This document shows positions 1 through 58,912 of a stretch of 58,912 nucleotides of DNA, in pieces (the first letter of the stretch is position 1; each line of letters begins with the position of its first letter). The translations under genes were made by a program, and so were the position numbers. The stretch is from the NCBI GenBank assembly GCA_021792755.1, contig JAJYUA010000026.1:1-58912 (forward strand). Direction: 5' to 3'. The notes below the pieces were generated by a model. It worked only from the letters and a program-made list of their open reading frames with translations, had not been told where the DNA came from and did not search any database. The DNA comes from Pseudomonadota bacterium. GTDB lineage: Bacteria > Pseudomonadota > Gammaproteobacteria > Steroidobacterales > Steroidobacteraceae.

Positions 1-420
1 CAAGGGACCCGAGGTGATACCGTCGACATTGACGGTGAAAAGCCCGAACGTGGTCTGGGTCAGCAGCAGGCCGAGCATGACCAGAATACTCAAAGCGCCG
101 AGCGGATTGTGACCGAGTGGTGCCGGCGAGTCCTCGGCGCGAGGCCCGAAGAGCTTGCGCACATAGCGAAAGGTGGCTGCCGGGCCACGGACGAACTCGC
201 AAAAGCGCGCCGTTTGTCCTCCACAGAATCCCCACGCCAGGCGAAACCATACCGCGAAGAGCACGCCGTATCCGGCGAGGCGGTGCCATTCCCATCGGCC
301 GCCCTCAGCGGTCAACCAGCAGACCACGAACAGAACGACAATGCTCCAATGCGAGAGCCGGGTCGGCCAGTCCCAGACGCGAACCCGTACCGCCCTAACG
401 CACTTATCGGTCACGGTCAC
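1..420 (-). CDS. Cytochrome b561-family protein, cut by left edge
   Basis: A minus-strand frame stays open from a GTG at 420 to the window edge (140 codons, C-terminus missing). It reads VWDWPTRLSHWSIV near residues 15-28, the first haem-ligating His motif of di-haem cytochrome b561 proteins, followed by hydrophobic helices and a GHNPLGALSIL segment, the same pattern as the b561 gene at 15961-16704. The family carries electrons across the inner membrane between quinones and periplasmic c-type cytochromes. The GTG start follows the stop of the upstream cytochrome c' gene directly (TGA then GTG), so the two are very likely one operon and may be redox partners. The exact start is uncertain because a second GTG lies two codons in. 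Confidence 0.85.
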   Translation of the reverse strand, partial: MTVTDKCVRAVRVRVWDWPTRLSHWSIVVLFVVCWLTAEGGRWEWHRLAGYGVLFAVWFRLAWGFCGGQTARFCEFVRGPAATFRYVRKLFGPRAEDSPAPLGHNPLGALSILVMLGLLLTQTTFGLFTVNVDGITSGPL

Positions 421-912
421 TCACCACAGGTGCCACCAACTGCGGTGCGCCCGAAATCGACGGTGACAGCTGTCGCAGCCCCGGCCGAGGCTTCTGGCAC
501 GCAGCCTGAGCGCACGGACATCGTGGCTGGCGGCGGCCTGGCGCAACTGCTGCGCTCGATGCAGAAGCCTGCGCGCGAATCGTGCGAACTGCCGCGGCTC
601 CGCCCAGATCGCCGGCCGCGCCCTCGTCCTGACTCCATGGCCCTGGCCGCTGCCTGCGGGAAACCAGCTCGGCAGCGCCGATGCAAGCCGCTCGACTCTG
701 TCCGCATCGGCCTCGACGACGGCCCAGTTCGGATGCGATCGCCCGGCCTGATCCCTGATGGACTTGGCGGTTCTCCCGAGGGTCCGGAAGTGATTCTGGC
801 GGGCATGGATGATTTGCGCGATCCCGCTGGCGCCCGCGCTGCCCGCAGCGCCCATTACCAGTACGGCACTGATCACCAACATCCTACGGCCGACGCCGCT
901 TGTGATTGCCAT
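421..912 (-). CDS. Cytochrome c' / c556-type periplasmic cytochrome
   Basis: The product has 163 residues. An N-terminal hydrophobic signal peptide (MAITSGVGRRMLVISAVLVM, cleaved near AGASG) is followed by a basic helical domain and a single haem motif CDSCHRRFR close to the C-terminus, the arrangement of cytochrome c' and c556. These are four-helix-bundle cytochromes of the periplasm that carry electrons or bind NO. I chose the ATG at 912 because GAGGAG stands just upstream and the signal peptide begins there; the frame is open further upstream but that part has no sensible sequence. It sits directly before the cytochrome b561 gene, which suggests a two-gene redox pair. The physiological donor and acceptor cannot be read from sequence. 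Confidence 0.85.
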   Translation of the reverse strand: MAITSGVGRRMLVISAVLVMGAAGSAGASGIAQIIHARQNHFRTLGRTAKSIRDQAGRSHPNWAVVEADADRVERLASALPSWFPAGSGQGHGVRTRARPAIWAEPRQFARFARRLLHRAQQLRQAAASHDVRALRLRARSLGRGCDSCHRRFRAHRSWWHLW

Positions 913-2149
913 GAAATTTTTGCTCCTCGACTCTTGATATGTACGATACGACAAACCGATCACTCCGGTGCAAAGACACGGGGTCGCGTACAACGACAGC
1001 TCTATCCGGTCAAGTCTCGCGGGCGGGGCGCCGAGACTTCTCCTGCAGTCTGACGCGATGGGCCGATCGTCTCGACGTACGGAAAGCAGGCTCAGCGCGA
1101 CGCCGTCTTTCACTGTCGCGACGCGCCCCTGTGGCGGGGTTCCCCTCTGCTGACAGACGGTTGCTCCGGAGGGCCTTCCGACCAGTGGCCCGCACCGCCA
1201 GCCTGCGGGAAATCGAGCAGGATCTGTACAGCGGCAGCGACACCGTCATGAACATCGGCTCCTGGCGGATCGATCTGTCTGTGACCCCACGGGTCCGCCA
1301 GAGTTCCGCGCCTTCCCAGCCACCGGCGGACCGCTCCGGCTGCCCGGTCACGACCGCCACCGGTCGGCCATTGCGTCGCGTCTTCTGAGACCCACTGTCC
1401 GATCGACCCCCGATGACGAGCCCGGCCGGCGAGCATACGGGGGATTCATTACAGTTTTTGGTCAACATCGATGGGTGCCCAATTCTGACGAGTTCGCTTC
1501 GCTAACGGCCGACGGGTTCGGTGACGATGCGCCTCACCGCCGGGCTCGCGCGGACGCTGCCCGCGTGCTTCCTGAGCGACCATCAACTGCGTGAGCCGGC
1601 CACGAAGCGCGAGTGGCGTCTGCGGATCCGGCGCGAGCGCTCCACGCCCGCCAGAATCACACTTCAACAGCCTTGGTCATCCCGTGCCGGTGACTGCCCC
1701 GAGCGACTGCGGCCCGGCGCCTTGCCGCCATCGGACGCGAGACACGGGACACTCGTTCTGCGCACCGCTCCCGAGGAGCGCCGCAAGGGATGAGCCGCTA
1801 CCCCGCGACCGTTCGTCCTCGTCCTGTTGAGGGAGACGACGGAGGGCCTGCCGACACCGTCCGGCCACCCCGCTGATGTTGGGCGCCCGCCGCCGGCGGG
1901 CATGATCGGGAAAATCGGAAAGAACGCCTCCTCAGAGCCGGACAAAGGCTGTTCGCGGCAATCGTTGAGATGCCAAGCACGGCCATGAGCCTGACCTCAG
2001 GCTTTAGCGTCAGCTTTCGGCGAGTCGACCCGAGAATGTCGCGCCGGTCCCGCAGACGAGGCGATGGAAGTGACAGTTGTCATCAAATCGTCATCATCTT
2101 GACAAAATCGGCGGCTACGGTGGGGTTTTCATCGGATCAGAAAGTGCTC
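913..2149. other. Gene-poor stretch, nothing recognised
   Basis: About 1.2 kb lies between the cytochrome c' gene and exbB. Several frames are open for 60-150 codons on both strands, as expected in GC-rich DNA, but none has a good ribosome site, membrane or fold signature, or a sequence I recognise. A short GC-rich inverted repeat (GCCCGCC-gcc-GGCGGGC) lies near 1885-1901. It could be decayed gene DNA. The last 80 bases hold the exbB upstream signals listed separately. Confidence 0.5.
2071..2104 (+). promoter_or_regulatory. Candidate operator and -35 box upstream of exbB
   Basis: A perfect palindrome TGACA-GT-TGTCA lies at 2071-2082 and a TTGACA hexamer at 2099-2104, about 45 bases before the exbB start. 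No good -10 box sits at the expected distance, so the promoter assignment is weak. The palindrome may bind a repressor of the TonB system, but it does not match a classical Fur box. Confidence 0.3.
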
Positions 2150-2842
2150 ATGAGCCTCCATTATCTTGCGCACCTTGCCGATTATTCCGACGGCGTGTTG
2201 TATGTCATGATGGGGCTGCTGCTCATCGCCCTCACCGTCATCATCGACCGATTCTGGTATCTGCGCCGCACCATTCTGCGCGGCGACATCATCTGCGGCG
2301 CGCTGAGCTCCCGGGCCGAGCTCGACCGGGCCACCCTCCGCCAGCTCACCGAGCACGCCGGCGATCTGCCCGAAGGGACCCTGCTGCAGTGCGCCCTGCG
2401 CCACCATGGCCTGGTGCGGGGGGAGGCGTTGGCCAACCGCCTGGAGGAAACCATCCTTCTTACCAGCCCTTGCCTGGATCGGCGCCTGTGGCTGCTCGAT
2501 ACCATCGTCACGTTGGCTCCGCTGCTCGGCCTCTTCGGCACCATCATCGGCATGTTCCACGCCTTCTCCGTGCTGGCCAGGCCCGGCCACGCTCCCACCC
2601 GGGTGACCGGCGGCGTCGCCGACGCCCTGGTGGCCACGGCCTCGGGCCTGTTCATCGCCATGCTCGGCCTGGTGGCCTACAACGCCTTCAACAATCAGGT
2701 GCGTCAGATCGTCAATCAGCTCGATTCCCTCAAGACCGTGCTGCTCAACCGCATGGACGGCCAACCCGTCGTCGTCGAAGAGCCGGCCGGAGCCATGCGG
2801 GACGCCTCCGCCCTGGGCCCGATGGCGGCGACGGAGCGCTGA
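2150..2842 (+). CDS. exbB: ExbB/TolQ-type proton channel subunit
   Basis: The product has 230 residues and belongs to the MotA/TolQ/ExbB family, the inner-membrane channel that uses the proton gradient to energise TonB. A first membrane helix lies near residues 17-35 (VLYVMMGLLLIALTVIIDRF). The two conserved helices follow near 120-150 (TIVTLAPLLGLFGTIIGMF) and 160-185 (VADALVATASGLFIAMLGL), with the usual GLFGT motif. The ATG at 2150 starts the MSLHYL sequence; an upstream in-frame ATG at 1970 would add 60 polar residues unlike the family. exbD begins two bases after the stop and tonB follows, so this is the first gene of an exbB-exbD-tonB operon serving the receptor gene downstream. Confidence 0.93.
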   Translation: MSLHYLAHLADYSDGVLYVMMGLLLIALTVIIDRFWYLRRTILRGDIICGALSSRAELDRATLRQLTEHAGDLPEGTLLQCALRHHGLVRGEALANRLEETILLTSPCLDRRLWLLDTIVTLAPLLGLFGTIIGMFHAFSVLARPGHAPTRVTGGVADALVATASGLFIAMLGLVAYNAFNNQVRQIVNQLDSLKTVLLNRMDGQPVVVEEPAGAMRDASALGPMAATER

Positions 2843-2843
2843 C

Positions 2844-3245
2844 ATGGCACGCCGTTACTTCGAAGCCCGCAAGGGGCGCATCGAGATCATCCCGATGATC
2901 GATGTGATGTTCTTTCTGCTGGTTTTTTTCATCATGATCACCCTGCAGATGATCCCGGACCAGGGACTTGCCTTGCAGCTGCCCCGATCCAGCCGTTCCA
3001 GGCGCCTCCCGCACCCGCATTTCACCATCGATATCGAGAAAAGCGGCAGCGTCAGCGTCAAGGGCCGAACCTATGACATGACCCGCCTGGAATACCTCCT
3101 GCGCAGCGACGGCGATCCGGCCAAGACCCGGCTCACTATCGCCGCCGACAGAAACGTTCCCTTTCAGGACTTCATTCACGTCATGGACACCTGCCGGAAG
3201 GCGGGTGTCAGTGACATCGGCATCGCCGCCAAGCCGGCCGGCTGA
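2844..3245 (+). CDS. exbD: ExbD/TolR-type transport subunit
   Basis: The product has 133 residues. A short cytoplasmic N-terminus is followed by a single membrane helix (IIPMIDVMFFLLVFFIMI) with the conserved Asp in MIDVMF that carries protons in ExbD/TolR. The rest is a periplasmic domain ending in a typical fold (TRLTIAADRNVPFQDFIHVMDTCRKAG). ExbD works with ExbB to drive TonB. The ATG at 2844 is almost joined to the exbB stop and GGAG lies within the last codons of exbB, so translation is probably coupled. Confidence 0.93.
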   Translation: MARRYFEARKGRIEIIPMIDVMFFLLVFFIMITLQMIPDQGLALQLPRSSRSRRLPHPHFTIDIEKSGSVSVKGRTYDMTRLEYLLRSDGDPAKTRLTIAADRNVPFQDFIHVMDTCRKAGVSDIGIAAKPAG

Positions 3246-3299
3246 GCCAAGGTGCTCGCCACCAGGTCACACCCAAGACAACACTTGCGCGCCGTACCG

Positions 3300-4010
3300 A
3301 TGAGCACGCCCTGGCCGACACGCGCCGCTTCCCGACCCGACCGGTTCGGCCGAGCCTTGCTGGTGGGCGCGGCACTGGAAGGCCTGCTGATCGCGAGCCT
3401 CCTTTGGGCAGGGTCGAATACGCCTTTCAAGCCCGCTTCCCCGGCACAGCACATCATGGCCGTACACATGCTGCAGCCGACACCGGCGAGACCCAACCCC
3501 TGTCCCGCGCACTTCAAACCGGTGATCCGCCACCCTCTGCCCAAGCCCATATCCCGACCGGTCCCCGTGCCGATCCCGACCGCCGTGCCCGCGCCGGCGC
3601 CGCGACTGCTCTTCGCCACCCACCCCGCAGCCGACACGCCCTTCTTTGCGCTTCCGCCGGCCCTTTCCATCCGCCCTCCCCAAAACCCGTCCGCCACCCG
3701 GGCAGCCCAAGGCGCCGCGCTCGACCTCTACGCCGCCCTCGTGCGAAGCCGGGTCCAGGCGAACCTTGAGGTTCCGGAAGCGATCCGCCTCATGCGCCTA
3801 TCGGGAAGGACCGAAGTGGCATTCGAGCTGCAACCGAGCGGCACTCTCTTATGGGCCCGAATCGAGCGCTCGAGCGGCATCGGCGCCATCGACCGGGCGG
3901 CCCTGCACACCGTGAAGACAACGGAATACCCGCCTTTTACGAAAGACATGCCGAAGCTCTCCACGACTTTCGCCATCGAGGTGCGCATCTCCGGCCGCCG
4001 CGCTTCCTGA
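3300..4010 (+). CDS. tonB: TonB energy transducer
   Basis: The product has 236 residues from the ATG at 3300. An N-terminal membrane anchor (ALLVGAALEGLLIASLLWAG) is followed by a long Pro-rich spacer (about residues 55-125, many PxP repeats, no typical EPEP/KPKP blocks). The C-terminal TonB domain (LYAALVRSRVQANL to AIEVRI) includes the YPPF signature. TonB spans the periplasm and passes energy from ExbBD to outer-membrane receptors. A GTG at 3252, six bases after exbD, would add 16 residues; neither start has a good ribosome site, so the start is open. It is the third gene of the exbBD-tonB operon and the TonB-dependent receptor follows. Confidence 0.88.
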   Translation: MSTPWPTRAASRPDRFGRALLVGAALEGLLIASLLWAGSNTPFKPASPAQHIMAVHMLQPTPARPNPCPAHFKPVIRHPLPKPISRPVPVPIPTAVPAPAPRLLFATHPAADTPFFALPPALSIRPPQNPSATRAAQGAALDLYAALVRSRVQANLEVPEAIRLMRLSGRTEVAFELQPSGTLLWARIERSSGIGAIDRAALHTVKTTEYPPFTKDMPKLSTTFAIEVRISGRRAS

Positions 4011-4067
4011 CAGCGAGGGGCGCCTCTAACTGAAGGCTGACATACAACACCGCGCTCAGGGCAGTTC

Positions 4068-4117
4068 GCGGCGTCGACGACGGAATTCGTGTGCCCACAC
4101 GAATCTCCCGACGCCGC
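4068..4117. repeat. Nested inverted repeats after tonB
   Basis: Two perfect 9-bp stems are nested: GCGGCGTCG (4068-4076) pairs with CGACGCCGC (4109-4117), and inside it ATTCGTGTG (4085-4093) pairs with CACACGAAT (4096-4104) over a two-base loop. There is no T-run, so it is not a standard intrinsic terminator. It lies 58 bases after tonB in the 462-base gap before the receptor gene. Confidence 0.7.
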
Positions 4118-4185
4118 CCGCAGAAGCCCTTGCTGTAGTAATTCACTCTCATCCGCGAACCCCGCCGCGTCCGGACGGCACAACC

Positions 4186-4199
4186 GTCATGATAATGAC
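4186..4199 (+). promoter_or_regulatory. Fur-like palindrome in receptor leader
   Basis: The sequence GTCAT-GATA-ATGAC is a perfect inverted repeat containing TGATAAT, one half of the 7-1-7 Fur consensus. It lies 273 bases before the receptor start codon, so it could act only if the transcript starts nearby and has a long leader. Fur control is inference; other repressors bind similar repeats. Confidence 0.3.
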
Positions 4200-4347
4200 A
4201 TGCATCTACCGTAAGGTCCGCCACCAGCACAAATAATGCGCCTTCGCAATCCACGCCCACGCAGTGTCAGACGCCGCCGCAAAAACCTCCGCTTCGACGC
4301 CGTGCGCGCAGCACTTCTCTTGCTCCCCGTCGCATGAACATCCTCTC

Positions 4348-4403
4348 CCCGACGCAGATCCCTGCGTCGGGCCGTGCAGGAACTCCCTGATCCCGCATCA
4401 GGG
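4348..4403 (+). ncRNA. Tandem hairpins in the leader of the receptor gene
   Basis: Two perfect hairpins lie back to back: CCCGACGCAG pairs with CTGCGTCGGG (4348-4371, 10 bp, four-base loop) and CCCTGAT with ATCAGGG (4385-4403, 7 bp, five-base loop). They end 70 bases before the receptor start codon. Neither is followed by a T-run. They may form a regulatory leader RNA. I could not match them to the cobalamin riboswitch or any other class I know. Confidence 0.35.
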
Positions 4404-4472
4404 CCCACTCTCCCCATCCGCCGCGCAGACCTGATCCGGTCCGTGACATCTCTATCCACACTGGAGCACTTC

Positions 4473-6857
4473 ATGCCACACGATTGCGACCCAAACCCGC
4501 CCGCAGCGCGCTTCGCCCTGATTTCCATCGCGGTGATCGCGGCTCTGTACGGCTCGCGCGCGAACGCGCGCGACTCGCAGCGAGCCCCCACCAAAGCAAA
4601 ACATGGCACGATAAACGTCGGGACCGTGTCCAAACGCGCGCATGCGCGCATCCACGAGAGCCGCGCCGATTCGGCTTTCGATCACCGGCTCATCACCCAC
4701 GCCGAGATTCTCAAATCAACCCAAAGCATCGCAACCGTCACTCCGGAACAGGCGAAGATATTCGGGCCGAACGCAAGCGCGACCCAGGCGCTCACCATTC
4801 AGCCGAATGTATACGTCAGCGGCCCGAACGTAGGCGGCGTGTCCAACCGCGCCACCATATCGATGCGCGGCATAAAGGTCGGCGTCACAGGTTATATCGG
4901 CGATCTCGAATACAACGGAATCACCGGCCTCTTCGACGGAATCCCCATCCAGAACACCGTCGAGGGCCAAAGCTTTCATACATCCGAGACGCCGATCGGA
5001 TCATTGCTATCCGGCATCAACACCATATATGGACCGGGAAATCCGCGCACCAGATGGTTCGACAGCATCGGCGGCACCATCAACTTCCTCCCCGTTCAGC
5101 CGACGCGGCATGCGTACGCGAGAGCCGCCGTGTCTTACGGAAGCTTCAACTCCAAGATCGTGTCCGCCGCCGCCAACACCGGGGACTTATCCGGTTGGTC
5201 CGCCGTCGCCGCCGCAGCTTACGCGCACGGCCACAGCTTCCGAACCGGAGCACATCTGCCGAGCGGCACGACTCAGGCCTACTTCAAGGTCCGCAAGCGC
5301 GAGGGTACAAACAGATACAGCCTGGGAGCCTACTATGATCGAAACTGGTCCTATAGGCCGAACCAGATACCCATCAATCCGGTGCCCGGCGTGACACTGA
5401 ACGGCCTGCCCGGCGGCCCGCCGTACAGCGAGCAATCTTCCGGATTCTACTCCGCGCTCCCCAATTCGGTGTGGCAGAAGACCTTCCATGAAAACATGTT
5501 CCTGCTCTATGGACGGCAGCACCTGAAGATGGCGCACCACGTTTGGACCACCAACCTGTTCTGGTACCGGGACAGCACGCTGCATCACGCGGGAATCAAC
5601 AATTTCTATCCACCGCTCGCCAGATCCGGCGAGGAACAGACCAATTGGTACACGAATACCTTCGGCGACAAGTTCGCCATTGACATACATGCGCCCTGGA
5701 ACGACATTGCAGTCGGCGGCTATGTCATCAACGCGAAGACCAATGTCAACGGGTTTGCCGGCAATCCTCTGGTCGGATACCCGATACCGCAGCATCCACG
5801 GGCCATCACGGATCACACCTACACGACGACGTATGCGTCCGCCTTCTTGCAGGACCACATCAGACTGCTGCCCGCTCTGCTCATAGTGCCCGGCGTCGAT
5901 TTCATGGATTTTCAGACGCACTTTTTCCAAAACAGTCCGTCCATCGTCGCCGATTTCTATCCCACCGTGCAATACAGCGATTCCCCGAGCATTGCCAAGG
6001 AATACCAGAAAGTAGAGCCTTCCATCGGCGTCAACTTTCAACTGATGAAAGATGCTGCGGTATACGCTCAATATTCCGTCACCTACCAAAACCCAACCGC
6101 CGGCAACTACAATGCCGCGGCCGGACCGTTGACTGACCTCGGCGAGCTGTATCCGGTGAAGAGCGAGGACTACGAGGCGGGATTCAAGTGCTCCCGCAAA
6201 GGATGGCTTGGGCTCGATGACGTGTTCGCCGATGTGAACTACTTCGACGACAAATTGAGCAACGAGACGATTCCCGTGACGTCACCCACCAACCCGCTGC
6301 TGACCATATTCAGCTACGGCACGGCGACCTTGAGCGGAGCCAACCTTGCGCTCGACGTCAGGGCCGACCGAAGCCTCTCCGGCTTTGCCGACGTCGGCTT
6401 TCTGCATGGATATTACAATATGTACTTCTCCACGGCGGACAATCAGTACTACAACGGTGCTCCCGTATCCAGCACGCCGAACGTCACGGCGAACGCCGGC
6501 GTCACATACCGGGCTTTCCTGGACCAAAACGCGCTGTCCGCAACGCTGTTTGATCAGTACTATGGAAGACAGTACCTCTTCAATAACAACACCGGCGCGC
6601 CGTCGCGCCAGCAGCTGGGCGGCTATAGCGAGACAAACCTCATGCTGCGGGCGAAGACCACCGCTCTCGACGACTGGATCCCGGGAGCGAAGTACGCGTC
6701 ATTGGCGCTGAACGTGACCAATCTCCTCGACAAGCGGTACAACTCGACGGCCGACATCACCGGCGGCGGCTATTTCAATACCAATGCCGCCGGGTATGTG
6801 ATCGTAAATCCAGGCGCTCCCCGAGCCATCTTTGGCACCATCGCCGTGGTCTTTTGA
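4473..6857 (+). CDS. TonB-dependent outer-membrane receptor
   Basis: The product has about 794 residues. A signal peptide (RFALISIAVIAALYGSRANA) is followed by a plug domain (about residues 60-200; SIATVTPEQAKIFGP, then RATISMRGI and the IYGPG motif) and a long barrel rich in aromatic beta-strands, ending in the typical C-terminal Phe (IFGTIAVVF). Such receptors bind a scarce ligand and import it using TonB. The start at 4473 fits GGAG nine bases upstream and the signal peptide; the frame is open to 4374 but the extra residues are not signal-like. The ligand is unknown. A/T in third codon positions looks more frequent here than in the hopanoid genes, hinting at a different history. It follows exbBD-tonB and precedes a TPR-sulfotransferase. 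Confidence 0.92.
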   Translation: MPHDCDPNPPAARFALISIAVIAALYGSRANARDSQRAPTKAKHGTINVGTVSKRAHARIHESRADSAFDHRLITHAEILKSTQSIATVTPEQAKIFGPNASATQALTIQPNVYVSGPNVGGVSNRATISMRGIKVGVTGYIGDLEYNGITGLFDGIPIQNTVEGQSFHTSETPIGSLLSGINTIYGPGNPRTRWFDSIGGTINFLPVQPTRHAYARAAVSYGSFNSKIVSAAANTGDLSGWSAVAAAAYAHGHSFRTGAHLPSGTTQAYFKVRKREGTNRYSLGAYYDRNWSYRPNQIPINPVPGVTLNGLPGGPPYSEQSSGFYSALPNSVWQKTFHENMFLLYGRQHLKMAHHVWTTNLFWYRDSTLHHAGINNFYPPLARSGEEQTNWYTNTFGDKFAIDIHAPWNDIAVGGYVINAKTNVNGFAGNPLVGYPIPQHPRAITDHTYTTTYASAFLQDHIRLLPALLIVPGVDFMDFQTHFFQNSPSIVADFYPTVQYSDSPSIAKEYQKVEPSIGVNFQLMKDAAVYAQYSVTYQNPTAGNYNAAAGPLTDLGELYPVKSEDYEAGFKCSRKGWLGLDDVFADVNYFDDKLSNETIPVTSPTNPLLTIFSYGTATLSGANLALDVRADRSLSGFADVGFLHGYYNMYFSTADNQYYNGAPVSSTPNVTANAGVTYRAFLDQNALSATLFDQYYGRQYLFNNNTGAPSRQQLGGYSETNLMLRAKTTALDDWIPGAKYASLALNVTNLLDKRYNSTADITGGGYFNTNAAGYVIVNPGAPRAIFGTIAVVF

Positions 6858-7011
6858 GAATGCCGGGCAATCCGCGCAGCATCCGGCTGGCAGGCGCCGT
6901 GGTAGCCCAGCAGCCCCGGAGGCTGTCATTCCAGGGTGTACAGTGAATGAATCGATACGAGCCAGGAAGCCTCATCAGGCCCGGCGGTACAAACCCGCGG
7001 AGCGCACCAGC

Positions 7012-8922
7012 ATGACAGACGAGGAGTCCGGCGGATCGGACCCACGGAGGCGGGCTCACGGTGGCGCGCACCCGGGCGCCACTTCCGCCCGCACGCTCCG
7101 CGCCGACACTGCCGCCGGATATGGCCTCGGCGGCGCGCAGGCCCGGGTGCAGGAAGCCCTGGCAAAGGGAGATTACCGGTCCGCCTTGACGATGTTTCGC
7201 GAGCCACGGGAAAGCACGCGGGATGGAGCTCACCACGCGGATCCATGCGATATCACCGGGGTGATTGCGCGCGCCGACCTCTGCGATTGTCAAACCCTCG
7301 CAAAGCTGATCGACACCGCGTTGGCTGTGAATGCCGATGAGGTGGCCGAGGAGGCTGCGCGGCGCCTGCTCTCACTACGCAGGGATGATCCGGCGGCGGT
7401 GTACTACGATATCGCCAGGATATACTTCTCCAGGGCGCGCTACCGCGAGGCGTTGATGGCCGTCGCGGAAGCTCATCGCCGCAATCGGGGTTGCGAGAAA
7501 ATGGCGTTTTTTCTCGGCATGGCTTATCAGCATTTTGGATGGCTCTCGGCGGCGGCGGGTGTATATGGGAGATTGACCGAGAGAAACCCGGCTCACGTCG
7601 GCGCGATGGTGAACGGCGCAGTCTGTTACAACGCGCTTGGGGACACCGAGCTCGCGATCGGCATGCTCGAGAGAGTGCTCGCGTATGATGCCGGCAACGA
7701 GGTGGCCGCGGCGAACCTGATCATGTGCCTGTGCTCGGCGGGCATCACGGAGCGCGCAGAAAAACTGTTTCTCACCTTCGAACCGCGCGCTTCCGGCTCG
7801 TTTCCCGGGCCGCTGCTGCGGGCATTTCTATTTGAGCGCACAGGCCGGCCGCAGCAGGCCATTGCCCTATTGGAGCCGCTCGTGGCGGCGAGCGGCTGCG
7901 CGCAGCTCGTCATGGTCTACGGCCGCTCGGCAAAACAGCTCGACGTGCGTCTGAGCACCCGCCCCCTTGAAGCCATCGGCGCGTGGAAGCGCAAAGTGTC
8001 GGCGCAGCTGTCGGTTTCAGATTTGAGGGCGACGAGCTTCCTCCTGGGCGACCTGCATGACAAACGCGGCGAATACGACCGCGCTTTCCGGTGTTATCGG
8101 GAAGCGAACTCCATCATGCCGCCGAGGTTCGAGCGGCAGCCGATGAAAGACCTTTTGCGCTCCATTGAGTCGGCGTGCGTCGACAGCGTGGAAACGGGGC
8201 CGGCAGGTCCGCAGAGAAATCTCCTCTTCATAGTCGGAATGCCGAGGTCCGGAACGTCGTTGCTGGAGCAGATCATCACAATGAGCCCTCTTGCCCATGG
8301 GGCGGGAGAGCGCCCGACCATCGGCCGAATCGCCCGAGAGATCTCCGGGGGAAACGTCTGCGCATACCCGTCCGCGCTCGCCTCACTGTCGGCCGAGAGG
8401 AAGCTGGCCTTTGCAAGGCTGTACCTGCAGCAGTTCCGGCACATTGCGCCGCATAGGTGGATCGTCGATAAGATGCCCGCCAATTTTCAGTATGTCGGAT
8501 TGATTTTCGCGCTGTTTCCGCAGGCAAAGATCATACACATGAGACGCGACTGGAGGGATGTCTGCCTGTCCTGCTACTGCCATGATTTTTCCGGCAGGCA
8601 TCCGTACAAGCACCGGCTGTCGGATCTTGCCTTCTATTATCGCATCCACGCGGACATGATGCGCCATTGGCGCAGTACATGCGACGGCAAGATCATGGGC
8701 GTCGACTACGAGGACCTGATCCTGCGCTTCGATGACACGGTGCGTGGAATGTTCCGGTTCATAGGCATTGACGAGCCCGCGGATAGCCGCAATTTTTTCA
8801 ACAATGATACGCCGTGCCGGACAGCCAGCTACCGGGAGGTCAGAAGCCCGATCTACGCGACCTCCATTGGGCGATGGCGGAAATACGAAAGACACCTCGC
8901 CGAGCTCTACTCGGAAACGTGA
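7012..8922 (+). CDS. TPR-repeat sulfotransferase
   Basis: The product has 636 residues. The N-terminal half (about 90-390) is helical with tetratricopeptide-like repeats, for example DPAAVYYDIARIYFSRARYREALMA cut into paired helices. The C-terminal part (about 400-636) is a sulfotransferase domain with the 5'-phosphosulfate loop FIVGMPRSGTSLLEQ near residue 406 and a later RDWRDVCLS motif for the 3'-phosphate. It would move sulfate from PAPS to a peptide or sugar held by the TPR part, in the cytoplasm or at the membrane. The ATG at 7012 was chosen for its nearby GGAG; the frame is open to 6832 but overlaps the receptor end. The substrate is unknown; the neighbouring receptor suggests a link to the imported ligand. 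Confidence 0.85.
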   Translation: MTDEESGGSDPRRRAHGGAHPGATSARTLRADTAAGYGLGGAQARVQEALAKGDYRSALTMFREPRESTRDGAHHADPCDITGVIARADLCDCQTLAKLIDTALAVNADEVAEEAARRLLSLRRDDPAAVYYDIARIYFSRARYREALMAVAEAHRRNRGCEKMAFFLGMAYQHFGWLSAAAGVYGRLTERNPAHVGAMVNGAVCYNALGDTELAIGMLERVLAYDAGNEVAAANLIMCLCSAGITERAEKLFLTFEPRASGSFPGPLLRAFLFERTGRPQQAIALLEPLVAASGCAQLVMVYGRSAKQLDVRLSTRPLEAIGAWKRKVSAQLSVSDLRATSFLLGDLHDKRGEYDRAFRCYREANSIMPPRFERQPMKDLLRSIESACVDSVETGPAGPQRNLLFIVGMPRSGTSLLEQIITMSPLAHGAGERPTIGRIAREISGGNVCAYPSALASLSAERKLAFARLYLQQFRHIAPHRWIVDKMPANFQYVGLIFALFPQAKIIHMRRDWRDVCLSCYCHDFSGRHPYKHRLSDLAFYYRIHADMMRHWRSTCDGKIMGVDYEDLILRFDDTVRGMFRFIGIDEPADSRNFFNNDTPCRTASYREVRSPIYATSIGRWRKYERHLAELYSET

Positions 8923-9194
8923 TGTGCGCTCGCGCCGGATGGCTCTCGAGGTATTCTTGTGATTGGGCGACAGCGTGCCGGCGCGCCGGTCTTCAGGCCG
9001 CCGACTTCTCCCGCAAGTCGCGGGCACCCCAAGGCCGGTTTTATCGAGACCGTTGCCGGCAATGCCCGGCACCGTGGCTGCGAAGCTGCAAGGCAGAGCA
9101 TGCCGTCAGGTCTCGTTTCGAGCCTCACGCCGCCGGCTCGGCTGTCGAACGCCGGGAGGATTTTTTGCGGTTCAATGATGTTGGGGAGAGATCA

Positions 9195-10262
9195 GTGAAA
9201 AGAGTCCTGACGCTGTTTGTTCTAGCTGCATCGCTCGCTCTGTTGGGGTGTCCGCGTGCCGAGGCGGCTGGCCTGCACTTCAAGCTCCTCAAGATCATCC
9301 ATCTGCCCACGACGGACGGGGGCGGCGATGCGGTCGGCTATGATGCCGGGAGTCGCGATATCTATGTCTCGATGGGCAAGACCGATTCCGGCGGAGTTGT
9401 CATCGATGCGGACAATGACTCCCTGGTCAAGGTGATCCGCAATGGCATCGTACGGCCGTCCGGCATGGCCTGGGATCGCCGGTATGTCTATTGGACATCG
9501 GACTTGCACCTGAAGGCGAATGAGCACGGACGAGACAGGACGATGAGGCGGTTTGCAGAGGTGGTCGTCGTCGCCAAAAGAGGCTGGCACGTGGTGGATA
9601 CCTTCACCACGGTCGGAACGGGCGCTGACGGCATCTGGGCGGACCCCGGCCGCGATCGCCTCTATGTCGCCTTGGATGACAGCAATTGGATCGATGTGTA
9701 CACCTTGGGCGCAATGCCGCGATTCATTCGGAAGATTGCGCTTTTTCCGCACACGGGAAGCGGTCCGGATCTGGGTGTTCTGGTCCGCTCGCGGCACCTG
9801 TTGTACATGCCGGATGATTCCTGGGAAGAGAAGCTCGATCCGCGCACCGGGCGGATCGAGGCCAAGACGAGCATCATCCCGTATCTGCGGCCTACGGCGC
9901 GGCACGGTGATCCGAACACGAGGGGCCAGATCTTTGATGCGCGCGACGATACGCTGTGGGTGGGAACCAATCGCGCGCGGATTTTTGTCTTCGATGCCCG
10001 AAATCTCAAGGAGATCGCCCATTTGCCCGCCCACGCCGGTATCGACCAGGTCGCCTATGACCCGGCGTATCGGCTGGTATATGCATTTGAAAGCGACGCA
10101 AAAGGGTTCGATGTCTATAATGCCGCGACGATGCAGCACGCGGCTTTCGTCTCGACCGGGTACGCCAAGACCCACACCGGTGCCGTGGATCCGGTCAACC
10201 ATGATCTATTCGTTTATGCCGGCGCGGCCCATGCCGTGTACGTGTACCGGCCGGTTCTTTAG
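9195..10262 (+). CDS. Exported beta-propeller (YncE/YVTN-like) protein
   Basis: The product has 355 residues. The GTG start at 9195 has GGGGAGAG upstream and opens a signal sequence (VKRVLTLFVLAASLALLGC) that may be a lipoprotein signal with Cys 19, or may be cut after AEA. The rest is repeated blade-like units (GGGDAVGYDAGSRDIYVS, GADGIWADPGRDRLYVAL, GIDQVAYDPAYRLVYAF), the pattern of YncE/YVTN propellers, which are periplasmic binding or scaffold proteins. The frame is open back to 8814 but that overlaps the sulfotransferase gene. A phosphoesterase gene follows; YncE propellers and this phosphoesterase family also occur fused in one protein, so a partnership is plausible. Confidence 0.8.
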   Translation: MKRVLTLFVLAASLALLGCPRAEAAGLHFKLLKIIHLPTTDGGGDAVGYDAGSRDIYVSMGKTDSGGVVIDADNDSLVKVIRNGIVRPSGMAWDRRYVYWTSDLHLKANEHGRDRTMRRFAEVVVVAKRGWHVVDTFTTVGTGADGIWADPGRDRLYVALDDSNWIDVYTLGAMPRFIRKIALFPHTGSGPDLGVLVRSRHLLYMPDDSWEEKLDPRTGRIEAKTSIIPYLRPTARHGDPNTRGQIFDARDDTLWVGTNRARIFVFDARNLKEIAHLPAHAGIDQVAYDPAYRLVYAFESDAKGFDVYNAATMQHAAFVSTGYAKTHTGAVDPVNHDLFVYAGAAHAVYVYRPVL

Positions 10263-10424
10263 GAATTGACCGGATCGAGGGCCACACGGGATACAAGCGT
10301 CGAACGGCGGAGCCCGCCGCGGCGCGCAGATCCGCGTGGCACAGGATCCATCGTTCGGCACGGCGGAGAGCCCCCGGGGAGGTCCGGGTGAGGATCTCCT
10401 CATCAACCTATAAGGGTCAGCGTA

Positions 10425-11999
10425 ATGAGCACTATTGACAGACGTTCTTTCCTGCGCGGCGTCGGCCTGGTGACGGGCTCGGCGCTGGTCGGGCCGCATT
10501 TATTGGGAGTCGCGCGCGCCGGCGGGCTGTCCTTCCGGCACCAGCTGCAGCACAGGATCGAGCATATCGTCGTGATCTTTCAGGAGAATCGCAGTTTCGA
10601 CCATTACTTCGGCACCTTCCAGCCGCGCAATGGCCAGCAGGTCGCGAACCTCCTGGATCAGGACGGGAAGATAGATCGGAGGTTCCATGGGCTGCAGAAG
10701 AATCCGGTCGGCATCCCCTACCCCACCTTGCCCCTGCCTTACAAGCAGATACCCGCGTTCGACAATGTGGAGCTGCCCAACCTGCCCTTCCACCTGGCCC
10801 CGTACATACCGGCCAAGAGCAACGTGCACTGGGATCCTAAGCACCGTTTCTTTCGCATGATGGCGGAAGTCAACGGCGGCAAGATGGATCGGTTTGTCGC
10901 TCTGGCGCTGGGCAGCGGCTCGCATCTCGGTACCGAGGAGCTCGAGAAGCTGAGTCCCGATGATCTGGCGCTCGACCTCGCCGCGCCGAGCGGCCCGGTG
11001 CTGGGACACTACCGCGCCGAGGACATTCCCTTCTATCATCAACTCGCTCATCGGTATGTCCTGTGTGATCGCTTCTATCAGGCAATGAGCGGCGGCAGCA
11101 CCGGAAACGCGCTTTACCTGGCTGCGTGCAGATCCTGTGTCAATCCGGGCATCACCGCCGCCCATATGGCCCCTTATGACCCGGGAAAGGCGGGGTTCAA
11201 GAATGCGTTCTTCGACCGGCCCTACGACCACGACCGCCTCATGATCAACGACCTGTCACCCATTCAAGGGCCGACCGGAGCCAATAATCTGCATCAGTTG
11301 CGGATTTCGCCGCCGCCGCAGGCGCAGACCTACCCGAACATCGGCGACCGTCTGAGCTCCGCGCACGTAGACTGGGCTTGGTATAACGAGAATTGGAATC
11401 TGGTCAAGCCCTGGGCGTTGAAAAACGCATTTGGCCCGGGCGACGGCTCCGCCGTGATCGACAGCGGCCGCATATACGAGGCGCATCACAACCCGTTTCA
11501 ATATTATCCCGGCTGGTACGATTACGTGAAGCAGGGCCACATCCGTGACGCTCATGATTTCCGTGAAGATGCCCGCCAAGGCAGGCTGCCGGGAGTCTCA
11601 TTCCTCAAAGCCAGCGCCGCGCACACCGAGCATCCCGCGGACTGCGCCCCCTATTACGGCATGATCTGGGTTGAGGAACTGGTGCGGGCCGTGGCGGCGG
11701 GGCCGGCATGGGGTAAGACGGCAATTTTCATCACCTACGACGAAGGCGGCGGCTTCTGGGACTCGGTCCCGCCGGTTTCCGTGGACAATCACGGCTTCGG
11801 CACGCGCATTCCCGCCCTGCTGGTGTCTCCCTGGGCGCGACCCGGCCTGGTGGACCATCACGTCGCCAGCACCGCGAGCATTCTCAAGTTCATCGAAACC
11901 CGGTTCGGTCTCGCTCCTCTCAACCAGCGGGATCGTGATGCCTATGATTTCTCGCGGGCGTTCGATTGGGGACGGCGGGTGCAGGACTTCGCACTCTGA
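10425..11999 (+). CDS. Tat-exported phosphoesterase (phospholipase C / acid phosphatase family)
   Basis: The product has 524 residues. It begins with a twin-arginine signal (DRRSFLRGVG then a hydrophobic stretch ending near ARAGG), so it is exported folded. The motif EHIVVIFQENRSFDHYFGTF at about residues 45-65 and the later FITYDEGGGFWD and DNHGFGTRIPALLVSPWA are signatures of the phosphoesterase family (PF04185) that includes non-haemolytic phospholipase C and AcpA-type acid phosphatases. It probably removes phosphate or a phospho-headgroup from a substrate in the periplasm. The substrate cannot be told from sequence. It follows the beta-propeller gene by 162 bases on the same strand. Confidence 0.88.
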   Translation: MSTIDRRSFLRGVGLVTGSALVGPHLLGVARAGGLSFRHQLQHRIEHIVVIFQENRSFDHYFGTFQPRNGQQVANLLDQDGKIDRRFHGLQKNPVGIPYPTLPLPYKQIPAFDNVELPNLPFHLAPYIPAKSNVHWDPKHRFFRMMAEVNGGKMDRFVALALGSGSHLGTEELEKLSPDDLALDLAAPSGPVLGHYRAEDIPFYHQLAHRYVLCDRFYQAMSGGSTGNALYLAACRSCVNPGITAAHMAPYDPGKAGFKNAFFDRPYDHDRLMINDLSPIQGPTGANNLHQLRISPPPQAQTYPNIGDRLSSAHVDWAWYNENWNLVKPWALKNAFGPGDGSAVIDSGRIYEAHHNPFQYYPGWYDYVKQGHIRDAHDFREDARQGRLPGVSFLKASAAHTEHPADCAPYYGMIWVEELVRAVAAGPAWGKTAIFITYDEGGGFWDSVPPVSVDNHGFGTRIPALLVSPWARPGLVDHHVASTASILKFIETRFGLAPLNQRDRDAYDFSRAFDWGRRVQDFAL

Positions 12000-12191
12000 C
12001 CGAGCCGCGCACAAGGGGGATTTTCGACCAAGACGCATGGCTCCCGGCTGGGATTATAGGAGCATTTTTCCGCACAGGCTTCCTGCGGTCCCTGCTTTCA
12101 TCCGAACTCCTATGAATCCGCAGCACACGCCTAGCCAGCGGACCGACAGGCCCGGTATCGTGGGCAATCACAGCCGAATCGAGGTCCCAGG

Positions 12192-13394
12192 GTGGCCGTT
12201 TCGAAGACGATCCGAGATCTGTTCGCCGACCGGCGGCGGGGCTACTGCCTTCCGCAGGGGCTTTATGTCGATCCCGGCATGCTCGAGTTTGACATGCGGG
12301 CGGTCTTTCACCGGCACTGGCTGCAGGCAGGCCTGGAAGCCGAATTACCGAAGCCCGGGGACTACCTCACACTGAGCGTCGGGGAGTCGTCGGTGGTCGT
12401 GCTTCGCAACGCGCAAGGGGCCATCGGGGCGTTCTTCAACACCTGCCGTCACCGCGGCGCACAGATCTGTCGTGAGACGCGTGGTCATATGCGGCGCCTG
12501 GTCTGCCCCTATCATCAATGGAGCTATGATCTGTCCGGCCGACTGGCCCACGCTCCCTTCATGCACGAGATCGACACCGATGCTCACGGCCTGCTGCCGG
12601 TGCGGGTCGAGACGATGGCGGGAGTCATCTTCATCTGTCTTGCGCACAGCCCTCCCGATTTCGCACCGTTTCGCGCGTCGCTCGAGCCGATGCTCGAGCC
12701 TCATGACCTGCGCAATGCGCGAGTGGCCCACACTGCCACATGGGTCGAGCGCGCCGACTGGAAGCTCACGATGCAAAATGCGCGCGAATGCTACCACTGC
12801 CGGGCGGGACACCCACAATTGCTGCTCTCCTACAGTGACTTCACCGGATCGGACGGCTCCGCAGACAGACAAGCCCGGCTCGCGGCGCTCGAGTCTCGTT
12901 GCCAGGCTCTAAGACTCAAGACCGGCTCGGTCATCGGCCCCTGGTACGAAATCGGGAGATTTCCGCTCTTGGAGGGCGCAGTCTCCTACACGACGGACGG
13001 CAAGCCCGCGGTCGCCAGGCAGCTGGGCAGGGTGGGCGACGGGGATGTCGGAGTGATGTGGTGGGGGCTGCAGCCCAATAGCTTCAGCCACGTCGTAAGC
13101 GACTATGGATTTTTCTTTCAGGCATTCCCGACGGGGCCGCAGGAAACCACCGTGACGGGAAAGTGGATCGTGCACAAGGACGCGGTCGAGGGAGTCGACT
13201 ATGATCGGACACGCCTGCTCGAGGTCTGGACCGCGACGAATGAGCAGGATCGGGCGCTCGTCGAGAACAATCATCGCGGCATGGTCTCGATCGCCTATCA
13301 GCCCGGACCCTATTCGCAGATCACCGAGCAGATGACGATGAGATTCGATGAGTGGTATTGCGCTGCCGCCGAAGCCTACATGGCGGCCGGTTAG
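12192..13394 (+). CDS. Rieske non-haem iron oxygenase, GbcA/CntA-like large subunit
   Basis: The product has 400 residues. The Rieske 2Fe-2S centre is formed by C85-x-H87 (CRHRGA) and C105-x2-H108 (CPYHQW). The catalytic iron site is in [12 protein letters not shown] (about residues 196-207; H202 and H207), a sequence close to the carnitine, choline and glycine betaine monooxygenase branch, where Glu precedes the first His pair. Such enzymes demethylate or cleave quaternary amines with an NADH-dependent reductase. No reductase gene is seen in the window. The start is a GTG with AGG just upstream. The phosphoesterase gene lies 192 bases upstream; a phospholipase releasing a choline compound could feed this enzyme, but that is inference. 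Confidence 0.85.
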
Positions 13395-13649
13395 TCCGCC
13401 TCGCTCGCCGGACGTCTCTTGCACTCATCGATCGGTCGCATGCGAATATCCCACTGCTTCGGCGGCCTGCTCGTCCGGCCAGCCCGATGGCGCCCATCGG
13501 CTCCGGCCCCGTGCCCCTCGGTACGAGGCCCGCGCGAGACTTGTAGCCGTACCACCTCGGCCCGCTCTCCCGAGGATCCTCGAGAGGCATAAGAAGAAGC
13601 ACCTGCACGGCGATGAACGGATCGGTCGCTGGATTCGGCTGCGCATCCC
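13395..13649. other. Possible decayed coding sequence, unassigned
   Basis: Between the oxygenase stop and the hydrolase remnant all frames are short. Minus-strand frames give Arg-rich peptides such as [14 protein letters not shown] that could belong to a broken gene. I cannot name it. Confidence 0.3.
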
Positions 13650-14190
13650 TCAAGACCGCAACCCCGCGAGGAACCGGTCGATCGCGGCGAGCTCCTGCGG
13701 CTCCTCGAGCAACGGCGCATGGCCGCGCCCCGGCACGGTGAGCGACTGCAGATGCGGCTTCTCGCGCCGCATTCGCTCGAGTATCTTCGGGCTCGGGATG
13801 GCGGCGCGAGCAGCGTGGCGAGCGCGAGGCCGCCTCCGGCGGACTCCCCGAGCAGAAACGCCCGTCGCGCCGCTGCGCGTCCGTCCGGCCCATGCTCACG
13901 CATCCAGCGAACAGCCGCAACCGCGCCCTCGAGCGCGGCAGGGAACGGATGCTCGGGCGCGAGCCGGTATTCGATGAGCAACACGACGCAGCGCCTGCGC
14001 GAGCCACATTGCGCAATTGCGATACGCCGTGATGCCGCCGGCCACATAGCCGCCGCCGTGCAGGAAAAAGCATCCGCCGGCTGCAGTCCGAGTGCGCCTC
14101 GAGGAGCCCCTCTGCGCGCAGCCCCCCCCGGGGGCGGCCGGTAGGCGGTTCTCAGAGTCGATGACGCCGCACGCGTCCCCGGGAATCACG
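13650..14190 (-). pseudogene. Broken alpha/beta-hydrolase, apparently a fusion of two remnants
   Basis: Read on the minus strand, the sequence needs at least two frame changes. First comes [18 protein letters not shown], the HGGG oxyanion motif of hormone-sensitive-lipase-type esterases. In another frame, about 13987-13799, comes [20 protein letters not shown] and later [17 protein letters not shown] with the catalytic Ser. Directly after this, in a third frame to the TGA at 13650, comes [20 protein letters not shown] then IDRFLAG, the C-terminal His motif of a different alpha/beta-hydrolase type. The middle of an HSL enzyme is missing. The gene is dead; the chimeric nature is my reading of the motifs. 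Confidence 0.75.
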
Positions 14191-14236
14191 ATTCATCTTG
14201 CGCAGAATCGTGGGACACATCCTGTTACCGGGGTGG

Positions 14237-14276
14237 GCTCATTTTGCCGAGCAAAGTCGCGCTCAACTTGCCGAGC
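14237..14276 (+). repeat. Direct repeat resembling one end of an IS21-type element
   Basis: GCTCATTTTGCCGAGC (14237-14252) and GCTCAACTTGCCGAGC (14261-14276) are two imperfect copies 24 bases apart, preceded by TGTTACCGGGGTGG. IS21-family ends carry tandem copies of a similar motif after a terminal TG. No transposase and no second end are found, so it would be an orphan end. The family assignment is from memory and needs a search. Confidence 0.35.
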
Positions 14277-15375
14277 GGCGCAGTCCCCCCGAAGGACCTT
14301 CCATCCGGTTCGCGCTTCTTTACGGTCGGACTTGCCTCGCTCGGCTGGACCGAGCGGCGTCACGGATCCGCTGCACGCGCTTTACGTCCCGCCCTCTTGG
14401 CGATAGAGGCTTTAACATGGCTGATATTTCATACAGCTGCGCGAACCGATGCAAGGTCTGGGCAAAATCGTCTCTGCCGGCGCACATCCCGCGGCGCGGT
14501 GATTTAATCCGCCGGGGTCGCTCACATCCCGGTGTGCCTTATGGCCGCGCGGACGACAACCTCGGGAGACGGCGCCGGCGAGGCGGCCATGCGCCGGCCG
14601 AGCCCGATCAGGTGTTGCCGCACCGTCTCGAGTTGCTTGGAGGGAATGCGCGCCGCCTAAAAGTGCGCCCGCAGTACGATGCCCACCGTTCGTGGCTGCG
14701 CGAGGATGACGGGGGTCGGCGCGGGATCGAGCGCGGTGTGTTTCAGATTGCGCACGTGTGGCTCGGCGTGGCGGCGATTGGCGCCATGGGTACGCGCGTG
14801 GCGTACTGGTATACGCCGGAGTTCGAGCTCACCTCCCAGTGCGTGGCGGAGGTGTACGCGCAGTTCGCCTTGCGCCTCCTGGGCGCCCCCGAGCCAACCC
14901 AACGAGGCGCTTGCTGATCGGTCCGCCCGAGGCCTCCGGCCTTCAAGCGTGCCGCCACTTTGCACGTTCGCGGCCATCCGCCGCTGATCAGGAAAAGGCG
15001 GCAGTATTTGGATCAAACGTCCCGTCCGTTCATGTCCGCGCAACGCCTGCTGTCGGCCGTGACGCTCACAGCCTCGAGACGGGGGCGAAATATAGAGAGG
15101 GCGCCCCAGGCCGGTGCACAGGACGCCGGAGAAGCTGAACGGACATGGGCCCTCGTGTCACATCGGGATCGACGACAGGCCTTTTCCTCGGCGGACTGCA
15201 GGGAGTTTGGTCGGCACCGGCCGCGTGGCTGGCGATTCGCGGCCGCCCTGGGCGCGGTGCTCGCGCCTCGCGCCGCGGTGCAATCTCCCGAATGCCGGTA
15301 GCCTCAATGCCTCCCGCGCCTTAGAATACGCGTCCGGCTCCTTCCTGCGCCCCGAACTCGAACGAGGAGATGTGA
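14277..15375. other. About 1.1 kb without a recognisable gene
   Basis: Frames on both strands are open for up to about 240 codons but the peptides are Arg- and Ala-rich and match nothing I know. One plus-strand frame near 14735-14905 reads GVFQIAHVWLGVAAIGAMGT and could be a gene fragment. With the hydrolase remnant, this looks like an eroding region. Confidence 0.45.
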
Positions 15376-15828
15376 ATGAAAACCTCTCGGTTGCGACAAT
15401 CCTTCGTAACGCTCGCCGGCCTCGCCTTTCTCACCATGGCGGTCGCACACGCTGCAGCGCTTTCGTTTACGGTGCATATGACGGGCGCGCAGCAGGTGCC
15501 TCCCGTCCAAACCCACGGCACCGGCACAGCCAGGCTCACCTACGATCCGGCTTCCCGGGTCGTCACCTGGCGCATCACCTTCACCCACCTCTCCAGCGCC
15601 GTGACGATGGCGCACTTTCACCACGCCCCGGCCGGCCGGAACGGGCCGGTGGTCCTGTGGCTGACCCGTCGCGGCGGCGCAATCACCAGCCCCATCACGG
15701 GTCGGGCGACTCTATCGCGGACCGTGGCGAAGGAATTGCTCGCCGGCGACCTGTACATCAATCTGCATACCAAGGACCACCCGGCCGGAGAGCTGCGCGG
15801 CCAGATCAAACCGCCGCAAGTCAGATGA
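15376..15828 (+). CDS. Exported CHRD-domain protein
   Basis: The product has 150 residues. A signal peptide (LRQSFVTLAGLAFLTMAVAH then AAA) is followed by one CHRD domain (about residues 30-147): SFTVHMTGAQQVPPVQTHGT, a central MAHFHHAPAGRNGPVVLWL block and the closing LYINLHTKDHPAGELRGQI. CHRD domains occur in exported bacterial proteins of unknown function and in chordin. The His pair in HFHH could bind metal. The ATG has GGAG at a good distance. It is transcribed alone; the convergent cytochrome b561 gene ends 130 bases later. No function can be given. Confidence 0.88.
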   Translation: MKTSRLRQSFVTLAGLAFLTMAVAHAAALSFTVHMTGAQQVPPVQTHGTGTARLTYDPASRVVTWRITFTHLSSAVTMAHFHHAPAGRNGPVVLWLTRRGGAITSPITGRATLSRTVAKELLAGDLYINLHTKDHPAGELRGQIKPPQVR

Positions 15829-15960
15829 CGGCGGTTCCGGCGCCCGCCCCGCCCTCCCCGGCACGGACCCTCTTCGCTGCGGGGCGTCGCCGTCGTGCGG
15901 AAGGAATCCTCACCCTGTGCGCCCAGGCGGCGGCAAGACAAGCCGAGGGCGAAGGGGACC

Positions 15961-16704
15961 TCACAGGTACCTCAGCAGCAATGCCGCGATAATCGCACCG
16001 CCGGCCAACAGCACGAGAGCAAACCAGACGGGAGCCCGCCGGGGCGCGGGGATGCCGGGGGGCAGGCGTTTGCGGCCGGTGAGCATCGGCCCCAGCAGAT
16101 TGTCCCCTCTGGCGGCGTAAAGCACGATGACCGCAACATGCAAGGCCACGGCTGCAAGCAGTACGTCCCACAGCAGGGAGTGCAGATCCATGATGCCGTT
16201 GGCCACGGACGCCGGCACCCAATCGGTGAGCGGCCCTTGATTGGCGATGTCGTTGTTGACGTAGATCCCGGTCAGTGCCTCGCCCAACAGTAAGGCGAGC
16301 AGGAACAGCACCATCCACCCGCCGGCCGGATTGTGCCCCACCTGTGAATCGGGCTCGTGCCGCACCATCCGGCGCAGGTGCCGCAGCGCCGCGGCGGGCG
16401 AGGCGAGAAAGCTGCGAAAGCGAGCAGTCTCACTGCCCGCCCATCCCCAGAGCAGCCGGAAGATCACGAGCGCAAGCAGCGATTCGCCGATGCGCACGTG
16501 CCAGTGCATCCAGTTCAGCCGCTCGGTGAGATAGGCTCCCGCCACCAGGACGACGATCATCCAGTGGAAGAGGCGCGTGGGCAGGTCCCACACGAGCACG
16601 GAGCGCGGCCGGGATGCCTGCCCGGTAAGCCCAGCAGATTCGGCTTCGCGGTCGCTCACGGGCGATGAGTCCAACGGCAGGGGTAGAGGGCCGAACACCT
16701 CCAT
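15961..16704 (-). CDS. Cytochrome b561-family membrane protein
   Basis: The product has 247 residues from the ATG at 16704. Four to five membrane helices carry haem-ligand His motifs: VWDLPTRLFHWMIVV, LNWMHWHVRIGESLLAL, and MDLHSLLWDVLLAAVALHVA, with VGHNPAGGWMVLFLLALLL between them. This is the di-haem cytochrome b561 pattern (quinone to periplasmic cytochrome electron transfer). A GTG or ATG further upstream is possible (open to 16749), but AGG stands just before the ATG at 16704. The same family occurs at the left edge of the window. No cytochrome c gene adjoins it here, so its partner is unknown. Confidence 0.88.
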   Translation of the reverse strand: MEVFGPLPLPLDSSPVSDREAESAGLTGQASRPRSVLVWDLPTRLFHWMIVVLVAGAYLTERLNWMHWHVRIGESLLALVIFRLLWGWAGSETARFRSFLASPAAALRHLRRMVRHEPDSQVGHNPAGGWMVLFLLALLLGEALTGIYVNNDIANQGPLTDWVPASVANGIMDLHSLLWDVLLAAVALHVAVIVLYAARGDNLLGPMLTGRKRLPPGIPAPRRAPVWFALVLLAGGAIIAALLLRYL

Positions 16705-16791
16705 TGCCGAGCCTGGCCACCAGGCGGCCGTGCCCGCCGCCTCGCGCACCGCCGGGCCGGACCTGCGCCCATGCGCCGTGGGCGCGCGCGA

Positions 16792-17505
16792 TCAGGGCGC
16801 GAGTACGATCTCCACGCGCTTGTTGCGCTTACCCTCGTTACGGATGCGGCTGACGCGAATGCCGCCGATCTCCGCGATGTTGCCGACATGCGTGCCTCCG
16901 CACGGTTGCAGGTCGATGCCCGGTATCTTGACAAGCCGCACACGGCCGACGCCGTGTGGTGGCTGTACGCTCATGGTTTTCACCAGCTCCGGCCGCGCAT
17001 CGAGCTCCTCATCCGTGATCCACACGGTTTCAGTGCTGACCGCCGAGGCGATCAATGCATTGGTGTCGCGCGTGATCCGCTCCGCCTCGAGCAGACCCAT
17101 GTCGATGTCGAAGTCCAGGCGTGCTCTGTCCGGAGCAATATTGCCGCCCGAGACCGGAGCGGCGACGACGCAGGAAAGCAGGTGCAGCGCGGTGTGCAGA
17201 CGCATGAGCGAGTAGCGGCGATCCCAGTCGAGCTCCAGCGTAACGCGCTCACCGGGCTCAGGGAGTGAGACATCCGCAGCGGGGATGTGCCGCACGCTGC
17301 CCGGCGCCTCACCCTTGCGGGTATCGGTGATCGCGATCCTGGCGCCATTCTCCCGCACCAATACCCCGCTATCGCCCGGCTGGCCGCCTCCGAGCGGATA
17401 AAAGATCGTGCGATCGAGCTCGATGCCGCGCTCGTGCACCGCGACGACACGGGCCAAGGCGCTCTTGAGATAGGCATCTTCCCGGAATAAGAGCTGAGTA
17501 CTCAC
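16792..17505 (-). CDS. alaX: Alanyl-tRNA editing protein AlaX
   Basis: The product has 237 residues, a stand-alone copy of the editing domain of alanyl-tRNA synthetase. The zinc-binding motifs are seen: HTALH in SLMRLHTALHLLSCVV and CGGTH in DLQPCGGTHVGNIAEIGG. It hydrolyses Ser (or Gly) wrongly attached to tRNA-Ala in the cytoplasm. The N-terminal beta-barrel part (LDRTIFYPLGGGQPGDSG) is present, as in the AlaX-M type. The gene stands between a cytochrome b561 gene on the same strand, 87 bases away, and a long gap. Function is well supported by motifs; there is no operon context. Confidence 0.93.
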   Translation of the reverse strand: MSTQLLFREDAYLKSALARVVAVHERGIELDRTIFYPLGGGQPGDSGVLVRENGARIAITDTRKGEAPGSVRHIPAADVSLPEPGERVTLELDWDRRYSLMRLHTALHLLSCVVAAPVSGGNIAPDRARLDFDIDMGLLEAERITRDTNALIASAVSTETVWITDEELDARPELVKTMSVQPPHGVGRVRLVKIPGIDLQPCGGTHVGNIAEIGGIRVSRIRNEGKRNKRVEIVLAP

Positions 17506-18195
17506 GCGATCTGACCCATGGGCGCATGCAGCCGCCTAGAGCTTGAAGAACATCGTATCTTCGGCGATCCGCACGCCGCCTGCCAATAAATCAAGCGATT
17601 CAGGCCCCGGGGGGCACCAGGCAGGGTCAATCTCTCGCTGCCGAGCGCGCGCGCCCCGGCAACCCGGCGAGACACGCCAAGCACGCCACCCGCGGCCGTT
17701 GAGCGCGGCTCCCCGCGGCGCTTGGACTTTCAGCGGGCTGCACCGCAACGCCTCGCGGCGCCTCAGACTGCTGCCGACTCACCTCCGGTACGGCAGGACC
17801 GATCCGCGGCGCTGAGCCCGCCGGGTACGAACCGCGCCGCGAAGGCGAGCGCAGAGTGAGTGCCGCCCCCCTCCCGCCTGGGCCTCGCCGGCCCGCTCGG
17901 GATGGGCGATCACCCGGATACCCCGGGCCGCAGCGAGATGACGGGATTGCGCGGGCGCCCGTGAGCGTGAACGATCGATTCGCGACGGGCAGGCTCGGCG
18001 GCGGCGACGGGGCGCCTCGCCGATCTCAGCAAGCCCTGTGCCGGGCGATTCGCCGTCCGCAAGCTCACCGCCGCCGGGCGTGTGCCGGGCGCGGAGCGCG
18101 GCGCCGCTGTCTGCCGATCACGACGGTGGTGGCGGCCGGCGGCACGGCGGCGCGATACTCAACGGTTGACCCCATCGGGAACGCGGAGCGAGATC
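17506..18195. other. 690-base gap, nothing recognised
   Basis: This divergent intergenic region lies between alaX and the aldo/keto reductase gene. Frames on both strands are open by GC bias but give Arg/Pro/Ala-rich peptides with no family signature. No RNA gene or strong hairpin with a T-run was found. It must hold the promoters for both flanking genes. Confidence 0.5.
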
Positions 18196-19059
18196 ATGAA
18201 TGCCGACACTGCTGCATCAGCGGCCGGGTCGATCACCCTCGGCACGGAGCTGCGGGTGAGCCGCCTGGGCTTCGGGGCGATGCGCATCACGGGCCCGGGT
18301 GTGTGGGGCGATCCGCCCGATCTGTCGGCCGCCGTCAAATTGCTGCAGCGCGCCGTCTCTCTGGGCGTGAATCTGATCGACACGGCGGATGCCTACGGCC
18401 CCGAGACCAGCGAGGATCTGATTGCGCTCGCGCTGTACCCGTATCCCAAGGGCCTGGTGATCGCGACCAAGGGCGGACTGGTGCGCCCGGGTCCGCACGT
18501 GTGGAACCGCGACGCCCGTCCGCAGCATCTGCGCCAGGCGTGCGAGGCGAGCCTGAAGCGCCTGAGGGTGGAGTGCATCGACGTGTATCAGCTGCACGCC
18601 CCCGACCCCGAGGTGGCGCTGGAGGACTCGATCGGGGAGTTGGTCCGGCTGAAAACCGCCGGCAAGATCCGCCACATCGGCGTATCCAACGTGAGCCTGA
18701 GTGAGCTGAAGCGATGCGAGCGTCTGACGCCCATCGTGTCGGTCCAGAACCGCTACAACCTGGAGGATCGGCAATCCGAGGATGTGATGGTTTACTGTCA
18801 GGGCAAGGCAATCGCCTTCCTGCCCTGGGCCCCGCTCGGCTCCGGGCGGCATGCGGCGCGTTCCGCGCCGATGCGCGCGCTCGCCGCGGTTGGGCAGCGT
18901 CACCGGATCTCGCCCGCACAGGCGGCGATCGCCTGGCTGCTGCGCCGCTCACCCGTGATGCTGCCCATTCCCGGAACCGCCTCACTCGAGCACCTCGAGC
19001 AGAACATCGCCGCCGCCTCGATCCGCCTGAGGCCGCAGGACATGCGCGAGCTCGACTGA
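18196..19059 (+). CDS. Aldo/keto reductase
   Basis: The product has 287 residues, the usual size for a short NADPH-dependent aldo/keto reductase. The catalytic tetrad can be placed: Asp and Tyr in NLIDTADAYGPE, Lys in VIATKGGLV, His in DVYQLHAPDP. The cofactor region is present (LLPIPGTASLEHLEQNIAAA with the phosphate-binding GTAS). It reduces aldehydes or ketones in the cytoplasm; the substrate is unknown. The ATG at 18196 has GGAG upstream; the frame is open to 18082 but that part lacks the family's N-terminal strand. It is monocistronic and convergent with the soe operon. Confidence 0.92.
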   Translation: MNADTAASAAGSITLGTELRVSRLGFGAMRITGPGVWGDPPDLSAAVKLLQRAVSLGVNLIDTADAYGPETSEDLIALALYPYPKGLVIATKGGLVRPGPHVWNRDARPQHLRQACEASLKRLRVECIDVYQLHAPDPEVALEDSIGELVRLKTAGKIRHIGVSNVSLSELKRCERLTPIVSVQNRYNLEDRQSEDVMVYCQGKAIAFLPWAPLGSGRHAARSAPMRALAAVGQRHRISPAQAAIAWLLRRSPVMLPIPGTASLEHLEQNIAAASIRLRPQDMRELD

Positions 19060-19214
19060 GCCCATCGCTGCGATGCGAGCCCCGGGCGCACGGCCGCCTC
19101 AGGCGACGCAGACACCTGCCTTCGATGCTCGGATCGGCAGCGGGCGGCGCGCCGCGCAGGATCCCTCCCCTGGGGGGAAGGAGGCGACGGCGGCGCAGAC
19201 CCTGCGCGAAGGGC

Positions 19215-20156
19215 TCATATCCGTCGGCCGTAATAGAGTGCCGACACGTGCGTGGCCTCTGCGAAGAACAACCAGCGCTCGACAGCCAGGCCGAGCGCCG
19301 CGCACGCCAGCGCGAGCGCCGTCGCGGCCATCGGCAGCGGCGCGAACTGCCCGAGAATGCTGAAGGCGAGCGGCAGGGCAAAGCCGAGCAACAGAGCGAG
19401 GGAGCGAAGCTTGGCGGCGTGCCGGCGCGCGATGGCGAAGCCCATCTGGCGCAGAATGAAATTCTCCGTGAAGTGCGGCGCATCGAGCGGCCTCGCCTCG
19501 ATGCCTTTGGGCAGGCCGATCGCGGCGGCGAGCGTCGCGAGCGGCGCCTGCGCATCGATGTGGCGCCAGTAGGCGCGCTTGGCGAGCAACGCGGCGGCGG
19601 CGGTGGCGGCGGCGACGGCGCTCGCCATCGCCCCGGGCGCCCCGAGCGCCGCGGTGCGCAGCGCCGCGAACAGGACGGCGCCGGAGAAAACCGCATAGAG
19701 CAGATAATCCGGCGCGGTGTGCGTGTTGTGCCACTGGCGGATGGGCTTCAGGCTCGCGTAGATCATGGCCGTGCAGTAAACCGTGCCGAGGGATGCCACG
19801 ACGGTGGCCGCGCCGAGCAGCCGCGCGAGGAGGTGCTGCCCGTCGCGCCAGAAGGCAACGCCAAAGGCGATCGCCAGCGGGTAGGTGAGTACGGCGGCGA
19901 CACCCTCGCGAGAGAGCCACGAGGAGCGCCACTGAGTGAATGCGCGCCATGCGCGCTCCTTGCGCTCCAGATGAAACACCGAGGCGATGAGCCCGATGCC
20001 GGCGAAGATCAGCGCGACGGCGATGCCGGCGGCGAGCAATCCGCGCGCCTGGGCCGGCAGCAGCCCCAGAGCCGAGTACGCCCCGAGCCAGGCGAGCAGC
20101 CCAAACCCGAACCCGGTTGCCGTGGTGAGCAGCAGCACGGAGGCGGCCGGTTTCAT
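19215..20156 (-). CDS. soeC: DmsC/NrfD-type membrane anchor of molybdoenzyme (SoeC-like)
   Basis: The product has 313 residues with about eight membrane helices, beginning ASVLLLTTATGFGFGLLAWL, and is of the DmsC type. It holds the catalytic and iron-sulfur subunits on the cytoplasmic face of the inner membrane and exchanges electrons with the quinone pool. The ATG at 20156 overlaps the stop of the iron-sulfur gene (ATGA), so translation is coupled. It is the last gene of the three-gene operon. The Soe name rests on the whole operon, especially the large subunit; DMSO or polysulfide reductase anchors look alike. Confidence 0.85.
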   Translation of the reverse strand: MKPAASVLLLTTATGFGFGLLAWLGAYSALGLLPAQARGLLAAGIAVALIFAGIGLIASVFHLERKERAWRAFTQWRSSWLSREGVAAVLTYPLAIAFGVAFWRDGQHLLARLLGAATVVASLGTVYCTAMIYASLKPIRQWHNTHTAPDYLLYAVFSGAVLFAALRTAALGAPGAMASAVAAATAAAALLAKRAYWRHIDAQAPLATLAAAIGLPKGIEARPLDAPHFTENFILRQMGFAIARRHAAKLRSLALLLGFALPLAFSILGQFAPLPMAATALALACAALGLAVERWLFFAEATHVSALYYGRRI

Positions 20157-20893
20157 CGGCTGAGCGCCTTGTCGAGAAGGCCGAGCAACGCCGCGCCGAT
20201 GCCCTGCGCGCCGGCGGCGGGAGGCTTCACCGGCGCGGTCGGAATCCTCGCGCGGCGCGGCGGAAGGTATTTGTTGGTCGGTCGATAGCCGAGCCCGGGG
20301 AGCAGATCGGCGCCGCCGCGCGCCTCGATGAGCTTCGAGACCTCGCTCCCGGGGTCGGCGAGGTCGCCGAAGTGCCGCGCCCGCGAGGGACAGGTCGAGA
20401 CGCAGGCCGGCACGCGCTCCTCCTGCGGCAGGCTCTCGTTGTAGATGCGGTCGACGCACAGCGTGCACTTGCGCATCACGCCCGCCTTCTCATCGAGCTC
20501 GCGCGCGCCGTACGGACAGGCCCAGGCGCAGAGCTGGCAGCCGATGCACTTGTCGGTGTCGACGAGGACGATGCCGTCCTCGGCGCGCTTGTAGGACGCC
20601 CCGGTCGGACAAACGGTGACACAGAGCGGGTTTTCGCAGTGCAGGCACGAACGCGGGAAGTTGACCGTCCGCGAGCACCCGCCTTCGTCGGTCTCGTACG
20701 AGTGGATCCGGTTGAACCACACTCCGTCGGGCTGCGGGCCGTACTTGTCGTAGTCGGGCAGCGGCCCGGCCTCCCCCGCCGTGTTCCACTCCTTGCAGTT
20801 GACGGCGCAGGCGTGGCAGCCGACGCAGGTGTCAAGATCGATCACCAGGCCGAGCCTCTTCGCGCCCTGCCCCCTCTCAGGCAGCGTGCTCAT
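20153..20893 (-). CDS. soeB: Four-cluster 4Fe-4S subunit (SoeB/DmsB-like)
   Basis: The product has 246 residues. Four ferredoxin-like Cys clusters are visible: CVGCHACAVNCKEWN (about residue 23), CLHCENPLCVTVCPTGA (about 83), CIGCQLCAWACPYGA (about 117) and CTLCVDR with CVSTCPSRA. This is the electron-transfer subunit of DMSO-reductase-family enzymes, moving electrons between the molybdenum subunit and the membrane anchor. There is no signal peptide, so it faces the cytoplasm, as in SoeABC. The stop overlaps the start of soeC, and the start (20893) overlaps the stop of soeA by four bases. Confidence 0.92.
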   Translation of the reverse strand: MSTLPERGQGAKRLGLVIDLDTCVGCHACAVNCKEWNTAGEAGPLPDYDKYGPQPDGVWFNRIHSYETDEGGCSRTVNFPRSCLHCENPLCVTVCPTGASYKRAEDGIVLVDTDKCIGCQLCAWACPYGARELDEKAGVMRKCTLCVDRIYNESLPQEERVPACVSTCPSRARHFGDLADPGSEVSKLIEARGGADLLPGLGYRPTNKYLPPRRARIPTAPVKPPAAGAQGIGAALLGLLDKALSR

Positions 20894-23694
20894 CGGTCAC
20901 TCTGCGCAGCCTGCCGCACGCGCAGCGGGTTCGCGTCCCAGCGGGGCGAGATCTCATCGGGCGCGCCGGGGCCGCAGGGCTCGAGGGAGACGGTGAGATC
21001 GAACCAGGCGGCCTGGCCGGTCACCGGATCGGAATTGGACTGCGGCGCCGCCCCGCCCTCGTCCGGCAAGTATTCCGAGATCAGGTGATTCAACAGAAAT
21101 CCGCGGCGGAACTCGGGCGCATCGTGCGAAAGCGCCCAGGCGCCGGCGCGCTTGCCGATCGCGTTCCAGGTCCAGACGGTGTCGCGGTTGACCCCGGTCA
21201 TCGTGCGCGCCCGGCACCTGAGGCTGCCGCTGCGCGAGCGGACCGATACCCAGTCCTCATCGCCGATACCCAGCCGGGCCGCGAGCTCGCGGTGCAGATA
21301 GAGGCGGTTCTCCGGCAGGATCTGCCGCAGCCATGCGTTGTGCGAGCCCCAGGAGTGATACATCGCCATGGGCCGCTGGGTGATGGCGTGCAGCGGGTAG
21401 GCTGCGCGGTCCGTCATCGCCTCCTCGAGCGGCACGTACCAGATGGGCAACGGATCAAAGAAGCGCCTGATGCGCTCGCGCAGGCGCTCGGGCGGGCGAG
21501 GCGCCGCGTGTCCCTCGGCCGCCAGACGGAACCGCTGCAGCGTCTCGCAATACAGCTGCAGGACGATCTGCGAGTCGTCCTCGATCAGGCCCATCGCCTT
21601 CGCGCCGGTGAGATAGGCGCGGTTGGCGTGCTTGAAGTACAGCTGCTCGTGCGGCAGATCGTGACTCCAGAAGCTGCCGTTCTCCACATAGCGCTCGAGC
21701 TGGTGCGGATTTGGCGCCCCCTTGCCGATGGCGCGACCGTCCTCGCCGCGAAAGCCGGCGAGCGGGCCGATGCCGGGCCTTCGCTGGTGCCGGACCATGT
21801 AATCGGCGTAGGAAGAATAGAGCGGCCTGCCGTGCTCGTCGGCGAAGTGAGGCAGGCCGAGGCGGCCGGCGAGATCGATGAGCACGTCCTGGAATGGCCT
21901 GACATCGCGTTGCGGCCGCAACACCGGTATGCGGATGGCATCGGCCGGACCGTGCGCCGACCCGATGGGGCGGTCGAGCAGCGAGATGCAGTCGTAGCGC
22001 TCGAGATACGTCGTGTCCGGCAGCACCAGATCCGCATAGGCGACGGTCTCGGAGGAGAAAGCGTCGGCGACGATGACGAAGGGGATGCGGTAGTTGCCCG
22101 CCTCGTCGCACTCGCTCAGCATCCGCGTGGTCTCACCGGGGCTCATCGCCGAATTCCACGCCATGTTCGACATGAAGAGAAACAGCGTGTCGATCCGGTC
22201 CGGGCCCGCCTCGTACGCGCGCGCGATCGCCATGTGCATCAGGCCGTGAATGGCGAGGGGAGCTTCCCACGAAAACGCCCGATCGAGCCGCAGCGCCTCA
22301 CCGGCCTCATCGACGAGCAGATCCTGCGGGCCGCGCGGGAAGCCGAGCGGCGTTGCATCGAGCGGCCCCCCGCGCCGGCGCGGGCGCCCGGGCGGTGCCC
22401 CGCCGGGGATCGGCTTCGGATAAGGCGACTTGTATCGCCACGAGCCCGGGGTATCGAGCGCGCCGAGCAGCATCTGCAGCACATGGATCGCCCGGCAGGT
22501 GTGAAACCCGTTCGAGTGTGCAGAGACCCCGCGCATGGCATGGATCGCGACGGGCCGGCCCGTCATGCTCGCGTGAGGGCGGCCGGCCGCATCCGTCCAC
22601 GGCTGATCGAGCACGACCGGCTGATTGAATGCGACCTCGGCGATCTCCGCAGCGATGCGCCGGATCGCGGCCGCCTCGATGCCGCAGCGGCCGGCAACCG
22701 CCTCCGGGGCGTATTGCGGGTCGGCATAGCGCTCGGCGAGCAAGGCAAAGGCCGGGCGGGCGCGCCGCCCGTCCGCCAACTGGAAGGTGCCGAGCAACGC
22801 CGGATCGGTTCCGATCGCCTGCGCCTCGAGCACCGAGCCGGAGGCGCGATCGAAGCACAGCTGCCGGCCCGCCGCATCGCGGGCGATCAATCCGTGCCCG
22901 GCCTGCCCGGGCGCATCGATCACCAGGTGATGGGCGTTGGTGTAGCGGATGAGGAATTCCGCATCGATCCGGCCCGCCTCGAGCAGGCAGTGGATGAGCG
23001 CGAGCACGAGCAGCCCGTCGGTGCCGGGGGTGATGGCGAGGAATTCGTCCGCGATCGCGGAATACCCGGTGCGCACCGGATTGATCGAGAGGATCTTGGC
23101 GCCGCGCTCCTTGAGCCTGCCCAAGCCGAGCTTGATCGGATTGGAGTCGTGGTCTTCGGCGACCCCGAAGAGCAGAAAGAGCTTGGCATGCTCCCAGTCC
23201 GGCTCGCCGAACTCCCAAAACGCGCCGCCGACCGAGTAAAGGCCCGCCGCCGCCATGTTCACGGAACAGAACCCGCCGTGCGCCGCATAGTTGACCGTGC
23301 CGAACATGCGGGCAAAGTGGCCCGTGAGCGACTGCGACTGGTCCCGACCGGTGTAGAAGGCGAGGCGCCCGGGGTCGGTCGCGCGGATCGCGGCGAGCCG
23401 TTGCGTCGCGATCCTCATCGCCTCTTCCCACGAGATGGCCTCGAACGCCCCGGAGCCGCGCGGACCGACGCGTTTCAGGGGCGCGGACAGCCGCGCCGGG
23501 GAGTTCGCCGTCATGATTCCCGCCGACCCCTTGGCGCACAGCACCCCGCGGTTGATCGGATGGTCGCGGTTTCCCTCGATGTAGCGCAGCCTGCCGTCCT
23601 CGAGGTGTACCTTGATGCCGCAACGGCAGGCGCACATGTAGCAGGTCGTGCGCGCAACGGTGCGCTTCGGCTCTGATTGCCGGGTCGCCGCCAT
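20890..23694 (-). CDS. soeA: Molybdopterin oxidoreductase, probable sulfite dehydrogenase large subunit (SoeA-like)
   Basis: The product has 934 residues. The N-terminus holds a 4Fe-4S site (TTCYMCACRCGIKVHLEDG with a later GVLCAKGSAG), followed by the Mo-bis-MGD domains of the DMSO reductase family (FYTGRDQSQSLTGHFARMFG, MSNMAWNSAMSPGETTRML) and the C-terminal dinucleotide-binding domain (WGSHNAWLRQI, RDTVWTWNAIGKRAGAW). The CYMCACRCG pattern and lack of a Tat signal match cytoplasmic SoeA, which oxidises sulfite to sulfate. The ATG at 23694 has GAGG eight bases upstream; another ATG at 23730 is possible. soeB and soeC follow with overlaps. Other substrates, such as polysulfide, cannot be excluded. 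Confidence 0.85.
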   Translation of the reverse strand: MAATRQSEPKRTVARTTCYMCACRCGIKVHLEDGRLRYIEGNRDHPINRGVLCAKGSAGIMTANSPARLSAPLKRVGPRGSGAFEAISWEEAMRIATQRLAAIRATDPGRLAFYTGRDQSQSLTGHFARMFGTVNYAAHGGFCSVNMAAAGLYSVGGAFWEFGEPDWEHAKLFLLFGVAEDHDSNPIKLGLGRLKERGAKILSINPVRTGYSAIADEFLAITPGTDGLLVLALIHCLLEAGRIDAEFLIRYTNAHHLVIDAPGQAGHGLIARDAAGRQLCFDRASGSVLEAQAIGTDPALLGTFQLADGRRARPAFALLAERYADPQYAPEAVAGRCGIEAAAIRRIAAEIAEVAFNQPVVLDQPWTDAAGRPHASMTGRPVAIHAMRGVSAHSNGFHTCRAIHVLQMLLGALDTPGSWRYKSPYPKPIPGGAPPGRPRRRGGPLDATPLGFPRGPQDLLVDEAGEALRLDRAFSWEAPLAIHGLMHMAIARAYEAGPDRIDTLFLFMSNMAWNSAMSPGETTRMLSECDEAGNYRIPFVIVADAFSSETVAYADLVLPDTTYLERYDCISLLDRPIGSAHGPADAIRIPVLRPQRDVRPFQDVLIDLAGRLGLPHFADEHGRPLYSSYADYMVRHQRRPGIGPLAGFRGEDGRAIGKGAPNPHQLERYVENGSFWSHDLPHEQLYFKHANRAYLTGAKAMGLIEDDSQIVLQLYCETLQRFRLAAEGHAAPRPPERLRERIRRFFDPLPIWYVPLEEAMTDRAAYPLHAITQRPMAMYHSWGSHNAWLRQILPENRLYLHRELAARLGIGDEDWVSVRSRSGSLRCRARTMTGVNRDTVWTWNAIGKRAGAWALSHDAPEFRRGFLLNHLISEYLPDEGGAAPQSNSDPVTGQAAWFDLTVSLEPCGPGAPDEISPRWDANPLRVRQAAQSDR

Positions 23695-23744
23695 GATCGA
23701 TGCCTCGCAAGCCGTTCCGGACGAACGCATGGTGGCTCCGGGCC

Positions 23745-23797
23745 AGCTATATATCCAATATAAATAAGGCAGTTGTTCCATATACTTTGTCTATATG
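23745..23797 (-). promoter_or_regulatory. AT-rich promoter/operator upstream of soeA
   Basis: In otherwise GC-rich DNA this stretch holds TATATATCCAATATAAATAA and, at 23779-23797, a perfect inverted repeat CATATA-N7-TATATG. It begins 51 bases before the soeA start. The repeat has the length of a dimeric helix-turn-helix repressor site, for example an ArsR type. The regulator is not in the window. Confidence 0.5.
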
Positions 23798-24175
23798 AAA
23801 TCCCCGCCCTTCCGCCGCTACTACGAAGCGCTGGATCGGGGCTCCTGCCCCGCCCAGCGCCGTTGCGCCCAAAAGCGTGGTTTTTGCCTCAACGTCCGCC
23901 ACCTGTGGCGGCGGGGCACACTCCCTGTGCCTGGGCAGCCGCTCGTGCCGTGTCATGACTCGGGGTGCGCCGGCGTACCGGGACGCACTCACGCCAATCT
24001 CCCGCCGCGATCCGCTGCAACAGGGGACGATGAGTCAACCCGCGCGCGCCGCCGCGTATTGACTGCGCTCTGACGTTGGGCAAAGATGCCCCGGGGCTTG
24101 AGCGACACACGGCCGGCCCGTTCGCCGGTCTGCCGGCGTGAGGCCAAAGGGTTTCTTCATCCACCGGAGAGCGCA
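23798..24175. other. Gap without a convincing gene
   Basis: A plus-strand frame opens at the ATG at 23795 inside the operator (MKSPPFRRYYEALDRGSCP) and runs 92 codons; a minus-strand frame overlaps it. Neither has a ribosome site or a known domain. I treat both as chance. Confidence 0.4.
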
Positions 24176-24382
24176 ATGAACGAAGACACCTTCAACATGA
24201 GCGTGCGCAAGTTTCTCAAGTCCTTCGGACTGCACGGCCAGCGTGAAATCGAGCAGGCGGTCGCGAAAGCCATGGCCAGCCGCACGATTTCCGGAGCGGA
24301 AACGTTTCCGGCCACGATAACGCTGCAGATTGCCGGCTTGAAGCTCGACGCCGAGTTCAAAGGGGAGATTGCGCTGCAATAG
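24176..24382 (+). CDS. Small conserved protein, DUF6494-like
   Basis: The product has 68 residues, beginning MNEDTFNMSVRKFLKSFG and continuing HGQREIEQAVAKAMASR, then a predicted strand pair (PATITLQIAGLKLDAEF). This matches my memory of the small conserved family DUF6494, which has no known function. The ATG at 24176 has GGAGAG eight bases upstream, a good ribosome site; the frame is open further upstream but that part is not conserved-looking. It has no signal peptide, so it is cytoplasmic. It lies divergent from soeABC across the AT-rich operator, but shared control is only a possibility. Confidence 0.8.
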   Translation: MNEDTFNMSVRKFLKSFGLHGQREIEQAVAKAMASRTISGAETFPATITLQIAGLKLDAEFKGEIALQ

Positions 24383-24605
24383 CAGCGCGCGCCGCGACGA
24401 GGTCCAGGGCGGATCGCGGACCGGCCGGGCCCGGGGCTGGCGCGAGCGGATCGCTCGGCGGCCGCCGGCGAACCGCCGCACTGGCGCGCGCCGGCGCTCG
24501 CAGGCACGCGCCGGTAGCCCTCTCGGCGTCCCGACTCTCCGCCATACGCGCTCGCACCACAGACCCACGCTCCTGCGATCGCCGCCGAAGAAGACCCCGT
24601 CAGGA

Positions 24606-24899
24606 TCAGGCCGAGCGTGTGCGGGATTTGAGGTCGGCCTTGACCCGACCGAGCAGCTTCTGTGCGCCGAGCACGTTGTCCTCCTCGATACGCCGCCGCG
24701 CCCGGCCGAGCCGGCTCTCGAGCGCGGCCGCCCGCGAGCGGCTGATACGGTGATGATCGAGGTCGGTGGTCGTCTCGGCGCGCAGCCCGCGCAGCTCCCT
24801 GTAGGCACGCGAGCGCGCATTGAGCTCGAAATGAAACGCGAAAGCGACCGCAACCACGCCGAGCGTCGCCGCGATAATGGCCCAAATCCTCGCCTTCAT
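24606..24899 (-). CDS. Small membrane-anchored helical protein, unknown
   Basis: The product has 97 residues. One N-terminal membrane helix (IWAIIAATLGVVAVAFAFHF) is followed by a charged, Arg-rich helical tail (SRSRAAALESRLGRARRRIE) that could form a coiled coil. I do not recognise the family. It lies 44 bases before the end of the dehydrogenase gene on the same strand, so it may be the last gene of that unit. It is a plausible real gene because it starts with a clean hydrophobic anchor, but no function can be given. Confidence 0.55.
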   Translation of the reverse strand: MKARIWAIIAATLGVVAVAFAFHFELNARSRAYRELRGLRAETTTDLDHHRISRSRAAALESRLGRARRRIEEDNVLGAQKLLGRVKADLKSRTRSA

Positions 24900-24943
24900 G
24901 GGCGCAATTGTAACGGATGCGGCTACGGGCGCGCCAGGTGCGC

Positions 24944-25828
24944 TCAGTCGCGCGCCAGCCCGGCATCCGCGGCGGCAAGCGTTGCGATCGCCGACCAGTC
25001 GAGTGCCTCCCCGCCCCGGGCGAGCAATGCGAGCAGCCGCTCGCGCAGCACCGCGGCAAAGGGCAGCGGCACGCGCAGCTCCTCGGCGGCGGCCAGCACC
25101 AGGCGGATATCCTTGTATCCGAGCGGGGCGGCAAAGCCGGCCGGCTGGAACTTCCCGTCGGCGATGAGCATGCCGTAGTTGCGGTAAATCGGGACGTTGA
25201 ACAGGCTCGAGGTCAGCAGCTCGATGTATTGATGCGCATCGACGCCGGATTTCCCCACCAATGCGAGCGCCTCCCCGAGGGACTCGATGACCGAGGCGAT
25301 CAGGAAGTTGCCGCTCAGCTTGACGAGATTGGCGACTTTGGGCGTTCGAGAGACGACGAACGTTCTCTGTCCGACCGCCTCGAGCAGCGGCGTGGCGGCC
25401 TCGACAGCCTCGGGCTCGCCGGCAGCGATGACAAACAGCTGTCCGGCCGCCGCCACCTCCGGGCGGCCGAACACCGGGGCCGCGACGTAACGGTGGCCGG
25501 CCGCGGCATGTCGCTCGGTGAGCTTGCCCGAGAGCTCGACGCTCACGGTGCTGCAGGAGACGTGCACAGCCCCCGCGGACAGGCTCTCGAGGATTCCCCC
25601 TCGTCCGAACACCGCCTGCTCGAGCGCCTGGTCATCGGCCAGCATCGTGACCACCGCCTCTGCGCGGCAGGCCGCGGCCACGCTGTCGGCGGCCTTCGCG
25701 CCCTGCGCAAGGAGCGCCTTGCCCTTCTCAGCGGTGCGGTTGTACACCGTGACCTCGTGGCCGGCCTCGATGAGATTGGCCGCCATTCCCGCTCCCATTC
25801 GTCCGAGTCCGATGAAGCCGACTTTCAT
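24944..25828 (-). CDS. 3-hydroxyisobutyrate dehydrogenase-family oxidoreductase
   Basis: The product has 294 residues. The N-terminal Rossmann fold begins MKVGFIGLGRMGAGMAANLI, the NAD(P) site of beta-hydroxyacid dehydrogenases. A substrate loop (HVSCSTVSVELSGKL, where the family has DxSTxxP) and the catalytic Lys in VANLVKLSGNFLIASVIES follow. It interconverts a beta-hydroxyacid and a semialdehyde, or reduces glyoxylate/succinic semialdehyde like GLYR enzymes; which one is not clear. The ATG at 25828 has GAGGAGG at the right distance; an ATG nine codons earlier lacks a site. The gene for SixA lies upstream on the same strand, about 100 bases away. Confidence 0.9.
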   Translation of the reverse strand: MKVGFIGLGRMGAGMAANLIEAGHEVTVYNRTAEKGKALLAQGAKAADSVAAACRAEAVVTMLADDQALEQAVFGRGGILESLSAGAVHVSCSTVSVELSGKLTERHAAAGHRYVAAPVFGRPEVAAAGQLFVIAAGEPEAVEAATPLLEAVGQRTFVVSRTPKVANLVKLSGNFLIASVIESLGEALALVGKSGVDAHQYIELLTSSLFNVPIYRNYGMLIADGKFQPAGFAAPLGYKDIRLVLAAAEELRVPLPFAAVLRERLLALLARGGEALDWSAIATLAAADAGLARD

Positions 25829-25926
25829 GATTGCCTCCTCGTGCCACGCACCCATCAGGGTATACGGCCATTATGGCGAATCAGATCACCGGAGCGGGCG
25901 CGCATTTCTCACCCGAGCGGGCCCGG

Positions 25927-26424
25927 TCAGCGGATGGCTCGCAGGACGCTCGGTGCGAGCAGCCAGCGCAGGATCGCCCCTTCCGCGCGCGCGACGGCCT
26001 CGAATGAGAGCCAGGCGACGCCGCACTTCTTGAGCTCGATCGCCTGCGGATACACCGTGCCCGCCAGGCAATAGGCAATGAGCCGGCCGAGGCACGGCTG
26101 ATGCCCCACGACCGCGATCCGCTCGCGCGGCCGGGCCTGCAAGGCTTTGAGCGCGGCCTCGGGGGACGCCTCGGGAGCGAGCGCCGCGCACTCGAGCGCT
26201 GCGGGCCAGCCGGCACACTCCGAGAGGATGGCGGCGGTCTGCCGAGCCCTCACCAGGGGGCTCGTCAGCACGAGCCCCGGAGGGTCGGCGATGCGCCTCA
26301 ATCCGGCGGCTGCCCGCCGCGCGCGCGCAGAGCCTTCGGGCGTGAGCGGCCGTTCGCGGTCATCCGGCCATCGCTTCGGATCGCGCCCGGCGGCAATGGC
26401 GTGTCGCACGATCAACAGGTCCAT
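25927..26424 (-). CDS. sixA: Phosphohistidine phosphatase SixA-like
   Basis: The product has 165 residues, the size of SixA. The histidine phosphatase RHG-type motif appears as LIVRHAIA at the N-terminus, followed by RERPLTPEGSARARRAA, VLTSPLVRARQTA and the second catalytic His in IAVVGHQPCLGRL. SixA removes phosphate from His residues of phosphotransfer proteins in the cytoplasm. The first motif has RHA instead of RHG, as is usual in SixA. It is divergent from the M28 peptidase gene. The exact target is unknown. Confidence 0.88.
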   Translation of the reverse strand: MDLLIVRHAIAAGRDPKRWPDDRERPLTPEGSARARRAAAGLRRIADPPGLVLTSPLVRARQTAAILSECAGWPAALECAALAPEASPEAALKALQARPRERIAVVGHQPCLGRLIAYCLAGTVYPQAIELKKCGVAWLSFEAVARAEGAILRWLLAPSVLRAIR

Positions 26425-26668
26425 TCAGTTGCCTCTCCCGGCTTGAGTCACCGGCGCCGCTCGCCGCCCTGACGGGCCAGGCCGGGCAGGCCGCCTGCGC
26501 CGCTGCCGGCACAGGGTCGGCTGCGGCGCACGATGAAAAATTCGTAACCCCCGCCCACGGGGCGATCCCCTTATCATCCTCTTGCGCGCCGCAGGGCGTG
26601 AGCCACTCCAGGTCCGCCGAGGAGCCTGCTCCGCCCGGCTTCGACGCCCCCCAGCACCGCACGACCGC

Positions 26669-28594
26669 ATGCGCCGCGCCCCGCTCATCCTGTCCATCCT
26701 CATCCTGGCGGCCTGCCACCGGCACGCACCGCAGCCGGCTGCCGTGACCGCGATGACGCGCCCCGCCTCCCCCGCGCCGCCGCCGATGGCGGTAACCCTT
26801 GCGCCGCGGATCACCGGCGCGGACTTGCTTCGATTCGACAGGGCGCTCTCTTCCACTGCCTTCGAGGGCCGCAAGCCCGGCACCCGCGGCGAGGTGCTGA
26901 CGACCCATTATCTCATCGAGCAGCTCAAACACATGCACCTCGCCCCCGGCGACCATGGCTCGTGGCTGCAGGCCGTGCCGATGGTCTCGACGCGGCTGCT
27001 GAATACCGGCTCACCCCTGCAGATCAGTCTGCCCCACGGCATTCAGCTCTTCGCTTACGGCACCGACATGTTGGCCGGCACGCAGCGGGCCAAGCCGCTG
27101 GTCATCCTGAAGGACTCCCCCATCGTCTTCCTGGGCTACGGCATCGATGCGCCGCGGTGGCGGTGGAACGATTACCGGGACATCAACATCAAGGGCAAGA
27201 CGGTGATCGTGCTCAGCGGCGATCCCGGCGACGCCACCGCCGATCCGCGGCTGTTCAACGGCCGCGCGGCGAGCCGCTACGGACGGCGGCTGTACAAGTA
27301 CGAGCAAGCCGCGCGCATGGGCGCCGCGGCCTGCTTCGTCATTCACTCCACCGTGGCCTCGGGGGTTCCATGGACGGCCGTGCGCAACGCCGGCACCGGC
27401 GTGCAGCAGGCCCTGCCGGCGAGCGCGGCCCCAGGCCCTCGCCTCGCCGTGGCGGGATGGCTGACCCATCGGGCCGCCGTGCGCCTGTTCCGCGCCGCCG
27501 GAGTCAGTCTGAGCACTCTGGCGGCCGAGGCGGCCCATCGCCGCTTCCAGCCCGTCGCGCTCGCTGCCGCAGCCTCGATCACCCTGCGCAGCTCGATCCG
27601 ATACAGCTGGTCCGACAACGTGCTCGCGCTGCTCGCGGGCAGCCGGCACCCCGATCAGGTGGTGGTCTACAGCGCCCACTGGGACGGCTTGGGGCGGATG
27701 CGCAATCGGCGCGGCCGCACGCAGATCTTCCCCGGCGCGATCGACAACGCCGTCGGCGTGGCCGCCCTGCTCGAGATCGCCGACACCTTCGCGCACCGCG
27801 AGCGCCCCCGGCGCAGCGTTCTGTTCCTCATGCCGACGCTGGAGCAAGCCGGTCAGGCAGGCTCGCGCTACTACGTCGAGCATCCCGTCTTCCCGCTGGC
27901 GCAGACCGTCGCCGACATCAACATCGATGACTGGCCCATCCTCGGGCGGGCGCGCGACATGACGGTCTTCGGCGCCGGCCAGTCCCAGCTCGGGGATGAC
28001 CTGCGGGGAATGCTGGCGCTGCAGGGCCGAACGCCCTCGCCCGAGGCCGCGCCACAGGCCGGCCTGTACTATCGCTCCGATCAGTACAGCTTCGCCCGGG
28101 CGGGAGTGCCGGCGCTGCTCGCCGGTCCGGGCCTCGACCTGATCGACGGCGGCCGCGCCGCCGGCGAGGCCGCTTTGCGCAGCTATCTCCTGCGCCGCTA
28201 CCACACGCCCCATGACGTGTTCGATCCCCACTGGCACCTCGGCGGCACTCTGGAGGACATCCAGACGCTCTACCTGCTGGGCCGGAAGCTCGCCAACGGC
28301 GCGCAGTGGCCCGCCTGGTCTGCGGACAGCCCCCATCGGCCGCTGCGCGAGGCGATGAGGGCCCGAGCGATTCACGAATCACGACGCCGTGCCGGCGCCC
28401 CGGCTGCCAACAGCGGCTCTTCGCGCAGGGTTGCCCCGGGCACCGGCGCTCGCGGGAGCGCGCCTCACGGGCCGGAGCGCGAAAAACCCACCTCCACCAC
28501 CTTCTCCCACGCGAGCGGCACGACCTCGCGCACGGTGAGCCGCAACTCACCTTCGGTCGCCTCGCACCGCTCGGCGCATACCGCCGCGACATAG
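26669..28594 (+). CDS. M28-family peptidase-like lipoprotein
   Basis: The product has 641 residues. It has a lipoprotein signal (RRAPLILSILILAAC, Cys 16) and a PA-type insert (about 150-310), then an M28 peptidase domain. Metal-ligand positions can be placed: VVYSAHWDGLG (His/Asp), FPGAIDNAVGVAAL (bridging Asp), DINIDDWPILG (Asp) and YHTPHDVFD (His). The usual Glu-Glu pair reads TLEQAGQAGS here, so the general-base Glu is kept but the second Glu, a metal ligand, is Gln. Activity is therefore uncertain. The last 70 residues are low-complexity and overlap the convergent phosphopantetheinyl transferase gene by 130 bases, so the native stop may have been lost. Confidence 0.82.
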   Translation: MRRAPLILSILILAACHRHAPQPAAVTAMTRPASPAPPPMAVTLAPRITGADLLRFDRALSSTAFEGRKPGTRGEVLTTHYLIEQLKHMHLAPGDHGSWLQAVPMVSTRLLNTGSPLQISLPHGIQLFAYGTDMLAGTQRAKPLVILKDSPIVFLGYGIDAPRWRWNDYRDINIKGKTVIVLSGDPGDATADPRLFNGRAASRYGRRLYKYEQAARMGAAACFVIHSTVASGVPWTAVRNAGTGVQQALPASAAPGPRLAVAGWLTHRAAVRLFRAAGVSLSTLAAEAAHRRFQPVALAAAASITLRSSIRYSWSDNVLALLAGSRHPDQVVVYSAHWDGLGRMRNRRGRTQIFPGAIDNAVGVAALLEIADTFAHRERPRRSVLFLMPTLEQAGQAGSRYYVEHPVFPLAQTVADINIDDWPILGRARDMTVFGAGQSQLGDDLRGMLALQGRTPSPEAAPQAGLYYRSDQYSFARAGVPALLAGPGLDLIDGGRAAGEAALRSYLLRRYHTPHDVFDPHWHLGGTLEDIQTLYLLGRKLANGAQWPAWSADSPHRPLREAMRARAIHESRRRAGAPAANSGSSRRVAPGTGARGSAPHGPEREKPTSTTFSHASGTTSRTVSRNSPSVASHRSAHTAAT

Positions 28595-29280
28595 TCCGTG
28601 CGCGGCGTGAACTGCCAGAACCGCCACCGCTGCGGCGAGTCGGCAAGCCGGCGCTCGCAGGACAGCCGCAGGCCGCGCTCGCCGACGAAGTCGAACGCGA
28701 CCGCATCGAGCGGCAGCTTCAGGCCCACCCCCCTTGCCTTGAGGTACGACTCCTTCAGCGTCCAGAGCTCGAAGAACCGCCGCCGCCGCCGCGCCTCGGG
28801 CAGCTCGAGCAGCGCCTCGCGCTCGCTCGGGGCAAAATAATGGTGCAGGCGATCCGTGTCGGTATTGCGCGTGATGCCCTCGACATCGACGCCGAGCGCG
28901 CGGCCGGTGCCGACGCCGAGCACGACCAGCCCGCCGGAGTGCGAAAGGTTGAACTCGATGCCCGGCCCGGGGGGCGGGTTTGCGATCCGCGGGCGTCCGT
29001 TGACATCGGCGCAAAACGCCCACTCCCGCGGGGCGAGCGCCGCGTAGCGCGACAGCACGGTGCGCACGAGCGCACGCGCCACCAGGGCGCGCCGCCGGTC
29101 CCCGGCGAAGTGCAAGCGCTCCATGCGCACCAGCTCCTGCGCCCCGAGCAGCGGGCGATAGCGGGGCAGGAGGCCCGCCTGCGCGATGTCATCGATGCAT
29201 GCGCACCACAGGTCGATGCGGCCGGGGTCGAGGTCCACGCTCAGGCGCCGGCGCGCGCATCCTGCGCCCTGCCTTTCCAT
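28465..29280 (-). CDS. 4'-phosphopantetheinyl transferase (Sfp type)
   Basis: The product has 271 residues. The family motifs are clear: GIEFNLSHSGGLVVLGVG, ALGVDVEGI with the Mg-binding Asp and Glu, and FFELWTLKESYLKARG with the catalytic Lys-Glu. It transfers phosphopantetheine from CoA to acyl or peptidyl carrier proteins in the cytoplasm. The ATG at 29280 lies inside the end of hpnB (overlap of 40 bases), so the two genes are co-transcribed. The family is common near lipid or polyketide genes; no carrier-protein gene is seen in the window. At 271 residues it is slightly longer than Sfp (224). Confidence 0.9.
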   Translation of the reverse strand: MERQGAGCARRRLSVDLDPGRIDLWCACIDDIAQAGLLPRYRPLLGAQELVRMERLHFAGDRRRALVARALVRTVLSRYAALAPREWAFCADVNGRPRIANPPPGPGIEFNLSHSGGLVVLGVGTGRALGVDVEGITRNTDTDRLHHYFAPSEREALLELPEARRRRRFFELWTLKESYLKARGVGLKLPLDAVAFDFVGERGLRLSCERRLADSPQRWRFWQFTPRTDYVAAVCAERCEATEGELRLTVREVVPLAWEKVVEVGFSRSGP

Positions 29281-30389
29281 TGCCCGCCCCTGCCCAGGGC
29301 GTAGCGCACCGCCGAGTGCAGCGTGGCGCCGGCATAAAACAGCGCAACCGCCGGCAGCAGCAGCGCATAGAGGGGCGCAATCCGATAAAAGCGCACCATC
29401 GGCAGGTAGCACAGGGTCATCAACACCCAGGCGGCGGCGGCGCAGGCCGCGAGCGCCGGCTGCCCCGACCACGCGAGCAGCGGCGGGGCGACATACGTGA
29501 CCAACAGCCCGAGCAGCGCCGCCGCCAGGCGCCACCAGGAATGGCGCAGCTGATTGAACGCCGTGCGCGAGATCATGGCGCCGATCTCACCGAAGGAGCC
29601 GTAGACACGCAGGCTGCGCGCCGTGCGCGTCAGGCCGAGCCAGAGCGAGCCGCCGCTGCCCTTGACGGCCGCGGCCAGCGCGCAGTCGTCGATGATCCGG
29701 CCGCGGATCGCGGCAAGCCCGCCGGCACGCTCGAGCGCCGCCGGACGGATCAGGATGCAGCCGCCGGCGGCGCCCGCCACGCCCGAGCGCGGCGAGGCGA
29801 TCCATCGAGGCGGGTAGAGCTTGAAGAAGAAAAACACGAAGGCCGGGATCAGGCAGCGCTCGGCGAAAGTGGCGGTGGACAGCCTCACCATCAACGACGT
29901 CAGATCGAGCCGGTGCGCCTCGGCGAACGCGGCGAGCGCGGCGAGCGTGCGCCGCTCGTGCTCGATGTCAGCATCGGTGAACAGCAGGTAATCCGGTCGA
30001 AACTGTGTTGCCGCCGCGACGCCTTGCGACATGGCCCAGAGTTTCCCGGTCCATCCCTGTTGCAGTGGCGCACCGGTGAGCACGGTCAACCGCTCGCTCC
30101 CGCCTGCCGCCGCCGCCGCGGCGCGCGCCGCCTCCGCGGTGCCATCCGTGCTGCCGTCGTCGACGACGATGACCCGCAGCGCAACGGGCAGCTGCTGCTC
30201 GAGGAGCGATCGCACCGCCCGGCCGATCGTCGCCGCCTCGTTGCGCGCCGGCACGACGGCGACCACGCGGGCGCGCGTCTCGCGCGAGGGCGGCGCCAGC
30301 TCGCGCGGCAGCCAAAACCGGCCGCGCAACAGCAGAAGATACAGCCAGATGGCCAGCGGCACCGCCGCGAGGATATCGATGAGAATCAC
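29241..30389 (-). CDS. hpnB: Hopene-associated glycosyltransferase HpnB
   Basis: The product has 382 residues. One N-terminal membrane helix is followed by a GT2-type domain: ARVVAVVPARNEAATIGRAV, VIVVDDGSTDGTAEAAR (nucleotide and metal site) and YLLFTDADIEHE. Several helices close the protein (about 280-365). This matches HpnB, found with hopanoid genes; its acceptor is not settled. I chose the GTG at 30389, which starts directly at the membrane helix as in the family; the frame runs on to 30554, and an ATG at 30443 is possible. A TATAAT at 30447-30452 lies in the divergent gap and supports transcription starting here. The phosphopantetheinyl transferase gene follows with overlap. Confidence 0.88.
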   Translation of the reverse strand: MILIDILAAVPLAIWLYLLLLRGRFWLPRELAPPSRETRARVVAVVPARNEAATIGRAVRSLLEQQLPVALRVIVVDDGSTDGTAEAARAAAAAAGGSERLTVLTGAPLQQGWTGKLWAMSQGVAAATQFRPDYLLFTDADIEHERRTLAALAAFAEAHRLDLTSLMVRLSTATFAERCLIPAFVFFFFKLYPPRWIASPRSGVAGAAGGCILIRPAALERAGGLAAIRGRIIDDCALAAAVKGSGGSLWLGLTRTARSLRVYGSFGEIGAMISRTAFNQLRHSWWRLAAALLGLLVTYVAPPLLAWSGQPALAACAAAAWVLMTLCYLPMVRFYRIAPLYALLLPAVALFYAGATLHSAVRYALGRGGQWKGRAQDARAGA

Positions 30390-30589
30390 AGCTTCAATCC
30401 GCAGCGAGTCCTGTGCAGGATCATGCCCCAAACCGCCGCACATCGATATAATCCGTCGATTGCCTGCGTCTCGTCGCATTCGCCCCCTGCCGCGGCGAGC
30501 CGGCAGAGTGCCGCAGCGGCCCGCCCGATCCTCTGCACCCGGAGCCGCGGTCAAACGCCGCGGAGAATGTGCTGACTGCCGAAAGACGC

Positions 30590-31984
30590 ATGATCCAGCT
30601 GTCCAGGAACCCTCGCAAAGCTTGGAGCGATCCCTCGTGCCTGCGTGCAGCCGTGATAGCCGCCGCGGCCGCGTGCCTGGCGAGCTCCGCCCGGGCCGCG
30701 CAGCGCTCGAGCCCGCCCGCCACCGGCCCCGCCTCGCCGAGCCCCCCGGCAGCCCGCAGCGCCGTGCGCGCCACTGCGCGGCGCGTGCACGCCGCGGCCG
30801 AGGCGTCGCAGCCGGCCGCGCACACGTTCAACTGGCTCAATCCGACCACCTGGCCGGTGCTGCCGGTGCCCCTGACCGCCGTCGATCCCTTGAGCGGCAC
30901 CACGCTCGGGGTCATCCCGACCTGGCTGCACACCAATTCGGCCGGCCAGATCACGCGCATCATCGCCCCGGACGTCAACTACAACCCCTACTTCGGCTTC
31001 GGCTGGGACGCCCGCATTTACGAATATCCCTCGCCGAACACACAGTGGTTCCTCACCGGCGGCGCGAACCAGCACGTGCAGAGCGGCTTCGATGGGAAGT
31101 TCGAGACCGGCCGGCTGCGCGACGGCCTGCTCTCCTGGAGCGTCGAGGCCGTCTACGACCGCAACGGCACGCCGCGGTTCTACGGCATCGGCAACAACTC
31201 GCTGCGGATCAATCAGACCGTCTACACCGACCAGCAGATGTGGGTCAACGGCACGGTCGGCTGGAACATCACGCACGCCTGGCAGCTCGCCTACACCTTC
31301 ATCGCGCGCAAGGTGAAGATCGGGGCGAGCCGCCTCATCCATCTGCCCTCGATCACCCAGCGCTTCAAGGACATCCTGGGGCTCGGCACCACGCACGAGC
31401 TGCTCAACCGCGTCTCGATGGTCTACGACACGCGCAACAACATCGTCATCCCGACGCGCGGCGCGTACATCATCGCCTACGGCGGCATCGCCAGCCGCAA
31501 CGTGGACATCGGCGACTCCCTGTTCACCGAGACCGGCGTCGATGCGCGCTTTTACTGGTCGCCGAGCCGCACCCTCACCGTGGCGACGCACTTCGACGTG
31601 CGCTACGAGCCGACGGCCAATCACGTGCCCTTCTGGGGGCTGAGCAGACTCGGCGGCGATGAGGATGTGATCGGCGGCTCGCAGCCGCTGCGCGGCTACG
31701 GCAGCTCGCGCTTCTATGCCCGCAACGCTCTGGTGGCGAACATAGAGCTGCGCAAGACCGTCCTCTCCTTCCATGCGCTCTCGACCCACATCGAGATCCA
31801 GGTGACCCCGTTCTTTGACACCGGCCGGGTCTTCAGCCACGGCTTTCTGCCGCTCTACCATCTGCACAACGTCGTGGGCATCGGCTTTCGCGGCATCGCC
31901 CCGCCCTCGGTCGTCGGCTATGTGGACATCGGCAGGGGCAGCGAAGGCACGGCGGTATTCACCGGGATCGGCTTTCCCTTCTAA
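30590..31984 (+). CDS. Omp85/BamA-type outer-membrane barrel without POTRA domains
   Basis: The product has 464 residues. A signal peptide ends near ASSARAA, followed by an Ala/Pro-rich linker (about 35-80) and a beta-barrel of the bacterial surface antigen (D15/BamA) type. The conserved loop-6-like motif GGSQPLRGYGSSRFYARNA and the final strand ending in GIGFPF are visible. No POTRA repeats precede the barrel, unlike BamA and TamA. Related short proteins are outer-membrane proteins of unknown role. It is divergent from hpnB and convergent with hpnA (stops overlap by four bases). The start could also be the ATG at 30569. A role in hopanoid transfer to the outer membrane is only a guess from position. 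Confidence 0.82.
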   Translation: MIQLSRNPRKAWSDPSCLRAAVIAAAAACLASSARAAQRSSPPATGPASPSPPAARSAVRATARRVHAAAEASQPAAHTFNWLNPTTWPVLPVPLTAVDPLSGTTLGVIPTWLHTNSAGQITRIIAPDVNYNPYFGFGWDARIYEYPSPNTQWFLTGGANQHVQSGFDGKFETGRLRDGLLSWSVEAVYDRNGTPRFYGIGNNSLRINQTVYTDQQMWVNGTVGWNITHAWQLAYTFIARKVKIGASRLIHLPSITQRFKDILGLGTTHELLNRVSMVYDTRNNIVIPTRGAYIIAYGGIASRNVDIGDSLFTETGVDARFYWSPSRTLTVATHFDVRYEPTANHVPFWGLSRLGGDEDVIGGSQPLRGYGSSRFYARNALVANIELRKTVLSFHALSTHIEIQVTPFFDTGRVFSHGFLPLYHLHNVVGIGFRGIAPPSVVGYVDIGRGSEGTAVFTGIGFPF

Positions 31985-32967
31985 CTCAGGTACCCCTCCT
32001 CACGGAACCAGCGCACGGCGTCCTCGAACGCGAGGCGCGCGGGCCTGAAGCGGTAGCCGAGCTCGCCCACGGCCTTGTCGCTCGAGAAGTACATGCGCTT
32101 GCGGGCCATCCGCACGCTGTCGACGCTGATGCGGGTCGGCTTGCCGGTCAGCCTGGCGAGGCATTGCGCCGCGTACGCGATGGGCAGCACCACGCCATGG
32201 GGCAGGCGCAGGCGCGGCGGGGAGCGTCCGGCGAGCGCCGTCACCTCGAGCAGGATGTCCCGCAGCGGCAGATTCTGCCCCCCCAGGATGTAGCGCTCGC
32301 CGACACGGCCGTGGTGAAACGCCAGCAGGTGGCCCGAGGCGACGTCATCGACGTGCACCACATTGAGCCCGGTATCGACATAGGCCGGCGTGCGTCCCAA
32401 CGCCGCATCGAGCACCATCCTGCCGGTCGGCGTGGGCTTGATGTCCCGCGGTCCCACCGGAGCGGCGGGATTGACGATCACCACCGGCACCCCGCCGGCG
32501 GCCGCCTCCAGCGCCTTCTGCTCCGCGAGGAACTTCGAGCGCTTGTAGTGGCCGACCATGTCCGCAAGGCTCACCGGGGTCGTCTCGGTGCCGGGGCCGC
32601 CCTCGGCCGGCAGGCCAATGGTCGCGACACTGCTGGTGTATACGATACGTTGCACCCCGCCCCGGTGAGCCGCTTCGAGCAGCTTCTGCGTTCCCTCGAC
32701 ATTGGCCCGATACATCTGCTCGGGGTCGGGAACCCACAGCCGGTAGTCGGCGGCGGCGTGAAAAACCGCATCGCAGCGCTCGACCGCCCGCTCGAGGGAT
32801 GGCGCATCGGTGAGATCCCCGGGCACCGTCTCGACCGTCAGGGCGCGCAGGTTGCGCCGGTCGGAGCCGGCGCGCACCAGCACGCGGACCTGCCAGCCCG
32901 CCGCACACAGCGTTCTCGCCAGCGCCGCGCCGACGAAGCCCGTGGCTCCCGTCACCAACGCTCTCAC
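31981..32967 (-). CDS. hpnA: Hopanoid-associated sugar epimerase HpnA
   Basis: The product has 328 residues, an extended short-chain dehydrogenase. The NAD site is VRALVTGATGFVGAALA, the catalytic Tyr/Lys motif is in MVGHYKRSKFLAEQ, and DYRLWVPDPEQMYRANVEGT is a stretch I know from HpnA proteins. It acts in the cytoplasm on a sugar or hopanoid intermediate; the reaction is not established. The GTG start at 32967 overlaps the hpnG stop (GTGA), showing coupling. It is the last gene of the idi-hpnH-ispA-sqs-shc-hpnG-hpnA chain. Confidence 0.92.
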   Translation of the reverse strand: MRALVTGATGFVGAALARTLCAAGWQVRVLVRAGSDRRNLRALTVETVPGDLTDAPSLERAVERCDAVFHAAADYRLWVPDPEQMYRANVEGTQKLLEAAHRGGVQRIVYTSSVATIGLPAEGGPGTETTPVSLADMVGHYKRSKFLAEQKALEAAAGGVPVVIVNPAAPVGPRDIKPTPTGRMVLDAALGRTPAYVDTGLNVVHVDDVASGHLLAFHHGRVGERYILGGQNLPLRDILLEVTALAGRSPPRLRLPHGVVLPIAYAAQCLARLTGKPTRISVDSVRMARKRMYFSSDKAVGELGYRFRPARLAFEDAVRWFREEGYLS

Positions 32968-33704
32968 CTCGCCCCCCACTGCGCCCCGGTCAGCGCCCGC
33001 AGCGCCGGCAATCCCGGCTCGCCGATCGAGGAAAGCACGGCGCACGCCGCCTGGAATCGCCTCGCCAGGCGAATCAGCGCGCCGATCTCCCGGGGCGCGA
33101 GCGCCAGCCCGGCCAACAGCTTCAACAGGGACGGGCGCCTGCCGCCGCTTGCGCCCAGCACCGCCCGCGGCAGATCCTCGCCGGCGCTATCGACGATGAC
33201 CCTGACGGCGATGAAGGGCAGGCCGGCGGCGGCGGCGGTGCGGGCGATGGCCGCGCTCTCCATGTCAACCGCCACGCTGTGCGTTTCCCGCCAGGCGATG
33301 GCCTTGTCGAGCCGCGAGCCGAGCGCCTGGCGGGTGCTGAGGAGCCGTCCCGAGCAAACGCGCTCGCCCGGCAGCGCCCGCTCGAGCGCCTGCCGCCAGT
33401 GCCGGTCGGCCGGCACGGGCGCGCCCTCGAGCGAGACGACTTCCTCCGGCAGCACGATCGCCCCGCAGCCGAGCGCCGGGTCGAGCGCGCCGGCGGTGCC
33501 GACGCTCGCGAGCGCGGTCGCGCCCGCGGCCATCAGCGCCCCGGTCCCCTCGAGCGCCGCCTCCCAGCCCATTCCGCTCACTGCAAGCAGCGCCTCGCCC
33601 AGCCGGTGAATGCGGGTGTGGCCGATCTCGGCCGCACTCGCCATCCCGGGGGCGAGGGCGCGGGCCTCGCGCGAGAGCGCCGTGACGATGCCGACCCGAC
33701 TCAA
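32964..33704 (-). CDS. hpnG: Adenosylhopane nucleosidase/phosphorylase HpnG
   Basis: The product has 246 residues and belongs to the MTA/SAH nucleosidase-like family. Motifs include VGIVTALSREARALAPG, LLAVSGMGWEAALEGTGAL, LASVGTAGALDPALGCGAIV and SVAVDMESAAIARTAAAAGL with the catalytic Met-Glu-Ser. HpnG releases adenine from adenosylhopane to give (phospho)ribosylhopane, the step after HpnH. The likely start is TTG at 33704, which overlaps the shc stop (TTGA); no ATG or GTG stands at this place and the family N-terminus begins exactly here. Confidence 0.9.
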   Translation of the reverse strand: MSRVGIVTALSREARALAPGMASAAEIGHTRIHRLGEALLAVSGMGWEAALEGTGALMAAGATALASVGTAGALDPALGCGAIVLPEEVVSLEGAPVPADRHWRQALERALPGERVCSGRLLSTRQALGSRLDKAIAWRETHSVAVDMESAAIARTAAAAGLPFIAVRVIVDSAGEDLPRAVLGASGGRRPSLLKLLAGLALAPREIGALIRLARRFQAACAVLSSIGEPGLPALRALTGAQWGAR

Positions 33705-35695
33705 AGGGTGCCGGGCCCGGCCCGCCGGCCCGTCCGGCGACGATAAGCCGCCAGCGCCCAGAGCGGGAAGAACGCACTGTAGCCGTGGTACTTCAGGTAA
33801 AACACCCGCGGAAAGCCGGGCGCGGTGAAGGTGGGGTGCCGCCACAGGCCCTCCTCCTGAGTGCGCAGCAGGTACGCGACGCCGCGCCTGACGGCATCGG
33901 AGCCGGCCTCCGCGGCGCTCATCAGCCCGAGCAGCGCCCAGGCGGTCTGATACGGCGTGCTGACGAAACGAGGATCCTCGTATCGCTCGAGGTCGTAGCT
34001 GTCGTTGCTTTCCCCCCAGCCGCCGTCCTCGTTCTGGCGCGAGAGCAGCCAGGCGACCGCCCGGCCCACCGCCGCATCGGCGGCGGCGACGCCGGCCGCC
34101 TCGAGGGCCACGAGCACCGACCAGGTGCCGTAGATGTAGTTGGTCCCCCAGCGTCCGAACCACGAGCCGTCCGCCTCCTGCTCGGCCCTGAGGTAGGCGA
34201 GCGCGCGCTCGATGACGGGCCGGTCCTGCGGCCGGCCGGCATACGAGAGCACCGTCACCACCCGCGCGGTGACATCGGCGGTGGGCGGATCAAGCAGAGC
34301 GCCGTGATCGGCGAAGGGAATCAGGTTGAGGTTGTAATGCGTGTTATCGACATCGAAGGCCGCGAAGCCGCCGTTGCTGCTCTGCATGCCCGCAAGCCAC
34401 TCGAGCGAGCGCTCGACGGCCTCCGAGTAGCGGCGCGGCGCCGGCTCGCGGACCTCGGCCTGGTGCATGGCCCAGGCGACCACCGCGGTATCGTCGAGGT
34501 CCGGATAATGCGCGTTGCGGAACTGGAACGGCCAGCCGCCGGCCCGCAGGCGCGGCCGGCGAATCCGCCAGTCGCCGATGTCCTCGAGCACCTGTCGGGG
34601 CCGCAGCCAGTCCAGGCCCCGCAATGCCGCCGCGCGCGCCTGCGGATCGCCGGTCTCCTGCAGCGTCAGGCAGGCGAGTCCCGTGTCCCACACCGGCGAG
34701 ACACACGGCTGACAGTAGGCCCGATCGCCCTGAACGACCAGCAGCTTCTCCAGCGCGCGCTTGGCGGTCAGCCGGCGCGGATCGTCCGCCGGGTAGCCGA
34801 GCAGCACCATCATCTCGAGCGCATTCACCATCGCCGGGAAGATCGCCCCGAGGCCGTCCTCGCCGTTCAGACGCTCGAGCGTCCACTGCTCGGCGCGGCG
34901 CGTGGCGCGCGCTCGTATGCCCGCCGGAATGAGCGGATCGATCAGCCGGCCCAGCCGATCGAGCGCGAAGAACACCCGCGCGAGCCACCTGCCCCGGCGC
35001 GGCAGGCGAAAGTAATGCCGCTCCTGCTCCGCGGGCGTCGTGAACAGCTCGGCGATGTGCACATTGCGCGGGTTGCGCGCCACGGGCTTGCGCGTACACA
35101 ACACGAACAGCGGCACCATCACCGTGCGCGACCAGTACGAGACCTTGTCGAGGTGGAACGGAAACCACTTCGGCAGCAGCATGATCTCCACCGGGATGTA
35201 GGGCACGGCGCGCCAAGGCACCTCGCCGAACAGCGCGAGCGCAATCCGGGTGAACACGTTGGCGTGCGCCGCGCCGCCGCGCGAGAGCACCGCCTCGCGG
35301 GCGCGGCGCATGTGCGCAGCCTCCGGGTCGTCGCCGGCGAGCTTCAGGGCGAAGTAGGCCTTGACGGTGCAGGACAGATCGAGCTGCCCGCCGGCGTAAA
35401 GCGGCCAGCCCCCGTGCGCGGCCTGGTGCGCGCGCAGGTACACCGCGATCTTGCGCTCGAGCTCCGCGTCGATCTCATCCAGATAATGCATCATCAGGAT
35501 GTATTCGGCCGGGATGGTGCAGTCGGCCTCGAGCTCGAACAGCCAGTGACCGTCGCGCTGCTGCAGCCGGATGAGCGCATCGCGCGCCTCGCGGATCGAG
35601 CGGGCGAGGTCGGGAATGTACCCGGGCGCCTGCGGCGCGCAGGAGGATGTCTGGAAGAGCGCCTCGGCGGTTTCCGTCTGCACGTTCTCGCTCAA
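33701..35695 (-). CDS. shc: Squalene-hopene cyclase
   Basis: The product has 664 residues, typical for this family. It cyclises squalene to hopene at the membrane. The catalytic acid motif DLDD is at residues 399-402 (DLDDTAVVAW). QW repeats are visible, such as QQRDGHWLFELEADCTIP, NGGFAAFDVDN, EADGSWFGRWGTNYIYG and NEDGGWGESNDSYD. The likely start is TTG at 35695, overlapping the squalene synthase stop (TTGA) with GGGAGG upstream. The upstream-extended frame to 35977 is not SHC-like. The gene follows squalene synthase and precedes hpnG, so substrate supply and use are encoded together. Confidence 0.96.
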   Translation of the reverse strand: MSENVQTETAEALFQTSSCAPQAPGYIPDLARSIREARDALIRLQQRDGHWLFELEADCTIPAEYILMMHYLDEIDAELERKIAVYLRAHQAAHGGWPLYAGGQLDLSCTVKAYFALKLAGDDPEAAHMRRAREAVLSRGGAAHANVFTRIALALFGEVPWRAVPYIPVEIMLLPKWFPFHLDKVSYWSRTVMVPLFVLCTRKPVARNPRNVHIAELFTTPAEQERHYFRLPRRGRWLARVFFALDRLGRLIDPLIPAGIRARATRRAEQWTLERLNGEDGLGAIFPAMVNALEMMVLLGYPADDPRRLTAKRALEKLLVVQGDRAYCQPCVSPVWDTGLACLTLQETGDPQARAAALRGLDWLRPRQVLEDIGDWRIRRPRLRAGGWPFQFRNAHYPDLDDTAVVAWAMHQAEVREPAPRRYSEAVERSLEWLAGMQSSNGGFAAFDVDNTHYNLNLIPFADHGALLDPPTADVTARVVTVLSYAGRPQDRPVIERALAYLRAEQEADGSWFGRWGTNYIYGTWSVLVALEAAGVAAADAAVGRAVAWLLSRQNEDGGWGESNDSYDLERYEDPRFVSTPYQTAWALLGLMSAAEAGSDAVRRGVAYLLRTQEEGLWRHPTFTAPGFPRVFYLKYHGYSAFFPLWALAAYRRRTGRRAGPGTL

Positions 35696-36810
35696 GAGGC
35701 CGTGCCTCCCATCTGCACGGAAGGGCGTGGGCTCTCCTCCTCGGCCCCGCACCACACCCCCGCGGGCTTCAGCGCCACCGGCGCCTCGGCGAGCGGCAAT
35801 CCGCGCGCGGCACGCTCGAAGAGCTGGCGCAGCACCCGGTCCTTGCGCACCGAGAGATTGGTCAGGGTCTGGGTCATCGCCACCGCCGAGCGCGAGACCT
35901 TCACCTGTTGCCCACAGGTGTAGCCGGGATTGTCCTGGATCTTGCGAAGCGTGAGGGCCGCCAGGCCGACCGCCCACAGGCAGAAACGGCGGATCCCGAC
36001 CTCATCGCCGGGGATGAGCAGCGTGAAGGCGAGCGCGTTGCGCAGGTGCCGGTGCGCGACGGCGACCAGCTCCATCACGCCGGCGTGGAAGCGCGCATCC
36101 GAGTGCTCCGGGGTGAGCGCGGCCAGATCGACGCCGTGGCGGCTGAACACCTCCTGGGGCAGCCAGCAGGCGCCGCGCTCGCGATCTTCCCACACGTCCT
36201 TCAGGATATTGGTCATCTGCAGGCCCTGGCCGAAGGACGGCGCGAGCTCGTACAGCGCCGCGTAGTGGCGCCCGATGAGCGGCGAGTAGGCGCAGAACAG
36301 CTCCGTCAGAGTCTCCCCGACGATGCCCGCCACGTAGTAGCAGTAGGCATCGAGGTCGGTGCAGCGGGCGAGTCCCCTCAGGCTGGCGGTGCGCTGGAAG
36401 TGATGCATGCCGTGGCACATCACCTCGATGCAGCGGCGCATGGCCCCGCGCTGGCGCGCATCGAAGCCCTCGACGACGCGCATCACCCGCGCCGTGTTGG
36501 CGAGCAGATCGCGCTCGGCGGGCAGCGTGTGATCCGAGAGCCTCGGGGTCACCTCGAGCGCGAAGCGCGAGGCATCCTCCCGGCCCTGCACCACCGCGGT
36601 GAAGCGCTGCAGGCACGCGTAGGTGTCGGAGGCGGACAGGGCCGGCTCGTCCTCGATCGTGTCGGCGATGCGACAGAGCAGATACGCGCTCGTGACCGCG
36701 GTGCGCAGCTGCGGCGGCAGCTGCGGGATCGTCAGCGCGAACGTGCGCGAGACGTGCGGGAGGATCGCGTCCTGGAATGCCTCGTCGGATTGGGCGGGAT
36801 CGAACAGCAT
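35692..36810 (-). CDS. sqs: Squalene synthase (farnesyl-diphosphate farnesyltransferase)
   Basis: The product has 372 residues. It joins two farnesyl diphosphates to squalene. The motifs fit true squalene synthase: HVSRTFALTIPQLPPQLR at the start, the first Asp-rich site in LLCRIADTIEDEP, YCYYVAGIVGETLTELF, and the second site in QMTNILKDVWEDRERGACWL. HpnC and HpnD are shorter and usually occur with HpnE; none is present here, so this single enzyme probably supplies squalene. The C-terminal 40 residues after LRQLFERAARG are Pro-rich. shc starts within the stop of this gene and ispA ends 11 bases before its start. Confidence 0.93.
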   Translation of the reverse strand: MLFDPAQSDEAFQDAILPHVSRTFALTIPQLPPQLRTAVTSAYLLCRIADTIEDEPALSASDTYACLQRFTAVVQGREDASRFALEVTPRLSDHTLPAERDLLANTARVMRVVEGFDARQRGAMRRCIEVMCHGMHHFQRTASLRGLARCTDLDAYCYYVAGIVGETLTELFCAYSPLIGRHYAALYELAPSFGQGLQMTNILKDVWEDRERGACWLPQEVFSRHGVDLAALTPEHSDARFHAGVMELVAVAHRHLRNALAFTLLIPGDEVGIRRFCLWAVGLAALTLRKIQDNPGYTCGQQVKVSRSAVAMTQTLTNLSVRKDRVLRQLFERAARGLPLAEAPVALKPAGVWCGAEEESPRPSVQMGGTAS

Positions 36811-36821
36811 GGGTCCGCCGG

Positions 36822-37727
36822 TCAGTTCCGCCGCGCCAGCAGCCAGTCTGTCACCGCGCGCAACGCATCGGCGCTGCCTCCGAGCGGCGCGAGCGATTCG
36901 AGCGCCTGCTGGTGAAGCCGGCGGACCCGCTCCTGCGAGGCCGGGATGCCGAGGATGGAGGGATGGGTGGACTTGCCGTGCTCGCGGTCGGCGCCCACGG
37001 CTTTGCCGAGCGTTGCGGTGTCGCTCAACTCATCGAGCAGGTCGTCCTGGATCTGGAACGCGAGCCCGATGGGTGCGGCGAAGCCCGCGAGCGCGCGCTC
37101 GAGCCCCGGGTCGAGGCCGCTGACACAGGCGGCGCCCATCATGACGCTGGCGCGGATCAGGGCGCCGGTCTTGAGCGAGTGCATCCGCTCGACCTGCTCG
37201 ATGCCGAGCTTCATCCCCTCGGACTCGAGGTCGATCGCCTGCCCGCCGGCCATTCCCCGGCTGCCGATGGCCTCGGCGAGCAGCCCCACCAGGCGCACGC
37301 GCACGGCGGGGTCCTGCGGCAGCGACGGGTCGCGGGCGAGCAGTTGGAACGCGAGCGACTGCAGCGCATCCCCGACGAGCAGCGCGGTCGCCTCGTCGTA
37401 GGCCTTGTGGCAGGTTGGCCGGCCGCGCCGCAGATCATCGTCGTCCATCGCCGGCATGTCGTCGTGCACCAGCGAATAGACGTGCACCAGCTCGATCGCA
37501 CAGGCGGCCGCCTCGACCTCGACCTCCCTCAGCCCCAGGGCGCGCGCGGTGGCGAGCAGCAGGATGGGGCGCACCCGCTTGCCCCCGCCGAGCACGCTGT
37601 AGCGCATGGCCGCGTGCAGGCGCTCGGGCAGCTCCTCCGCGCGCGGCAGCCGCCGCGCCAGAGCCTCCTCCATCCGCGCCCGCCAGCTCTCGAGCTGCGT
37701 GCCCGCGATCTCAAGCGCCGCTGACAC
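36822..37727 (-). CDS. ispA: Farnesyl/geranyl diphosphate synthase
   Basis: The product has 301 residues, a short-chain trans-polyprenyl synthase. The two Asp-rich Mg sites are seen: LVHDDMPAMDDDDLRRG (about residue 85-100) and IGLAFQIQDDLLDE (about 228-240). MRYSVLGGGKRVRPILLLA is the substrate-binding region. It makes farnesyl diphosphate for squalene synthase. The GTG start at 37727 overlaps the end of hpnH by 17 bases; the frame is open further but inside hpnH. Its place between hpnH and squalene synthase shows that it is dedicated, at least in part, to hopanoids. Confidence 0.93.
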   Translation of the reverse strand: MSAALEIAGTQLESWRARMEEALARRLPRAEELPERLHAAMRYSVLGGGKRVRPILLLATARALGLREVEVEAAACAIELVHVYSLVHDDMPAMDDDDLRRGRPTCHKAYDEATALLVGDALQSLAFQLLARDPSLPQDPAVRVRLVGLLAEAIGSRGMAGGQAIDLESEGMKLGIEQVERMHSLKTGALIRASVMMGAACVSGLDPGLERALAGFAAPIGLAFQIQDDLLDELSDTATLGKAVGADREHGKSTHPSILGIPASQERVRRLHQQALESLAPLGGSADALRAVTDWLLARRN

Positions 37728-38868
37728 GGCGGCCTTCCCGGTTCGCGCTCGCACGCACCTCGGCAAGCGGAATCGTCACTTCCGCGGGCACTTCGGCCTT
37801 GAGCGGCGGCTCCTCGTAGAGCACGGGCAGCTCCGGGGCCATCGGGCCGCTGACACGGGGGCCGCGCAGCGAGATTGCGAGCGCCTTCAGCGGATGAGCG
37901 AACGCATCGTCGACCGCGGTCCCCTCGTAGCCGCAGTGCGCCATGCAATTGTTGCACTTCGGGTTGCGCCCGGCGCCGTAGCGCTCCCAGTCGGTCTCCT
38001 CCATGAGGGAGCGGTAGCTCCCGGCGTACCCCTCGTCGGTGAGCAGGTAGCAGGGCCGCTGCCAGCCGAACAGGTTGTAGGTCGGAGTGCTCCACGGCGT
38101 GCACTGATAGCTCTGGTTGCCGGCGAGGAAATCGAGAAACAGCGCCGAGTGGTTGAACGACCAGCGCGCGCGGCGCTCGCGGCCGCGCTTGAAGATCTCG
38201 CGAAACAGCTGCTTGCTCGCGCTGCGGCCTAGGAACACGTCCTGGCGGGGCGCGTGCTGGTAGCTGTAGCCCGGGGAGACGGTGATGCCCTCGACACCGA
38301 GGCTCATCGCGGTGTCGAAGAAATCGGCCACATCCCCCGGGTCCTCCTGCTGGAAGAGCGTGCAGTTGACCGTGACCCGGAACCCCTTGGAGCGGGCGAG
38401 CCGGATGGCCGCCACGGCCTTGTCGAACACCCCTTCCTGACAGACCGACTGGTCGTGGCGCTCGCGGTTGCCGTCGAGGTGCACCGAGAAGGTGAGATAG
38501 GGCGAGGGGCGGTACTCGTCGATGTGCTTGGCGAGCAGGATCGCGTTGGTGCACAGGTACACGAAGCGCTTGCGCGCGACGATGCCCGCGACGATGGCCG
38601 GCATATCCTTGTGGATGAGCGGCTCGCCGCCCGGAATCGACACCATGGGCGCCCCGCACTCATCCACCGCGGCGAGCGCCTGCTCGACCGACAGGCGCTT
38701 TTGCAGGATCTCCTTCGGATAGTCGATCTTGCCGCACCCGGCGCAGGCGAGGTTGCATTGGAACAGCGGCTCGAGCATCAGCACCAGCGGATAGCGCCTT
38801 TGCCCGCGGAGCTTGCGGCCGAGGATGTACCGGGCGACCCGGTACTGTTGAATCAGTGGAATGCCCAA
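37711..38868 (-). CDS. hpnH: Adenosyl-hopene transferase HpnH (radical SAM)
   Basis: The product has 385 residues. It starts MGIPLIQQYRVARYILGRKL, the conserved HpnH N-terminus. The radical-SAM cluster is C38-x3-C42-x2-C45 in CNLACAGCGKIDYP, and APMVSIPGGEPLIH follows. A C-terminal Cys group (NPKCNNCMAHCGYEG) is also typical. The enzyme adds 5'-deoxyadenosine to hopene, giving adenosylhopane, the first C35 hopanoid. The last 45 residues are variable. ispA begins inside its end and idi lies 60 bases upstream on the same strand, so all are probably one operon. Confidence 0.96.
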   Translation of the reverse strand: MGIPLIQQYRVARYILGRKLRGQRRYPLVLMLEPLFQCNLACAGCGKIDYPKEILQKRLSVEQALAAVDECGAPMVSIPGGEPLIHKDMPAIVAGIVARKRFVYLCTNAILLAKHIDEYRPSPYLTFSVHLDGNRERHDQSVCQEGVFDKAVAAIRLARSKGFRVTVNCTLFQQEDPGDVADFFDTAMSLGVEGITVSPGYSYQHAPRQDVFLGRSASKQLFREIFKRGRERRARWSFNHSALFLDFLAGNQSYQCTPWSTPTYNLFGWQRPCYLLTDEGYAGSYRSLMEETDWERYGAGRNPKCNNCMAHCGYEGTAVDDAFAHPLKALAISLRGPRVSGPMAPELPVLYEEPPLKAEVPAEVTIPLAEVRASANREGRRVSGA

Positions 38869-38928
38869 AATCCGCTCTCCCGTGGTTGGGCCGGTCTGCT
38901 CGACCGGCCGGCTCCGCCAGCGAAGCCG

Positions 38929-39537
38929 CTACTCTACCTGCGCAGACTGGCGCTGCAGTGCCTGCAGCGCCGCCTGGTGATCCCGCCTGATCCGCTCCCA
39001 CTCCAGGGTAAACCAGGGCGTGAAGCGCTCCGAGCCCACGCCTCGCATCTGCTCATCGAGCGCCTCGGGACTCACCCAGCGCCATGCCGCGATCTCCTCG
39101 CGGTTGGCGCTCACGGGTGCGCCGCAGCGCCCGATGAACACCGAGCACAGCTCATGCTCGGCCCCTGCACCGTCAAATTGTGCTTGATACTGGAACTTGA
39201 ACAGAAAGTGCAATAGGCATTTGATCCCCAGCTCTTCATACAAGCGTCGATGCACGGCCCCCTCCATGGTCTCGGCGCGCCGCGGATGGCTGCAGCAGCT
39301 GTTCGACCAATACAGCGGCCAGAGCCGCTTCGCCGCCGATCGCTGCTGCACCAGCAGCTCGCCCCGGTCATTGAAGATGAACAGCGAAAACGCCCGGTGC
39401 AGCAAGCCGCTGCCCTGGTGGCAGCGCCAGCGGCTGGCATGACCGATCTCGCGATCCGCCTCATCCACCAGAATCAGCGAATCCGGGCCCGTCAAGCTGT
39501 CGTTCTCCAGCAACATGGCGCTGCCGCCTTGCTCCAT
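38929..39537 (-). CDS. idi: Isopentenyl-diphosphate delta-isomerase, type I
   Basis: The product has 202 residues with a Nudix-like fold. The active-site Cys motif is SNSCCSHPRRAETMEGAVHR, and the Glu-containing motif is AEHELCSVFIG; FNDRGELLVQQRSAAKRLWP is also typical. It converts IPP to DMAPP, feeding farnesyl diphosphate synthase. It is the first gene of the minus-strand hopanoid chain, divergent from hpnI across 94 bases that must hold both promoters. An ATG seven codons in, preceded by AAGGCGG, is an alternative start. Confidence 0.93.
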   Translation of the reverse strand: MEQGGSAMLLENDSLTGPDSLILVDEADREIGHASRWRCHQGSGLLHRAFSLFIFNDRGELLVQQRSAAKRLWPLYWSNSCCSHPRRAETMEGAVHRRLYEELGIKCLLHFLFKFQYQAQFDGAGAEHELCSVFIGRCGAPVSANREEIAAWRWVSPEALDEQMRGVGSERFTPWFTLEWERIRRDHQAALQALQRQSAQVE

Positions 39538-39631
39538 TATCGCATCCCTCGCAGACCTTCAAACGTGTACCCTATACGCCCGTTCACGGACTTGAAATCC
39601 TCTGCGCAGGTGCTCATCGGCAGTCCGCAAC

Positions 39632-40837
39632 GTGCGGATGTTGTTGGACATGATAACCGGCTCCACGTTCAGTGTAACTGGCCAGACCCTGGCCGTGCTC
39701 GGCATTGTGCTGGCCGCGGTCGCGCTCGGCTATCAGCTCACGGCCTGCGCGGCTGTGTTGCTTTCTCGCCACAAACGGGCTCCGAGGCCGGCGGGCGCTT
39801 TGCGCCCGGTGACCGTGCTGAAGCCACTGTGCGGAGCGGAGCCTGCGCTGTACGAAGACCTGCGCTCGCTCTGCGAGCAGGCCTATCCGCTCATGCAGAT
39901 CATATTCGGAGTGCAGCATCCGGCCGACCCGGCGCTCGAGGTCGTCCGGCGGCTGCAGGCGCAGTTCCCCCGGCTCGACATCGCCGTCGTCATCGACCCC
40001 CGCCGCCACGGCCACAGCGCCAAGGTGAGCAATCTCATCAACATGATGTCGGCGGCACGGCACGACTGGCTGGTGCTCGCCGACAGCGACGTGCGCGTGC
40101 CCCCGGGGTATCTCGAGGGCGTGTGCGCGCCGCTTGCCGACCCGGGGGTCGGCATCGTGACCTGTCCGTACCGGGGCCGGCCGGTGCGGACCGCCGGGCG
40201 CGCCCGCCTGTGGTGCGAGCTCGGGGCGCTGTTCGTCAATGACTGGTTCATGCCCTCGGTCCGGGTGGCGGCGCTGTTCGGGTCACGCAGCTTTGCCTTC
40301 GGCGCCACCATTGCGCTGCGGCGCGACGCCCTTTCGGCCATTGGCGGGTTTCAGGCGATCGCCGACCAGCTGGCCGACGACTATCGGCTCGGGGAGCTGA
40401 CGCGCCGCCGGGGTCTTGCGACCGTGCTCTCGCACGTCGTGGTCGAGACCTCGGTCGAGGAGCCCACCTTCCGGCAGCTCGTTCAGCACGAGACACGGTG
40501 GCTGCGGACCATCCGGGCGGTGCGTCCCGGGGGGTACGCCGCCTCGGCCGTGACCTTCAGCCTGCCGGTCGCGATCCTCGGTTGCGCACTCGCCGGCGCA
40601 AGCGGCAGTGCCCTCGTCCTGTTATGCGCCACCGCCGCGGCGCGGGTAATGCTACATTTCCTGGTTTACGCTGCGGAGCCTGCCCTGGGCGGGGCCCGCA
40701 GGCGGCTGTGGGCGCTGCCCGCCAGTGATGTGCTCGGCTTTGCGCTCTGGTGCCGGGGTTTCGCGGCGCGGGAAGTGCACTGGCGGCAGCAGCGCTACCG
40801 TGTGGCCCGTGACGGCTCGGCCCACCCGATTACCTGA
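39632..40837 (+). CDS. hpnI: Hopanoid glycosyltransferase HpnI
   Basis: The product has 401 residues, a ceramide-glucosyltransferase-like (GT21) membrane enzyme. An N-terminal helix (VLGIVLAAVALGYQLTACAA) precedes RPVTVLKPLCGAEPALYEDL. Catalytic-type motifs follow: WLVLADSDVRVPPGYLEGV, FGATIALRRDALSAIGGF and QHETRWLRTIR (Q/RxxRW). Two or three helices close it. HpnI adds N-acetylglucosamine to bacteriohopanetetrol in the pathway to glucosaminyl-BHT. It is the first gene of the plus-strand hpnIJKL operon; hpnJ begins 10 bases after the stop. Confidence 0.93.
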   Translation: MRMLLDMITGSTFSVTGQTLAVLGIVLAAVALGYQLTACAAVLLSRHKRAPRPAGALRPVTVLKPLCGAEPALYEDLRSLCEQAYPLMQIIFGVQHPADPALEVVRRLQAQFPRLDIAVVIDPRRHGHSAKVSNLINMMSAARHDWLVLADSDVRVPPGYLEGVCAPLADPGVGIVTCPYRGRPVRTAGRARLWCELGALFVNDWFMPSVRVAALFGSRSFAFGATIALRRDALSAIGGFQAIADQLADDYRLGELTRRRGLATVLSHVVVETSVEEPTFRQLVQHETRWLRTIRAVRPGGYAASAVTFSLPVAILGCALAGASGSALVLLCATAAARVMLHFLVYAAEPALGGARRRLWALPASDVLGFALWCRGFAAREVHWRQQRYRVARDGSAHPIT

Positions 40838-40847
40838 GGAAGAGCTC

Positions 40848-42272
40848 ATGATGAAGACCCTGTTCCTGCAAGCCCCGTCCTTCGATGGTTTCGACGGAGG
40901 TGCCGGCGCGCGCTATCAGGCCAAGCGCGAGATCCGCTCGTTCTGGTATCCGACCTGGCTCGCCCAGCCCGCGGCCCTGGTGCCGGAGAGCCGGCTGCTC
41001 GATGCGCCGGCCGACGGACTGTCGATGGCCGAAGTGCTGCCGCTCGCGCGCCAGTACGACCTGCTCGTCCTGCACACCAGCTCCCCCTCCTTTCCCACCG
41101 ATGCCAAGGTGGCCGAGCTCATGAAGGAGGAAAATCCGCGCCTGCTCGTCGGCATGGTCGGGGCGAAGGTGGCGGTGGACCCGGCAGGCTCGCTCGGCGC
41201 CTCGCACGCGATCGACTTCGTGGCCCGCGAGGAGTTCGACTACACCTTGAAGGAGGTCGCCGAAGGGCGCCCCTTCGCCGCCATCGCGGGGCTCTCCTTC
41301 CGCCGCCCGGACGGGCAGGTCGAGCACAACCCCGCCCGCGCGATGATCGAGAACATGGACGATCTGCCGTGGGTGACACCGGTCTACAAGCGCGATCTCA
41401 CGATCGAGAACTACTTCATCGGCTACCTGCAGCACCCCTACGTGTCGTTCTATACCGGCAGGGGCTGCCGCTCGAAGTGCACCTTCTGCCTCTGGCCGCA
41501 GACCGTGGGCGGGCATCGCTACCGGGTGCGCAGCGCCGCGAGCGTCGTCGAGGAGGTTCGCTGGATCAAGGAAAACATGCCGCAGGTGAAGGAGATCTTC
41601 TTCGACGACGACACCTTCACCGACTTCCGCCCGCGCGTGGAGGAGATCGCCCGCGGCTTGGGCAAGCTCGGGGTCACCTGGTCGTGCAACGCCAAGGCCA
41701 ACGTGCCCTACGAGACGCTGAAGATCATGAAGGACAACGGCCTGCGGCTGCTGCTGGTCGGCTACGAGTCCGGCAACGACCAGATCCTGCACAACATCAG
41801 GAAGGGCCTGCGCACCGACATCGCCCGCCGCTTCACCAAAGACTGCCGCAAGCTCGGCGTGACCATCCACGGCACCTTCATTCTGGGCCTGCCCGGGGAG
41901 ACGGCCGACACCATCCGCGAGACCATCCAGTTCGCGATGGACATCAACCCGCACACCATCCAGGTCTCCCTCGCCGCCCCCTACCCCGGCACGCAGCTGT
42001 ATTCCCAGGCGGTCGAGAACGGCTGGATCACCGCGCACGAGAACTTGAACCTGGTCAACGACCGCGGGATTCAACTCTCGCCGATCAGCTATCCGCACCT
42101 GCCGGCGAAGGAGATCTACCACGCGGTGGAGACCTTCTACAAGCGTTTCTACTTCCGGCCGCGCAAGATCGCCGAGCTCACCGGAGAGATGCTGCTCAGC
42201 TGGGAGATGACCAAGCGCCGGCTGCGCGAGGGTGTCGAGTTCTTCCGCTTCCTGCGCGCGCACGAGGCCTGA
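40848..42272 (+). CDS. hpnJ: Hopanoid radical SAM/B12-type enzyme HpnJ
   Basis: The product has 474 residues. It begins MMKTLFLQAPSFDGFDGGAG, the known HpnJ start, with an N-terminal B12-binding-like domain (about 1-150). The radical-SAM cluster follows at about residues 207-214 (GRGCRSKCTFCLWPQ), with IFFDDDTFTDFRPRVEEI and ILGLPGETADTIRET. It rearranges the sugar of glucosaminyl-BHT into the cyclitol ether. The ATG at 40848 has GAGGAAGAG upstream. It follows hpnI closely and is 251 bases before hpnK. Confidence 0.94.
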   Translation: MMKTLFLQAPSFDGFDGGAGARYQAKREIRSFWYPTWLAQPAALVPESRLLDAPADGLSMAEVLPLARQYDLLVLHTSSPSFPTDAKVAELMKEENPRLLVGMVGAKVAVDPAGSLGASHAIDFVAREEFDYTLKEVAEGRPFAAIAGLSFRRPDGQVEHNPARAMIENMDDLPWVTPVYKRDLTIENYFIGYLQHPYVSFYTGRGCRSKCTFCLWPQTVGGHRYRVRSAASVVEEVRWIKENMPQVKEIFFDDDTFTDFRPRVEEIARGLGKLGVTWSCNAKANVPYETLKIMKDNGLRLLLVGYESGNDQILHNIRKGLRTDIARRFTKDCRKLGVTIHGTFILGLPGETADTIRETIQFAMDINPHTIQVSLAAPYPGTQLYSQAVENGWITAHENLNLVNDRGIQLSPISYPHLPAKEIYHAVETFYKRFYFRPRKIAELTGEMLLSWEMTKRRLREGVEFFRFLRAHEA

Positions 42273-42523
42273 TGGCGGCCCGGCCCGCACAGCCATGACT
42301 GAAACGACAGGGGGACCGAGCACGGGCGTGAGGCGGCTTTTCCGGGGCGCGGGGGACAGCACGCCGGCACGCCCTCTCGGACCGTTTCCTCGGCCACTCG
42401 CGGCCGCGACCCGGGATCCGGCAGAGCTGCTCGCGGGGGCGCGAGCGACGGCCTGCCCGGCCATGGGCTCAAGGCGCACCCGGACAGGGCGCTGAAGGCA
42501 GCGATCCGGCAAACGGCTCGTCA

Positions 42524-43399
42524 TTGAAGTTCCTCATCATCACCGCCGATGACTTCGGGCTGCACGAGGCCGTCAACGAAGCCGTCGAGCAGGCCGCCCG
42601 CGCAGGTGTGCTCACCTGCGCGAGCCTCATGGTGGCAGCGCCGGCGGCCGCGGACGCGGTGCGGCGCGCGCGCGCGCTGCCCGGGCTCGCCGTCGGTTTG
42701 CACCTGGTGCTCGCCGATGGAGGGGCGGTGTTGCCGCCGCAGCGTATCCCTGCGCTCGTCGACGCCTCGGGCCGCTTCGGCGGACACATGGCCCGCGACG
42801 GCCTGCGATTTTTCGCCCTGCCCTCGGCGCGGCGCCAGCTGCAAGCCGAGATCCGCGCCCAGTTCCAGGCTTTCGCCGACACGGGCCTGGCGCTCGACCA
42901 TGTCAACGCCCACAAGCATTTCCACCTGCACCCGACGCTGCTCGGGATGATGCTGCGCATCGGGGAGCAGTTCGGACTGCCGGCGGTGCGGCTGCCGAGG
43001 GAGCCTGCATGGGCGGCGCGGCGCGCCGGCGCGCTCGCGCCGGCGAGCAGCGGCCTGCTCGCTCCCTGGCTTGCGCTCATGCGCCGTCGCCTCGACGCCG
43101 CCCGGGTCGCGCACAACGATCAGGTCTTCGGCGTGGCCGGCAGCGGCTCGATGCACGAGGCCGCGCTCCTCGAGATCCTCGCGCGTCTGCCCGAGGGCGC
43201 AAGCGAGATTTACCTGCATCCGGCCACGCGCGACGGGCTCAGCCCCGCGATGAGCGCCTACCGCCACCGCGAGGAGCTCGCCGCATTGCTCAGTCCCGCG
43301 GTGCGTGCGGCCGTTGCGGCCTCGGGGGCCGTCACCGGAGGATTCCGCGACCTGATCCGCGCGCGGCGGGCACCCCGGGCGAGCGCGCACGCCGCATGA
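42524..43399 (+). CDS. hpnK: Hopanoid deacetylase HpnK (YdjC/ChbG family)
   Basis: The product has 291 residues. The metal-binding motifs of the YdjC-like deacetylases are present: IITADDFGLHEAVNEAV, LAVGLHLVLADGG and LDHVNAHKHFHLHPTLL, with SEIYLHPATRDG near the end. HpnK removes the acetyl group from N-acetylglucosaminyl-BHT. The start is a TTG at 42524, giving the usual KFLIITADD N-terminus; no ATG lies nearby in frame. The stop overlaps the hpnL start (ATGA), so translation is coupled. Confidence 0.92.
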   Translation: MKFLIITADDFGLHEAVNEAVEQAARAGVLTCASLMVAAPAAADAVRRARALPGLAVGLHLVLADGGAVLPPQRIPALVDASGRFGGHMARDGLRFFALPSARRQLQAEIRAQFQAFADTGLALDHVNAHKHFHLHPTLLGMMLRIGEQFGLPAVRLPREPAWAARRAGALAPASSGLLAPWLALMRRRLDAARVAHNDQVFGVAGSGSMHEAALLEILARLPEGASEIYLHPATRDGLSPAMSAYRHREELAALLSPAVRAAVAASGAVTGGFRDLIRARRAPRASAHAA

Positions 43400-44379
43400 G
43401 ACTCGCCGTACGCATCGCCCTGCTCGCCGGCCTCGCGCTGCTCATCGGGCTGATCGCACACGAGGGCGGCTCGATCCTGACACCCATCATGCGCGCCGGA
43501 TGGGTGCTGCTGTGGCTGCTGCCGCTGCACGTCGTGCCCCTGGTGCTCGACTCGCGCGGCTGGCAGGCGCTGCTCGAGCGCCAGGTCCACGCCGCCCGGC
43601 TGCTGTGGATCGCCACCGTGCGCGAGGCGGTCAACCGGCTGTTGCCGGTGGCCAACATCGGCGGAGAGCTCGCCGGCATCCGCCTGCTCGCCGCCAGCGG
43701 CACCGACGGGATCGAGGCGGCCGCCAGCGTGACCACCGAGACGCTGCTGTCGCTGTTCAGTCAGTACCTGTTCGTCGCCCTCGGAGTGGCCTGCCTGCTG
43801 CGCGTGACCCACACCGTACATTCGGTGACCGATGCGTTGATCGGCCTCGGCGCGAGCCTGCCGGTGATCGTGCTGGCGGCAGTGCTGCTGCGCTACGGCT
43901 CGCTGTTCGAGCGCCTGGAGAAGCTCGCCGTGCGCATGCTCGGGGAGGAAACGCTGAGCTTCCTCAACGGAAAGTCGGCGAGCCTCGATGCCGCCATCCG
44001 CGCGCTCATCGCGCAGCCCGCGCGCCTCATCGAGACCCTCGGCTGGCAGTTCGCGGGGCTGCTCGCCTCGGCCATCGAGCCCTGGCTGGCGCTGCGTTGG
44101 TTGGGACACCCTGTCGGCTTTGGCGCCGCGCTCGCGTTGGAGAGCCTGGCGCAGGCGGCGCGCAATTTCATCTTCGTGGTGCCCGCGGGAATCGGCGTCC
44201 AGGAAGCGACGCTCGTCGGAGTCGGAGCCCTGCTCGGCATCAATGGCGATCTCGCGCTCGCGCTGTCCCTGACCAAGCGCATGCGGGAGATTCTCTTCGG
44301 CACCCCGGCGCTGCTATCCTGGTACTGGATGGAAGGAAGAAAGGAGTTGCAGCATGTCCGTGATTCCAGCCGATATTGA
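43396..44379 (+). CDS. hpnL: Hopanoid-associated membrane protein HpnL
   Basis: The product has 327 residues with about seven membrane helices. It belongs to the lysylphosphatidylglycerol-synthase TM-domain-like family (PF03706) that includes HpnL. Typical parts are LPVANIGGELAGIRLLAASG, FIFVVPAGIGVQEATLVGVG and LTKRMREILFGTPALLSWYW. The role is unknown; transport or flipping of hopanoids has been proposed. The ATG at 43396 overlaps the hpnK stop, and the ferritin-like gene starts 26 bases before the hpnL stop. A second, distinct HpnL-like gene is at 47451-48503. Confidence 0.9.
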   Translation: MRLAVRIALLAGLALLIGLIAHEGGSILTPIMRAGWVLLWLLPLHVVPLVLDSRGWQALLERQVHAARLLWIATVREAVNRLLPVANIGGELAGIRLLAASGTDGIEAAASVTTETLLSLFSQYLFVALGVACLLRVTHTVHSVTDALIGLGASLPVIVLAAVLLRYGSLFERLEKLAVRMLGEETLSFLNGKSASLDAAIRALIAQPARLIETLGWQFAGLLASAIEPWLALRWLGHPVGFGAALALESLAQAARNFIFVVPAGIGVQEATLVGVGALLGINGDLALALSLTKRMREILFGTPALLSWYWMEGRKELQHVRDSSRY

Positions 44380-45229
44380 GTCCTCGACGGTCCGGCCGGG
44401 GTCGGCCGGGCACCGCCGGCTGCTCGCACGGTTTTTTCTCGACACGCATGTCGAGTACGTCCCGGAGAGAATCGCCTGGCCGGCGCTGACCGAGGCGGAG
44501 CTCGCGCGCCTCACCGGCCTGCCGTTCTGGCAGGAGGCGGTCTCGACCGAGAACGTCACATCCAACACGGTGGCGGCCGCGGCCGACATCGAGCCGGATC
44601 CGCAGGTGCGCGCGGCCATCGCGCTGCAGGGCTTGGAGGAGCAGCGGCATGCGCGGCTGCTCACCGCGCTCACCGCGCACTACGGCATCCCGATCGAGCA
44701 GCCGCCGCGGTTCGCGCCCCGCGCGCTGGAGGACGATTTCCTCTTCGCCGGCTTCGGCGAGTGCTTCGATTCCTTCTTCGCCTTCGGACTGTTCGCCCTG
44801 GCACGCGAATCGGGCTACTTCCCCGCCGGTCTGGTGAGCATCTTCGAGCCGGTGATGGAGGAAGAGGTGCGGCACATCCTGTTCTTCGTCAACTGGGTCG
44901 CATGCCGCCGCTCGCGCCTGCCCTGGTGGAAGCGCCCCGCCTTCCGCGCCCGCTGCGCCCGGATCATTCTCAAGCAGGTCGCATCGCGGGTGAAAACCGC
45001 GCGCGCGCTCGGCAAGGGGCCGCGGCAGGAACCGGCGCACTCGGCCGAGAACTTCACGCTCACCGCCCATCAGGAGCTCGGCGCCGGGGTGACCCTGCAC
45101 CGATTGCTGCAGACGTGCCTGCGGGAAAACGACCGGCGCATGGCCCGCTACGATGCGCGGCTGCAGCGCCCGCGCCTGGTGCCGGGCATCGCCCGCGTCC
45201 TTTACCGGTTGCTTCCCGCAGGCATCTGA
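44354..45229 (+). CDS. Ferritin-like di-iron protein in the hopanoid operon, unassigned
   Basis: The product has 291 residues and no signal peptide. Two E-x-x-H motifs stand in long helices: LQGLEEQRHARLLTALTAHY (about residues 93-112) and IFEPVMEEEVRHILFFVNW (about 165-182). With acidic residues in ENVTSNTVAAAADIEP and GFGECFDSFFAFGLFALARE, this is the pattern of a ferritin-like di-iron four-helix bundle. It starts inside hpnL (26-base overlap) and so is the last gene of hpnIJKL. Enzymes of this fold oxidise, desaturate or hydroxylate lipids and other substrates. A hopanoid-modifying oxygenase is a reasonable guess, but storage or another role is possible. Its end overlaps the convergent regulator gene by 28 bases. 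Confidence 0.8.
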   Translation: MSVIPADIESSTVRPGSAGHRRLLARFFLDTHVEYVPERIAWPALTEAELARLTGLPFWQEAVSTENVTSNTVAAAADIEPDPQVRAAIALQGLEEQRHARLLTALTAHYGIPIEQPPRFAPRALEDDFLFAGFGECFDSFFAFGLFALARESGYFPAGLVSIFEPVMEEEVRHILFFVNWVACRRSRLPWWKRPAFRARCARIILKQVASRVKTARALGKGPRQEPAHSAENFTLTAHQELGAGVTLHRLLQTCLRENDRRMARYDARLQRPRLVPGIARVLYRLLPAGI

Positions 45230-47250
45230 TCGGCGGCGCCGCTGGACGCCTTCAGCGTCCGGTAGACGGTGTTGCGGGATACCCCGAGCGAGCGCGCCGC
45301 CGCCGACACATTGCCGCCGTTGCGCTGCAGCATGGCGGCAACCGCGGCCGCGCGCAGGTCCTTGAGCCTCGCCTGGCACGCAGAAGCCTCGAGCGGGGCC
45401 TGGATGGATGCGCGCGGACCGGGCTCGCCGAGCTCCTCGATGAGGTCCTCCGGCAGCTGCGCCTTGCCGATCGAGCGTGCGCCGCCCGCCATCACGCTCG
45501 CGGTGCGCAACACGTTGGCGAGCTGGCGGATGTTGCCCGGCCAGCCGTAGCCTCGGAACAGGCCGAGCACCTCGGCGGTCAGGGTCAGCCCGCAGGCCGC
45601 CTCGCCCTGCGAGGCGAGGATGCGCCGGATCAGCGCCTCGAGATCCCGGCGCTGCCTGAGCGGCGGCAACCGCACCGCCAGGCCGTTCAAGCGGTAATAC
45701 AGGTCTTCCCGGAACTGCCCCCGCCGCATCATGTCCTTCAGGTCGCGATGCGTGGCGCAGATGACCGCGATATCGACCGCGATCGGCTTGTGCCCGCCCA
45801 GCGGGCGCACGGCGCGCTCCTGCAGCACGCGCAGCAGGCGCGTCTGCAAGGCGAGCGGCATATCGCCGATCTCATCGAGGAACAGCGTGCCGCCGTTGGC
45901 GAGCAGGATCTTGCCGGGATTGCCCCGGCGGCGGGCGCCGGTGAACGCGCCCTCCTCGTAGCCGAACAGCTCCGCCTCGATCAGCGACTCCGGAAGCGAG
46001 GCGCAGTCGACGACGACAAACGGCTGCTGGCGGCGGGCCGACTCGTTGTGCACCGCCTGCGCCAGCACCTCCTTGCCGGTGCCGGTCTCCCCGAGAATGA
46101 GGAGGGGAATGTCGTGAGACTGCACCTTGCGCACCTTGGCGATCACATCGGCCACCACCGGATCGCCGCTGTCGAGATCGGCGAGCGCAGGCCCGCCCTG
46201 CGCAGCGCGCGACGCCTGCGCGGCGCGCGGCGCCTGGGCAGCGGGCAGTGCCTGGGCGCCGTGCGGTGCCTGGGCGGCGCCCGCGGCCGCTTCGCCGGCG
46301 CCTTGCGCGAGCTGCGCCGCACACGCCGCGGCGCCCGCCGCCCAGGCGCGCTCCCCGGGTTGCGCGCGAAAGTCGATCCGCGCCACCACCGGCGTGCCGT
46401 CGCGCAGCTGCAGCCGCAGCAGCTGCTGCTCGCTGCGGCATCCGCCGAGCAGCGCCCCCGCATCGAGTCCGAACAGGGACGAGAGCGTATGCGGCTGCGC
46501 GCCGTGCGTCTCGATCCCGAGTTGCGTGAGGCCGCTCGGATTGGCGGCGAGGAACCTTCCCGCCTCATCGAACGCCGCGATGCACTCGAGGAGCGTGCCC
46601 ATCAGCTCCCGGCGGCTGTGGAAGTGAATGCGCAGAGCCTCGCCGAAGTGATCGACGAACAGGTGGTTCTCGATCATCCGGGTCGACATGCGCACCAGCG
46701 CCAGGGTGTGCGCGTGGTAGCTCTCCTGCGGCCCGGACACATCGAGCGCGCCGATCACCTCGCCGCGCGGGTCGCGTATCGGCGAGCATGAGCAGGTGAG
46801 GAAGCGGTTGACCGCCAGAAAGTGCTCGCCGCCATGCACCAGCGTCGCGCGGCGCTCCGCGAGCGCGGTGCCGATCGCATTGGTCCCCTTGCTGTCCTCC
46901 GACCACAGCACGCCGGGCTTGAGCGCCACCCGCTCGGCCTTCTGCAGGAAATCCGCATCCCCGAGCGAGTGCACGATCGTGCCGCGCTGATCGGTGAGGA
47001 TCACCATGCTGTGGGTGTTGAGAATCTGCTGGTGGAGCATTTCCATCACCGGCAGGGCGTGGCGGTAGAGCGCGTGGTGCTGCTCGACGAGCCTCGCGAG
47101 CTCGCCGCGGCCCACCGCGCCGAAATCCGGCCGCTGCCCCTCGGTAAGCCCCAGGCGGCGCGCCCGCTCGTGCCACAGCGATACCACCTTGTTGCGCTCG
47201 CCCGCCGGTACGGCGGGCGCCGCGCTCTGTGATGCCGATTCGTGCCTCAT
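45202..47250 (-). CDS. Sigma-54-dependent activator, AcoR type
   Basis: The product has 682 residues. An N-terminal GAF-type sensor (about 70-220, [40 protein letters not shown]) is followed by a PAS-like part (about 225-310), a repeat-rich linker (about 320-350), and the AAA+ domain with Walker [12 protein letters not shown], the sigma-54 contact GAFTGA (about 433-438) and Walker [15 protein letters not shown] Fis-type helix-turn-helix ([20 protein letters not shown]) ends it. The ATG at 47250 fits the family. AcoR-type activators sense small metabolites such as acetoin or alcohols. It stands alone next to the hopanoid operon; its targets are unknown, but it could also act on the sigma-54 promoter at 52319. 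Confidence 0.93.
46201..46290. repeat. 18-base tandem repeat inside the activator gene
   Basis: Four copies of an 18-base unit lie in register (46201, 46219, 46237, 46255), each ending in GCCTG, with a fifth degenerate copy to 46290. On the minus strand each unit encodes six residues of the form A-Q-A-x-x-A, making a Gln/Ala-rich linker between sensor and AAA+ domains. Copy number could change by slippage. Confidence 0.8.
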
Positions 47251-47450
47251 CAACCCCCCTCGAACCGCCTGGCGCGCCCGCTTCTGGACCGGTTCCAGCG
47301 CTGCTGAGGACCATAGGGCGCGCCTGCAACGGCTGTCCATCGTGGAATACCGCAATTCCCAGGCCGGCGCAAGCCATGGCGGCGCGGCGGGCGTTGAGTG
47401 TTGCATTTTGGAGCAGTCGGCCGTGCAGCGCGCCCGACAAGGCGCGCAGC

Positions 47451-48503
47451 CTAGCTGTCGGGCTCGGCGTCGGCTGCTGCGGCTGTTTGCGCCGCGCGAT
47501 TCGAGCGCGCCGCGCCGCGCCGCCCGCCCCCCGGCAGGGCCGCCAGCCCGCGGGCGCCGAAGCCGATGCCGAATGTCGCAACACCCAGTGTCAGGTCGCG
47601 CGCACGGCGCGCGAGCGATGCGGCCACCGCCACGGCGGGCGGAATGCCGAACACCGCGCAGGCGAGCACGTAACTCGCCTCCTGCACGCCGGCGGCCGCC
47701 GGCACCATGAACACGAACGTCCTCAGCCCCGCCACGACGCTGTCGATCACCAGGGCATCGAGCGCGCCCACCGGCCGGCCGAGCAGCGCAAACACCAGCC
47801 ACAGCTCCGCGGCGCCGAGAAACCAGCACAAGGTGTGCAGCGCGAGCGCCCCCCACAGCCGCCCGCGGGGGCGCAGGATGCCGCTCAGCACCGTCTCGAG
47901 GTCGCCTTTCAGATGCACCTCGCGCAGCGAGGCGAGCACCGGCCAGCGTGCCGCGGCGCGCCGCACGACGGTCTGCAACGTCGCTCCCGCCCGCCGCCCG
48001 ATGAGCAACGCCGCCGCGACGGCCCCGAGTGTCACGCCCAGTCCGATTTCCATCGGCGTCAGCAGGTCCGATGCCGGCGCCAGCGCAAACAGCGCCAGCA
48101 GGCCGGCCAGCACGTAAGGCAGCTTCGCACAGAGCTCGATCACCAGGTCGACGCTCATCGAGAGCGCTGCCTTGAGCGCCTGCACCCCGCTCGAGCGCAG
48201 CGCGCGCACGCCGAGCACGAACCCGCCGATCTGCGAGAACGGCAGCGTCTCGGCGGCGGCATCGCGCACCAGCCGCGCCCATATGAACCGGGCCCCCGAG
48301 GCCGGCGGCTCCTCGCCGGCGGCCAGCCGCCAGGCGAGCCCCATCAGCGCCTCGATCGGCAGGTGCGCGAGCACGATGAGAAGCAGGCCGGCCAGACCGA
48401 GCCCCTCCAGCGCCCGCACGATGGCCCCGGCGCCCGCGTACAGCACCACGGCCACCAGGATCGCCGCGCCGGCGAGCAGGCCGGCCGCCGTGCGCCCCTT
48501 CAT
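47451..48503 (-). CDS. Second HpnL-like membrane protein
   Basis: The product has 350 residues with about eight membrane helices (first: GLLAGAAILVAVVLYAGAGA). LPFSQIGGFVLGVRALRSSG and FVFMVPAAAGVQEASYVLAC are the same two landmark motifs seen in HpnL (PF03706), but the sequence is otherwise clearly different. The ATG at 48503 lies one base after the stop of the sulfotransferase gene, so they form one operon. The C-terminal 35 residues are polar. The family includes lipid transporters or flippases by proposal; the role here is unknown. Confidence 0.82.
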   Translation of the reverse strand: MKGRTAAGLLAGAAILVAVVLYAGAGAIVRALEGLGLAGLLLIVLAHLPIEALMGLAWRLAAGEEPPASGARFIWARLVRDAAAETLPFSQIGGFVLGVRALRSSGVQALKAALSMSVDLVIELCAKLPYVLAGLLALFALAPASDLLTPMEIGLGVTLGAVAAALLIGRRAGATLQTVVRRAAARWPVLASLREVHLKGDLETVLSGILRPRGRLWGALALHTLCWFLGAAELWLVFALLGRPVGALDALVIDSVVAGLRTFVFMVPAAAGVQEASYVLACAVFGIPPAVAVAASLARRARDLTLGVATFGIGFGARGLAALPGGGRRGAARSNRAAQTAAAADAEPDS

Positions 48504-48504
48504 C

Positions 48505-49749
48505 TCATGCCCTGGCGCACACCGCCCGATCAGCCTGCCATTCCAGCTCGACGCCGAAGGCGTCGGTGTAGGGCGCGAATCTCTCGCGCAGGACACGGGG
48601 ATCGAGCCCGAAGGGCTCCATGTGGTACGCATGCGGCCGGTGCGTGCGGTTGGCCCGATTCCCCAGCCACTTTTGCATGCGCTGCGTTCCCGCCTCGCTT
48701 GCGGCAAGCCCGCCGTGGCGCAGCACCCGCTGTGCCGCCTCATGCGGCCGCGCCACGATCTCCCGGTAGCGCAGGTGCAGAATGGCGTCGGAGCGGGCCG
48801 CGGCGCGCATCATGCGCCCGGCGCCATCGAGCCAGGCGTCAAAGACCTGCCGGCCGATTTCCTCGAGGTCGACACGATGGGTGAACGGGCGCCTGAGCAC
48901 TTCGGTGAGCTTCGCGACCGAGGCGAGCACCGCCACCGGATCGCGGTGGATGAATACCCAGCGCGCATCCGGGTACACGCGGGCGATGTCCTCCAGCGCG
49001 AACACGTGATCGGGGGATTTGAGGATCCAGCGCCGGCCGGGCGTCTGCGCATCGAGATGCTGCAGAAAGCGCCGGTGGAAACGGTATGCCTCGAGGTGCC
49101 CGTAGCGCTGCAGCCAGCCCTGGTAGCTCGGCACGCGATAAACGCTGTCATAGCGCAGACTCTGAAACACCTGCGCGGTGATGTCGGTGCATTCCTCGGG
49201 CTCATCGGGGGCGACATGATGCAGCGAGTCGAGCTGCGGAGCGAGCCGGCGCATGATGTAGAACTGACCCTGAACCCACGCCTTGCGCAGCGCGGTGCCG
49301 AGATGCCCCGCCGGGGACGGATAGGGGTACACCAGCTGCCAGGACAGCGGCGCGGCCACCCGCGGATCGCGCCAGAGCAGCCGGTGCAGGAACGTCGTGC
49401 CGCTGCGCGGCATGCCGGTGATGAAGATCGGACGCTCGATGGGCCGGGAGAGCAGCGCCGGCTCGGCCCGCTCGCGCCGCTCGAGCTGCAACAGGTTCTT
49501 GAGGCTGCGCAGGATCTCGAAACGCGCCGCCCGCCGGCCGAAGGCATTGAGATCACCCTCCTCGTTGCAGGAGGCGATGAGACGGCTCAGCGGCGCGACG
49601 AACGAGCGGTCCGCGAAGTCCCGCCCCCCCCCGCGCCCGATTGCCGCCTCGAGCAATTCCCCGGCATCGAGCGCGCCCAGGCGCTGCGCCGAATCCCGAA
49701 TCGTGCCCGCTGTTCTTGCCACCACTCCTCCTTCGCCATGGCGGCTCAT
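48505..49749 (-). CDS. Sulfotransferase
   Basis: The product has 414 residues, a cytoplasmic PAPS-dependent sulfotransferase. The 5'-phosphosulfate loop is IFITGMPRSGTTFLHRLLWR (about residues 106-125). The 3'-phosphate motif is in RWVFIHRDPVAVLASVAKL. It differs from the TPR-linked sulfotransferase at 7012 by lacking TPR repeats and being of the longer lipid/glycan type. It is coupled to an HpnL-like membrane protein and lies beside the hopanoid genes. The acceptor is unknown; a lipid or hopanoid head group is an inference from context. Confidence 0.87.
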   Translation of the reverse strand: MSRHGEGGVVARTAGTIRDSAQRLGALDAGELLEAAIGRGGGRDFADRSFVAPLSRLIASCNEEGDLNAFGRRAARFEILRSLKNLLQLERRERAEPALLSRPIERPIFITGMPRSGTTFLHRLLWRDPRVAAPLSWQLVYPYPSPAGHLGTALRKAWVQGQFYIMRRLAPQLDSLHHVAPDEPEECTDITAQVFQSLRYDSVYRVPSYQGWLQRYGHLEAYRFHRRFLQHLDAQTPGRRWILKSPDHVFALEDIARVYPDARWVFIHRDPVAVLASVAKLTEVLRRPFTHRVDLEEIGRQVFDAWLDGAGRMMRAAARSDAILHLRYREIVARPHEAAQRVLRHGGLAASEAGTQRMQKWLGNRANRTHRPHAYHMEPFGLDPRVLRERFAPYTDAFGVELEWQADRAVCARA

Positions 49750-50109
49750 GGGGCGCCCGCGCCCGCCTCATCCGGACCGAAGGTCCCGGGGTACCGTCTG
49801 GGGACGCTGGCGGGCAGCCTTCCCGGCAAGCCGAGCCGAGGCTGCGAGCCACACCCTTTTACTTTACTAAATTTGGAGCGAGCCCAGGCATGAGGGAATC
49901 CCACAGGGGCGATCGGCAGAAGACGCCTCGCGGCCGCACGCCAGGCGCCCTGCTCCTCCCGCCCTCGCCTGCGCGGGGAGCGCTCGGGGCGAGCAGCGGC
50001 TTGCCGCAAGGCCCGCCGCCACGGCGGCCGCGAAAGCGCGGACTTTTACGTTGCGGGAGGCGAAGCCGGGGCGCCTTGCCTCCCCGTCACAGGGCAGGAT
50101 TTGCGCCCC
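49750..50109. other. Intergenic gap between C1 island and sulfotransferase gene
   Basis: It has 360 bases, GC-rich apart from TTTTACTTTACTAAATTT near 49857-49874, which may be the promoter of the sulfotransferase/HpnL-like operon. No RNA gene and no hairpin with a T-run was found after the cytochrome gene. Confidence 0.45.
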
Positions 50110-50553
50110 TCACCGGTACACCAGCGCCACAGTCGAGCCGCTGGCGATCCGAGCCGTCAGGGTCGTCTTGCCCGCGGGGTAACCGTTCTGCTGAAGCAGA
50201 AAGGCCATGAGCTCGAGGTATTGCCGGGCAGTGAGTGAGCCCGGTGCATCCGCCGGCATGTCGACGGACAGGAACTCGAAGATCTGCTGGACCGTGAAGC
50301 CGGCCTTGACCGAGGCGAACTTCCCGCCCGTCAAGGCCGGCCCCACACCGCCCTCGAGGTGCCGTCCATGGCAGACGGCGCAGTGCCGCTCGAACACGGC
50401 GTGACCCTGCTGCGCCTGCGCCGGCGTGTACAGCGCCGGCGGGGCGCCCGCCGCCTCACCGCGCTGCGCGAGCAGCGCGGTGAGCAGGAGCGCGCAAGCG
50501 GTCGCTTGCAGCGTGCGGGTTCCCGCGGATCGCTTACTTGAGCGAGAAGACAT
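50110..50553 (-). CDS. Single-haem cytochrome c, partner of PQQ dehydrogenase
   Basis: The product has 147 residues. A signal peptide (TLQATACALLLTALLAQRGE then AA) precedes one haem motif, CAVCHGRHLEGGVGPALTGG, and a likely Met ligand in SVDMPADAPGSL. This is the pattern of small periplasmic cytochromes encoded with PQQ alcohol dehydrogenases, taking electrons from PQQ. The ATG at 50553 overlaps the end of the dehydrogenase gene by 20 bases, so both are translated from one message. Confidence 0.88.
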   Translation of the reverse strand: MSSRSSKRSAGTRTLQATACALLLTALLAQRGEAAGAPPALYTPAQAQQGHAVFERHCAVCHGRHLEGGVGPALTGGKFASVKAGFTVQQIFEFLSVDMPADAPGSLTARQYLELMAFLLQQNGYPAGKTTLTARIASGSTVALVYR

Positions 50554-52243
50554 AGAGCTCCCCGCCGCGCGGGACATGGGCCACAGCCTTGACCATCTGC
50601 CCGCCCCAGATCGGCACACCGCCGCCATAGCCGGCGAGGATGGCGACGTACTGCCTGTCACCGACGCGGTAGGTCACCGGTGGCGCGATGATGCCCGAGG
50701 CAAGCGTGGGGCTCCTCCACAGCACCCTGCCCGTGCGGGCGTCGAAGGCGAGCAGATGGCCGTTGACGGTGCCGCTGAACACCAGACCGCCGGCCGTGCT
50801 CATCGCGCCGGCATCCCAGGGCAACTTGCTCTCGTGATCCCACACCCGCGTGCCGGTATCGATGTCGAAGGCCTGCAGCGCGCCCCAGTTGTGATCGAGC
50901 GGATCGTGCACCACCTTGAAGGTCTCCCCGAGGTAAGGCAGTCCCGCCTTGTAGAAGCTCGGCGCGCCCTTCATCGTCATGCAGGTGTGAATGGTCGGTA
51001 CGTAGACCATGTGAGTGCGCGGATCGACCGACACCGGCCACCAGTTCTTGCCGCCGAGGAAGCTCGGGCAGGTGAAGACCTGGCGGGTCAACGTGGGCCG
51101 CAGCGCATTGTTGGTATAGGGCAGTCCATCCTTGAAGCCCGCCACCGAGGTCGCATGCGCGAAGCGCACCGCGTAGATCAGCTTGTGGGTGCGCAGGTTG
51201 ATCGCATAGAGCCAGCCATTGCGATCGGCGTGGATGATGGCCTGATACCGCTTGCCGTGATAGGTGAGGCTCGTGATCACCGGCGTATTGACGCCGTCGT
51301 AATCCCAGGAGTCGTGCGGCGTGTACTGGTAGTACCACTTGCGCCGGCCGGTCGCCGGGTTCAGCGCCTCCACCGAGTCCGTATACAGGTTCTTGCCCGG
51401 CCGCAGCGTCGCGAGCCACGGGCCCGGATTGCCGACCCCCCACAGCAGCGTGTTGGTCGAGGCGTCGTACGTGCCGGTGAGCCACGTCGAGCCTCCGCCG
51501 GTCTTGTACATGCCTTTGGGCCAGGTGTTGCCGCCGGGCTGCCCCGGGGCGGGAGTGCTGTAGGTGCGCCAGAGCTCCCGGCCGGTGCGGGCGTCGAGCG
51601 CCTCGACGAAATCACGGGCGCCGTACTCCCCGCCGGAAGTGCCCACGATCACCATGCCCTTCAGCGCAAGCGGCGCCAGCGTCATCGCATAGCCGACGTC
51701 GGCGGGCTCGAGCTGCTTCTGCCACACGACCTTGCCGGTGCGCGCGTTCAGGGCGACGACGTAGTTGTCCAACGTCGCCATGTACACGTTGTCCCCGTAA
51801 AGAGCCACGCCGCGGTTGACCACGTCGCAGCACACGGTTTTGAGGCCGGTATCGGCCAGGTTTTTGGCGTACGTCCACAGCACCTTGCCGGTGACCGCAT
51901 CGAAAGCGATCAGGTGATCCAGGGGCGTGGTGACGAACAGGTAGCGGCCGTTGACGATCGGGCTGCTCTCGAAGCCCTGTTTCATGCCGATGCGATAGCT
52001 CCACGCCAGCGTAAGGCCTGCGACGTTGCGCGTATTGATCTGACGGAACGGCGCGTAGCTGTTGCCGGCGTAGTCGCGGCGGAACATCAGCCAGCCGTTG
52101 TCGGTGGCGGCCTTCGCCAGGCGTGCGCTGGTCACTGCGGGGTAGCCGGCCCCTGCCGATGCGGCAACCGGCGCCAGCGTGGCGGCCAGCGCGATGCCGA
52201 GCCACAAACGGCGCCGCGGATGCGGTGCATGGATGATCGTCAT
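50534..52243 (-). CDS. PQQ-dependent alcohol dehydrogenase, predicted lanthanide type
   Basis: The product has 569 residues. A signal peptide (RLWLGIALAATLAPVAASAG) directs it to the periplasm, where the eight-bladed propeller binds PQQ. Visible marks are the adjacent-Cys disulfide in LKTVCCDVVNRGVALYG, GTSGGEYGARDFVEAL and WGVGNPGPW (metal ligands), and WDYD at residues 313-316, where the second Asp is found in lanthanide-dependent enzymes and replaced by Ala or Ser in calcium ones. It oxidises an alcohol; ethanol-type enzymes (ExaA/PedH) look similar, so the substrate is open. The ATG at 52243 was chosen for its signal peptide. A sigma-54 promoter lies upstream and a cytochrome c gene overlaps downstream. 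Confidence 0.92.
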   Translation of the reverse strand: MTIIHAPHPRRRLWLGIALAATLAPVAASAGAGYPAVTSARLAKAATDNGWLMFRRDYAGNSYAPFRQINTRNVAGLTLAWSYRIGMKQGFESSPIVNGRYLFVTTPLDHLIAFDAVTGKVLWTYAKNLADTGLKTVCCDVVNRGVALYGDNVYMATLDNYVVALNARTGKVVWQKQLEPADVGYAMTLAPLALKGMVIVGTSGGEYGARDFVEALDARTGRELWRTYSTPAPGQPGGNTWPKGMYKTGGGSTWLTGTYDASTNTLLWGVGNPGPWLATLRPGKNLYTDSVEALNPATGRRKWYYQYTPHDSWDYDGVNTPVITSLTYHGKRYQAIIHADRNGWLYAINLRTHKLIYAVRFAHATSVAGFKDGLPYTNNALRPTLTRQVFTCPSFLGGKNWWPVSVDPRTHMVYVPTIHTCMTMKGAPSFYKAGLPYLGETFKVVHDPLDHNWGALQAFDIDTGTRVWDHESKLPWDAGAMSTAGGLVFSGTVNGHLLAFDARTGRVLWRSPTLASGIIAPPVTYRVGDRQYVAILAGYGGGVPIWGGQMVKAVAHVPRGGELYVFSLK

Positions 52244-52318
52244 ACTCGTTGTTCCCCTCTGTTCTAAGGTTGCACGACCGGGCACGGCGTGCGTGCGGCC
52301 CGGGTCGCCCGGTCAGTC

Positions 52319-52334
52319 TGCAAGCCTCGTGCCA
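52319..52334 (-). promoter_or_regulatory. Sigma-54 (-24/-12) promoter
   Basis: Read on the minus strand, TGGCACGAGGCTTGCA matches the RpoN consensus TGGCAC-N5-TTGCA at every specified base. It points toward the PQQ dehydrogenase; the predicted transcript starts near 52308, leaving a leader of about 65 bases. The correct position, strand and the presence of sigma-54 activators in the window support it. Confidence 0.82.
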
Positions 52335-52567
52335 CCGCGATGTCACGGCAGGAGCGAACCGGTCGCGGCCCCTCAATCGTTTCCCATCGCGACGGTCGAC
52401 CCCGAGGCATGAAGCATCACGGCCGTTTGACAGGCACAGGCCGGTGCCCCGCCGCCGCTAGCCTCTCGCCCCGCTCACCGGCTTGCCGACATCCGGGGGG
52501 AACCCGCTCCGGTGAGCGCCGCCGCCGAGCGCGCGGCGCTCGTGCCGCGATCTCTTATGATTTTTCT

Positions 52568-52595
52568 GTTCCGTTTTGAAACGCCCCGCGGAACA
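52568..52595. promoter_or_regulatory. Candidate activator-binding inverted repeat
   Basis: TGTTCCG (52568-52574) and CGGAACA (52589-52595) form a perfect 7-bp inverted repeat with 14 bases between; the palindrome CGTTT-TG-AAACG (52572-52583) overlaps it. It lies about 235 bases upstream of the sigma-54 promoter, a normal distance for an enhancer. The same half-sites occur at 58500-58516. Confidence 0.6.
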
Positions 52596-52692
52596 CCATC
52601 ATGCCGCGGTGGAACGCCTTGGCGTCAGGGAAATCCGAGGCCGCCCCGCCGGCCGCCCCGGGCGAACTGCCGAGACGGCCGCACGGCCTGAA

Positions 52693-53505
52693 TCATTGCG
52701 GCGGCTCGCCCTGGCCGACGAGCTTGTAGGTCCGCCCTGCGACGTATTGGTAGATCGCCTTGAGCTGTCTCGGCGAGAAAAAGCCCGCCCAGGACGGCAT
52801 GCCCTTGGCCTTGATGCCCTCCATCGCGATCTGGGTCATCTGTGCTTCGGTCATCCCATTTCTTACCGCCGTGCGCAGATCGGGCGCGTACTCCGAGCCG
52901 ACCGCATCCTCGCCGTGGCAGCGGAAGCAGTATGAATTGAACAACTCATAGCCGCGGAACACCCTCTTCGTCACGTTGTGCGTGCCGGGCTGGTACACCG
53001 GAAAATCGAGCACGACCTTCTTGCCGTCGACGACATAGGTGTAGGTCTTGTGCACGACGGCGGCCGCGGCCTGCGGCTTGATCGACAGCACCCAGGTGAT
53101 GACCTCATCGAGCTGCAGGGGGCTCAGCTTCGGGTGCGGCGGCATGGGGATCTGTCCCCAGGTGCCGACGTGGCCGAACTTGACGGCATGCATGAGCATC
53201 GCCTTCGCCCCCGGCTGGTGCGCGAAGCGCTTGGCCACCGCCTGAAAGGCCGGCCCGACCACCTTGTGATGCACGGCATGGCAGGAGAAGCAATTGCTGC
53301 CTCGCGCAACCTTCTCCCCCGCAGGCACTTTGGCCACCGCCGCCGTGGCCGGCCCTGCCGCCGCCAAGGCGGACGCGAGCGCCGTGACGCCCAGCAGGAC
53401 CTGGATGATCCGCTGCCGAGTCTGATGCCGGTTGCTGCGAGCGGGAGCGGAAGCTCGGCTGGAGAGGGTGCAACTGGGATGGCTCATGAACTGCATCGCT
53501 GTCAT
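52693..53505 (-). CDS. xoxG: Di-haem cytochrome c, XoxG-like
   Basis: The product has 270 residues from the ATG at 53505. A signal region (RIIQVLLGVTALASALAAAG then PATAA) precedes two cytochrome c domains: GSNCFSCHAVHHKVVGPAF (first haem, with MPPHP as likely Met ligand) and SYCFRCHGEDAVGSEYAPDL (second haem, with MPSW). A cytochrome in this place next to xoxF and xoxJ is expected to be XoxG, the electron acceptor, but that is normally single-haem, so two haems are unusual. Other starts at 53571, 53496 or 53487 are possible; all have weak ribosome sites. Confidence 0.8.
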   Translation of the reverse strand: MTAMQFMSHPSCTLSSRASAPARSNRHQTRQRIIQVLLGVTALASALAAAGPATAAVAKVPAGEKVARGSNCFSCHAVHHKVVGPAFQAVAKRFAHQPGAKAMLMHAVKFGHVGTWGQIPMPPHPKLSPLQLDEVITWVLSIKPQAAAAVVHKTYTYVVDGKKVVLDFPVYQPGTHNVTKRVFRGYELFNSYCFRCHGEDAVGSEYAPDLRTAVRNGMTEAQMTQIAMEGIKAKGMPSWAGFFSPRQLKAIYQYVAGRTYKLVGQGEPPQ

Positions 53506-53551
53506 TGGTCTTAAGTGCGTGTGAGTGAATGTCGCAACGTCCGACGCCCGC

Positions 53552-54361
53552 TCAAGGCAGGATGCGGACATTGTAGGCGGTCATGATCCGCTGGATCTGC
53601 GCCTTGTGTGTCCTGATCACCTGATCAAGCTGGTGCTTGAGCGCCGTCTCGCCGGGCGCGACCCCCATCGAGATGAAAAACAGGTAGCGTTCCGGCGCGC
53701 CGAGCGCATCGGTGTCAGGCACCCGCATCATGGTGAGGTTGCGGAAATCCTTCTGGATGAAATAGCCGACCAGCGGCTCCCAGGTGATCAGCACGTCCAC
53801 CTTGCCGTCCTCGACGGCCTGCAAAGGAGCCTTGGGCGAGGCCGTTTCGCTGCCGGCCGTGTTGAAGGGAACCGCCGACAGCACGAGCCCGCGCATCTTC
53901 AGCCCCGCCTCCACCGGCGTGCCGACCTCGAAGCCGATCTTGACGTGGCTGAGGATGGGCGAGTCCATGCCCTCCGAGAGATCGTAGCGCTTGCCCTTCT
54001 TGTAAACGAACACGTAAGTCGAGCCGTAATACGGCTTCGTGAAGGTCTCCTCGTAGTCCCCGTACGGGAGATTCATGATCATGTCGCAGCGGTGCTTGTC
54101 GAGGTTCAGCGCCAGAAAGTTCTCGAACCCGCCCTTCTGGCGGTAGCTCGACCACACGTACTGCACGGGACGCCCGAGCGCGTGCCCGACCAGCTGCGCC
54201 ACCTTGTTCTCGAAGCCCTGGCCGAGCTTATTGGAATACGGCATGTAGTTGGGATCGGCGCACACCTTGAGCGGCTTGGCGAACGCCGCGTGCGCATAGC
54301 CGCCCACGAGACAGGCCACCGCCAGACCCCAAACCCACCCCGTGATCGTTTTTTTCCTCAT
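53552..54361 (-). CDS. xoxJ: XoxJ/MxaJ periplasmic binding-like protein
   Basis: The product has 269 residues. A signal peptide (ITGWVWGLAVACLVGGYAHA) is followed by a bacterial solute-binding domain: PLKVCADPNYMPYSNKLGQG, CDMIMNLPYGDYEETFTKPY and GKVDVLITWEPLVGYFIQKD. These are recurring features of MxaJ/XoxJ proteins, which are thought to help activate the methanol dehydrogenase in the periplasm. The ATG at 54361 has GGAGGGG upstream. It lies 187 bases after xoxF, with a terminator-like hairpin between, and before the cytochrome gene. Confidence 0.9.
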   Translation of the reverse strand: MRKKTITGWVWGLAVACLVGGYAHAAFAKPLKVCADPNYMPYSNKLGQGFENKVAQLVGHALGRPVQYVWSSYRQKGGFENFLALNLDKHRCDMIMNLPYGDYEETFTKPYYGSTYVFVYKKGKRYDLSEGMDSPILSHVKIGFEVGTPVEAGLKMRGLVLSAVPFNTAGSETASPKAPLQAVEDGKVDVLITWEPLVGYFIQKDFRNLTMMRVPDTDALGAPERYLFFISMGVAPGETALKHQLDQVIRTHKAQIQRIMTAYNVRILP

Positions 54362-54452
54362 CGGCCCCTCCGAAAATCAATCCAGGACTGACTGCGATGC
54401 TGGCACTTCCGCTGCCGGAAAAAAAGAGGCAGGCGGAAAAAAGCCCACACCG

Positions 54453-54488
54453 AAAAAAAAGGCCGCGCCGGAGGTTTCCGGCGCGGCC
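54453..54488 (-). terminator. Intrinsic terminator between xoxF and xoxJ
   Basis: On the minus strand a perfect 12-bp stem (GGCCGCGCCGGA pairing with TCCGGCGCGGCC, four-base loop, 54461-54488) is followed by eight T (54453-54460). It stands 60 bases after the xoxF stop. If only partly efficient it would give more xoxF than xoxJ/xoxG message. Confidence 0.88.
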
Positions 54489-54548
54489 CATTCCCACTAT
54501 GAAGGAAGCGCGACTCTCACCCTACACCCGCGGCGCTTCCCTTACGCC

Positions 54549-56390
54549 TCAGGCGCGCGGCAGCGCGAAGACCATCAGCGTTCCGCCGAGCTGCGTGTAG
54601 TTGTGCAGATTGGCAACCAGACCCACTGCGCCGAGCCCGGCGGTGGACTTGTGCAGGTCGTTGGTCATGCCGATGGCCGCCCAGCCTCCGACCCCGCTCA
54701 GCACGGCGACATACTGGCGGCCGTCATGCATGTAGGTGATCGGGTTGCCGATGATCCCCGAGGGGCAATGGAAGCTGTAGAGGATCTTGCCGGTGTGCAC
54801 GTCGACCGCGCGGAAATCCCCCTTGAGCGTGCCGTAGAACGCCAGGCCGCCGGCGGTCGTGAGCGCCCCGCCCCAGTCCTGGAACTCGTCGTGGATCTGC
54901 CACGCGGTCTTGCCGGTCTGCGGGCTGATCGCGATGAACCGTCCGCGGTAGCCCCCCGGGCCGGGCAGCATGTTGACGATCGCCCCGACGAACGGGAAGC
55001 CCGCCTTGTACTTCACGGCAAACGCCTGGTAGTCCATGCACAGGTGATTGAGCGGCGCATAGATGAGGCCGGTCTGCGGATCATACGACACCGGCTGCTC
55101 GTCCTTGTCGCCCTGCGCGGCCGGGCAGATGCCCTTCACGTTGACACCCGCTTTCGTCATGTACTTCGGGTCGACGATGGGCTTGCCCTGGGCGATGCTC
55201 CAGCGGGAGGCCCAGTTCACCGACGGATCGTACTTCTCGACCAGCAGAGGCTTGCCGGTGACCCGATTCAGCACGAACATGAACCCGTTGCGATCGAAGT
55301 GCGCGAGCGCGGGGATCGTGTGGCCGTCGACGTGGTCATTGAACAGGATCATCCCGTTGACACCGTCGAAGTCCCAGCCGTCGTGCGGGGTCATCTGAAG
55401 CACCCACTTTGCCTCGCCGGTTTGCAGGTTACGGGCGAAGATGGTCATGGACCAGCGGTTCAGGCCCGGCCGCTGCGAGGGATTCCAGGTGCCCGGATTG
55501 CCGCTGCCGTAGTAGATGAGGTCGAGCTTCGGGTCGTAGGAATACCAGCCCCACGTCGTTCCGCCGCCCTCTTTCCACTCCGTGCCCCGCCAGGTCTTGA
55601 GGCTGGAATCGACGCCCACCGGCTTTCCGGTGGCGCCATTGATGGTGGTGCGCGGGTTGAACAGCAGCTGGTTGTCCGGCCCCTCGCTATAGGCGCGCCA
55701 CATCATCTTGCCCGTTGCGGCATTGAGCGCGGTGAGATAGCCACGCACGCCGAACTCACCGCCCGAGACGCCCACCAGCACCACGTCGCCGAACACCTGG
55801 GGCGCGGCGGTAATCGTCTGGCCGTCCCTCGGATAGGCGTTCTTGAAGCTCCACATCACGTGGCCGTTCGCGGCATTGAGCGCGTAGACCATGCCGTCCA
55901 ATGCCGTCATGTAGACCATGCCGTCGCGATAGCTCACGCCGCGGTTGACCACGTCGCAGCAGGCGACCGGCGGTGCATTGGCGTCCGGCGGCGGCGTGAA
56001 CTCCCACAGCACCCGGTGGTTCTTATCGCTCAGGTCGACCGCGTACACGTGATTCGGGTACGGGGTCTCGAAGTACATCCTGTTGTTGATGACCAGCGGC
56101 TGACCTTCGTGGCCGCGCAGCACGCCCGTGGACATGGTCCAGGCGACCTGCAGCTTGTGCGCATTGCCCGTATTGATCTGTCTGAGGTCGCTGTAACGCC
56201 AGTTGTAATCGTTACCCCCGACCTTGGTCCAGTTCGCCCCGGTGGGACCGAGGACATGGGCCTGGACCGGTTTCGAGAGGGAGCAGGAGTAAAGGCCGGC
56301 GGTGAGCAGCGCGGCGGCGGCGCCCGTGAGCAACCATCGCCATTTGCGCCGATCCGCCCCCCCTGGCCTGCGATCAGTTTGCGTATACAC
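54549..56390 (-). CDS. xoxF: Lanthanide-dependent methanol dehydrogenase XoxF
   Basis: The product has 613 residues, a periplasmic PQQ dehydrogenase oxidising methanol. STGVLRGHEGQPLVINNRMY, the disulfide in PPVACCDVVNRGVSYRDG, GVSGGEFGVRGYLTALNAAT and YYGSGNPGTWNPSQRPGLNR are methanol-dehydrogenase landmarks. WDFD at residues 339-342 has the second Asp that coordinates lanthanide in XoxF. The N-terminus is long (about 44 residues to VQAH) and contains LYSC, so a lipid anchor is possible but the motif is poor. The GTG start at 56390 has AGGAG nine bases upstream. xoxJ and a cytochrome follow; gfa and frmA lie upstream. Confidence 0.94.
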   Translation of the reverse strand: MYTQTDRRPGGADRRKWRWLLTGAAAALLTAGLYSCSLSKPVQAHVLGPTGANWTKVGGNDYNWRYSDLRQINTGNAHKLQVAWTMSTGVLRGHEGQPLVINNRMYFETPYPNHVYAVDLSDKNHRVLWEFTPPPDANAPPVACCDVVNRGVSYRDGMVYMTALDGMVYALNAANGHVMWSFKNAYPRDGQTITAAPQVFGDVVLVGVSGGEFGVRGYLTALNAATGKMMWRAYSEGPDNQLLFNPRTTINGATGKPVGVDSSLKTWRGTEWKEGGGTTWGWYSYDPKLDLIYYGSGNPGTWNPSQRPGLNRWSMTIFARNLQTGEAKWVLQMTPHDGWDFDGVNGMILFNDHVDGHTIPALAHFDRNGFMFVLNRVTGKPLLVEKYDPSVNWASRWSIAQGKPIVDPKYMTKAGVNVKGICPAAQGDKDEQPVSYDPQTGLIYAPLNHLCMDYQAFAVKYKAGFPFVGAIVNMLPGPGGYRGRFIAISPQTGKTAWQIHDEFQDWGGALTTAGGLAFYGTLKGDFRAVDVHTGKILYSFHCPSGIIGNPITYMHDGRQYVAVLSGVGGWAAIGMTNDLHKSTAGLGAVGLVANLHNYTQLGGTLMVFALPRA

Positions 56391-56683
56391 GGTTTGGTTC
56401 TCCTACGTTAGGCTGTTTTGAGTTTGTACGCCGTATGTCAACTCGAAGGTCGCTACTATGCGCGCGGCGGTCAGACCCGGCACAACGGGCGGCCCAAGTG
56501 CTCGCCGATGAGCCGGATTGACCTATATTTGATACACCAGTGTCTCGTTTCCGCCCGAATGCGATCGCCGCTTCGCGCCGTGGCCGGCTGGCTGCCGCCA
56601 AACTGCCGCTCACGCTTGCCCGCAGCCCGTGCCGCGGCGCCCGAAGACACTGTGTGAACATCGATACCCCCTCAATGGATCGC
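56391..56683 (-). promoter_or_regulatory. Upstream region of xoxF
   Basis: These 293 bases lie between gfa and xoxF. On the minus strand a TTGACA hexamer lies at 56436-56441; the -10 position has only a weak match (AAACAG). An AT-rich patch at 56519-56537 may also matter. I found no sigma-54 promoter and no copy of the TGTyCCG repeat here, so xoxF appears to be controlled differently from the second PQQ gene. Confidence 0.4.
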
Positions 56684-57256
56684 TCAGCCCGCCAGCACAC
56701 CCTTCTGCTTGGCCGCATGCGTGGCGATGGCATCCATCAGGGCGGGTGAGAGGCAGTCGTAAGGCTCCAGCTTGAGCTCTTTCAGCCGCGCGCGCACCTC
56801 GCCCATGCGCGCCGGAGGGAACCCTGACTCGATGATGGACGAAACGAACGCCGCGAACTCGGGCGCCGCCCAACCGTGCTCCTTGAAGAGCTCCGGATGG
56901 ACGAAATCGAACCCATGGAAGGCGTGGTCCGTCTTCTCGATCCGCCCGTACAGGTGCACGCCGCAGCCGGTGCAGCGGTAGCGTTGGATCACGGCGCTCT
57001 CGTCGACGATCTTCAGCTTGTGCGCATGGGCGGTCACCTTGAGCTTGTCCCGGGGCACCACCGCCACGAGCGAGAACAGCGCCCCGGCCGGCTTCCAGCA
57101 CTTGGTGCAGCCGCAGACGTGGTCGAACGCGACGTTGGCCCCAATGCTCACCGTTACGGGATCGGAAGCGCACTTGCACGTGAGGGTGCCGCCGGAAAAT
57201 GACGGACTGCCGGCCTTGACGCCGTGATCGACTAGCGGATGTATCGAGATAGCCAT
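56684..57256 (-). CDS. gfa: Glutathione-dependent formaldehyde-activating enzyme
   Basis: The product has 190 residues. The zinc-binding Cys groups of the Gfa family are visible: [33 protein letters not shown] and [14 protein letters not shown]. Gfa speeds the joining of formaldehyde to glutathione to give S-hydroxymethylglutathione, the substrate of FrmA. The frmA gene ends 29 bases upstream on the same strand, so they form an operon. Together they clear the formaldehyde made by XoxF. No S-formylglutathione hydrolase gene is seen in the window. Confidence 0.94.
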
Positions 57257-57285
57257 GATGTTTCCTCTGTAGTAGCTGCAGGCGT

Positions 57286-58395
<1,110 letters not shown>

Positions 58396-58499
58396 GGATG
58401 GCTCTCGACTGGGGGATCCGCCCCCCGGAGGCGGCAGTCTACGCGCGCCGGCGGCGGGTTCACGCGCCGTACGCATCCGGTGCGTGTGCCGGAAGGCGC

Positions 58500-58516
58500 T
58501 GTCCCGATTCGGAACA
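58500..58516. promoter_or_regulatory. Inverted repeat between frmA and the activator gene
   Basis: TGTCCCG-ATT-CGGAACA is a near-perfect inverted repeat (one mismatch). Its half-sites match those at 52568-52595 (TGTTCCG and CGGAACA), but with 3 instead of 14 bases between, a difference of 11, one helical turn. It may bind the activator encoded at 58613, allowing self-control and control of frmA. Confidence 0.55.
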
Positions 58517-58612
58517 CTCTTCGGGCCTCATGTATCGGAATCGATGCTCGCCGGCCTGGCCGCCGGCGCGGCGCATAATGGCCGAGACCGGTGGAGGGGG
58601 AGGAATTCGCTC

Positions 58613-58912
58613 ATGCTCCAGGCCGATCATGTGCGCTACATCCAGGAGGTGCTGCGGGGCACCGCGCGCGACGAGTGGCCGGGCACGCCCGAGTACATCA
58701 AGCGCTCCTGGCTGCGCTGCCTCAACGAGTACCACCTCGATCCGCAATCCGAGCGAGAGCCGTTCGTGCTGCCGCGCCAGGAGCACCTCGCCCGCAAGGA
58801 GCGCAATCAGGCGCTGATGGCCCTCGCCGATGCGGAGATGGCCCACCTCTACCACCAGCTCGCCGGCTCCGGGTACTCCATCATCCTCACCGACCGCGAC
58901 GGGGTGCTGCTC
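58613..58912 (+). CDS. AcoR/BmoR-type sigma-54 activator, N-terminal part, cut by right edge
   Basis: The first 100 residues are present: GTPEYIKRSWLRCLNEYHLD, then MALADAEMAHLYHQLAGSGY and SIILTDRDGVLL running off the edge. This is the N-terminal helical part and start of the GAF sensor of AcoR-type activators, as in the complete gene at 45202-47250. Members such as BmoR sense alcohols and activate sigma-54 promoters of oxidation genes. The ATG at 58613 has GGAGG upstream. Its position beside frmA, the repeat at 58500 and the sigma-54 promoter at 52319 make it the likely regulator of the second PQQ dehydrogenase. The AAA+ domain lies outside the window. Confidence 0.8.
   Translation, partial: MLQADHVRYIQEVLRGTARDEWPGTPEYIKRSWLRCLNEYHLDPQSEREPFVLPRQEHLARKERNQALMALADAEMAHLYHQLAGSGYSIILTDRDGVLL

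Follow-up and report, generated by a model that had tools for sequence, protein, structure and literature searches.

We identified a sigma-54 promoter, an upstream palindrome and the gene of an AcoR-type activator around a lanthanide-type PQQ alcohol dehydrogenase gene in a 58,912-nt stretch of DNA (the window, taken at its full length). These elements, their conservation and co-occurrence among relatives, together with a promoter and palindrome of similar kind at exaC, are what was observed. From the sequences we propose, with a probability of roughly 0.8, that the dehydrogenase gene belongs to an alcohol- or aldehyde-induced sigma-54 module in which the AcoR-type protein would act from a 17-bp site through DNA looping. 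Counted against the module are the weak palindrome of the window, with two departures, and the lack of a palindrome in 4 of 63 promoter-bearing loci. Numbers beginning with G and L refer to genomes and loci of our surveys, G000 being the genome of the window; feature coordinates are collected in Table 1.

The dehydrogenase and its gene neighbourhood

The product of the dehydrogenase gene (569 aa) scores above the NCBIfam cut-off for methanol/ethanol-family PQQ dehydrogenases (TIGR03075), and the solved structure that it matches best is 6zcw, a quinoprotein ethanol dehydrogenase that we take to be PedH of Pseudomonas putida. An extra Asp two residues past the catalytic Asp is the mark of lanthanide-dependent PQQ alcohol dehydrogenases of the PedH/ExaF type. 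The original prediction had called the enzyme lanthanide-type, and its sequence agrees, with the Asp pair found at D314 and D316 of a WDYDGVN motif. The pair is invariant across 9 aligned sequences, while in the 80 named loci described below the motif is partly present by construction of the search.

The genes upstream on the same strand include a xox cluster as well as adhC and gfa genes for formaldehyde (NCBIfam). The two neighbouring lanthanide-type enzymes in the window, XoxF-type and PedH-like, probably have different promoters: no strict -24/-12 element was found at the XoxF-type gene, the only strict one in the window being that at 52319. At one related locus, in Paraburkholderia xenovorans LB400 (L127:7780-9012), the dehydrogenase gene is followed by one that encodes a binding-protein-like domain (a weak match, below cut-off) fused to a cytochrome c.

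Table 1. Coordinates of the features in the window and of AAA+-less regulators at related loci
Feature	Position	Strand	Basis or remark
AcoR-type enhancer-binding protein: GAF, AAA+ sigma-54 interaction domain with GAFTGA, Fis HTH	45202..47250	-	Pfam and motif
Small cytochrome c; gene start overlaps dehydrogenase gene end	50110..50553	-	Cytochrome_CBB3; start codon picked by reading the sequence
PQQ alcohol dehydrogenase, PedH-like, lanthanide-type WDYDGVN (D314, D316)	50534..52243	-	TIGR03075 above cut-off
Sigma-54 (-24/-12) promoter, TGGCACG-AGGC-TTGCA (TGGCACGAGGCTTGCA)	52319..52334	-	exact consensus match and conservation
Probable upstream activating site, 17 bp, CGTTTC-AAAAC-GGAACA, TGTTCC-N5-GGAACA type	52567..52583	-	two departures from the palindrome
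Inverted repeat TGTTCCG-N15-CGGAACA	52567..52595	.	233 bases upstream of the promoter
Two-domain cytochrome c of the xox cluster, upstream neighbour	52693..53490	-	Pfam
MoxJ/XoxJ-like binding protein, upstream neighbour	53552..54361	-	SBP_bac_3; TIGR03871 192.7, below cut-off 212.15
XoxF-type dehydrogenase, upstream neighbour, second lanthanide-type enzyme	54549..56390	-	best solved match 6oc5 XoxF
GAF and Fis HTH regulators without AAA+ near PQQ dehydrogenases	L097:3531-4556, L099:4367-5365, L100:4619-5998, L104:1530-2804

The -24/-12 promoter and its conservation

As originally predicted, the minus strand ahead of the dehydrogenase gene carries an RpoN promoter in which every specified base is matched: TGGCACGAGGCTTGCA has 0 mismatches to TGGCACG-N4-TTGCW at 52319-52334 and is the sole exact match to this pattern in a scan of the window. 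It shows the GG at -24 and the GC at -12, at fixed spacing and with consensus flanks, that are expected of a sigma-54 promoter. Weaker matches with up to 2 mismatches are not enriched in the window (5 versus 10.7 expected), and the slightly wider pattern TGGCAYG-N4-TTGCW has 9 matches in the 3.76-Mb genome, with 1 for the reversed control pattern. The ATG of the dehydrogenase gene lies at 52243, which leaves a gap of 75 bases to the promoter; a transcript beginning about 12 bases past the -12 GC would have roughly 65 bases before the ATG, in line with the figure of 65 bases in the original prediction. RpoN is encoded in the same genome (PF04552, E 1.5e-67, G000:C17).

Among the 58 genomes of the genus survey, 12, including that of the window, carry the dehydrogenase at E 1e-150 or better, and a contig-end piece of the gene from G018 provides a 13th locus. 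The -24/-12 element is found in 13/13 of these loci (own included), beginning 89-112 bases before the aligned start. No plasmid relatives of the upstream region were found.

The survey of named genomes covered the best 80 of 229 relatives, with related genomes treated as separate loci and with 11 of the 80 representing the same DNA as genus loci. Our first, stricter promoter pattern is present in 54 of these 80; it barred G at the last base and so missed nine Burkholderiales loci. With the last base free, 63 of the best 80 match, against a background of 0.0066 per search window and 0/80 for the reversed pattern, and that base was freed after viewing the alignment of those Burkholderiales loci, which makes 63 a post-hoc figure; the original count is 54. 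The 63 promoter-bearing loci consist of 12 MAG loci (L077-L088), Mangrovitalea (L095) and 50 loci that are Burkholderiales by title. Of the other 17, L155 is represented by just 10 upstream bases, and three are further MAGs (L151-L153). The genera among the remaining 13 loci are Acetobacter, Gluconacetobacter, Acidomonas, Lichenicoccus, Acidocella, Rhodanobacter and Oleiagrimonas; the rest are two Acetobacteraceae, a MAG of the Rhodospirillales, an unplaced MAG of the proteobacteria and a record from Verrucomicrobia. A still looser pattern matches in 5 of the 26 loci lacking the first pattern, where 0.09 is expected per locus; the match in L090 looks plausible as a promoter, and the label "without promoter" may be too strict for this locus. 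On a tree labelled by the first pattern, the promoter state changes 5 times. Judged from these alignments and counts, the sigma-54 promoter before the PedH-like dehydrogenase gene looks real and evolutionarily conserved.

The upstream repeat and a candidate activating site

The original prediction also described a TGTTCCG inverted repeat with a 14-base spacer about 235 bases upstream as the enhancer. The distance holds, at 233 bases from the promoter, while the spacer is in fact 15 bases. Repeats of the form TGTTCC-N15..19-GGAACA occur as a single copy in the genome, at 52567-52595. By simple arithmetic, a stretch of 450 bp should hold about 0.8 inverted repeats of 7 bp when any spacer from 3 to 30 is allowed, so that the long repeat alone is not beyond chance. 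It is present in G000 and G003 and absent from the other 7 of the 9 loci scanned, and we therefore rejected it as a general enhancer; it may matter in G000 and G003 themselves. The alignment of related loci that had been proposed as a check supports the -24/-12 element, kept in all 13 genus loci, but not the long repeat, kept in 2 of 9.

Further upstream, the genus loci share a site of 17 bp that ends in GGAACA or GGAACG. From this comparison, the conserved element in the window is taken to be the inner 17-mer of the repeat, CGTTTCAAAACGGAACA, a putative site of the TGTTCC-N5-GGAACA type. The palindrome is perfect in G020, G059 and G023, has 1-2 departures in nine other loci including the window, and has three in G003. 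Sigma-54 control from a distant site, as proposed earlier, finds good support in this comparison, with a conserved promoter, an upstream palindrome and an AcoR-type gene in the window, but the element that is conserved differs from the 7+7 repeat with a gap of 14 bases drawn there.

Among the named loci with the promoter, 59 of the 63 carry the palindrome TGYNNC-N5-GNNRCA in the 400 bp preceding it (shuffles: mean 4.3, maximum 10), numbers that are descriptive because the pattern was shaped on these related loci. Where these palindromes are paired, they are commonly 31-32 or 23 bases apart. The 17-bp site of the window does not fit this pattern, and in L077 and L078 the match to it differs from their TGTTCC site. 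A second class of palindrome, the perfect TGTTGC-N5-GCAACA, occurs in the activating-site region of L082, L087, L105, L129 and L142.

The candidate AcoR-type activator and alternative regulators

The activator encoded in the window combines a GAF sensor, an AAA+ domain with GAFTGA and a Fis-type HTH, which is the AcoR/DhaR-like architecture. Several of its relatives are labelled acetoin operon activator in their source records, and among solved structures the DhaR sensor matches weakly (E 2.8e-7). Two unrelated genes separate it from the dehydrogenase gene. In a set of 40 genomes, the activator has matches at 1e-100 in 13, some with an internal stop; all 9 dehydrogenase genomes of this set (8 full, G018 partial) have a relative of it, and G005, G006, G009 and G013 have a match without a dehydrogenase at that search. 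Activator and dehydrogenase share a contig in 7 of the 9 genomes; in G024 the activator match adjoins a second dehydrogenase fragment, and in G018 it is on another contig. In the survey of named genomes, the flank examined contains a GAF relative at 50% identity or above in 38/63 promoter-bearing versus 0/17 promoter-less loci, and any GAF relative in 42/63 versus 8/17. The recognition helix is nearly identical in the two Burkholderiales activators compared. On these sequence grounds, the AcoR-type protein is the likely activator of the promoter.

It is unlikely, though it is the strongest of the alternatives, that the promoter is sigma-54-dependent and answers to another enhancer-binding protein, for example the AcoR-like one at the exaC locus. 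Such proteins are available, as the genome has 14 matches to sigma-54 interaction domains, ten of them strong (nine besides the window activator), including one at G000:C41:155600-155989, upstream of the exaC locus; moreover, 21 of the 63 promoter-bearing loci, some of them short, have no GAF relative in the flank examined. Against this stand the relatives of the window activator, present in 9/9 dehydrogenase genomes among the 40 and sharing a contig with the dehydrogenase in 7, and the different recognition helix of the second AcoR-like activator by the exaC locus, seen in fragments from L166 and L167. Control by LuxR-type regulators has published precedents (PMC6115532) but is very improbable here: 0 of the 15 LuxR-type HTH (GerE) matches in the genome are on the contig of the window, which itself encodes an AAA+ activator of a kind often near the dehydrogenase relatives. 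That the -24/-12 match is fortuitous, with transcription of the gene coming from a sigma-70 promoter or the xox operon, is hardly credible, for although the gene follows the xox genes on their own strand and such 16-mers occur 9 times in the genome, the promoter is kept at a similar start-codon distance in 13/13 genus loci and is found (by the post-hoc pattern) in 63 of the best 80 of 229 relatives, and a search for a sigma-70-like promoter gave none in 52200-52750, which is weak evidence with only 0.1 expected by chance.

In four of the 17 promoter-less loci (L097, L099, L100 and L104), an AcoR-like regulator with GAF and Fis HTH and without the AAA+ domain is encoded near the dehydrogenase, about 3 kb from it in the last of these; as a lead, these AAA+-less regulators fit a loss of sigma-54 dependence. 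A wider scenario would have a conserved one-component sigma-54 switch governing one clade of lanthanide-type PQQ dehydrogenases in beta- and gammaproteobacteria, rewired in the promoter-less Acetobacteraceae to an AAA+-less regulator with the same kind of sensor and an ordinary promoter. We regard this scenario as doubtful, and slightly lowered its odds because four other promoter-less loci (L093, L094, L098 and L153) keep an AAA+ activator, their GAF relative of 39-40% identity being accompanied by the AAA+ domain. It would be a candidate for the joint loss, in nature, of the ATPase domain of a sigma-54 activator and its promoter.

Proposed mechanism and comparison with known systems

In the proposed module, the PedH-like dehydrogenase and the small cytochrome c would be read as an operon from the sigma-54 promoter at 52319-52334, where RpoN RNA polymerase would wait as a closed complex. 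The GAF domain of the AcoR-type protein would take up a small effector, with the alcohol substrate or its aldehyde as the likeliest candidate, and the activated protein would bind the 17-bp site about 233 bases upstream; the DNA would then loop, and the GAFTGA loop of the AAA+ domain would open the promoter. The switch itself would not be lanthanide-sensing. If this is true, many beta- and gammaproteobacteria switch the enzyme by its alcohol and handle metal supply elsewhere, and the module offers a testable activator, site and regulon.

Rare-earth control of lanthanide-type alcohol dehydrogenases is described mainly via two-component systems (PMC11845868, PMC6115532). The PedS2/PedR2 rare-earth switch of Pseudomonas putida resembles the proposed module in controlling a PedH-type enzyme and differs in being two-component and LuxR-type, as described in PMC6115532 and PMC12997753; the same papers call the role of a specific sigma factor for pedE unknown. 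The parts of the module have precedents in Azospirillum exaA, the predicted Ralstonia AcoR-exaC pair and BmoR, and an arrangement of this kind is known from other alcohol genes. The exaA gene of Azospirillum brasilense Sp7 (Singh 2017, as cited in PMC6115532 and PMC12826043) is likewise a PQQ alcohol dehydrogenase gene under sigma-54, but its partner is a LuxR-type response regulator, whereas the window encodes a GAF/AAA+ activator. In Ralstonia solanacearum, an AcoR-type activator and an RpoN promoter, the same combination as here, are predicted for exaC, and rpoN1 is needed for growth on ethanol (PMC4676750); however, an aldehyde dehydrogenase is concerned there, and PQQ is absent from the main text of that paper. 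BmoR of Thauera butanivorans is an alcohol-responsive sigma-54 activator with a distant site, its activating sequence lying 193 bp upstream of the -24/-12 element (PMC8899819), but its target is an alkane monooxygenase promoter. Gene maps of methanol dehydrogenases also show a GAF-modulated sigma-54 regulator near such genes, but as a map label only, without promoter or target, according to a figure legend of PMC11845868. A bug-symbiosis region of Burkholderiaceae contains a sigma-54 Fis regulator and PQQ genes (PMC9088363). In the open-licence literature, we found no publication that connects an AcoR-type activator with a lanthanide-type PQQ dehydrogenase. The different control logic of which the original prediction had spoken is new in part only: sigma-54 control of a PQQ alcohol dehydrogenase as such is already published for Azospirillum exaA (PMC6115532).

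exaC and other candidate members of the regulon

A divergent aldehyde dehydrogenase gene, recognized by eye, has its own -24/-12 element in G008, G024, G020 and G023, and neighbour genes in L086 (the same DNA as G059), L118 and L127 (Paraburkholderia xenovorans LB400) score above the NCBIfam exaC cut-off. A search with the G023 protein against six chosen genomes (G000, G003, G022, G014, G018 and G006) gave one exaC-like relative of 84-89% identity in each, located on a contig other than that of the dehydrogenase in the first five. In 6/6 genomes, the exaC-like gene has a -24/-12 element at -50 to -56 and, upstream, a TGTTCC-like palindrome that departs no more than once from a loosened pattern. 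These genes would be driven by the same or a sister activator, so that the steps from alcohol to aldehyde to acid would be induced together.

Another palindrome, TGTTCCGAATCGGGACA, lies at 58500-58516 of the window, 121 bases before adhC. It is identical in 10 of the 58 genus genomes, own included, and in 7 of those 10 it is placed 121-133 bases (once 226) before adhC. We did not adopt it as part of the same regulon because no strict -24/-12 element accompanies it and because genomes that lack the dehydrogenase at the chosen cut-off carry it too.

At the exaC loci, a second -24/-12 element, without a palindrome, was seen further upstream of exaC in 5/5 loci (L163-L167), and at four of the five it precedes a frame starting MRLHSISP. 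This frame is porin-like by Pfam in 1 of the 3 scanned, and a TonB receptor comes next in 2/2 scanned; it is possible that it represents an uptake gene of the same regulon.
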